Source: Rhodanobacteraceae bacterium
GTDB taxonomy: Bacteria > Acidobacteriota > Terriglobia > Terriglobales > Acidobacteriaceae
Reading direction: 5' to 3'
Assembly (NCBI GenBank): GCA_025350865.1
Contig: JANXWZ010000230.1
Location: 1-34,627, forward strand
DNA length: 34,627 nucleotides
Translations under genes and position numbers: made by a program
Part shown: positions 1-34,627 of the stretch, in pieces
How positions within the stretch are numbered: the first letter of the stretch is position 1
Layout of the letters: each line of letters opens with the position of its first letter
Notes under the pieces: model-generated
Seen by the model: the letters and a program-made list of their open reading frames with translations, nothing else
Database searches by the model: none
Told to the model about the DNA's origin: nothing

Positions 1-807
1 GGTCGCGAGTTCGAGAGTATGCGCGACTACGTCGGCGGCGATGAACTCCGAAACCTCTCCTGGACCGCGACCGCGCGCCGCGGCAAGCTCATCACCCGCC
101 AGTTCACCACAGAGCGCAGCCAGCAGGTGTGGGTGGTTCTCGACGCCGGACGGCTCTCCCGCACCGCCTTCACCCTGCAGCGAGTTGCCGTCCGGTTGCA
201 AAACGAAACCGAGTACGAATCCGCCGAAAATCTGCAACTGGTGGTGACCCAACTCGACCAGGCTGCCAGCGCCGCCGTCATGCTCGCCGAGGCCGTCAGC
301 GGCTCCGGCGACAAGTGCGGCCTGCTCACCTACGGACGCCGCGTTCAGCAGCAGCTTCTCCCCGGCTCCGGTCCCGCCCATCTCCGCACCATGATCGACC
401 AGCTCGCCCAGGTGCGCGGCGAAGCTGCCGAGGCTAATCACCTTCAAGCCGCGTCCAGACTCCGCCAGCTCCAGCGGCGCCGCGGCCTGATCATCTGGAT
501 TACCGAGATCGCCGACAGCGCCGGCAGGCCGGAGATCGTCACCGCCGCCGCAGAGCTGGTGCGGACCCACCTGGTCCTGCTCGTCCTCCTGGAGCATCCG
601 GAGCTCGAAGAGCTGGCGAACCGCGAGGTCAAATCGACGGACGAGATGTATGCCTCCGCCGCCGCAGCCGAGATGTTGGGTCGCCGAAGAGAAACCATTG
701 CAACCCTCCGCCGTCAGGGCGTCCTCGTCGTAGAAAGCACCCCCGGAGACGTGGGCATCCGGGCGATCAACTCCTACCTCGACGTGAAGGCACGTGGGCT
801 GATCTAA
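1..807 (+). CDS. DUF58 domain protein, 5' end outside the window
   Basis: The reading frame is open from base 1, so the true start lies upstream. The first codons read GREFESMRDYVGGDELRNLS, which matches the DUF58 signature G-R-x-F-x-x-x-R-x-Y-x-x-G-D-x-x-R. It is followed by W-x-x-x-A-R and a von Willebrand-A-like strand (VWVVLDAGRLSR). About 268 residues are visible, covering the C-terminal half of a typical DUF58 protein. Members usually sit beside a MoxR AAA+ ATPase and membrane partners, and the SpoIIM-like and RDD genes that follow fit that neighbourhood. The biochemical role of DUF58 is not established; a role in envelope or stress-linked complex assembly is an inference from other bacteria. 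The ATG at 19 is internal to the conserved motif and is not the start. Confidence 0.85.
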   Translation, partial: GREFESMRDYVGGDELRNLSWTATARRGKLITRQFTTERSQQVWVVLDAGRLSRTAFTLQRVAVRLQNETEYESAENLQLVVTQLDQAASAAVMLAEAVSGSGDKCGLLTYGRRVQQQLLPGSGPAHLRTMIDQLAQVRGEAAEANHLQAASRLRQLQRRRGLIIWITEIADSAGRPEIVTAAAELVRTHLVLLVLLEHPELEELANREVKSTDEMYASAAAAEMLGRRRETIATLRRQGVLVVESTPGDVGIRAINSYLDVKARGLI

Positions 808-846
808 GCCGAATTTCCCCATTGCTACCCAGCCAAACCCACCGCC

Positions 847-884
847 GCCGTCATTCTGGCAAAGCCAGAATCTCCGTATTTGTC
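847..884 (+). repeat. 38-bp hairpin repeat (family A), copy 1
   Basis: The core is an 8-bp perfect stem, ATTCTGGC / GCCAGAAT, with loop AAA. It is flanked by GCCGTC on the left and CTCCGTATTTGTC on the right. It lies between the convergent ends of the DUF58 and SpoIIM-like genes. The 38-bp unit recurs seven more times in this window. A role as terminator or mRNA 3'-end stabiliser is possible but not shown. Confidence 0.9.
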
Positions 885-890
885 TCTGTC

Positions 891-980
891 GTTAGGGCTA
901 AAGGCCCGTCCTATCCCAGCCTGGGGCAACGCCCCGGGTTCCGGGTCACGACAGGACCAGAGCGCTGAAGGCGCGACCTA
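891..980. repeat. Triple small-hairpin intergenic repeat (family D), copy 1
   Basis: Three compact hairpins follow one another: GGGC-TAAAG-GCCC (895-907), GGGGC-AAC-GCCCC (923-935) and GCGC-TGAAG-GCGC (962-974). The third loop, TGAAG, recurs in the related array at 17779-17903. The block fills the gap before the SpoIIM-like stop codon at 1012. It appears non-coding, although a spurious frame runs through it. Its arrangement resembles dispersed REP-like arrays; the function is unknown. Confidence 0.6.
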
Positions 981-1011
981 TCGGTACCATCACAACCATC
1001 CGAGAACAGCC

Positions 1012-2010
1012 CTAAGCGCTCACCGCAAGCTCCGCTTCAACCGCGTTGGCATCGATAACCAGCCGCGCCCGCCACCCCTCGCTCAGCCAAAGGATCATCC
1101 CCGCCGTAAGCACCCCAGAGACGGCGAACTTCAACGCGGTTGGCGCGCCCGAGGGCGACAGAAACCCTTCCAGCGATCCCGCGACGATCAGCAACGGCAC
1201 CGTACCCGCCAGCAGCCGGATCGCCTCCTGCCCAGCCAGCGCAAGGGCATCGCGACGGCCCAGATAACCCGGAAACAGCAGACCTACAGCGATGCGCAAC
1301 CCTGCCCCGCCCGCGATGAAGATGCTGGGCAGTTCCAGCGCACCATGCGCGGCCACAAACGTCGCCAACCGGAAGAGCATATCGTGCTGAAAGCAGGCGG
1401 TCCCGACGACTCCCAGCTGAAAACCGTTGAAGAACATCAACCAGACGGTAAACAGGCCCGCAGTGATGCCCCCCGCAAACGTCATGAAGCAGACCGAAAT
1501 GTTGTTCGTCATAATTGCGCTCGACTCCTGCGGCTTCGAGCCCAGGATCGAGTCGGTCCACATCTTATGATGTTCGATCGTATCCAGCATGTGCGGTCCA
1601 AGCATGGCGTGCATGAACTCCGGCCGAACCACCGTCACGATCACGCCAAGTCCAACCCCCAGGCAGAACAGCACAAACGCCGCCGCTGTATACGGCAGAA
1701 GCCGCCTGAAGACGCGCGGGTATTCATAGAACATGAAGCGCCAAAGCGTGCGCGGGCTTAGCCGTCCGCCCGAATAGACGAAATTATGTGCGCGACTGAC
1801 CAACCGGTTGAGGTACGCTTCGAGGGTGCGGGCTCCGTCGTCGGTACGCACAGCGGAGAGGTCCGCCGCAGCCTGACGATAGAGCAAGCCAAGATCACGC
1901 AGTTCCTGCACCGAAAGTGATTTCAGGCCGGTCAATTCGGCCTGCCCGGCAAGCGCTTCCAGACGGCCCCAGTTATCCTTGCGCAAAGCGATCCAACGAT
2001 TTGTAATCAT
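1012..2010 (-). CDS. SpoIIM-like (stage II sporulation protein M family) membrane protein
   Basis: The predicted protein has 332 residues. A soluble helical N-terminus of about 110 residues is followed by several hydrophobic helices. The family signature is visible as a TNNI segment and, further on, HGALELPSIFIAGGAGL, both characteristic of SpoIIM/DUF95 proteins. The start chosen is the ATG at 2010 (MITNRWIALRKDNW); an earlier in-frame ATG at 2103 would overlap the divergent RDD gene and has no family support. In sporulating Firmicutes SpoIIM takes part in engulfment. In Gram-negative non-sporeformers such as this one the family occurs with MoxR, DUF58 and RDD genes, where its job is unknown. 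Only 27 bp separate its start from the divergent RDD gene, so the two probably share a regulatory region. Confidence 0.85.
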   Translation of the reverse strand: MITNRWIALRKDNWGRLEALAGQAELTGLKSLSVQELRDLGLLYRQAAADLSAVRTDDGARTLEAYLNRLVSRAHNFVYSGGRLSPRTLWRFMFYEYPRVFRRLLPYTAAAFVLFCLGVGLGVIVTVVRPEFMHAMLGPHMLDTIEHHKMWTDSILGSKPQESSAIMTNNISVCFMTFAGGITAGLFTVWLMFFNGFQLGVVGTACFQHDMLFRLATFVAAHGALELPSIFIAGGAGLRIAVGLLFPGYLGRRDALALAGQEAIRLLAGTVPLLIVAGSLEGFLSPSGAPTALKFAVSGVLTAGMILWLSEGWRARLVIDANAVEAELAVSA

Positions 2011-2037
2011 CAGGATTCCAGGGGGCTCCAGAGAACG

Positions 2038-2895
2038 ATGTCCGAAGTGACCTACTACACCGACCAGTTGAGCATCGACACGCCCGAGCAGGTGGATTTG
2101 CACTTCCCGGTCGCAGGCATAGGAAGCCGCTTCATCGCCATCCTACTCGATTCCATCGTTCAAGCCGTAGCGTTCGCGCTACTCTACCTGCTCATTTATC
2201 TCACCTCGGCCTGGACTGCCATCAACCAGGGAATGGATCACCAGTCGGATACCGCGCAGAAGTGGCTGGTCGCCGCCATGATCCTGATTCACTTCGTTCT
2301 GATCTGGGGCTATTTCGCGCTGTTCGAGGCGTGGTGGAAGGGCCAGACGCCGGGCAAGCGGGTAATGAAGCTGCGTGTCCTCAAAGACTCCGGGCGATCG
2401 ATCACTTTGTTTGAATCCATGGCCCGCAACCTGATCCGCGTCGTCGACTATCTCCCCGGGATGTACCTCACCGGGCTGATCACCATGCTCTGCAACCGCA
2501 AGAACAAGCGGCTCGGCGACTACGTTGCCGGGACCATCGTCGTGCACGAGCGCATCGACGAGCAGCCTGTCCTCGACCACGCCAGCCGAACCTTTACCGC
2601 CTCGCTCGCACAGGCACCCTCACGCAGCTGGATGCCCGGAGCCAAAGAGGCCTGGGAGGCCAACGAAACCAAACTGCCAGCCGACGCCATCGCGAAACTA
2701 GGTAGCGGCGACCTGCATGTGATCGAAACTTTCTTCGGCCGCGCACTCGACCTGCCTGTCGTCAAGCGCGAGGAACTCAGCGCGAGGCTCGCCCAGACGA
2801 TGAGCGACAAGATGGGAGTACCCCTGCCCGAAGGCGTACAGGCCGAACGTATCCTGGAACTGATCGTGTTCCAGATGCGCGGGCAGGGGCGATAA
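2038..2895 (+). CDS. RDD family membrane protein
   Basis: A 285-residue protein beginning MSEVTYYTDQLSIDTPEQVD. The RDD domain spans roughly residues 20-175. It starts with the GIGSRFIAILLDSIVQ helix, which carries the family's conserved Arg and Asp, continues with helices near residues 75-100, and includes the GQTPGKRVMKLRVL segment typical of RDD proteins. A C-terminal soluble part of about 105 residues has no family I recognise. RDD proteins are proposed transport or ion-exchange membrane proteins, but most are uncharacterised. The gene is divergent from the SpoIIM-like gene and its stop is 2 bp from the convergent stop of the sugar dehydrogenase. Confidence 0.85.
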   Translation: MSEVTYYTDQLSIDTPEQVDLHFPVAGIGSRFIAILLDSIVQAVAFALLYLLIYLTSAWTAINQGMDHQSDTAQKWLVAAMILIHFVLIWGYFALFEAWWKGQTPGKRVMKLRVLKDSGRSITLFESMARNLIRVVDYLPGMYLTGLITMLCNRKNKRLGDYVAGTIVVHERIDEQPVLDHASRTFTASLAQAPSRSWMPGAKEAWEANETKLPADAIAKLGSGDLHVIETFFGRALDLPVVKREELSARLAQTMSDKMGVPLPEGVQAERILELIVFQMRGQGR

Positions 2896-2897
2896 AC

Positions 2898-4118
2898 TTA
2901 TTTCGGCGTAACGTGAAAGACAGCCCCCGGATTGGCATCCTCGACCATCCAAAGCGAGCCGTCCGGCGCCTGCTCGACGTCCCGAATGCGGTGACCCACA
3001 TCCCAGCGTTCCGCCGGCTTCGCTCCACCCTTGCCATCAAAGGTGATGCGCAGCAGAGCCTTCGAAGCCATACCGCTGATCAGCGCCGAGCCCTTCCATT
3101 CCGGGAACATCTTGCCGGTGTAGAACATGATGTTGCCGGGCGCGATAATCGGCGTCCAGTAGATCACGGGCTTGGTCAGGTCGGGCCGTGTATCGGGGCT
3201 GGGGATTGCCACGCCGTCGTAGTTCGTCGCGTAAGACGCCAACGGCCAGCCATAGTTCTTGCCCGGCTGAATCAGGTTCAGCTCATCGCCGCCCTTGGGT
3301 CCATGCTCAACCTCCCACAGACGTCCGTCCGGCGCGAAAGCGAGCCCATACGGAGTGCGGTGACCCGTGCTCCAGGTCTCGGCGGGGGTCATGTTCGTTC
3401 CGGGGAAGGTGAAGGTCCGCACAACCGCGGCAGTCTTGGCTTCCTCGGTATTGGCCGGTGGGTTGATGACCGGGATCGTCGGCGTTCCGGTCTTGCCTGC
3501 CATCGGATTACCGGGGGCGGGCTTGCCATCCAGGGTAAGCCGCAGAACCTTTCCCAGCGGCGAGTTCGGATCCTGGGCCGGCGTCATGCGCTGCCGATCG
3601 CCGGAGGTGAGGTACAAATATTTGCCGTCTGCTGAAAAAGCAACCGCTGCGCCGAACTGCCCGCCATTGCCTCGCTCGCCATCACGCCAGATCACTTGCA
3701 GCCCTTCCAGACTCGCCGTATCGGCACCCAGCTTCAGTTCTGCCTTGGCCAGCGCCAAGCTCGAACCGCCTTCTCCCGGCTCAGAATAAGTGAGGTAGAC
3801 ACTATGATCCTTGGCGTAATGCGGCGACAGATACACGCCCAGCATGCCGCCCTGTCCCTTCCAGAGGACCTCCGGCACGTTGGTCACCTGAGTCTTGGCT
3901 CCGGCCTGCGTCACAACCCACAGCGCCCCGACTTTCTCGGTAATCAACATGCGGCCATCCGGCAAAAACGCAATCCGCCACGGTAGTTTGAGGGTTGTCA
4001 CCTCGGTCATGGTGAACGGGACACCGGCCTCAGGCTTCTGTTCGCCTGCATTGATCTGCGCATTCGCCTGCGCCACACCAAGGGCCAGAACCAGCCCTCC
4101 GATTGCTAAGTGCTTCAT
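2898..4118 (-). CDS. Secreted PQQ-dependent sugar dehydrogenase (glucose/sorbosone dehydrogenase family)
   Basis: The predicted protein has 406 residues. It starts at the ATG at 4118 behind GAGGGAAA, with a Sec signal peptide MKHLAIGGLVLALGVAQANA. A longer frame upstream would run through the promoter region and lacks support. The mature part is a six-bladed beta-propeller of the GSDH type: LPWRIAFLPDGRMLITEK opens the first blade, HRTPYGLAFAPDGRLWEVEHG contains the conserved His/Gly/Asp motif, and GGDELNLIQPGKNYGWP is a hallmark stretch of the family. Such enzymes oxidise aldoses in the periplasm with PQQ and pass electrons to the respiratory chain. Substrate specificity cannot be read from sequence. 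It is divergent from a sugar transporter, which suggests a shared sugar-response regulon. Confidence 0.88.
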   Translation of the reverse strand: MKHLAIGGLVLALGVAQANAQINAGEQKPEAGVPFTMTEVTTLKLPWRIAFLPDGRMLITEKVGALWVVTQAGAKTQVTNVPEVLWKGQGGMLGVYLSPHYAKDHSVYLTYSEPGEGGSSLALAKAELKLGADTASLEGLQVIWRDGERGNGGQFGAAVAFSADGKYLYLTSGDRQRMTPAQDPNSPLGKVLRLTLDGKPAPGNPMAGKTGTPTIPVINPPANTEEAKTAAVVRTFTFPGTNMTPAETWSTGHRTPYGLAFAPDGRLWEVEHGPKGGDELNLIQPGKNYGWPLASYATNYDGVAIPSPDTRPDLTKPVIYWTPIIAPGNIMFYTGKMFPEWKGSALISGMASKALLRITFDGKGGAKPAERWDVGHRIRDVEQAPDGSLWMVEDANPGAVFHVTPK

Positions 4119-4142
4119 TGTGTTTTCCCTCGACTTGTGTGG

Positions 4143-4156
4143 ACTGGTAGACCAGT
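4143..4156. promoter_or_regulatory. Candidate GntR/FadR-family operator
   Basis: ACTGGTAGACCAGT is a perfect inverted repeat with 6-bp arms and a 2-bp centre. It matches the TGGT-NN-ACCA core bound by the FadR subfamily of GntR regulators. It lies 25 bp upstream of the dehydrogenase ATG, in the 191-bp gap shared with the divergent MFS gene. No regulator gene is visible in the window, so the assignment rests on the motif alone. Confidence 0.45.
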
Positions 4157-4225
4157 TGCTGAGGTCAGCACTTCTGTTATAACACTTCGTTTTCCTCTGT
4201 TGCGTAACCGACAGGCTCGATTTTC

Positions 4226-4254
4226 TTGACACACACAAGCTGGAAGGATATTCG
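4226..4254 (+). promoter_or_regulatory. Sigma-70-like promoter for the MFS transporter
   Basis: A perfect -35 box TTGACA (4226-4231) is followed after exactly 17 bp by TATTCG (4249-4254), a moderate -10 box. It points toward the ATG at 4310, giving a leader of roughly 50 bases. On the opposite strand, TATAAC (4181-4176) could be the -10 box for the dehydrogenase, though no good -35 box accompanies it. Confidence 0.5.
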
Positions 4255-4309
4255 TGGTGGGACGCGTTGCGGGTGACGAGTCGCCGCCCGGAGAGCACAA
4301 ACAGCCCCT

Positions 4310-6013
4310 ATGACAGCACGCGCCAGCAACACCGTTCGTTACACACAATTCCTGATCTTCATCGCCGGTCTCGGCGGCCTGCTCTACGGCATCGATATCG
4401 GCATCATCGCCGCAGCCCTTTTGTACCTCGGCAAAACGGTCAACCTGACGGTGGAGCAGACGTCGGCAATCGTAGCCGCCGTGCTGGGCGGCGGAATGTG
4501 CTCGTCGCTGGTGGCAGGGGTACTGGCGGATTTCTTCGGCCGCAAGCGCATGATGACCGTCAGCGGGCTGATGTTCGTCGCCAGCGTCGGGCTCATCGTC
4601 ATCTCCCAAGGTTTCGTCCCGCTGCTGGTTGGCCGCTTGCTGCAGGGAGCCAGCGGCGGCGTTATCGCAGTCGTCGTACCGCTCTACCTCGCCGAGTGTC
4701 TCGGCGCAAAGCATCGCGGCAAAGGCACAGCCGTCTTTCAGTTCATGCTCACCTTCGGCATCGTCATCGCCGCGCTGATCGGGTGGTTCTACACGTCGCG
4801 GGCAGAGGCCGCGATTGCCGCAGCCGCAGGCAATGCTATCGCGATCAAAGCCGTACAGGATTCCGCCTGGCGGGGAATGTTCCTCGCCGTCGTCTATCCC
4901 GGCCTGATCTTCGTCGTTGGCTCCTTCTTCCTCAGCGAAACCCCGCGCTGGCTCTTCCGCCGTGGCCACAAAGACCAGGCTTTGGCCGCGCTCAGGCGTT
5001 CGTCGCCCGAGGATGAAGCACAACTCCAACTGCACGAGATGGAGGACCTCGCCGCGAACAAGGCCGAAGACAGCAAGACGCAATCCTCGGACTCGCTGTT
5101 GCAGCGGAAGTACGTGATTCCGTTCGTGCTCGCATGCATTGTGCTCGCCTGCAACCAGACCACCGGCATCAACTCCATCCTCAGCTTCCTCGTCATCATC
5201 CTCAGGCAGGCCGGCATGACGGCGGCCCATGCCACGCAGGGCGACGTCGCCGTAAAGATCATCAACTGCGTGATGACGCTCGTAGCCGTAGCCTTCGTCG
5301 ACCGCAAAGGCCGCAGGTTTCTTCTCAAGGTTGGGACGGGCGGAATCATCATCGCGCTGGTAGCCGGTGCGCTCGTCTTCCGGACGTTCGAGTCCAGGCG
5401 CAGCGATGAGAAAGACCGCCTGCAGCAGCTTGTCAGCGGCAACCGCCTCCAGGTTCCGCTCACCCAGCTTGGGCTGGGGGATACAAGCGGCAAGCCCGTA
5501 ACCCTCACCGTCCTGTACAGCTACGGCGCGGGTGACCGCGTCGCAACGGTAGTCAGCACCGATCCCAATCCAGCCATCGACATCGCGCCCGAGCCCGGCG
5601 CCGAGACCACCGCCGGCCTGACCATCAAGCGCGCGCTCTACGGCCCCGTACCGGGCGAAACTACCGGCTGGCTGATCATGGGGTGCATGGCGCTTTTCAT
5701 CGCAGCGTTCGCATTCGGCCCCGGTGTGGTCGTGTGGCTCATGCTCTCGGAGCTCATGCCCACGCGGATTCGCTCCACCGGCATGGGAATCGCGCTGCTG
5801 CTCAACCAGGGAATCTCGACGCTCATCGCAGCAGTCTTCCTGCCCGTAGTGGGCAACTACGGGTACGCCGCCATGTTCGTCTTCTGGGCGCTCTGCACTG
5901 TCGTCTACTTCTCCACCGCAGCCTTCTTCCTCCCGGAAACCAAGGGTAAAACGCTTGAAGAAATCGAGGCCCACTTCGACCGCGCTGGAGTTAGGGCGTC
6001 CGCCAAAGCTTAG
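4310..6013 (+). CDS. MFS sugar porter with an unusual extracytoplasmic insertion
   Basis: A 567-residue, 12-helix major facilitator of the sugar porter family. Visible motifs are FFGRKR (loop 2-3, about residue 75), RGKGTAVFQ, ETPRWLFRRG (about residue 210, the PESPR-type motif ending the N-half), DRKGRRFLLK (about residue 331) and the C-terminal PETKGKTLEEIE. It should import a hexose, pentose or related sugar, probably by proton symport. Residues about 360-450, between helices 9 and 10, form a long hydrophilic stretch that ordinary porters such as XylE lack and that should face the periplasm. A second small expansion lies near residues 165-187. Its start has GGAGAG 14 bases upstream. It is divergent from a periplasmic sugar dehydrogenase. 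Confidence 0.88.
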   Translation: MTARASNTVRYTQFLIFIAGLGGLLYGIDIGIIAAALLYLGKTVNLTVEQTSAIVAAVLGGGMCSSLVAGVLADFFGRKRMMTVSGLMFVASVGLIVISQGFVPLLVGRLLQGASGGVIAVVVPLYLAECLGAKHRGKGTAVFQFMLTFGIVIAALIGWFYTSRAEAAIAAAAGNAIAIKAVQDSAWRGMFLAVVYPGLIFVVGSFFLSETPRWLFRRGHKDQALAALRRSSPEDEAQLQLHEMEDLAANKAEDSKTQSSDSLLQRKYVIPFVLACIVLACNQTTGINSILSFLVIILRQAGMTAAHATQGDVAVKIINCVMTLVAVAFVDRKGRRFLLKVGTGGIIIALVAGALVFRTFESRRSDEKDRLQQLVSGNRLQVPLTQLGLGDTSGKPVTLTVLYSYGAGDRVATVVSTDPNPAIDIAPEPGAETTAGLTIKRALYGPVPGETTGWLIMGCMALFIAAFAFGPGVVVWLMLSELMPTRIRSTGMGIALLLNQGISTLIAAVFLPVVGNYGYAAMFVFWALCTVVYFSTAAFFLPETKGKTLEEIEAHFDRAGVRASAKA

Positions 6014-6047
6014 AGCGAATCCTCCGCTGCCATACCCACGCCCAGAT

Positions 6048-6085
6048 GCCGTCATTCTGGCGCAGCCAGAATCTCCGTAGTTGCC
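6048..6085 (+). repeat. 38-bp hairpin repeat (family A), copy 2
   Basis: Stem ATTCTGGC / GCCAGAAT with loop GCA, flanked by GCCGTC and CTCCGTAGTTG. It lies between the convergent ends of the MFS gene and the sugar kinase gene. Confidence 0.9.
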
Positions 6086-6106
6086 CTTCAAGCCCCACGA
6101 CTCGCC

Positions 6107-7195
6107 CTAAATCGACTCCACCAACCGTCGCATCGCCCCTTCCTGCTCCTCAATCGAAGCCACCAGCTTGAACTGTGTGCGGCACCGATCAAGGTTCTGC
6201 CCCGGCCGATGAGTCTTGTAATAGGTGTCCCCGGCAAGGTAGTCGGCAAGAAAACGAATTCCCTGCTCGAACGCAATCAGTCTGGCGGCGGTAACAAGAT
6301 TGCCGCGTTCGGCAGCCGTGAGAAACGCTCCGGCGGACGCCAGATAACCGCGTGCAACCGCTTCAAACATGGGGAACTGCATCGTCACCTTCGCGAGGTC
6401 CTGCTCGTCCTCCGCAGCCGCCGTGGTGGAGGTCCGGACCATGTCGCCGAAGTCGTACGGCGCCAATCCCGGCATCACCGTGTCGAGGTCAATCACGCAG
6501 AGACCTTCGCCCGTGCGGTCGTCCAGCAATACGTTATTGAGCTTCGTATCGTTATGCGTCACGCGTTCCGGCAGCTGGGCATCCAGCAGCGCGCTGGTGA
6601 AGGTATGGCGCTGGAATGCGAAATCGATCTCCGCGTTTGCGATGTGAGCGCGGTTGGCGACGTCCGCCGTAATCGCCATATCCAATTGGGCAAAACGCTT
6701 CGGCGTGTGGTGGAAGTCCGGAATGGTGTCGTGCAGGCGTGGCAACGGAAGGTCGGCCAGCAGCCGCTGAAAGTCGCCAAAGGCCTTGGCAGCCTCGAAC
6801 GCCTGCACGGTCGATTCGACGATGTCGAAGGTCCGTGCCTGCTCAATAAATCGATAAGCTCGCCAACAGTTCCCCGCAGTGTCGACATGCCATGCAAGCG
6901 ACTCGCATGTCGGGATCACCGTGAGGCTGCGGCGGTGGCTGTCCGCATCACCCGCAAGCTTGCCAGCAAGGTGCGCCGTGACGCGCTGGATGTTCTGCAT
7001 CAGCGCCGCTGGGTCGGTAAAGATGTGGCGATTAATGCGCTGCAGAAGATAGCTCGCAGCCTGACCGGGCGTGCGGAAGAGGACGCGGTACGAGTCGTTG
7101 ATGTGGCCGCTGCCCGTAGGCGTTGCGGACACGAACTCGCCCGGAATAGCGAACGCGCGAGCGATTCGGGCGAGGTCCGGCATAGGCGTGATCAC
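6107..7195 (-). CDS. APH-fold sugar kinase, similar to N-acetylhexosamine 1-kinase (NahK)
   Basis: The predicted protein has 362 residues. I place the start at a GTG (7195): GGAG lies 8 bases upstream and the codon overlaps the preceding TGA (GTGA), implying translational coupling. The ATG at 7183 has no ribosome site. The kinase fold is shown by GSGHINDSYRV (nucleotide-binding loop, about residue 25), HNDTKLNNVLL (catalytic loop) and VIDLDTVMPG (metal-binding Asp). The overall pattern, including the YLLQRINRHIF segment after the loop, is that of NahK-type anomeric kinases, which make sugar 1-phosphates from GalNAc, GlcNAc or related sugars. Its position after a nucleotidyltransferase and a secreted glycosidase supports a sugar-activation role. 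The substrate is unproven. Confidence 0.8.
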   Translation of the reverse strand: MITPMPDLARIARAFAIPGEFVSATPTGSGHINDSYRVLFRTPGQAASYLLQRINRHIFTDPAALMQNIQRVTAHLAGKLAGDADSHRRSLTVIPTCESLAWHVDTAGNCWRAYRFIEQARTFDIVESTVQAFEAAKAFGDFQRLLADLPLPRLHDTIPDFHHTPKRFAQLDMAITADVANRAHIANAEIDFAFQRHTFTSALLDAQLPERVTHNDTKLNNVLLDDRTGEGLCVIDLDTVMPGLAPYDFGDMVRTSTTAAAEDEQDLAKVTMQFPMFEAVARGYLASAGAFLTAAERGNLVTAARLIAFEQGIRFLADYLAGDTYYKTHRPGQNLDRCRTQFKLVASIEEQEGAMRRLVESI

Positions 7196-8067
7196 GCGAG
7201 CCGCTCCGGATAATCGCCCGCAGCAATCAGCGCGCGGACGCGTTCCCTGACCCTCGGCAGGTCGGCCCGATAGGTGATGCCAAACCACGCGTCGGCGCTC
7301 TGCAACACCCGCACCCGCGCGCGATGCACGGCGATCAGTTCATCCATAAACGTCGGCAGAAAGGCTTCAGCCTTCAAATCCGTCCCATGCTCGGTGAGGA
7401 AATGCGCGAAGTAGTCGCGCAGCCGTGGAAAGATGGCTGGCGTAAAGCCCCAGATGTTCATCGAAACCAACGTGTCGCCGCCGAGCAGCTCGGAGCCGGC
7501 GATCGCTCCGTCCGGCGCGATGCCGGTCCGTTCTACGATCGCCCGCAGCAGGCCGTCCGAGTCGACCTCGCACACACCTCGCGAGACAGTGCCAAACGGC
7601 GACAGCGTCGCGCGCAACGGGTACGCGGCCATTGCGTAATCCGTCGAGCCACCTCTCAAATGATCCGCGAGCAGATGAAAGGTCTGCCGCCCATAAAAGT
7701 CGTCTGCGTTGATCACGGCGAACGGTCCGGCAATTGCATCTGCCGCAACCAGCGCGGCCTGGGCCGTACCCCAGGGCCGCGACCGGCCAGGAGGAACAAC
7801 GAAAGTCGGAGGTATCGCGGCAAGCTCCTGAAAGGCATAGTCGATCGCGATACGGGACGAGAAACGCGCCGCAACCGTCTCGCGAAATGCCGCCTCGTTC
7901 TCGCGGCGGATCACGAACACCACCCTTGCGAATCCCGTGCGGATGGCGTCATAGAGCGAGTAGTCCAGAATGGTCTCGCCGCCCGGGCCGACGGGGTCAA
8001 GCTGCTTCAGGCCACCGTATCGGCTGCCAAGCCCAGCAGCCATCACCACTAATGTCAGAGGCTCCAT
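7192..8067 (-). CDS. Sugar-1-phosphate nucleotidyltransferase family protein
   Basis: A 291-residue protein with the N-terminal NTP-transferase signature VVMAAGLGSRYGGLKQLDP, a variant of the GxGTRxxPxTxxxPK loop, and a central AVINADDFYG segment containing the metal-binding Asp. Such enzymes join a sugar 1-phosphate to an NTP. Which nucleotide and sugar cannot be told here. The ATG at 8067 shares one base with the stop of the upstream glycosidase gene (TAATG), and its own stop overlaps the kinase start, so all three genes are probably translated in sequence from one mRNA. Pairing with a NahK-like kinase suggests that the kinase product is this enzyme's substrate. Confidence 0.8.
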   Translation of the reverse strand: MEPLTLVVMAAGLGSRYGGLKQLDPVGPGGETILDYSLYDAIRTGFARVVFVIRRENEAAFRETVAARFSSRIAIDYAFQELAAIPPTFVVPPGRSRPWGTAQAALVAADAIAGPFAVINADDFYGRQTFHLLADHLRGGSTDYAMAAYPLRATLSPFGTVSRGVCEVDSDGLLRAIVERTGIAPDGAIAGSELLGGDTLVSMNIWGFTPAIFPRLRDYFAHFLTEHGTDLKAEAFLPTFMDELIAVHRARVRVLQSADAWFGITYRADLPRVRERVRALIAAGDYPERLA

Positions 8068-10052
8068 TACGGCTTCATCTCAAGCGTGAGCACCTCAAAC
8101 GGTGCCAGCTCAAACTCATGCGGCTGGTCCGCATTCACGCGAACAACACCGCGCGTCGCATCTTCCTTCCATGGGCTCCTTGCGCTGTAACTGCGAGCCG
8201 CACTAGTCGGCAGCTCAAAGACATCCCGCAGCCGCAGACTGATGGTCTTCTTCTGATCGCCCGGATTCCGCAGCACGAGAATGCCTTTCGCCGACGTCCA
8301 CGAGGCCCACCCATACACCTCCAGCCACGCCGGGTCGCCGCCCACCCAGTGCGTATCCTTCAGCACGTCGGCATTCGCGCGCGACCACTTCGCAGCCTCG
8401 GCAAGGTCGTCCCAGTTCGCAGCGGTCAGCAGTGACGGCGTAATGTACATCTCCTGCAACTGCGTCCCCGTCCCGAAGTACGAACGAATCTCATTGCGAA
8501 AATCATTGCCTGGGTCCACGTCCAGATTCTTCCTGAACCGCGCATAAATCATCCCGTGCAGCATCAGCGAATTCAGCGGATAAAGCGGGCCGCCCTGCAC
8601 GATGCGCTGGTACGTATCCGCATCGCGATACGTGATCCAGCGCTCGCGATATGTGCCCACACCCGCAAAGTCATCATCCTCTCCGCCCCGCCATATCGAG
8701 TCCGCATCCAGCAGCCAGAACGGCGAAGGCCACGTCCCGGTTGTCAGGTTGATGAACAGGTCCGGCTTGGCTGTCCGAAGCTCCGCGATCAGGTGAATCG
8801 CAGCCGCAAAGTCGCTGTCGAAGCTGCTGCCCTTGAACACCGAATTGGCATTGCCCGTGCCGTCGAACTTGAACTGGTTCACGCCATACTTCCGCACCAT
8901 CTCCAGGCACACATCGCGGAATGCTTCGTAGTACCTCGGCCCGGAGAGTGCATAGCCATTGCCGACGATCTCATACCCCGCAGCCCTGCCAAACGCGATG
9001 CGCTCCTGCTTCGGCTTCGAGTAGCCGCCCCACGGCGACATCCATACCCCCGGCCCGGCGCCAACCGCCTCTGCGGCCTGCTTCACCGGCGCAAATCCAT
9101 CCGGAAAGCCGCCGTTGAATTTCCAAAGAGAAGCGTGGTCATCCCAGCCATCGTCAAACAGAAAGGAATCCAGCTTGACACCGCGCTTCTCCGTCAATTC
9201 GCGCCCAAAGGCGTTCACGCGATCCAGCACACCCGCCTGGTCATACGGCGTAAAATAGCCCAGGTCGTACCACGAGTTGTAGTGCAGAAATGTCCGGTAC
9301 GGATGCGCCCGTTCCTCTTCAAGATAGGCCAGAAAATCGCGCCGCATCTGCCCCGGCCGCGCCACCCCTATGACGCTCGAATACGTGACCGACTGACCCG
9401 CCTTTAACGGCAGATCGCGCTCCACCCACGCAGTCGCACGATCCTTCGTCACCTTGCCCTTCGACAGTGGATCTTCAAAGCCAAAGAACATATTTCCCGC
9501 AATAATCGGCGATCCCTGCACCGACCCGCTAACGACGGCCCCGTTCAGCTTCAGGTCGAGCAACTCCACCCTGCTGATCGGCACATCGCCCCCCGCAGCC
9601 GTCATCGTCAACTGCTGCCGCACATAGTTCGACCCCTCCAGCAGAATCACAGTCCACTTCACCTGCAGCGCATGATCGGAACTTTCCAGCGTCAGATCAA
9701 ACGCCTTCCCGGCCAGCCTATCCGCTGCCCGAGCCGTATCCGAGTGCGGCGCAATTGTTCGCTCCTGGGTCGCACCCAACGGCGTCAGATTTTGCGCGTT
9801 GTAGATGGTTCCATTCTTCAGCAGGATCGAAAATGGATTTGCCACCGCTACCACCGTCCCGTTCAGCCGGTCCGTCACCACCAGGTGGTTCACCCCGTTC
9901 GCATCCACCTGCCAGGTCACACCGACCGCACGATTCTTCAAGTTGAACGGCGCCTCGGAAGCCCTGCAAGGCACGCAGACAACTGCCATCGTAAATAGGA
10001 GAATTCCAGCGACCGCAATCCATGTATGCCGCGAAGTTCGTTGGCTTGTCAT
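8067..10052 (-). CDS. Secreted clan GH-D-like glycoside hydrolase (alpha-galactosidase/GH36-related)
   Basis: A 661-residue protein starting at the ATG at 10052 behind GGAGGG, with a Sec signal peptide of about 31 residues (hydrophobic core WIAVAGILLFTMAVVCV). An N-terminal beta-sandwich (about 35-230) is followed by a TIM barrel that carries FLFDDGWDD (about 297-305) and QFKFDG (about 393-398). The KxD in the latter is the nucleophile motif of clan GH-D. A C-terminal beta-domain begins near residue 570. Related proteins are often labelled alpha-galactosidase or, misleadingly, enterotoxin. The likely reaction is removal of alpha-linked galactose or N-acetylgalactosamine from glycans in the periplasm or outside the cell. 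The downstream kinase and nucleotidyltransferase would then act on the freed sugar. The exact linkage is unknown. Confidence 0.75.
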   Translation of the reverse strand: MTSQRTSRHTWIAVAGILLFTMAVVCVPCRASEAPFNLKNRAVGVTWQVDANGVNHLVVTDRLNGTVVAVANPFSILLKNGTIYNAQNLTPLGATQERTIAPHSDTARAADRLAGKAFDLTLESSDHALQVKWTVILLEGSNYVRQQLTMTAAGGDVPISRVELLDLKLNGAVVSGSVQGSPIIAGNMFFGFEDPLSKGKVTKDRATAWVERDLPLKAGQSVTYSSVIGVARPGQMRRDFLAYLEEERAHPYRTFLHYNSWYDLGYFTPYDQAGVLDRVNAFGRELTEKRGVKLDSFLFDDGWDDHASLWKFNGGFPDGFAPVKQAAEAVGAGPGVWMSPWGGYSKPKQERIAFGRAAGYEIVGNGYALSGPRYYEAFRDVCLEMVRKYGVNQFKFDGTGNANSVFKGSSFDSDFAAAIHLIAELRTAKPDLFINLTTGTWPSPFWLLDADSIWRGGEDDDFAGVGTYRERWITYRDADTYQRIVQGGPLYPLNSLMLHGMIYARFRKNLDVDPGNDFRNEIRSYFGTGTQLQEMYITPSLLTAANWDDLAEAAKWSRANADVLKDTHWVGGDPAWLEVYGWASWTSAKGILVLRNPGDQKKTISLRLRDVFELPTSAARSYSARSPWKEDATRGVVRVNADQPHEFELAPFEVLTLEMKP

Positions 10053-10080
10053 CGGAACCCTCCGTGGAAAGAGCCAGTTT

Positions 10081-10103
10081 AGAGCATTTACGCTCTCTAT
10101 AAT
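10081..10103 (+). promoter_or_regulatory. Promoter -10 region of der with an overlapping inverted repeat
   Basis: TATAAT (10098-10103) is a perfect -10 box 36 bases before the der ATG. The matching -35 position is poor (CAGTTT). Just upstream, AGAGC (10081-10085) and GCTCT (10092-10096) form an inverted repeat with a 6-base centre in the -10/-35 spacer, which could be an operator. The 87-bp gap is shared with the divergent glycosidase gene. Confidence 0.5.
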
Positions 10104-10139
10104 GAAATATGGCGCTTTGCGTCGAGAGCAGGGTTCAGA

Positions 10140-12095
10140 ATGGCAGTGAAGAAGACGGCAAAACGGTTAGGCAAGAAGCATCGGCAGGCCAGCACACGGC
10201 CGCACAAGGGCAAGTCCCCGAAGTCGGCGGTTACTGGCGCCACTCGGATCGTCGGCGCGGTCGACCCCAAAAAGCGCAAGGAACTCGCAACAAAGAAAGC
10301 TGACGCCGAGGCAAAAAAGCGCATCTCGCGGCGCTCGCCCGAGTTTGAAGCCAAGCGGACCATCACCGGCGACGACCCGGAAAAGCGCGTTCGCCGCGCT
10401 CCCGCAGCCGGTGGCGCAGGGGAAGGTCGACCCGCCGCAGCACCGGGACGCAGTTTCCGCAGCGACTCGGAGCGGCAGGCCGCGCTCGAGCGCGAAGGCA
10501 AGGGATCCAACCGCCCACGCGGACGCATTCTGCAGGGTCCGCGTGAAGATGACGACTGGCGCGAGGCCGAGTTGCTGGCTCTGCAACAGTCGGTGACGAT
10601 GGAGCATGCCGCAGCGCTCGGGTTGCCGCTCGTCGCCATCTGCGGCCGCCCCAACGTCGGCAAGAGCACGCTGTTCAACCGCCTCACCGGTTCACGCCGT
10701 TCCATCGTCGGCGACGAGCCCGGCATCACGCGCGACCGCATCTACGGCGAGATCGAGTGGCAGGGCCGCGACGCGCGTCTGGTCGATACCGGCGGCGTCA
10801 TTCCCGACGACGAAGCGCTGATCCCCAGCGAGATCTTCCGCCAGGCCAAGGTCGCGCTCGAAGAGGCCGACGCAATCGTCATGGTGGTGGACGGGCGTAC
10901 CGAGCTTGCCTCGCCGGACATGGAACTCGCTCGGCTGCTGATTCGCGGCGGCAAGCCGGTCTTTCTTGCGGTGAACAAAATCGACGCACCCGAGATGCTG
11001 GCGGCAGCCGAGAACTTCCGGCGCCTGGGCTTCAAGGAAGTCATGGCCATCTCGGCCGAGCACGGGTCCGGCATCGGCGACCTGCTGGATGAAGTCTTCG
11101 CTGTCCTGCCCGAGCGCACGCACGTCGCGGAGCCTGAGGAAGACCCGACGCCCGAAGGAGAGGCCGAAGCGTTTGAAGAAGAGTTTGAGCCGGAGGAGGG
11201 CGAGGCCGCCGAAAAGCCACGCCGCCGCCAGCGCACGCACGGCGAGTACGAGTCGCGCGAGACCAAGGTCGCGATTATCGGACGCCCCAACGTCGGCAAG
11301 AGCACGCTGCTGAACGCGCTGACAGGCTCGAGCCGCGCCATTGTCTCGCCCATCGCGGGCACCACGCGCGACGCCGTCGACGAGATCGTCGAACGCAAGG
11401 GACACCTGTTCCGATTCGTCGATACCGCAGGCATCCGGCGCAAGGGCAAGACCAAGATGATGGCGGAGAAGCTCTCGGTCATCATGGCGCGCAAGCACCT
11501 GGAAGCAGCCGACGTTTCGCTGCTCATCATCGACGCCATGGAAGGCGTGACGAACATCGACGCCAACATCGGCGGCTATGCGCACGAGAGCGGCCGATCA
11601 GTCATCATCGTCATCAACAAGTGGGATTTGATGACCACGGCGCGCACCGACGGCAAGCCCCCTGCGGATCAGAAGGTCTACGCCCAGCAGGTTCGCGATG
11701 CGCTGAAGTATCTGGACTACGCCCCGCTGCTCTTCATCTCTGCAGCGCCTGAAGATGGCGGCGGCCCGCGTGCCATCGACGAAGTATTCGCCAAGGTCGA
11801 GCTGGTTGCGCGTGAGCGCCGCAAACGCGTGTCCACCGGACAGATGAACAAGTTCCTGGAGCAGGTCGACTTCCAGCGAGCCAGCGTCCCGATGAATAAG
11901 CGGATGCGAATTTATTACATGACACAGGCGCAGGTAGCTCCGCCGACGTTCGTCCTGTTTACCGACCGCGATGTGAAGATGCACTTCTCGTTCGAGCGCT
12001 TTCTATCCAATCGAATTCGCGAAAGCTTCGGCTTTATCGGCAGCCCGATCTGGTTCAAAATTCGAGCGCGCAATAAGAAGAAGGAACAGGAGTAG
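10140..12095 (+). CDS. der: Ribosome-assembly GTPase Der (EngA) with N-terminal extension and acidic linker
   Basis: A double-G-domain GTPase required for maturation of the 50S subunit. G1 loops GRPNVGKST occur near residues 169 and 382, with DTGG and DTAG G3 motifs, NKID and NKWD G4 motifs, and a C-terminal KH-like domain. Usual Der length is about 440-500 residues; this frame gives 651. The excess is a Lys/Arg-rich N-terminal tail of about 153 residues and an acidic linker (about 330-372) between the G domains. The first ATG (10140) follows AGGG by 6 bases; an internal ATG at 10599 (MEHAAALGLP) would give the classical protein but has no clear ribosome site, so I prefer the long form. A toxin gene starts 9 bases after the stop. 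Confidence 0.9.
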   Translation: MAVKKTAKRLGKKHRQASTRPHKGKSPKSAVTGATRIVGAVDPKKRKELATKKADAEAKKRISRRSPEFEAKRTITGDDPEKRVRRAPAAGGAGEGRPAAAPGRSFRSDSERQAALEREGKGSNRPRGRILQGPREDDDWREAELLALQQSVTMEHAAALGLPLVAICGRPNVGKSTLFNRLTGSRRSIVGDEPGITRDRIYGEIEWQGRDARLVDTGGVIPDDEALIPSEIFRQAKVALEEADAIVMVVDGRTELASPDMELARLLIRGGKPVFLAVNKIDAPEMLAAAENFRRLGFKEVMAISAEHGSGIGDLLDEVFAVLPERTHVAEPEEDPTPEGEAEAFEEEFEPEEGEAAEKPRRRQRTHGEYESRETKVAIIGRPNVGKSTLLNALTGSSRAIVSPIAGTTRDAVDEIVERKGHLFRFVDTAGIRRKGKTKMMAEKLSVIMARKHLEAADVSLLIIDAMEGVTNIDANIGGYAHESGRSVIIVINKWDLMTTARTDGKPPADQKVYAQQVRDALKYLDYAPLLFISAAPEDGGGPRAIDEVFAKVELVARERRKRVSTGQMNKFLEQVDFQRASVPMNKRMRIYYMTQAQVAPPTFVLFTDRDVKMHFSFERFLSNRIRESFGFIGSPIWFKIRARNKKKEQE

Positions 12096-12104
12096 GGGTT
12101 ACGG

Positions 12105-12536
12105 GTGATATCATCCCTAAGAGTTGTCCTGGACACGTCCGCCCTGATCTCTGCATTGCGTTCAGGCGCTGGCGCGGCAGCCCGCATTCTGGAGTTGATC
12201 TTGCTCGGCGAAATTTTGGTCTGCATGGACTTTAAGGTTGCGTGTGAATACCGCGATGTCGCGATGCGGCCGCAACATCTTGCCGCGTCGTATCTCGGAG
12301 CAGAGGAGATAGACCGTCTCCTGCTCCGCGTGGAGCAGATTGCCGAAGCTATCGACGTGGTGGAGCGGCACAGACCTTTGTCGCCTGACCCTGGCGACGA
12401 TATGATTTTGGATGTAGCGATCAATGGTCGTGTCGACGCAATCGTTACGAATAACTTGAGGCATTTGGCAAAACCTGCGGAGCGGTTCGGGATTGCCGTT
12501 CTGTCTCCTGGCGAACTTTTGAAGATGCTGGCATAG
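12105..12536 (+). CDS. PIN-domain toxin (COG1569-like), first gene of a toxin-antitoxin pair
   Basis: A 143-residue protein beginning at a GTG (12105) with AGGGG 7 bases upstream. The PIN fold is shown by VVLDTSALISAL (first acidic residue), CEYRDV (second acidic position), DPGDDMILDVAI (third acidic cluster) and DAIVTNNLRHL. PIN toxins are Mg-dependent RNases that cleave tRNA, rRNA or mRNA. The gene lies between der and a HicB-like antitoxin gene, whose start is 9 bases beyond its stop. The toxin-first order is the reverse of most vapBC loci. Because the gap after der is so short, readthrough from der is likely. Confidence 0.82.
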   Translation: MISSLRVVLDTSALISALRSGAGAAARILELILLGEILVCMDFKVACEYRDVAMRPQHLAASYLGAEEIDRLLLRVEQIAEAIDVVERHRPLSPDPGDDMILDVAINGRVDAIVTNNLRHLAKPAERFGIAVLSPGELLKMLA

Positions 12537-12545
12537 GAGGTAGCA

Positions 12546-12905
12546 ATGGCAGTGGCAGCGAACGCAAAGAGCAAGCAGGGGAACAAATTCGCACTGCGAC
12601 TGATGCCATCTGTGCGCCAGGGTGCCGAACGGATTTTGCAAAGCGAGGGCGTTTCTCTCAATCAATTCATCAACGTCGCGATCGCGGAAAAAGTAGCGAG
12701 GCTGGAGCATCAACGATGGGCGGCAAACCGTGAGCCGTTCAGCGAATCTGCCCGCGCGGAGGGCCTTGGTCTCCTTCGTCGCGGTAAAACGATTCCACCC
12801 GACGCGGGAGATGAAATTCCCAGGGCATACGTCGCTCGAAAAAGCCCAAAGATCGATTCGGACAAGGTGCGTGGCAAGCTGGCACGAGCACGGTCCGGGG
12901 CATAG
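12546..12905 (+). CDS. HicB-family (ribbon-helix-helix) antitoxin
   Basis: A 119-residue protein preceded by an excellent ribosome site, GGAGGT, which overlaps the toxin stop region. FALRLMPSVRQGAERI followed by EGVSLNQFINVAIAEKVA is the HicB/Arc-type ribbon-helix-helix pattern seen in antitoxins paired with PIN or HicA toxins. The basic C-terminal tail (KSPKIDSDKVRGKLARARSG) probably contacts the toxin. The domain would dimerise, bind the operator and neutralise the PIN protein. The stop is one base away from the convergent stop of the next membrane protein gene. Confidence 0.8.
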   Translation: MAVAANAKSKQGNKFALRLMPSVRQGAERILQSEGVSLNQFINVAIAEKVARLEHQRWAANREPFSESARAEGLGLLRRGKTIPPDAGDEIPRAYVARKSPKIDSDKVRGKLARARSGA

Positions 12906-12906
12906 A

Positions 12907-14010
12907 TCACGCGACGGCGGGGTCCATCGGCATCGGCGGACCTCCGTCGTCGTCACGCTCGTCCTTCGAGGGAAACACCGGCGGCGGCGTAAACGGGGGA
13001 TCAACTCCCCGCTGCAGAAGATCGCCGAGCAGCGGGTAGCGTCCTGCCAGGAAGTAGGTCGCGTACGCCTCCAGCAACATCGTCATGTAGCCCAGGGTTC
13101 CGAACTGGTACCAGAACATGGCGACGATAAACACGACATATAGCAGCACAGCACCGACGATGCCCAGCACCTTCCCCCCGGACCCCAGCGCCCCCACAAC
13201 AACTGCGCCGAGTAGCACCACGATGACCCCGATAATCGCAACCGGAATCATCAGCACAATCATGCTGATGTACTGGATGATGAATCCCACGATTGTAAGG
13301 ACGACCTTTAGGAACAGGTAGAGGATGCAGTGAAGCGGGTCCGCGACGAAGACTGCGCCGCCCCGGGCAAGCGCTGCGGTCAGCGGAATATCTTCCAGAA
13401 TGTAGAACGGCAGAACAAAGTCTTCGAACGCGGTCGAGAAAAGCTTGACCAGCAGGAAAGCCGCGAAAAACGTGGCTTCCAAACCGACCATCTGCGAAAA
13501 TATCGCCTGGAATGCGGCTGGATCCGGAGGCTGGCCCGGTGTGAAGCTCGGCATGTTGAGGCTGAGGTTCATCAGACTGGAGACGGTCTTCCAGAGAAAT
13601 GGCGCCAGGGCCAGCGACAGTCCCGTCCCAAGAATGGCTTTGAAGGCGACAACCGGCCAGACCCGGTTTCCATACCGTCTCCACATCGGCGCGATCATTG
13701 TGGCGCGCGTGACGACCATTTCGAAGTTGACGAACTGCATCCGCAGCCCGAGATAAAACAAGCCGAAGAAGATCAATGTTGCGAGCGTGAAAACGACACC
13801 CATCAAAGCCCGTGCGACGTGCGGCATCGGGTTGAAGCTCGGCAGAAAAAGGAAAAGCAGCGGGAACGGGGCGAAAAACGCTCCGAGCATCCCGCAGTAT
13901 TGGCTCGCCGCGAGCTTCCACGAGCGGCCAAGACGGAACGGGTGAAACAGAATCTCGTGGGTCCGTGCAAAGGCCGGCGTGATGGCGTCGATCGCGTTAA
14001 GTGGCAGCAT
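12907..14010 (-). CDS. Polytopic membrane protein of unknown function
   Basis: A 367-residue protein with about six to seven hydrophobic helices: LGAFFAPFPLLFLFLPSF, VVFTLATLIFFGLFYLGL, VAFKAILGTGLSLALAPFLW, TFFAAFLLVKLFS, a long block around IVLMIPVAIIGVIVVLLGAVVV, and VLLYVVFIVAMFWYQFG. The C-terminus is Pro/Asp-rich and soluble. The start ATG at 14010 has GAGGG about 10 bases upstream. I do not recognise a named family with certainty. The hydrophilic N-terminal segment resembles proteins loosely called glycerophosphoryl diester phosphodiesterase membrane domain or DUF7544. It is the last gene of a probable minus-strand operon behind the PP2C and 3-hydroxyacyl-CoA dehydrogenase genes. Confidence 0.8.
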   Translation of the reverse strand: MLPLNAIDAITPAFARTHEILFHPFRLGRSWKLAASQYCGMLGAFFAPFPLLFLFLPSFNPMPHVARALMGVVFTLATLIFFGLFYLGLRMQFVNFEMVVTRATMIAPMWRRYGNRVWPVVAFKAILGTGLSLALAPFLWKTVSSLMNLSLNMPSFTPGQPPDPAAFQAIFSQMVGLEATFFAAFLLVKLFSTAFEDFVLPFYILEDIPLTAALARGGAVFVADPLHCILYLFLKVVLTIVGFIIQYISMIVLMIPVAIIGVIVVLLGAVVVGALGSGGKVLGIVGAVLLYVVFIVAMFWYQFGTLGYMTMLLEAYATYFLAGRYPLLGDLLQRGVDPPFTPPPVFPSKDERDDDGGPPMPMDPAVA

Positions 14011-14069
14011 GCGGTAAGGGCCCTCGTGCAGATGTCAGAACAGTATCGCAGGTGGCACAGAAAAAAAGC

Positions 14070-14927
14070 TCACGCGGGATAGACGTAGAAACCCTTGCCC
14101 GATTTCCGGCCCAGCCAACCCGCATCGACCATCCGGATCAGCAGAGGACACGGGCGGTACTTGGGGTCGCCCAGACCATCGACCAACACACGCATGATGT
14201 CCAGGCAAATATCCAGCCCGATGAAGTCCGCAAGCGTCAGCGGCCCCATCGGATGCGCCATCCCCTCGCGGAAGATGGTGTCCACAGCCTCGGCCGTAGC
14301 GACGCCCTCCATCACCGCGTAGCAGGCCTCGTTGATCAGCGGCATCAGCACGCGGTTGGACACGAAACCCGCGGCGTCATTCACTTCAACCGGTATCTTG
14401 CCAAGGCTTTCCGACAGTGCGCGAACGGTATCGAACGTACCCTGCGTAGTCTGCAGTCCGCGGATGATCTCAACCAGTTTCATCACCGGCACCGGGTTGA
14501 AGAAGTGCATGCCGATCACCTGCCCGGGCCGCTTCGTCAGCGCCGCCAGTTTCGTGATCGAGATGCTGCTGGTGTTCGAAGCAATGATGGCGTCAGGGCC
14601 GAGGATCGCGTCAAGCTTGCGAAAGATCTGCGCCTTGATATCGAAGCGCTCGGACGCTGCCTCTACCGCCAGCACTGCGGCAGCAAGCGAGTCCATCTCC
14701 GTCGTGCACGTGATCCGCGCCACTGCGGAGTCGGCTTCGGCAGCCGTCAGCTTGCCCTTCGCAACCTCGCGGGCAAGGTTCTTGCGAATAGTCGCTAGGC
14801 CCGTCTGAAGTGCCGCATCTGAGACGTCGGCCAGCAGAACCGGATGGCCCGTCCGCGCAAAGACGTGGGCGATGCCGTTGCCCATGGTTCCGGCGCCGAT
14901 AACTGCGATGGTTGCTGAATTCTCCAT
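14070..14927 (-). CDS. 3-hydroxybutyryl/3-hydroxyacyl-CoA dehydrogenase
   Basis: A 285-residue protein starting [20 protein letters not shown], where GAGTMG is the NAD-binding Rossmann loop. Catalytic-domain motifs are visible: [30 protein letters not shown] (with the catalytic His of the HFFNP motif), [13 protein letters not shown] and the C-terminal [12 protein letters not shown]. Length and motif order match Hbd/PaaH-type enzymes that oxidise (S)-3-hydroxyacyl-CoA to the 3-keto form in fatty-acid or butyrate metabolism. The ATG at 14927 was chosen by homology; the ribosome site is weak. The gene starts 8 bp after the PP2C stop, indicating co-transcription. No other beta-oxidation gene is nearby. 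Confidence 0.92.
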
Positions 14928-14935
14928 GACAGGGC

Positions 14936-15736
14936 CTACGCGAGGTGCAGCAGCAGCACGGTAATGTTGTCGCCGCCGCCTGCATCGTTCGCCTGATCGA
15001 TCAGCGTCTGGCACAGGCTGGAAAGGTCTGGCCGCGAGGCGCGCTTGCGCAACTCCTCCCGCGCCTGGAAGCGCAGGACGGTTTGAGCGATCTCCGCGTC
15101 ACTCAACTCTCGGGTCAGGCCATCGGACGCGAGCAGGTACAAATCGCCCGGCACAGGGTCCAGATTGCGGATCTCCGGCTCCACCTCTGGCTGCGACCCC
15201 ACAGCTCGGGTAATGATGTTGCGCATGGGATGGTACGCAGCCTCAAGTGCAGTCAACTCGCCCCTCCGCACCTGCTCCTCAACCAGCGAATGGTCCTCGG
15301 TCAGCATGGCCATTTCGCCGCCGCGAAACCGGTAGCATCGGCTATCGCCCACATGCGCGAGCGTCAATGCCGTAGCCGCTCCTGCGTGAGCAGGGCGCAG
15401 CAGCAACCCCACCAGCGTCGTCCCCATTCCGTGATGCTGCCTGTTCTGCAGCGCATTGCTGAAGACAGCGGAGTTGGCCGCATGAATGGCGGTGTCGAGC
15501 CGAACATCAGGCGTGGCCGTGCGAGGCGAGGCGTCCTGATCCTTCGGAGGTGCGAGCGACTCGAGAAAGGCCTCGGTCGCCATTGTGCTGGCGATTTCAC
15601 CCGCCGCAGCCCCGCCCATTCCGTCGCACACGACGAAGGCTCCGATCTCCGGATCGGCGGCGCAGGCGTCTTCGTTGCCCTTGCGGACACGGCCTGGATG
15701 CGAAAGCATAGCGAAGCTAAATAGTTTGGACGACAT
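14936..15736 (-). CDS. PP2C-type Ser/Thr protein phosphatase
   Basis: A 266-residue protein from the ATG at 15736. PP2C motifs appear in order: [10 protein letters not shown] (motif 1 with metal-binding Asp), [13 protein letters not shown] (motif 2), [12 protein letters not shown] (motif 5), [34 protein letters not shown] (motif 8) and [11 protein letters not shown] (motif 11). It should dephosphorylate Ser/Thr residues using Mn or Mg and usually opposes Hanks-type kinases; none is in this window. An alternative ATG at 15802 would add 22 residues but would nearly abut the divergent methyltransferase gene, so I prefer the shorter form. It is the first gene of the probable PP2C - dehydrogenase - membrane protein operon. 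Confidence 0.9.
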
Positions 15737-15828
15737 GGATTCCGGGAAGTAGCGCTGGCCGAAACGATACACCTTATCGCGCGCTCCACCAAGGACTGTC
15801 ATAGGCTCAAGTGTACGAGGTGATACGG

Positions 15829-16656
15829 GTGAACCAGATCGTGTACGGGGAGAACCTTGCGGTGCTGCGCGGGATAGCTCCAGAGAGTGTGGACTTGATC
15901 TACATCGATCCGCCATTCAACACCGGCAAACGCCAGGTCCGGCCCCGGCTGAAGACCATCCGCGACCAAGCCGGTGACCGCACAGGCTTCGGCGGCGTAC
16001 GCTACCGGACCGAGAAGTCGACCGAGTCCCTCGCAGGCTATCGCGACCAGTTCGACGACTTCCTCGGCTTCCTCCATCCGCGCATGGTCGAAGCCCGGCG
16101 AGTGTTGAAACCCACCGGCTCGCTCTTCTTCCACATCGACCCGCGCGAGGTCCACTACTGCAAGGTAATGCTCGACGAGGTCTTTGGCAGAGAGTGCTTT
16201 CAGAACGAGATCATCTGGGCCTACGACTACGGTGCACGCGCCACCAAGCGCTGGCCCGCTAAACATGACAACATCCTCTGGTACACGCGCGACCCGGACC
16301 ACTACACCTTCGACCTCAACCAGACCGACCGAATCCCCTACATGGCTCCCGGCCTGGTCGGTGCAGAGAAAGCCGCCCGCGGCAAGACCCCGACCGACGT
16401 CTGGTGGCACACCATCGTCTCGCCCACAGGCAAGGAGAAGACCGGCTACGCCACGCAGAAGCCGCTTGGGATTCTGGAGCGCATCGTGCGCGTCCACTCG
16501 CGGCCCGGTGACCTCATCCTCGACTTCTTCGCTGGCAGCGGAACGACAGGTGTCGCTGCGGCAAAGAACGGGCGGGAGTTCCTGCTGGTAGACGAGAGTG
16601 CAGAGGCCATCACGGTGATGGAGAAGCGGTTGGGGCTGAAAGCAGTTGGAGCCTAG
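15829..16656 (+). CDS. Solitary beta-class DNA methyltransferase (N6-adenine or N4-cytosine)
   Basis: A 275-residue protein. I choose the GTG at 15829 because GAGGTGA ends 5 bases before it; in-frame GTGs at 15811 and 15820 have no ribosome site. Catalytic motif IV, YIDPPFNTG, comes first (about residue 30) and the SAM-binding motif I, FFAGSGTTGVAA, lies near the C-terminus, which is the beta-class order. The region between (about 45-200) is the likely target-recognition part. No restriction endonuclease or specificity gene is adjacent, so the enzyme looks orphan. It lacks the C-terminal DNA-binding extension of CcrM. Possible roles are gene regulation or protection against foreign nucleases; the recognition site cannot be read from sequence. 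Confidence 0.88.
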   Translation: MNQIVYGENLAVLRGIAPESVDLIYIDPPFNTGKRQVRPRLKTIRDQAGDRTGFGGVRYRTEKSTESLAGYRDQFDDFLGFLHPRMVEARRVLKPTGSLFFHIDPREVHYCKVMLDEVFGRECFQNEIIWAYDYGARATKRWPAKHDNILWYTRDPDHYTFDLNQTDRIPYMAPGLVGAEKAARGKTPTDVWWHTIVSPTGKEKTGYATQKPLGILERIVRVHSRPGDLILDFFAGSGTTGVAAAKNGREFLLVDESAEAITVMEKRLGLKAVGA

Positions 16657-16714
16657 GCATACTGGCTGCGCCCTCAGTACTGATCTTCGTTGCTATGCAG
16701 TCGAAGCAACCACA

Positions 16715-16752
16715 GCCGTCATTCTGGCGAAGCCAGAATCTCCGTAGTTGTC
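16715..16752 (+). repeat. 38-bp hairpin repeat (family A), copy 3
   Basis: Stem ATTCTGGC / GCCAGAAT with loop GAA, flanked by GCCGTC and CTCCGTAGTTGTC. It lies between the convergent ends of the methyltransferase and metallophosphoesterase genes. Confidence 0.9.
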
Positions 16753-16786
16753 TTTCTGGCGGCAACCCACCCTCGCTAAATTTGCT

Positions 16787-17704
16787 TTACGTATTGTCCG
16801 GCGCAACCGACTTGAAGCCCGAACCCTGGTAGCGCGTGGTCAGTTTTCCGTTGGCAACGCTCACCACAGTGAACCCCTCCGGCGTCCCCAACCGAGTACC
16901 CTTCCACCAGTTGCCGCACACCGCCCCGGACGTAATGTAGGGAACGCCGTGCCACTCCACGCGCTCATTCACGTGGGTGTGGCCTTGCAGCACGCCGAGC
17001 ACGTTGTGGCCTTCAAAAAGTTTGATGGCCGCGGGCCCGTTGACGAAGTACGGAGCCTTGGCGTTTGAAGCCGCAACCGTATACGACGGGACGGCGGTCA
17101 CCAGCGGGATGTGCGTCGCAACGATGATCGGTGTCCCTCCCGGCTGCGCCTTCAGGTCGCGTTCCAGCCACGCCAGCTGGTCGGCGTCGATGCGCGCCTC
17201 GTAGTTGCGATCAGGCGTGATGCCGATGGAATCGAGAATGACGAAGTGGTGGCCCTTATGGTCGAATGAGTGCCACGTCGGGCCGAAGCGGTCGGCGAAC
17301 ATCTTCTTGCCGTAGTCGGGATCGGTAGTCGACGCCTCGCTGTCCGGAAAGACCCCAAAACAGTCGTGATTCCCAATCACGTGATGGACTTTCAGGCCAA
17401 GATCCTGCTCGGTCTTCGCATACAGATCGAACAGCGCTGAGGCCCGCGCTTTGCGGACGCCCAGCGCATCGAACACATGGTCACCGCCCTGGATGGCGAA
17501 GTCCGCGCGAACCTCTTTCGCGCGCCGCATGGCCATCTGGGTTCCGTGGGTGGCGTCGAGTTCGGGCTGGGTGTGGCAATCCGTAATGAACAGGAACTCG
17601 AACGGAGAGGGTGCTGGCGCCGCCCATGCCGGAAGCGCAGTGGCTGCAGTCGATGCGACGGCGAGCGACAGGAATTGGCGGCGGTCGAGTAGGTTGCGGT
17701 TCAT
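16787..17704 (-). CDS. Tat-exported metallophosphoesterase
   Basis: A 305-residue protein beginning MNRNLLDRRQFLSLAVAS, a twin-arginine signal (RRQFL) followed by a hydrophobic stretch ending ALPAWAA, so the protein should be exported folded. The calcineurin-like phosphoesterase motifs are in order: FITDCHT (D-x-H), GGDHVFD, GNHD, ATHIPLV and GHTHVNE. Together they bind two metal ions. Substrates in this family range from nucleotides to phospholipids and phosphoproteins, and none can be assigned here. Starts at 17716 or further upstream are possible but no strong ribosome site decides. The gene stands alone, flanked by repeats on both sides. Confidence 0.88.
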   Translation of the reverse strand: MNRNLLDRRQFLSLAVASTAATALPAWAAPAPSPFEFLFITDCHTQPELDATHGTQMAMRRAKEVRADFAIQGGDHVFDALGVRKARASALFDLYAKTEQDLGLKVHHVIGNHDCFGVFPDSEASTTDPDYGKKMFADRFGPTWHSFDHKGHHFVILDSIGITPDRNYEARIDADQLAWLERDLKAQPGGTPIIVATHIPLVTAVPSYTVAASNAKAPYFVNGPAAIKLFEGHNVLGVLQGHTHVNERVEWHGVPYITSGAVCGNWWKGTRLGTPEGFTVVSVANGKLTTRYQGSGFKSVAPDNT

Positions 17705-17778
17705 GAACAGAATCATAGCGGGTGCCAGTTGAAAATTAATGAAATGGCGATGCTCCTTGGTCAGGCAGCCTTGGTTTC

Positions 17779-17903
17779 CGGGCCGAAGGGCCGTAATATA
17801 CGAGTTCAGTCCGAAGGGCTGGGTAGTCATCATGCGAGAATCCGAGGGCTGAAGGCCCGACACAATCCTGCCCACAACGATGGGTAGGGCTTTCGTCCCT
17901 GAG
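17779..17903. repeat. Small-hairpin array (family D), copy 2
   Basis: Several compact hairpins follow one another: GGCC-GAAG-GGCC (17781-17792), GGGC-TGAAG-GCCC (17846-17858) and AGGG-CTTTCGT-CCCT (17886-17900). The TGAAG loop between GC arms links it to the array at 891-980. It is intergenic and probably non-coding. Confidence 0.5.
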
Positions 17904-17956
17904 ATTCAAGGTCTGCCGCATGGCCGGAACAAAGTGCACAATCGTTATTGAACCTT

Positions 17957-18000
17957 CCCATGGTCGACGCGATGAAACTGGCGTCGAACATGGGGCACCC
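17957..18000. repeat. Hairpin repeat with variable stem (family C), copy 1
   Basis: Arms 17957-17970 and 17981-17994 pair at 13 of 14 positions around a 10-base loop. The right arm ends in the ATGGGGCACCC tail shared by this family. The inner stem sequence (TCGACGC) differs from that of the other copies. Confidence 0.6.
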
Positions 18001-18030
18001 GCTCCGGCGTGGGCCGGATAGAATTGAAGC

Positions 18031-18507
18031 ATGGGTAACAAGGTGTTGCGAGGTTTGGTAATGGTGCTGGCATTAGCCGGGATCGTGGTGAGTGTGCTGG
18101 CGCTGAAGGTTCACAACATGGACCCGGGCCTGGCGCCGCCATGTGCGGTCAGCGAGCACTGGGATTGCGGTGCGGTCAACCACTCGCGCTATGCGGTATT
18201 CCCGCCCAAGTCGTTCGACGAAGAGCCGGGGAGCAAGGCGCTCCACATTCCAGTTTCGGTCTTCGGCATCGTCGGATACGCGCTGATCGGGATTTTTGCG
18301 CTGCTGGGACGGTGGTGGATTGTGCTGCCGCTGGCTCAGTTTGGATTTTTCGCAGCCTGCCTTCTCAGTTACCTGGAGGCTTTCGTGTTGCAGAAGTGGT
18401 GCATCTACTGCGTCTGGTCGCAGAGTCTTGCGACTGCGGCACTGATTTTGACCGTGATTGCGCTCCTGCTGCGGCACCGCCAACGAGGATTGGTCCATGG
18501 GAATTAG
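18031..18507 (+). CDS. Vitamin K epoxide reductase (VKOR) family protein
   Basis: A 158-residue protein with four hydrophobic helices and the four cysteines expected of VKOR homologues: Cys38 and Cys46 (in the CAVSEHWDC segment of the first loop) and Cys124/Cys127 in the WCIYC active site. Bacterial VKOR reoxidises DsbA-like thiol oxidases and passes electrons to membrane quinone, usually menaquinone or ubiquinone. No fused thioredoxin domain is present, so a separate partner is expected. The start ATG (18031) has a weak ribosome site. The gene overlaps the next one by 11 bp, which suggests translational coupling with the MqnC-derived protein. Confidence 0.9.
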   Translation: MGNKVLRGLVMVLALAGIVVSVLALKVHNMDPGLAPPCAVSEHWDCGAVNHSRYAVFPPKSFDEEPGSKALHIPVSVFGIVGYALIGIFALLGRWWIVLPLAQFGFFAACLLSYLEAFVLQKWCIYCVWSQSLATAALILTVIALLLRHRQRGLVHGN

Positions 18508-19348
18508 CCGGGAACAGTCGCTGGACTGCTTCGCCAGCGACGATCTGATCGGGATTGGAATGGAAGCCGACGCCGTGCGCCGTCGGCTGCATCCTGAAGG
18601 CGTTGTCACCTACGGCATGTCGCGGGTCGTCGATTGCGGCGCTAAGGACATCTTGTCGGAGATTCAGGCGGCAGAAGACATGGGCGCGACCGGGGTTGTC
18701 CTTGCCGGTGGCTTTCAGGCCGTCGCTTCGGTGTTGTCGGAGGTCCGACAACGGTTCCCGAAGATGTGGCTGCAGGGACTGTCCACCGTGGAGATCGCAG
18801 CTTCAGGACTGCCAGCGCCCGAGGCGATTGCGCAGCTTCGGCAGATAGGGCTGGATTGCATCGGCGGTCCTGTTGCCGAGGTCCCGAACGATTCATGGGT
18901 TTCAATCCATCGCGCCGCTCACCTGACGGGCATGCGGACGACGGCTCGAGTTGTGTTTGGGGCTGGCGAGACTGCATCCGAACGACTGGCAGGCTTCGAA
19001 CAGATCCGGCTGCTCCAGGCGGAAACTGGGGGCTTCGACGCGGTGGCTCCGGTCAGCTTCCACGCGGCAGGTGGACGCGAACTGGATGAGACGACCGCAG
19101 TCGAATACCTGAAGACGCTGGCCGTAGCTCGGATTTACCTGGACACGATTGAAAATGTCGAGGCGGATTGGACGACGCAGGGGCTGAAGGTGCTGCAGAT
19201 GGGCTTGCGTTTTGGCGCGAACGACGTTGGCTCAGTCGCGGTGGAGCAGACCAAGGGTGCGACCGAAGAAGAACTGCGCCGTGTGATCCGCGACGCTGGC
19301 TTCCAGCCTGTGCAACGGGAGTTGGGATATCGGGCGATGCTTGTCTGA
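18497..19348 (+). CDS. MqnC-related (radical SAM family) protein lacking the Fe-S cluster cysteines
   Basis: A 283-residue protein starting at the ATG at 18497 behind GAGGAT. N-terminal ISREQSLDCFASDDLIGIGM and RRRLHPEGVVTY, and C-terminal TAVEYLKTLAVARIYLDTIE, DWTTQGLKVLQMGLRFGAND and VGSV, closely follow dehypoxanthine futalosine cyclase (MqnC), an enzyme of the futalosine route to menaquinone. However, the segment after VVTY that should hold the CxxxCxxC motif is missing: only Cys11, Cys47 and Cys121 remain, none in that arrangement. The GGGAE SAM-binding motif is changed to GGPVAE. The protein is about 80 residues shorter than usual. It therefore cannot be a normal radical SAM enzyme. Overlap with VKOR suggests a quinone-linked role, which is speculation. 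Confidence 0.72.
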   Translation: MGISREQSLDCFASDDLIGIGMEADAVRRRLHPEGVVTYGMSRVVDCGAKDILSEIQAAEDMGATGVVLAGGFQAVASVLSEVRQRFPKMWLQGLSTVEIAASGLPAPEAIAQLRQIGLDCIGGPVAEVPNDSWVSIHRAAHLTGMRTTARVVFGAGETASERLAGFEQIRLLQAETGGFDAVAPVSFHAAGGRELDETTAVEYLKTLAVARIYLDTIENVEADWTTQGLKVLQMGLRFGANDVGSVAVEQTKGATEEELRRVIRDAGFQPVQRELGYRAMLV

Positions 19349-19371
19349 TATTCTGCAATTCAGAGGCTCTG

Positions 19372-19740
19372 ATGGAAACCATCAAGATGGGCAAGCGTGG
19401 GACTATCGTCATTCCGGCCAAGATGCGGAAGCTATTAGGGTTGAACGATGGATCGTTGCTGGTGACCGAGATTCGCGATGGTGGCATTAGCCTGAGACCT
19501 GCGGTGACGGTCGAGATTGAAATCTATACACCCGAGCGCAAGGCTGAGTTTTATTTGAACAACGCGGTATCGCAAGAAGACTGGGACAGGGCCGCTGCTG
19601 AAGTACGGGCGTTGGGGCTTGATCCCTTGACGATTCCTCACACCAACCCTGACACCCGATCCAGCCTGCCGACAAACCATGAGCTTGCAGAAATGTTCGA
19701 CCGTATTGAGGCAAAGCATCCGGCGCGCAGGTCTGCGTGA
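19372..19740 (+). CDS. AbrB/MazE-type (SpoVT-AbrB) antitoxin
   Basis: A 122-residue protein preceded by GAGG with 5-base spacing. The N-terminal swapped-hairpin domain is clear in IKMGKRGTIVIPAKMRKLLGL and DGSLLVTEIRDGGISLRP. The C-terminal part, rich in charged residues, should bind the toxin. Such proteins bind DNA as dimers and repress their own operon. The stop codon overlaps the GTG start of the PIN gene (GTGA), the classic antitoxin-first arrangement. The gene starts 23 bp after the MqnC-like gene, so it may be transcribed from further upstream. Confidence 0.85.
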   Translation: METIKMGKRGTIVIPAKMRKLLGLNDGSLLVTEIRDGGISLRPAVTVEIEIYTPERKAEFYLNNAVSQEDWDRAAAEVRALGLDPLTIPHTNPDTRSSLPTNHELAEMFDRIEAKHPARRSA

Positions 19741-20144
19741 CCAGGTTATTGCTCGTCTTTCTGGATTCGAACGTGGTCTACTCTGCAGCCCGAAGTCCCG
19801 TCAGCCCATTTCACCGCTTCTGGCATCTCCCGGGCCTCGAGTTGCTGACGTCGCCGCACTCGCTCGCTGAGTTACGCAACAATTACGAATCCGCCGACCA
19901 TCAGGAGCGGGCTGAAGGATTGATCTCCACAATGCGTGTTGTATCCGACAGGCCCGATCTTCGTCTGCCTGACGACGTCTTCCTTCCTGCAAAAGATGCT
20001 CCTATCTACCTTGCGGCGATGGGTGCCGGCGCCAGTTATTTGATTACAGGCGACAAAAATCACTTCGGTCCGTATTTCAATCAATCACGGGTGGGGCTGA
20101 CTGTGCTAGAACCTATGCCATTTCTGATGATGCTGGCACGGTAG
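19737..20144 (+). CDS. PIN-domain toxin paired with the AbrB-type antitoxin
   Basis: A 135-residue protein beginning at a GTG (19737) that overlaps the antitoxin stop by 4 bp. PIN features include VFLDSNVVYSAA (first acidic residue), SLAELRNN (second acidic position), LPAKDAPIYLAA (third acidic residue) and SYLITGDKNHFGP. It is the presumed RNase toxin of a VapBC-like pair. It differs in sequence from the PIN protein at 12105, so the two modules are not a recent duplication. The next gene, a glycosyltransferase, begins 43 bp downstream in the same direction. Confidence 0.83.
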   Translation: MTRLLLVFLDSNVVYSAARSPVSPFHRFWHLPGLELLTSPHSLAELRNNYESADHQERAEGLISTMRVVSDRPDLRLPDDVFLPAKDAPIYLAAMGAGASYLITGDKNHFGPYFNQSRVGLTVLEPMPFLMMLAR

Positions 20145-20187
20145 GCATCCAAAGGTCACGTAAAATTAGCATGGAGCTATCCACGAC

Positions 20188-21843
20188 TTGCACACCGCAA
20201 TCCTTACCGATATTCTCGCGATCCTACTGGCTCCCAAGGGGCTGAGCCATTATCTGAAGTCGCACTATGCGGACAAGACGTTTGAACACCTGTACCGGCT
20301 GAGCGCTTTCGACTACTGGCTGTTGACCCCGTACTTCATCGTGATGTTGATCCTGGCGTTCTACGGCCTGCATCGCTACCAGCTTGTCTGGCTGTATTAC
20401 CGGAACAAGGGCAAGGAAGCGCACTCGGCCGATTCGCCGAGCCGGTTTGCCGAAGGGGAGCTTCCCTTCGTGACCATTCAACTGCCCATCTACAACGAGC
20501 AGTTCGTCATTGGGCGGCTAGTCGACGCCTGCTGCCGCATGGACTATCCGCGCGACCGGTACGAAATCCAGCTGCTGGACGACTCCACCGACGAGACGGT
20601 GCAGGTGGCCAAGGGGATTGCCCACCGCTACGCCGCGGGGTTCAACGGCCTGCCTCCGCAACCCATCTACTACATCCACCGCGAGAACCGCTACGGCTAC
20701 AAGGCCGGCGCGCTCGATGCCGGTTTGAAGACGGCAAAGGGCGAATTCGTCGCAATCTTCGACGCCGATTTTGTGCCGCCGAAGGATTGGATCATGAAGG
20801 TGATCCACCACTTTGCAGAGCCGGAGATCGGCATGGTGCAGACGCGGTGGACCCACCTGAATCGCAACTACAGCTTCCTGACGCAGGTGGAGGCGATCCT
20901 GCTGGACGGGCACTTCGTGCTGGAACACGGCGGTCGCAGCCGCGCGGGCGTCTTCTTCAACTTCAACGGGACGGCGGGCATGTGGCGGACGAAGGTGATC
21001 GCCGACGCGGGTGGTTGGCAGCACGACACGTTGACCGAAGACACCGACCTGAGCTACCGCGCGCAGTTGCGCGGGTGGAAGTTCAAGTATCTGCAGGATG
21101 TCGAGTGCCCGGCTGAACTGCCGATCGAGATGACCGCCTTCAAGACGCAGCAGGCGCGCTGGGCCAAGGGGCTGATCCAGACGGGTAAGAAGGTTCTGCC
21201 GCGCATTTTGAAGAGCGATGCGCCGTTCCACACCAAGCTGGAGGCGTGGTATCACCTGACGGCGAATATCAGTTATCCCCTTATGATTGTGCTGAGTACG
21301 CTGCTGATGCCGGCGATGATCATCCGCAGCTACCAGGGGTGGATGCAAATGTTGTTGATCGATATGCCATTGTTTATGGCTAGTACGATGTCTGTTTCTT
21401 CGTTTTATCTGGTGAGCCAGAAGGAGCTTTACCCGGATCGCTGGTACCGGACTTTTCTTTATTTGCCGTGCCTGATGGCGCTGGGTGTTGGACTGACGAT
21501 CACGAATACGGTTGCGGTGATGGAAGCGTTTTTTGGGGTGAAGAGCGCGTTTGCGCGGACTCCGAAGTACAGCGTCAGCAAGAAGGGCCAGAAGAGTCAG
21601 GCAACTAAGTATAGGAAAAGACTGGGGATAGTGCCTTGGATTGAACTTGCGATTGGGTGCTACTTTGCCTTTACGGTCTGGTACGCCATTACGAGCGAAA
21701 ACTACTTCACGGTGCCGTTCCTGTTTTTGTTTGTGTTTGGCTACTGGTATACCGGCCTGCTGAGCCTGTTCCAGGGGCGGTTTGAGCGGTCGGGTTCGGA
21801 CGGCGGACGCGCCCATGACAAGCCTTATCCGGTGGGCGTTTAG
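20188..21843 (+). CDS. Cellulose-synthase-like family 2 glycosyltransferase
   Basis: A 551-residue membrane glycosyltransferase. An N-terminal helix (about 45-62) precedes a GT-A domain with VTIQLPIYNE, DDSTD (131-135), DADF (192-195, metal/UDP binding), TEDTD (283-287, catalytic base) and QQARW (321-325, acceptor motif). At least four C-terminal helices follow. The motif set D, DxD, TED, QxxRW marks a processive or semi-processive enzyme making a beta-glycan, or a mannan/glucan, across the inner membrane. No bcsB/bcsZ partners are nearby, so it is probably not a complete cellulose operon. The start is uncertain: the TTG at 20188 has GGAG 11 bases upstream and no in-frame ATG lies near. Confidence 0.85.
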   Translation: MHTAILTDILAILLAPKGLSHYLKSHYADKTFEHLYRLSAFDYWLLTPYFIVMLILAFYGLHRYQLVWLYYRNKGKEAHSADSPSRFAEGELPFVTIQLPIYNEQFVIGRLVDACCRMDYPRDRYEIQLLDDSTDETVQVAKGIAHRYAAGFNGLPPQPIYYIHRENRYGYKAGALDAGLKTAKGEFVAIFDADFVPPKDWIMKVIHHFAEPEIGMVQTRWTHLNRNYSFLTQVEAILLDGHFVLEHGGRSRAGVFFNFNGTAGMWRTKVIADAGGWQHDTLTEDTDLSYRAQLRGWKFKYLQDVECPAELPIEMTAFKTQQARWAKGLIQTGKKVLPRILKSDAPFHTKLEAWYHLTANISYPLMIVLSTLLMPAMIIRSYQGWMQMLLIDMPLFMASTMSVSSFYLVSQKELYPDRWYRTFLYLPCLMALGVGLTITNTVAVMEAFFGVKSAFARTPKYSVSKKGQKSQATKYRKRLGIVPWIELAIGCYFAFTVWYAITSENYFTVPFLFLFVFGYWYTGLLSLFQGRFERSGSDGGRAHDKPYPVGV

Positions 21844-21855
21844 TCTATTGCAGAT

Positions 21856-21888
21856 CGTTATATTCCAATTACAGATTGCAATATAACG
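21856..21888. repeat. AT-rich inverted repeat after the glycosyltransferase gene
   Basis: CGTTATATT (21856-21864) and AATATAACG (21880-21888) form perfect 9-bp arms around a 15-base loop. It starts 12 bases after the glycosyltransferase stop and directly precedes a GC-rich terminator-like hairpin. Confidence 0.6.
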
Positions 21889-21894
21889 TCCAAT

Positions 21895-21925
21895 AGAAAT
21901 GCCCGGCTGGTAGCCGGGCATTTCT
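21895..21925. terminator. Terminator-like hairpin after the glycosyltransferase gene
   Basis: AGAAATGCCCGGCT and AGCCGGGCATTTCT form a perfect 14-bp stem with a 3-base loop. Its base carries AAAT/ATTT pairs rather than a long U tract, so it could act in both directions between the convergent glycosyltransferase and outer-membrane genes. Confidence 0.65.
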
Positions 21926-21963
21926 GTTGGGCTGATGCAAAAGCTTACGCGGGCCACCGAAAA

Positions 21964-22001
21964 AACAACTACGGAGATTCTGGCTTCGCCAGAATGACGG
22001 C
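21964..22001 (-). repeat. 38-bp hairpin repeat (family A), copy 4
   Basis: Stem GCCAGAAT/ATTCTGGC with loop TTC on the plus strand. This is the first copy in reverse orientation. It lies between the convergent glycosyltransferase and outer-membrane protein genes. Confidence 0.9.
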
Positions 22002-22067
22002 GGTGGCGGGTCGGGCTCCGGGGCAAGACGAGATTCAGGGCAACACGGGAGTCGCAGTAAGAGTGGG

Positions 22068-23051
22068 TTAGAAGCGGACGCCGAACTTGTACGCGATGTA
22101 GGTTGTGCGGTTGCTGTTGGCCGGGTAGTAGTTGTAACCCGCGTAGGTCTGGCCGTAGGTGGTGTTGACGTTGGCGACGGTGAGACCCTTGCGCTGGGAG
22201 TTGTTCATGAAGACGTACCGAGCCTCGGCGAAGAGGTGTTCGCTCGAGAAGCGCGACGCCTTATAGGTGAACCCGATGCCTCCGCTGACGCCGGGGGCGT
22301 TGGAGCTATAGTGATCGACCGTCTGGTTGGCGGTGTAGCTGTAGCAGCCGTAGTAGTAGCAGGCATACTGGTTGACCGGAACCGTAAAGTCGGCGACCTT
22401 GTGGTAGAAACCTACGCCACCGACAACGTACATGCCAACCCCGCCACCACCGCCGTAGAAGGTGTAGCTGGGGTTGAGCGTGAAGGACCAGATGTGACTC
22501 TTGCCGTCGAGCGACGTGAGGTAGAACTGGCTGGATGGGCTGACGCCGTAGTTGTAGAGACTCTGCTCGTTGAAGATGGTTCGTCCGTTGAAGCCGAAGC
22601 GGTCGTAGTCGAACTGGGCGATGACCGCGAGGTTCTTGTTGAAGTTGCGACCGGCACCGACCTGAAATGCGTAGTTGGTGTTGAGGTATTGGAAGGTGTT
22701 GCCGATGGGACCGGTGCCACCGACTCCGACGAGGAAGGTGTATTTGGACGAGCCGTCGGCGTTGTGCATGTTGTCGTTGTAGCGCGGGCGCCCGTAGCGG
22801 CGGCGGGGCGGGGGCTGGCCCGACAGCGCGAGGCGCTCGGCCTCGGTGGGGTCAACGGGGGAGGCGACATCCGATGTGGAGGAACTGTAGGTGACGCCGG
22901 CGGCGGAGGCGAGGTTGAGCGGTTTGGCCGGGGCCGACGCGACAAGTTGCTGGGCTTGCAGTGCAAAGCTTGTGGCACCCACGAAGAGGGCAACGGCCGA
23001 TAGTCGGCACAGAGCGGGCAAGTTGAACAGCGGGCTGGATTTGATGATCAT
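22068..23051 (-). CDS. Outer-membrane beta-barrel protein
   Basis: A 327-residue protein with a signal peptide of about 33 residues (LSAVALFVGATSFALQAQ) and a Pro/Arg-rich periplasmic linker (about 75-95). The rest is made of alternating-residue beta strands rich in Gly, Tyr and Phe, ending in YIAYKFGVRF; the final Phe is the usual BAM recognition residue. FLVGVGGTGPIGNTFQYLNTNY looks like the first strands of an OmpA/OmpW-like eight-stranded barrel. A Tyr-rich loop (YACYYYGCYSY) holds two cysteines that could form an extracellular disulfide. Cargo or function is unknown. AAGAGA precedes the ATG at 23051. Confidence 0.8.
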   Translation of the reverse strand: MIIKSSPLFNLPALCRLSAVALFVGATSFALQAQQLVASAPAKPLNLASAAGVTYSSSTSDVASPVDPTEAERLALSGQPPPRRRYGRPRYNDNMHNADGSSKYTFLVGVGGTGPIGNTFQYLNTNYAFQVGAGRNFNKNLAVIAQFDYDRFGFNGRTIFNEQSLYNYGVSPSSQFYLTSLDGKSHIWSFTLNPSYTFYGGGGGVGMYVVGGVGFYHKVADFTVPVNQYACYYYGCYSYTANQTVDHYSSNAPGVSGGIGFTYKASRFSSEHLFAEARYVFMNNSQRKGLTVANVNTTYGQTYAGYNYYPANSNRTTYIAYKFGVRF

Positions 23052-23201
23052 TCTCTTGGGACTCCCTGATTGCGTCTTGCGGCGTACTTGCGATTAGAAC
23101 ACTGCCGCAGGGGACTTGTTGTGCGGTTTGACGCTGAAAGGGGGTGGAGGGTCTACACGGAGAGGGTATGGGTATGGGCTAGGGCTCGGACAACGGCAAA
23201 A

Positions 23202-23231
23202 GCAGATTCCTTCGCGTTGCTGCGGAATGAC
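23202..23231. repeat. 30-bp repeat (family B), copy 1
   Basis: GCAGATTCC...GGAATGAC, 27 of 30 positions identical to the copy at 29821-29850. In both places a family C hairpin is adjacent, so B and C may travel together. Confidence 0.7.
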
Positions 23232-23258
23232 AAAAGAGGCGGGTTGCTCAACGTTCGA

Positions 23259-23302
23259 CCCCACCTCAATCGCGGTGAGGCTGCGATTGAGATGGGGCAC
23301 CC
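23259..23302. repeat. Hairpin repeat with variable stem (family C), copy 2
   Basis: Arms 23259-23273 and 23283-23297 pair at 14 of 15 positions around a 9-base loop. The left base is CCCCA and the right end ATGGGGCACCC. The inner stem is CTCAATCGC. Confidence 0.75.
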
Positions 23303-23348
23303 GGAATAGGGTAGGTCAAGGGAAGACGGTCGAGCCGTAGGCTCGATA

Positions 23349-23395
23349 CCCCACCCTGCCCGACGGTGAAACTGTCGGTCGAGGATGGGGCACCG
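23349..23395. repeat. Hairpin repeat with variable stem (family C), copy 3
   Basis: The outer arms CCCCACCCT and AGGATGGGG keep the family ends, and GCCCGAC/GTCGGTC forms an imperfect inner stem. The loop differs from the neighbouring copy 47 bp upstream. Confidence 0.6.
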
Positions 23396-23408
23396 GGCGG
23401 GTTGGAGT

Positions 23409-26400
23409 TTAGTGGATGTCGAACTGCTCGGGGTGGAGGCTGGGGTCAGATTTGACGAGGATGGTTTTGCCCACCATCTCTTCCATTTCCTGAAGCCAGC
23501 GGGAGGTGCCGGATTTAAGCTGCTTGACGACTTCGGGGTGGACGCGGAGCATGACGTCGCCGCGGTCGAGGTGCTTCTGCATCTTGCGCATCTCGATATA
23601 GATGTCGTTGCAGACCGTGACGGGCGACTTGGTCATGCCGGTTCCCTGGCAGACGCCACAGGTGGTGGAGAGGGTGCGCTCGAGCGACTGCTTGACGCGC
23701 TTGCGGGTGATGGCGACGAGGCCGAAGTCGTTGAAAGGGAGAACCTTCGACGGGGCGCGGTCGGACTTCAACTCGTCTTCGAGCGCGGCCATGACCTTGT
23801 TGCGGTTCTTGCGCTCGTCCATGTCGATGAAGTCGATGATGATGATGCCGCCGAGATCGCGCAGACGAATCTGGCGGACGATCTCGGGGATGGCGTCGAG
23901 GTTGGTCTTGACGATGGTGTCTTCGAGGCGGGCCGTCTTGCCGACGAACTTGCCGGTGTTGATGTCGATGGCGACCAGGGCTTCGGTCTGGTTGATGACG
24001 ATGGAGCCGCCGGATTTGAGCCAGACCTTGGAGCGCAGGGCCTTGTTGATCTCCTCGGTGATGCCGAACTGCTCGAACAGCGGCGTTTCCTTGGTGTAGA
24101 GCTTGACGCGGCGGATGAGCGAGGGCTGGAAGCGCTGCAGGAAGCGGAGGACCTGCTCGTACTGGGCTTCGGTGTCGACCCAGATGGCGGAGAAGTTGTC
24201 CGTGACCTGATCGCGGAGGACGCGCTCGACGAGGTTGAGGTCGTGATAGATGAGAGCGGGCGACTTGCTGGACTCGGAGCGGGACTTGATGTCGGCCCAG
24301 AGGTTGAGCAGGAAGCGGAGGTCGCTGCGAAGCTCTTCTTCACTGGCTCCGGAGGCGGCGGTGCGGACGATGAAGCCGCCGGAGGCTTCACCCTTTTCGG
24401 AGAGCAGGATTTCTTTCAGGCGGCGGCGCTCCCCATCGGACTCGATCTTGCGCGAGACGCCGATGTGGTTGACGGTCGGCATGAAGACCAGGAAGCGGCC
24501 CGGGAGGGCGATGTGCGAGGTGATGCGTGCGCCCTTCTTGGCGATGGGCTCCTTGGCGATCTGGCAGAGAAGCTCCTGGCCGGGCTTGAGCAGGTCGGAG
24601 ATGGCTGGCAGGTTGGTGGACTGCATAGACTGGCGTCCGCCGGAGCGGTGGTGGTCTCCACCGCCGCCGCCTGTGGAGCGGGCGCGCTCGCCAGTGCCAC
24701 GGTCGCGGTCGCGGCGATTGCGGTCGCCACGGCGGCCATCGCGACGGTTGTCGCGGCCACGATCACGACGGGGTTCGCGGGGCTCGCCCTGGGGGGCAGC
24801 GGCGCGGTCGCCGGAGGCTTCGGAGCGGGGTTCAGCGGAGTCGCCGAGGAAAGGTGCGCGGTCGGATTCTTCCTCGTGCTCGCTTCCCTCTTCCATGTTG
24901 TATTCGGGCTGGTCGGATTCCTCGTCCTCGAACTCCTCGGAGTCTGAGGATTCGAGAGAGTCGTCCTGATCTTCTTCGAGGAAGTCCTCCTCAAAGTCGT
25001 CCTCTTCTTCGTCGATGGAAACCTCGGTGCGGGTGAGGTGGTCGATGCTCATCTCGCGGAGCATGGTGCCGAGGTCGGCGGCGTTCTCGAGGGTTTCGAG
25101 CTCCTGCGACTCGTCGTAGCGGGCGTGCAGGGTGGGCAGAGCGGCGGGTTCTTCCTCGTCGTCGAGCATCTCTTCTTCGAGGACGCCGGAGCCGGGCGCG
25201 AACCAGGGTACCGATTGGTCGGGCGCTGCTGCATCGGCTGCTACTGAGACCGAGGAGTGCTCCTGCCCTTGCGCGGAGGAGGAGGGAGCGACGAGGTCCT
25301 GGGTGATGAGCGCGGGCGACTCGGTGTGCATGTCGCCGGAGGCGAAGACCGAGGTGAGTTCGTGGGTGGCGTCGTCGTGAGCGATTGGCTCGGCCTGGTG
25401 GGTGGGCTCGGAAGCGGCGGCGACGGGTTCGGGGGTCTGCTCTCCCTCGAAGACCTCTTCCTCGATTACTTCTTCCTCGATCACTTCTTCTTCGAGGACG
25501 GGGGCGGACTGGCGGAACTCGCTTGGGGCGACGGGGTCTACGCGGTAGGACGCGGAGGCCTCGGACGGCTCGTACTCATGCTCGACTTCGACGACTGGCT
25601 CAGGGGCGTCGATTGCGGCTTCTACGGGAACGTCTACCGGTGCGGCGTGTACTGCTTCTACTGGCTGCGCTTCGGCTTCGGTCGCGCCTGCTTCATGCTC
25701 GACCGGCATGGGCGGAGGAGGCACGAAGGTGCTGTGGATGGGTGCCACTTCCTGTGCCGGGGCGTGGACCAGGGGTTCGGCAATGGGGGCGTAGACCGCT
25801 TCCGGTGCGGCTGCCTGTGCCGTTGGCTCGGCGTAGGCGGGGCGCTGTTCACGCGGGGACTCATTGCGGCGGGGGCGGTCGCCGCGGTCACCACGGTCGT
25901 TGCGGTCGTTGCGCTGACCGCGCTCTTCGCGGCGCGGGGCTTCGGAACGGCCGGAGCCGGATGCAGGGCGGGGGCGAATGGTCTCCCCGGGGAGGACGAG
26001 ACCGCCGTCCCAGCCGGCGGCTACAAACTCGGAGGGAGCTGCGGGGGCGGCTGGCGCGGTGTGCGAGGCTGCGGCAGGGGTTTCGGACGGGGCGCGGTAC
26101 TTGGCGAGCGACTCGCCGGGCAGGATGATAGGTTCGAGGGGAGCGTCGCCTGCGTCGGCGGTCGATCCGTAGGCGGGGTAGGCATTTTCGACTGGACCGG
26201 AGTCACGCGGGGTGCGGGGGCTGCGATCTCCACGGTCGCCACGGGTGCGGTCGCCACGGCCACCGCGGTCGCTGCGTCCGCCTCGGTCTCCACGGTCGTT
26301 GCGGGGGGCGGGGGCCTCCGGGGCCGGGGTTGCGGCGGAGGCGTCGAAGTCATGCACCGGGTACTCATCATCGGCGCAGGAGTCGTAGATGGGGCCAGTG

Positions 26401-27161
26401 GGTTCGGCTACAGGTGCGGCGGATTCCTGGACGGGCTGGCCGGGTGTACGCTCTGCCCCGCGATTGCCACGGCGTCCGCGACGCCCGCGCCAGCGGCGGC
26501 TGCCGTCGGCTCCGGGAGCGCCTTCGCCAAGCTCACCGGCTTCGGCGGCGGGTGGGGCACCGAGAATGGATTCGGTGGGAGGCGCGGGGCGGTCTATTGC
26601 CGGGCGATCTCCGGCGGGGCGGTCACGGCGGGGTGAGCCGTCGGAGTTGTTGCGGTCGCGGCGATTGCGTCCGCCACGGCGGTTGCCGCGTTCGGAGTCG
26701 GGTACGGGGCGGGCGGGGTCGAGGCTGGAGACGGCGGCGGTAAAGAGTTCGTCGTCGGAGGGCTCACGGTAGACGGGCTCGGCGGTCTGGTCGATGGTGC
26801 GGGGCTGGCGGTTGCGGTCGCCACGGTCATTTCGTCCGCCACGGTCGCCGCGGTCGGTGCGTCCGCCTTCGTGGGGTGCGCGGCTGGAGTCACCGGAGCC
26901 GGAGACGGACTCAAATTCGCCCGGCTCGCCGACTTCTTCCATGAAGTCGGTGATGTAGAGGAAGGCGTCGCGGTCGAGGCCGATGTCGACAAAGGACGAC
27001 TGCATTCCTGGGAGGACGCGGGTTACTTTGCCGTTGTAGATGGATCCGGCGAGGGTGTATTCGTTCTCGCGCTCATAATAAATTTCGGTAAGTGCTTCGT
27101 TTTCAACGATTGCCAGCCGCGTCTCGTGCGGCGTGGAAGAGATGTAGATTTCCTTCGACAT
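23409..27161 (-). CDS. rne: RNase E/G with a very large disordered insertion in the S1 domain
   Basis: A 1250-residue ribonuclease starting MSKEIYISSTPHETRLAIVE. Residues about 37-75 are the first part of the S1 RNA-binding domain (GSIYNGKVTRVLPGMQSSFV). The S1 fold resumes near residue 850 (ISDLLKPGQELLCQIAKEPI) and leads into the 5'-sensor and DNase I-like domains. Catalytic acids are in VAIDINTG and IIIDFIDMDERK, and the Zn-link is TTCGVCQGTG. The C-terminus ends like RNase G, with no scaffold tail. Between lie about 775 low-complexity residues: Arg/Asp/Gly-rich blocks, Ala/Pro stretches and very acidic runs. The enzyme initiates mRNA decay and rRNA processing by 5'-end-dependent cleavage. 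The insertion may replace the usual C-terminal scaffold. Confidence 0.93.
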   Translation of the reverse strand: MSKEIYISSTPHETRLAIVENEALTEIYYERENEYTLAGSIYNGKVTRVLPGMQSSFVDIGLDRDAFLYITDFMEEVGEPGEFESVSGSGDSSRAPHEGGRTDRGDRGGRNDRGDRNRQPRTIDQTAEPVYREPSDDELFTAAVSSLDPARPVPDSERGNRRGGRNRRDRNNSDGSPRRDRPAGDRPAIDRPAPPTESILGAPPAAEAGELGEGAPGADGSRRWRGRRGRRGNRGAERTPGQPVQESAAPVAEPTGPIYDSCADDEYPVHDFDASAATPAPEAPAPRNDRGDRGGRSDRGGRGDRTRGDRGDRSPRTPRDSGPVENAYPAYGSTADAGDAPLEPIILPGESLAKYRAPSETPAAASHTAPAAPAAPSEFVAAGWDGGLVLPGETIRPRPASGSGRSEAPRREERGQRNDRNDRGDRGDRPRRNESPREQRPAYAEPTAQAAAPEAVYAPIAEPLVHAPAQEVAPIHSTFVPPPPMPVEHEAGATEAEAQPVEAVHAAPVDVPVEAAIDAPEPVVEVEHEYEPSEASASYRVDPVAPSEFRQSAPVLEEEVIEEEVIEEEVFEGEQTPEPVAAASEPTHQAEPIAHDDATHELTSVFASGDMHTESPALITQDLVAPSSSAQGQEHSSVSVAADAAAPDQSVPWFAPGSGVLEEEMLDDEEEPAALPTLHARYDESQELETLENAADLGTMLREMSIDHLTRTEVSIDEEEDDFEEDFLEEDQDDSLESSDSEEFEDEESDQPEYNMEEGSEHEEESDRAPFLGDSAEPRSEASGDRAAAPQGEPREPRRDRGRDNRRDGRRGDRNRRDRDRGTGERARSTGGGGGDHHRSGGRQSMQSTNLPAISDLLKPGQELLCQIAKEPIAKKGARITSHIALPGRFLVFMPTVNHIGVSRKIESDGERRRLKEILLSEKGEASGGFIVRTAASGASEEELRSDLRFLLNLWADIKSRSESSKSPALIYHDLNLVERVLRDQVTDNFSAIWVDTEAQYEQVLRFLQRFQPSLIRRVKLYTKETPLFEQFGITEEINKALRSKVWLKSGGSIVINQTEALVAIDINTGKFVGKTARLEDTIVKTNLDAIPEIVRQIRLRDLGGIIIIDFIDMDERKNRNKVMAALEDELKSDRAPSKVLPFNDFGLVAITRKRVKQSLERTLSTTCGVCQGTGMTKSPVTVCNDIYIEMRKMQKHLDRGDVMLRVHPEVVKQLKSGTSRWLQEMEEMVGKTILVKSDPSLHPEQFDIH

Positions 27162-27230
27162 TCCAGTCTGCTCTTTCTCCCCTGCCGGCGTGGGCCGGAT
27201 CAGGAGAAGCAGGCAAGGCACGAATTCGGG

Positions 27231-27261
27231 AGCTGGCTAGTTGATAGCTAGCTGCTGCTCA
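27231..27261. repeat. Heptad-periodic GCT-type repeat, copy 1
   Basis: GCT-like words recur at about 7-base spacing, with units such as GCTGGCTA, GTTGATA, GCTAGCT and GCTGCTC. Related arrays occur at 27824-27863 and 33902-33940. Confidence 0.4.
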
Positions 27262-27495
27262 CCGGGGCGGGACTGGTTCGAGGCTGCGGAAGCTGCGGAT
27301 ACGAGATCTGTCGTGAGGTGTTGGCACACTTCTACCCGGGGCCTGCTGGAGGTGCGAGGCGGGGTGAAACAGAGGGATTCGGAGCCACGTGCTGATGCTT
27401 CAAGCGAGAGATCGAAGACGCGGGAGGTGACCAAGACAACCTCAAAAAGAGGCGGGGCCGTTTGCCTTCCGGTTTCGATCATTCCCAGAACCTGT

Positions 27496-27536
27496 CCGGC
27501 CAACGGAGTCGAAGTCAAGCCTGGCCGGCCTTTTTT
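27496..27536 (+). terminator. Plus-strand terminator-like structure with no gene before it
   Basis: CCGGCCA (27496-27502) pairs with TGGCCGG (27522-27528), followed by CC and six Ts (27531-27536). On the plus strand this resembles an intrinsic terminator, although the 19-base loop is long. No plus-strand gene lies within the preceding 5 kb. Confidence 0.4.
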
Positions 27537-27758
27537 CTAAATATCTACCTCGATAGATCGAGGTTTTGAACTCTTGTTTGCCGCTCGGCGGCGCCTTGCG
27601 CCAAAGAGAAGCGGATATTGCGCTGGACGGCATCTGGCCGCTCAGGGTGTTCAACAACTTGCACCAAATCTGCGACGAAGGCAGGTGGGCGCTGGAGTAA
27701 TTGTAACTGAAAATTTATTGGGGCGTTTTGGGGGCGGCGGGGGCTGAACTGGCCTTAG

Positions 27759-27796
27759 GACAAGTACGGAGATTCTGGCTGTGCCAGAATGACGTT
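27759..27796 (-). repeat. 38-bp hairpin repeat (family A), copy 5
   Basis: Stem ATTCTGGC / GCCAGAAT with loop TGT on the plus strand. It lies between the MFS remnant and rne. Confidence 0.88.
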
Positions 27797-27823
27797 GGAG
27801 GATAGAAGAAAAGCAAAAGAATG

Positions 27824-27863
27824 ATTTATGAGCTGACAGCTTATGAGCTAACAGCCGACAGCT
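27824..27863. repeat. Heptad-periodic GCT-type repeat, copy 2
   Basis: Read on the minus strand, the units GCTGTCG, GCTGTTA, GCTCATA, GCTGTCA and GCTCATA follow each other with one extra base. The stop codon of the MFS remnant lies inside the array. Confidence 0.5.
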
Positions 27864-28360
27864 AAAGCTTTCTGTTCGATTGGGACGATCTGGCGGGTGG
27901 GGTTGATTTTGAGCCAGAGCCAGACGCCGAGGAGCAGGAACGCCGCCATCGGGACGAACGGCATGGTGTAGCCGCCGGAGAACTTGACGATGTAGCCGAA
28001 GGCGATAGCTCCGGCGAAACCTGCGGCTCCGGCGGCGGTGTTGAAGATGCCGACCATGGCTCCGGCGAAGGGGCCGCCGATATCGAGGCGGACAGCGAAG
28101 GCGATGGGCTGCTGGAAGGTGATGCCGGCGATGGCGGAGGTAAGGAGAAGGAGTGCGGCCGTGGAACTGTGGGTCAGCATGACACCGGCGATGGAAGACG
28201 CGGCGATGAGGAGGCCTGCGACTCCGATGGCGCAGCATCCCCAGCCGATGTGCAGGGCGTCCTGCATGCGCGGGCCGGCGACGGAGATGCAGATGCGATC
28301 GAGCGTGGTGAGGGCGAGGAGCAGGGACAGCAGCCCAAGAACGCGGTTGCGATATTTCAA
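27848..28360 (-). pseudogene. MFS transporter remnant with an in-frame internal deletion
   Basis: A 170-residue frame. Residues 1-38 are a typical first helix of an anion:cation symporter-type MFS protein (LTTLDRICISVAGPRMQDAL). They are joined directly to the last four or five helices (GCCAIGVAGLLIAASSIAG through FVPMAAFLLLGVWLWLKI). Complete members have roughly 430 residues, so some 250 residues including the central loop are missing while the frame stays open. The first codon is TTG without a ribosome site. A functional half-size transporter is unlikely; a decaying gene fits better. The deletion is inferred from family architecture and could be tested against intact relatives. Confidence 0.7.
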
Positions 28361-28434
28361 TGGATTGTCCGTGGGTGACTTTGCGGAAGTGTAGCAGCTA
28401 GAGCGAATCTCGCGAAGGTGTACGTCCGCCGAAA

Positions 28435-28472
28435 GACCAATACGGAGATTCTGGCTTTGCCAGAATGACGGC
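28435..28472 (-). repeat. 38-bp hairpin repeat (family A), copy 6
   Basis: Stem ATTCTGGC / GCCAGAAT with loop TTT on the plus strand. It lies between rodA and the MFS remnant. Confidence 0.9.
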
Positions 28473-28511
28473 GGTTGGGGGTGGGGAAAGACGGCGGGGA
28501 AGGGGCGGAGG

Positions 28512-29612
28512 TCAGTTGACGAAGCGGCGCATGCGGATGTTCATCACGATTCCGAGGGCGAGGAAGGTGAAGAGGACCGAGGAGCCGCCGTAGCTGAGCA
28601 GCGGCAGCGGGATTCCCGTAACGGGCATCAGGTCGACGACCATGCCTACATTGACGGCGATCTGGAAGACGATGACCGAGACGACGCCCATGACGATGAA
28701 GGTTCCGGGGATGTCGGAGGCGGTCTGGGCGTTCTGGATCAGTCGCATGAGAACGAGGAAGTAGAGCATCAGGACGACTACTGCGCCGACGAAGCCGTGT
28801 TCTTCGGACAGGGCGGCGAAGATGAAATCGGTGTAGGGGATGGGGAGGAAGTCGCCCTGGGTTTGTGTGCCCTGGTTGGCTCCCTTGCCCCAGAGTCCGC
28901 CGGAGCCGACGGCGATCATGGACTGGCGGATCTGGTAGCCGGTGCCTTTGGGATCGAGGTTGGGATCCATGAAGCTGGTGAGGCGGGCGAGTTGGAATGG
29001 CTTGAGGACTTTGCCGGATTTGACGGCTCCAAATCCGATGGCCGCGAAGATGACGATGAGGATGGTCGCCTTGCGCCAGTCGATGCCGCCGAGAAAGAGG
29101 CCGATGGCGAGGATTGGGACGTAGGTGAGTGAGGTTCCGAGGTCGGGCTGCTTGAGGACCAGGAGGAGGGGGATGCCGACGAGTGCGAAGGCTTTGCCGA
29201 TGTCTGTCCAGCTAAGGCCCCGGCCAGCGCGAGGCCAGAAGAAGCGGGCGACGGAGAGGATGAGGACGAGCTTCATCCACTCGGAGGGCTGGAAGTGGAC
29301 GCCGCCGGGGAGCTTGATCCAGCGCCTGGCGCCCAGGACCTTGGTGCCGACGAAGGGTACGGCGATGAGCAGGGCGAGGAAGATGCCGTAGAGCCAGGGG
29401 ACGATGTCGACGAGGAGGTGGTAGTCGATCAGGGAGATGACGAACATGAGGAACAGGCCGACGGCGAGGAAGCCGATCTGCTTGTGGTCAAAGCCGTGGA
29501 ACTTGGTCATCGCGGTGGCGGATTTGATCTCGAGGACGCTGATGACCGAGAGGATGGCGATCAGGGTGAGGAGGGGCCAGTCGAAGTCGCGGTAGGAGGA
29601 GAAGCGTTGCAT
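28512..29612 (-). CDS. rodA: SEDS peptidoglycan glycosyltransferase RodA
   Basis: A 366-residue protein with about ten helices. It starts MQRFSSYRDFDWPLLTLIAI and contains the SEDS hallmarks PSEWMKL, LLVLKQPDLGTSL (catalytic Asp in the large loop region), LPIPYTDFIFAALSEEHGF and GIPLPLLSYGGSSVL. RodA polymerises lipid II into glycan strands for side-wall growth, together with PBP2 and MreBCD. It is the last gene of the mreC-mreD-mrdA-rodA series. No Shine-Dalgarno sequence precedes the ATG; the preceding bases are CCAGCCCC. The 292-bp gap to mrdA is long for an operon and contains three repeat types. Confidence 0.95.
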   Translation of the reverse strand: MQRFSSYRDFDWPLLTLIAILSVISVLEIKSATAMTKFHGFDHKQIGFLAVGLFLMFVISLIDYHLLVDIVPWLYGIFLALLIAVPFVGTKVLGARRWIKLPGGVHFQPSEWMKLVLILSVARFFWPRAGRGLSWTDIGKAFALVGIPLLLVLKQPDLGTSLTYVPILAIGLFLGGIDWRKATILIVIFAAIGFGAVKSGKVLKPFQLARLTSFMDPNLDPKGTGYQIRQSMIAVGSGGLWGKGANQGTQTQGDFLPIPYTDFIFAALSEEHGFVGAVVVLMLYFLVLMRLIQNAQTASDIPGTFIVMGVVSVIVFQIAVNVGMVVDLMPVTGIPLPLLSYGGSSVLFTFLALGIVMNIRMRRFVN

Positions 29613-29757
29613 GGGGCTGGAGGTAGTTTACGCGGTGTCGAGGGCGAACAAAGACAAGACAACGGCGGAACGCGGATAAAAAGGACTAGACGGATAAGTG
29701 CGGATTGTTGGGGTTTACGGTGAGATGGTGGTTGGTGTGTCGGTGGAATGTGTTGGA

Positions 29758-29797
29758 CCCCACCCCAAACGATGGAACCGTTTGAGATGGGGCACCC
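29758..29797. repeat. Hairpin repeat with variable stem (family C), copy 4
   Basis: Arms CCCCACCCCAAACG and CGTTTGAGATGGGG pair with two mismatches around a 7-base loop. The GGGGCACCC tail is conserved, and the inner stem (AAACG) differs from the other copies. Confidence 0.72.
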
Positions 29798-29820
29798 GGA
29801 ATTCGGGCCGTAAGGCAACC

Positions 29821-29850
29821 GCAGATTCCATCGCTTTGCTACGGAATGAC
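29821..29850. repeat. 30-bp repeat (family B), copy 2
   Basis: Matches the copy at 23202-23231 at 27 of 30 positions, and again lies beside a family C hairpin, although in the opposite order. Confidence 0.7.
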
Positions 29851-29859
29851 AGACAAAGA

Positions 29860-29897
29860 GACAACTACGGAGATTCTGGCTTCGCCAGAATGACGGC
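29860..29897 (-). repeat. 38-bp hairpin repeat (family A), copy 7
   Basis: Stem ATTCTGGC / GCCAGAAT with loop TTC on the plus strand. It ends 8 bp before the mrdA stop codon, inside the cell-shape operon. Confidence 0.9.
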
Positions 29898-29904
29898 TTG
29901 GGGG

Positions 29905-31815
29905 CTACTGGCCGGTAGAGGAGGCGGTCGGCGCAGCAGCAGGCGTTGGCGTGGCTTCGGGCTTGGGGGCTGGGGTGTCGGCTAGTTTGAGGTTGTGGTC
30001 TTTGGTGCGCTGCTTGGTGACGTAAGCGTCGACCATCTGGGCTCCGAGTTTGGCGGAGTTGGAGCCCCAGTCGCCGTGCTCCCAGAGGACGGCGACGACG
30101 ACGTCGGGGTTGCGGCGGGGGGTCATGCCGACGAACCAGGCGTTGGGCGTGGTGTTGCGACCCTTGGCGGCTTTGGCGAGGCCGGCGTGGCTCATGACCT
30201 GGGCGGTGCCGGTTTTGCCGGCGAAGTCGATGCCTTCGAGGTGGGCGACTCCGGCGGTGCCGGAGGTCGTGGTCGCGGCCATGCCGTCGGTGATGATCTG
30301 CCAGTTGTCGGCGTTGAGTGCGATTTTGGCCTCGGCGGCTCCGGGGTAGCTCTCGTAGATGGAGGCCTGGGTCTGGTCGTCGATCTGGCCGGGCATGACG
30401 ACGTGGGGGCGATGGAAGACGCCGCCGGAGGCGACTCCGCCGAGCGCGCGGGCAAGCTGGATGGGGCTGGCGGTGACGGCTCCCTGGCCGATGCCGACGG
30501 AGATGGCCTCGCTGGGGTACCAGCGTTCGTGCTGAGTTTTGAGCTTCCAGGCGGTGGAGGGCATGGTGCCGGTGGCCTCCTGGGGGAGATCGATGCCGGT
30601 CTTCAGGCTGATGCCGATGGATTTCGCGTACTTGGCGATGGTGTCGATGCCTAGCTTGTCGGCGAGGGTGTAGTAGAAGGTGTCGCAGGAGTAGGGGATT
30701 GCGTTGTGGATGTCGACGCCGCCGTGGTGTTTGTCGCAGGCGTGGAACTGGCCGTAGAAGCTGGCTCCGCCCTGGCAGTTGACGCGGAGATCCTGAGCTA
30801 CGCCCTCTTCGAGTCCGGCGACGGACATGATGATTTTGAACGTGCTGCCGGGGGCGAGTTGGGCCTGGATGGCTTTGTTGAGGAGCGGGTGATCAGGGTT
30901 GTCGAGGATGGAGTTCCAATAGCTGTGGCTGACGCGGACGGAGAACTGGTTGGGATCGAAGCTGGGGCGCGAGACCATGGCGAGGACTTCGCCGGTGTGG
31001 GGGTCCAGGGCGACGATGGCGCCGTTTTTGCCTTCGAGGGCCTTCTCGGCGGCGATCTGAAGGTCGAGGTCTATGGTGAGCTTGAGGTCATGGCCGGGGG
31101 TGGCCAGTTCCTGGCCTAATTGGCCGACTTCTTTACCGTGAGAGTTCACGATGACGTCGCGAGAGCCGTCGGTGCCGCGCAGGTAGGCGTCGTAGGTAGC
31201 CTCGACGCCGGACTGGCCGACGACGTCGCCGGGCTGGTAGAAGTCGTAGCGGGAATCCTTCTCCAGCATGGCTTCGGAGACTTCACCGACGTAGCCGATG
31301 AGGTGGGCAGCGAAGCCATCGCGGGGATAGAGGCGGCGCTGCTCTTCGAGGGTTTCGAGTTCGGGGAGGCCGTCGCGGTGGGCGGCGATGAAGGCCTGCT
31401 CGTCGGGGGTGATGTCCTGCTTGATGGGGATGGGCTGGTACTTGGGGGCGGCGGCGAAGCGGCGGAGGGTGGCCTGAAGCTGCTCGATGGGGATGTGGAG
31501 GCCGAGGGCGATCTTGGGTAGTTCGGCGTCGGCGTCGCGGATTTGGTCGCGGATGAGGAAGCAGCTGGTGGAGCTATAGTTATCAACGATGAGGCGGCCT
31601 TCGCGGTCGAAGATGCGGCCGCGCGGGGCAAGGACGGGGACCTTGCGGATGCGGTTGGCCTCGGCGAGTGAGCGGTAGTTGTCGACGTCGAGAACCTGCA
31701 GGCGCCACAGACCGAAGATGAGGATGCCGAGGATGAGCACGATGACGTATTGGGTCGCGTGCAGCTTGGCGGGGGAGAGCTTTTCTTCGCGGTCGATGGT
31801 GGGGGGAGAGGTCAT
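29905..31815 (-). CDS. mrdA: Penicillin-binding protein 2 (elongation transpeptidase)
   Basis: A 636-residue class B PBP. One N-terminal membrane helix (about 22-41, YVIVLILGILIFGLWRLQV) leads to the pedestal domain with PVLAPRGRIFDREGRLIVDN. Transpeptidase motifs are APGSTFKI (active-site Ser, about residue 325), YSCDTFYY (the SxD variant normal for PBP2) and GKTGTAQ (about residue 531). It cross-links side-wall peptidoglycan with RodA. The C-terminal tail of about 35 residues is Pro/Ala/Thr-rich (KPEATPTPAAAPTASS). The ATG at 31815 has no Shine-Dalgarno; a 28-bp heptad element ends 9 bases before it. It lies 124 bp after mreD. Confidence 0.95.
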   Translation of the reverse strand: MTSPPTIDREEKLSPAKLHATQYVIVLILGILIFGLWRLQVLDVDNYRSLAEANRIRKVPVLAPRGRIFDREGRLIVDNYSSTSCFLIRDQIRDADAELPKIALGLHIPIEQLQATLRRFAAAPKYQPIPIKQDITPDEQAFIAAHRDGLPELETLEEQRRLYPRDGFAAHLIGYVGEVSEAMLEKDSRYDFYQPGDVVGQSGVEATYDAYLRGTDGSRDVIVNSHGKEVGQLGQELATPGHDLKLTIDLDLQIAAEKALEGKNGAIVALDPHTGEVLAMVSRPSFDPNQFSVRVSHSYWNSILDNPDHPLLNKAIQAQLAPGSTFKIIMSVAGLEEGVAQDLRVNCQGGASFYGQFHACDKHHGGVDIHNAIPYSCDTFYYTLADKLGIDTIAKYAKSIGISLKTGIDLPQEATGTMPSTAWKLKTQHERWYPSEAISVGIGQGAVTASPIQLARALGGVASGGVFHRPHVVMPGQIDDQTQASIYESYPGAAEAKIALNADNWQIITDGMAATTTSGTAGVAHLEGIDFAGKTGTAQVMSHAGLAKAAKGRNTTPNAWFVGMTPRRNPDVVVAVLWEHGDWGSNSAKLGAQMVDAYVTKQRTKDHNLKLADTPAPKPEATPTPAAAPTASSTGQ

Positions 31816-31824
31816 AAGGGCGAT

Positions 31825-31852
31825 GGATCAGGGGGTAGGGACCAGGGATCAG
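31825..31852 (-). promoter_or_regulatory. 28-bp heptad element upstream of the mrdA start
   Basis: On the coding strand it reads as four consecutive 7-mers: CTGATCC, CTGGTCC, CTACCCC, CTGATCC. It ends 9 bases before the mrdA ATG, where a ribosome site should be. A close copy sits before mreD (32472-32499). The template strand carries several G runs. Its function is unknown; a translational or structural role is an inference. Confidence 0.5.
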
Positions 31853-31903
31853 TCCACTGGTTTTATCTTAGTCCGAACTGTGTCGATCTATCACAGCCGT
31901 TTT

Positions 31904-31952
31904 CCTTATCCTTGTTCCCTGGGTCCTGTTCCCTATTCCCTATTCCCTTCTC
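31904..31952 (-). repeat. Degenerate GGGAATA heptad array over the mreD stop
   Basis: On the coding strand the units GGGAATA, GGGAATA, GGGAACA, GGACCCA, GGGAACA follow one another. The TAG stop of mreD (31942-31940) lies within the first units. Because the unit is 7 bases long, its internal TAG appears in different frames in successive copies. Confidence 0.55.
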
Positions 31953-32464
31953 TTGGTGCGGTCTAGGAGGAGGAAGAGGGGGATGGCGACCAGGGTGTTG
32001 AAGATGGCGCGGTAGAGCTCGTGGAGCCAGAGGATCTTGTAGCCGGGGACGGCGAGGAGATAGTGCTGGATGAGGTAGAGCAGGGCCGATTGCAGCATGG
32101 AGAAGCCGAAGTTCATCAGGATGCGGGTGGTGATGTTTTCTACGTCGACCTGCAGGCCGATGGAGGAGGCGGCGTAGCCGATGATGGTTTTGGCCATGCC
32201 GTTGATGCCGATGGGTTGGCCGGTGAGGAGATCCTGAAAGAGGCCGATGGAGGCTCCGGTGAGCGCGCCGAGGATGGGGTTGCGGCGGCCGACGGCGAAG
32301 AAGATCACGGCGATCAGTGGGAGATCGAGGATCATCAGGCGCGGGAAGATGTGCGGCAGATAGGCCTGCAGCAGGATGAGTGTGAAAGGCACGAGGATCG
32401 CCACGAACGGATTGAACGTGTATTGCTCGAACTCGCTGCGGGATGTGTAGGAACGGGAGGACAT
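31940..32464 (-). CDS. mreD: Rod-shape determining protein MreD
   Basis: A 174-residue membrane protein with about five to six helices, including FVAILVPFTLILLQAYLPHI, LPLIAVIFFAVG and FNTLVAIPLFLLL. ALTGASIGLFQDLLTGQPIGINGMAKTI matches the conserved G-x-x-x-G-L-x-x-D segment of MreD. It bridges MreC and the elongation machinery in the inner membrane. It follows mreC by 36 bp. The ATG at 32464 has no Shine-Dalgarno; a 28-bp heptad element ends 7 bases before it. The stop codon lies in a heptad repeat. Confidence 0.9.
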   Translation of the reverse strand: MSSRSYTSRSEFEQYTFNPFVAILVPFTLILLQAYLPHIFPRLMILDLPLIAVIFFAVGRRNPILGALTGASIGLFQDLLTGQPIGINGMAKTIIGYAASSIGLQVDVENITTRILMNFGFSMLQSALLYLIQHYLLAVPGYKILWLHELYRAIFNTLVAIPLFLLLDRTKRRE

Positions 32465-32471
32465 AGTTGAG

Positions 32472-32499
32472 GGATCAGGGGTGGGGGGTCAGGGATCAG
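32472..32499 (-). promoter_or_regulatory. 28-bp heptad element upstream of the mreD start
   Basis: On the coding strand it reads CTGATCC, CTGACCC, CCCACCC, CTGATCC. It fills the short mreC-mreD gap and ends 7 bases before the mreD ATG. The plus (template) strand around it holds four G runs of three or more with loops of 4, 1 and 3 bases, a G-quadruplex-type pattern. Confidence 0.5.
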
Positions 32500-32500
32500 C

Positions 32501-33616
32501 CTACTGCTTGGGGGCTCCGGGTGTTAGGTCGGTGGCGGGTGGGGCGGAGCCGGGGCTGTAGCGGTCGGGGTGGAGGGCGGGTTTGGGTTTTGGGGTGAGG
32601 TTGGTGGAGTTTTCGGGCGGCGGGATGGAGGGGTCGGTGCCGTCGGCGGGCTTGGCGGGGTCTTTGTCGTCGTGAATGCCGGGGAGTTTGCCCGCGCTGA
32701 TGTCGGCGGCGTGGGCAAGGGGGTCGGCGGCTAGGTCCTGCTGTTCCTGGGCGAGGGTGAAAGCGTCGAGCGCGGCGGTTCCGGTGACGACGAGGACCTC
32801 GTCGAGCTGGTTGAGGTCGAGCGCGGGTTTGACGGTGATGAGGGTGTAGGGCTGGTGTTCGGGGTCGAGGATGATGGACTCGATGACGCCGACGGGGAGG
32901 CCGCGGGGGAAGACGCCGTCGCCGCCGGAGGTGAGGACGGTTTCGCCGGGCTTGATGCGGGAGTCGGGCGTCAAGTTGGTGATCTGGATGCGGCCGACGG
33001 GGGAGCCGTGCAGGATGGCGTGGATGCGGGTGGAGCCGAGGATGACGCCGGCGCCGGCGGTCTGGTCGCTGATGAGGAGAAGCTGCGAGGTGTTGGGGAA
33101 GACGTCGCGGAGCTTGCCGACGATGCCGGTGGGGGTGATGACGGCCATGTCGGACTTGAGCCCCTGGTTGGCACCTTTGTCGAGGATGAGGAGGCGCGAC
33201 TGGTCGGAGCCGGAGCTGCCGATGATTTGCGCGGCGACGGTGGCGGCGGCGTAATTCTGGCGGAATTCGAGAAGGGTGCGGAGGCGCTGGCCTTCGAGGG
33301 CGTCCTCGGCGAAAGCGGCGCGCTGGACGCGGAGGTCGTCGAGCTGCTTCTGGAGGTCGCGGTTCTGCTGGCGGACGTGGCGGAGGTCGATGTAGTTGGC
33401 CCAGGCGGCGCGGATGCCGTGGCCGGAGCCGTTGGAGAGGCGCTCGAATGGAGAGATGAGAGCGATGGCCCAGAGCCGGAGGAGACGCACCCGGGGGCCG
33501 TCGGGGCGCGAGGGGTCCGCCGCGCGGTTGATCTGCGTGGCCAGGGCGATGGTCTGGGCGAGCAGGATCGCGATGAGGACGAGGGCGTTTTTGAAGCGGC
33601 TGAAGAAGGATTCCAT
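32501..33616 (-). CDS. mreC: Rod-shape determining protein MreC
   Basis: A 371-residue protein with one N-terminal membrane helix (about 11-29, ALVLIAILLAQTIALATQI), a coiled-coil (about 80-118, VRQQNRDLQKQLDDLRVQRAA) and the two-lobed periplasmic beta domain with LILDKGANQGLKSDMAVITP and GETVLTSGGDGVFPRGLPVG, the latter typical of MreC. It scaffolds PBP2/RodA on the periplasmic side. The C-terminal 65 residues are Pro/Asp/Lys-rich and probably disordered. Translation starts at the ATG at 33616 with no Shine-Dalgarno (GCCCCA precedes it). mreB, usually just upstream, is not in this window at that position. Confidence 0.93.
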   Translation of the reverse strand: MESFFSRFKNALVLIAILLAQTIALATQINRAADPSRPDGPRVRLLRLWAIALISPFERLSNGSGHGIRAAWANYIDLRHVRQQNRDLQKQLDDLRVQRAAFAEDALEGQRLRTLLEFRQNYAAATVAAQIIGSSGSDQSRLLILDKGANQGLKSDMAVITPTGIVGKLRDVFPNTSQLLLISDQTAGAGVILGSTRIHAILHGSPVGRIQITNLTPDSRIKPGETVLTSGGDGVFPRGLPVGVIESIILDPEHQPYTLITVKPALDLNQLDEVLVVTGTAALDAFTLAQEQQDLAADPLAHAADISAGKLPGIHDDKDPAKPADGTDPSIPPPENSTNLTPKPKPALHPDRYSPGSAPPATDLTPGAPKQ

Positions 33617-33761
33617 TGGGGCAAAAGCGGGGTGCTGATTTCATTATCAGGGTTTTGGAGGCATCTCGGGCAGCATCCGGTCTCCCCTGCCAACTTAAGT
33701 ACGTAAAGTCTGGATGGAAAGGACTTAGATCGAACTTCGAGATGACGTACAGCTTCCGAAA

Positions 33762-33799
33762 TACAAATACAGAGATTCTGGCTTCGCCAGAATGACGTC
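33762..33799 (-). repeat. 38-bp hairpin repeat (family A), copy 8
   Basis: Stem ATTCTGGC / GCCAGAAT with loop TTC on the plus strand. Its flank has the variant ACAGAG in place of ACGGAG. This is the only copy in a divergent gap. Confidence 0.88.
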
Positions 33800-33901
33800 C
33801 GTGGGGTGGATGCCACATAGCATCTTGAAATCCGGTCTATGTTGGAATTCCTGTTGCCCGAAGTGCGGGATTTTGCGGGCGGCGGGCGAAGGCGGAGTGG
33901 T

Positions 33902-33940
33902 GAGCTGACAGCGTTTCAGCTATCTGCTCACAGTTAAAAG
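33902..33940. repeat. Heptad-periodic GCT-type repeat, copy 3
   Basis: Units GCTGACA, GCGTTTCA, GCTATCT, GCTCACA and GTTAAAA follow at 7- to 8-base spacing. It resembles the array at 27824-27863. Confidence 0.4.
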
Positions 33941-34074
33941 CAGACTGGACACGCGATTTTGCGGGGCTTTTGGCTGGCTATTCTGTAGGTTGGAGAGAAG
34001 AATGTCCGGCTGTACGTCCTTACTTGGAACCTTCTCTACGGTTCAGGGATTCCGACACTTTCTGGAGGCACGAA

Positions 34075-34627
34075 GTGAGGAAGCTCATCGGTCTGGCGCT
34101 CGCAGCGTCGCTTGGCGTTCTGGCATTGGCCGGATGCGCGGGGGTGCGGCCGCTGGAGCCGACTTCGAATGTTGCCGGACTAAAGGGTGTGGTACACGGC
34201 GGACAGCCCCCGGTGGCGGGCGCGTTGGTTCGGATGTACGCGGTGGGGACGACCACCGACGGCGTCGCAGCAGGGCTGCCGCTGTTTACGGTGACGACGG
34301 ATGCGAACGGTGTTTTCAACGCGCCTTCGAGCACCTATACGTGTCCGACGCCGACCTCGCTGGTGTACCTGGTGGCGACGGGCGGGAACCCGGGGCTGGG
34401 GTCGGGGCAGACGAACGCGCAACTGGCGCTGATCGCGGCGATGGGACCGTGCGGGAGTATCAACGACTCGACGATTGCGATTGTGAATGAGGTGACGACG
34501 GTGGCGGCGGTGTATGCGCTGGCACCGTATGCTTCGGCAAGCGGGATCGGGTCGCCTCCGGCTCATGCGGCGGCTTTGGCGGCCGGGTTTACGCTGGCAT
34601 CGCAGTATGTGGATACGACGGTGGGGC
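34075..34627 (+). CDS. Lipoprotein with a carboxypeptidase-regulatory-like beta domain, 3' end outside the window
   Basis: A GTG start (34075) follows an excellent ribosome site GGAGG with 6-base spacing. The frame gives MRKLIGLALAASLGVLALAG followed by Cys, a lipobox signal for lipidation. Past the Cys, GLKGVVHGGQPPVAGALVRM and VTTDANGVFNAP match the beta-sandwich pattern of carboxypeptidase-regulatory or transthyretin-like domains common in acidobacterial surface proteins. The frame stays open to the window end (184 codons seen). The downstream part (LVYLVATGGNPGLGSGQTNA and onward) is Ala/Thr-rich. A longer frame starting at 33990 in another register is spurious. Function beyond a surface or periplasmic structural role is unknown. 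Confidence 0.8.
   Translation, partial: MRKLIGLALAASLGVLALAGCAGVRPLEPTSNVAGLKGVVHGGQPPVAGALVRMYAVGTTTDGVAAGLPLFTVTTDANGVFNAPSSTYTCPTPTSLVYLVATGGNPGLGSGQTNAQLALIAAMGPCGSINDSTIAIVNEVTTVAAVYALAPYASASGIGSPPAHAAALAAGFTLASQYVDTTVG

Follow-up and report, generated by a model that had tools for sequence, protein, structure and literature searches.

A widespread MqnC orthologue without the CxxxCxxC motif and its divergent MqnC-like companion in soil Acidobacteria

MqnC, cyclic dehypoxanthine futalosine synthase (TIGR03699), cyclises dehypoxanthine futalosine by radical SAM chemistry (PMC8210684), and MqnE, aminofutalosine synthase (PDB 6xi9 and 6xig), is an intact radical SAM enzyme with the fold considered here. 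Cofactor pathways also contain pseudoenzymes, in which a non-catalytic relative stands beside a catalytic one; plant PDX1.2 aids its paralogues in vitamin B6 synthesis (PMC5897740). The protein described here is encoded in a window of 34,627 nt, the whole stretch of DNA that was analysed. It resembles MqnC in its orthologous locus, its N-terminal leader and its C-terminal CofH_C region, and differs from it in the loss of CxxxCxxC and in a changed GGGAE motif. The present case differs from PDX1.2: here it is the presumed non-catalytic protein that occupies the ancestral locus, the presumed active relative is the divergent one, and shortened mini-forms exist; aid to a paralogue would be only a possibility here. 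A literature search, judged by title and abstract opening, found no paper on an MqnC pseudoenzyme.

The MqnC locus and its Cys-less product

We refer to the MqnC orthologue at the window locus as MqnC1, to a divergent MqnC-like protein encoded elsewhere as MqnC2, and to forms without CxxxCxxC as Cys-less, scattered cysteines remaining in them. The relevant features of the window are as follows.

18031..18507, + strand: gene for a VKOR-family membrane protein, the upstream neighbour (Pfam PF07884, 73.5 bits; 158 aa)
18485..18489, + strand: GAGGA, likely ribosome-binding site, 7 nt before the ATG at 18497 (read from the sequence)
18497..19348, + strand: Cys-less MqnC1 gene, an MqnC orthologue without CxxxCxxC (852 bp; 283 aa plus stop)
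18497..18613, + strand: N-terminal leader, residues 1–39, near-unchanged from intact MqnC1 (47 Cys-less sequences)
18641..18646, + strand: site of the missing CxxxCxxC loop, about residues 49–50 (alignments with intact MqnC1)
18860..18883, + strand: altered GGGAE motif, IGGPVAEV (alignment with intact relatives)
19085..19345, + strand: C-terminal CofH_C segment, residues 197–283 (Pfam PF19288, 57.3 bits)

The top NCBIfam match of the window protein is TIGR03699 (MqnC; 175.2 bits, E 1.6e-51), which lies under the curated cut-off of 428.1 and matches best from profile position 75 onwards. CofH_C is the sole Pfam match, no radical SAM domain being found at E up to 0.001. Residues 1–39 are near-perfect MqnC, after which intact relatives enter the CxxxCxxC loop that is missing here. 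The motif is absent from the window protein, and from the first 90 residues of all 47 Cys-less sequences (some of them identical); the GGGAE of intact relatives aligns with GGPVAE, and C11, C47 and C121 are the only cysteines. These results bear out the initial annotation, which had noted an MqnC-like C-terminal half with CxxxCxxC gone, GGGAE altered and three cysteines left, an intact ribosome site and an 11-bp overlap with the VKOR open reading frame.

The window protein is modelled with confidence (pLDDT 90.1, pTM 0.88). Among solved structures the model comes closest to MqnE 6xi9 (VIA-align Z 30.8, rmsd 2.7, 280 residues aligned), and loss of the cluster loop is thus predicted to leave the fold in place. 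On PF19288 and the 6xi9 match, the protein belongs to the CofH/MqnC/MqnE superfamily, which combines a CofH_C domain with a radical-SAM-type barrel. The predicted structure of intact MqnC1 reached a pLDDT of 60.5. Unlike this protein, MqnE is an intact radical SAM enzyme, and the window genome has its own intact MqnE (L002; 495 bits, above its cut-off).

The order methyltransferase, phosphoesterase, VKOR, MqnC1, glycosyltransferase is found in part in the window and in loci L045, L069 and L050, and the Cys-less gene occupies the same locus as the intact MqnC of relatives. Other genes of the window include an adenine-specific DNA methyltransferase, distantly CcrM-like (15811–16656), with a similar gene near VKOR–MqnC1 in L045 and L050; an AbrB/MazE-like antitoxin gene and, overlapping it, a gene whose PIN-domain match is weak and under the Pfam cut-off (19372–20144), together likely a toxin–antitoxin pair between the MqnC1 and glycosyltransferase genes; and, on the minus strand, a 1270-aa frame (23409–27221) for a Ribonuclease E/G-family protein whose catalytic domain lies near the C-terminus.

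Distribution of MqnC1 and MqnC2

Full-length Cys-less MqnC1 is present in 38 of 62 genomes of the genus, each copy an open frame without a stop codon; because so many genomes share it, the feature is not due to chance. Intact MqnC1 above the cut-off occurs in 21 of the 62 and MqnC2 in 40, called at 372 bits or more against the MqnC2 of the window genome; the remaining 12 matches, at 206–215 bits, are to intact MqnC1. The Cys-less form accompanies MqnC2 in 38 of these 40 genomes, and only one of the 21 genomes with intact MqnC1 (G036) also has MqnC2. Among the less complete genomes, G004 (63%) has MqnC2 with no MqnC1 found, G084 (63%) yielded neither, and G027 (73%) has only an intact-type C-terminal piece of MqnC1, 96% identical to that of the intact G010 over 98 residues; a first search had taken this piece for a stop-bearing copy, and it lies instead beside a run of N.

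The pairing of Cys-less MqnC1 with MqnC2 recurs in a second genus, g22, and in single genomes of two more genera. Among the 28 g22 genomes, 11 have intact MqnC1, with an intact piece at a contig end in G323, and 13 have the Cys-less form (ten full-length, two interrupted by N in G306 and G307, and a short one in G305); MqnC2 accompanies 12 of these 13. It was called in 13 g22 genomes, in G311, G312, G314 and G319 by model score alone. One g22 genome has the Cys-less form with no MqnC2 found (G316, 93% complete) and one has MqnC2 with no MqnC1 found (G317, 84% complete). A sample of 250 genomes of the class contained MqnC2 in 22: 18 of the genus, G212 of g22, and three outside both genera, namely G156 with Cys-less MqnC1, G285 with intact MqnC1 and G239 with a mini-form. 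The genomes without MqnC2 examined for MqnC1 in this sample were eleven further ones of the family, and all 11 had the intact gene. Across all 56 genomes with MqnC2, 52 are Cys-less, 2 intact and 2 without a detected MqnC1; of the scored genomes without MqnC2, 43 are intact (20 of the genus, 12 of g22 with G323, 11 others) and 1 is Cys-less. G027, G084, G315 (fragment only) and G325 were left unscored in these counts, and L065, with a broken frame and CxxxCxxC in its upstream piece, was excluded from the Cys-less alignment.

The initial annotation had proposed looking for a second, intact MqnC in the genome, and MqnC2 (L003) is such an MqnC-like gene, with CxxxCxxC, a motif present in all 47 MqnC2 sequences examined. 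MqnC is the best of nine models that it matches (314.5 bits, below the cut-off of 428.1; 212 for MqnE). MqnC2 is probably the working cyclase. In the window genome it follows a UbiA-like prenyltransferase gene (TIGR01475 above cut-off, MqnP models matched below theirs). In G017, G022 and G075 a PF02621 gene lies at 0.5–0.9 kb from MqnC2, and in G074 at a distance of about 4 kb; it gave no NCBIfam match, and we take its motif to be MqnD-like. Such pathway neighbours are not general: among 14 MqnC2 loci examined, UbiA was seen at one and a PF02621 gene at three. PF02621, a family that covers MqnA and MqnD (PMC3914697), was matched in 61 of the 62 genus genomes (twice in 57, three times in two, once in two) and not in G019 (74% complete). 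MenB was found in none of the 62 at E up to 1e-80, a search positive in 7 of 14 controls. With PF02621 near-universal and MenB not found, the genus appears to use the futalosine pathway.

How often the Cys-less form arose was approached with marker trees, in which intact and Cys-less genomes are interleaved. Intact and Cys-less states change 8 times on the MqnE tree, 4 of them forced by starred branches, 6 times on the rpoB tree (2 forced), and 7 times on the two joined (4 forced), where one split was rejected (p-AU 2e-5). The MqnC1 tree places all 26 intact copies in one clade, where long branches meet. Repeated loss, transfer of the locus, or both are possible origins. The MqnC2 tree mixes genera, as if MqnC2 had moved horizontally. 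Supported branches provide only 4 independent contrasts, concordant in 3.9 on average (p 0.125), a number too small to reach significance.

Selection, conserved residues and shortened forms

The Cys-less protein is under purifying selection and is protected in many soil Acidobacteria. Its dN/dS, one of the checks that the initial annotation had suggested, is 0.164 (bootstrap 0.143–0.188; Nei–Gojobori, 8 disjoint pairs, 2513 codons). By region, over 12 pairs, the values are 0.10 for the leader, 0.25 for the middle and 0.11 for the C-terminus, compared with 0.03–0.05 in the regions of intact MqnC1 (7 pairs); pooled, the Cys-less value is about three times the intact one (0.152 versus 0.046). Among the 45 closest pairs listed, dN/dS reaches 0.93, and some distant pairs give 0.6–0.9; the high values come from pairs joining distant species, in which we think synonymous distance is unreliable. 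As a homologue without catalytic residues that is maintained by purifying selection in many species, Cys-less MqnC1 has, at the level of sequence, the properties expected of a pseudoenzyme.

Conservation was measured at the 273 positions invariant in 24 intact MqnC1 sequences, a set that excludes G036 and G285. In the 47 Cys-less sequences, 91–93% of these positions are kept in residues 1–40, 5–16% in 41–80, 37% in 161–180, 40% in 241–260, 80% in 261–300, 33% in 301–320 and 87% in 321–340. Among the positions kept in 10% of the sequences or fewer are the three cysteines, G163, G164, E166, N244–T245 and N308–V310 (intact numbering). Across 34 aligned Cys-less sequences the leader is strongly conserved, its C11 is the only nearly invariant cysteine, and there are invariant His, Asp and Arg positions; the conserved positions are largely inherited from intact MqnC1. 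The comparison did not support a division in which MqnC2 would be missing exactly the positions retained by the Cys-less form; sharing of the retained positions is no higher with MqnC2 than it is with MqnE (0.46 and 0.52).

Two genomes carry mini-forms in which the leader is joined to the C-terminal part and most of the barrel is deleted: G305 of g22 (178 aa) and G239 of another family (162 aa), both retaining the CofH_C segment. The G305 locus has several neighbour genes in common with the intact MqnC1 locus L034, and the G239 locus one upstream gene in common with the intact loci L105 and L112. Proteins reduced to leader plus C-terminus argue against a ligand-binding barrel, and are the strongest pointer that the selected parts of Cys-less MqnC1 would be the leader and C-terminus rather than the pocket.

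What the Cys-less protein may do

We favour, with a probability of about 60%, the reading that Cys-less MqnC1 is a pseudoenzyme whose catalytic task passed to MqnC2 and which persists because of a protein–protein role. Divergent MqnC2 would have taken over the radical cyclisation of dehypoxanthine futalosine; MqnC1 would then have lost its [4Fe–4S] loop and GGGAE site and been kept for a second job, in which its N-terminal leader and its C-terminal helices would most likely dock to another protein, for example a futalosine-pathway enzyme. What is observed in support is the motif loss, the conservation, the purifying selection, the co-occurrence with MqnC2 and the shortening in two genomes. Since selection maintains a protein that has lost its catalytic site, a second job is probable; the odds of docking as the retained role are about even, and a futalosine-pathway enzyme as the docking partner is a tentative choice. 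More speculative still, MqnC2 and Cys-less MqnC1 might form a two-component dehypoxanthine futalosine cyclase in which the latter is a non-catalytic subunit, either required or stimulating, or Cys-less MqnC1 might act as a scaffold for futalosine enzymes; leader plus C-terminal helices would be its minimal working unit, and the arrangement would have had several origins, or been passed on by transfer, with the gain of MqnC2. The Cys-less genome in which no MqnC2 was found (G316), and the two MqnC2 genomes in which no MqnC1 was found (G317 and G004), count against the favoured reading.

The retained fold could instead serve another chemistry or bind a ligand, and to either we give a low probability, of about the same size. 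Re-use of the barrel for a non-radical reaction would fit the alignment of the confident model to nearly all of the MqnE fold and the invariant His, Asp and Arg positions, but these conserved positions are largely an inheritance from intact MqnC1, the one nearly invariant cysteine is C11 of the leader, and two genomes have dispensed with most of the barrel while keeping leader and C-terminus. The same deletion weakens the initial annotation's suggestion of a quinone or precursor sensor: a role in sensing or carrying a quinone or an intermediate of the futalosine pathway agrees with the retained CofH_C half and with the PF02621 and MqnE genes kept in the genomes, yet the mini-forms, as aligned, could hardly form a barrel pocket, and intact-invariant positions are poorly kept in segments 241–260 and 301–320.

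Decay of a displaced gene is disfavoured and clearly less probable than either. Progressive deletions, a dN/dS above that of intact MqnC1 and the g22 genome G317 speak for it; the 38 stop-free copies of the genus, a dN/dS whose upper bound is 0.188 and the strongly conserved leader speak against it, and the apparent frame breaks in G306 and G307 both fall on runs of N. The initial annotation's view that a quinone-pathway fold is kept without radical SAM motifs, and not simply decaying, is thereby upheld. That annotation would have read intact orthologues as the mark of a local pseudogene; such orthologues occur, but many genomes carry the Cys-less form and purifying selection acts on it. Least probable is a partnership with the VKOR protein in disulfide formation. 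For 35 of the 38 Cys-less copies in the genus the VKOR gene is found upstream in the same orientation, with an overlap in three genomes only (G000, G006 and G020), but it stands equally beside intact MqnC1 (20 of 21 copies; in the rest it was not seen in the flank examined), so it can hardly be a dedicated partner. In 26 of the 35 the gap is 400–753 bp, and VKOR was not seen in the flanking DNA examined of the Cys-less G156, G212, G239 and G305, nor in that of G285. The linkage is probably ancestral rather than functional; of the two features that the initial annotation proposed to test in orthologues, the cysteine loss is widespread and the VKOR pairing is not specific to the Cys-less form.

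The finding is real and wider than the initial annotation could show: a probable MqnC pseudoenzyme is conserved across genomes and occurs together with an MqnC-like protein as its likely substitute. The genomes offer a natural series that starts at the intact radical SAM enzyme, passes by way of the genomes that have both copies (G036, G285) to the loop-deleted barrel and ends in the leader-plus-C-terminus mini-protein, and it comes with a candidate catalytic replacement in MqnC2. This would imply a non-catalytic role of MqnC that MqnC2 does not supply, and the presence of an MqnC orthologue alone does not locate cyclase activity.

Some further observations concern the wider family. G325 had been a candidate for intact MqnC1 and MqnC2 in tandem and was dropped: its two adjacent MqnC/MqnE-family radical SAM genes (L398, 4723–8484) are other family members, not MqnC1 orthologues and not close to MqnC2. 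In family f2 of the same order (G037–G050), 12 of 14 genomes gave one weak MqnC-family match to the window protein and 2 none; their menaquinone route may differ. In G036, the MqnC1 (L036) keeps CxxxCxxC with changed flanking residues (about 44–75), perhaps an early stage of drift.
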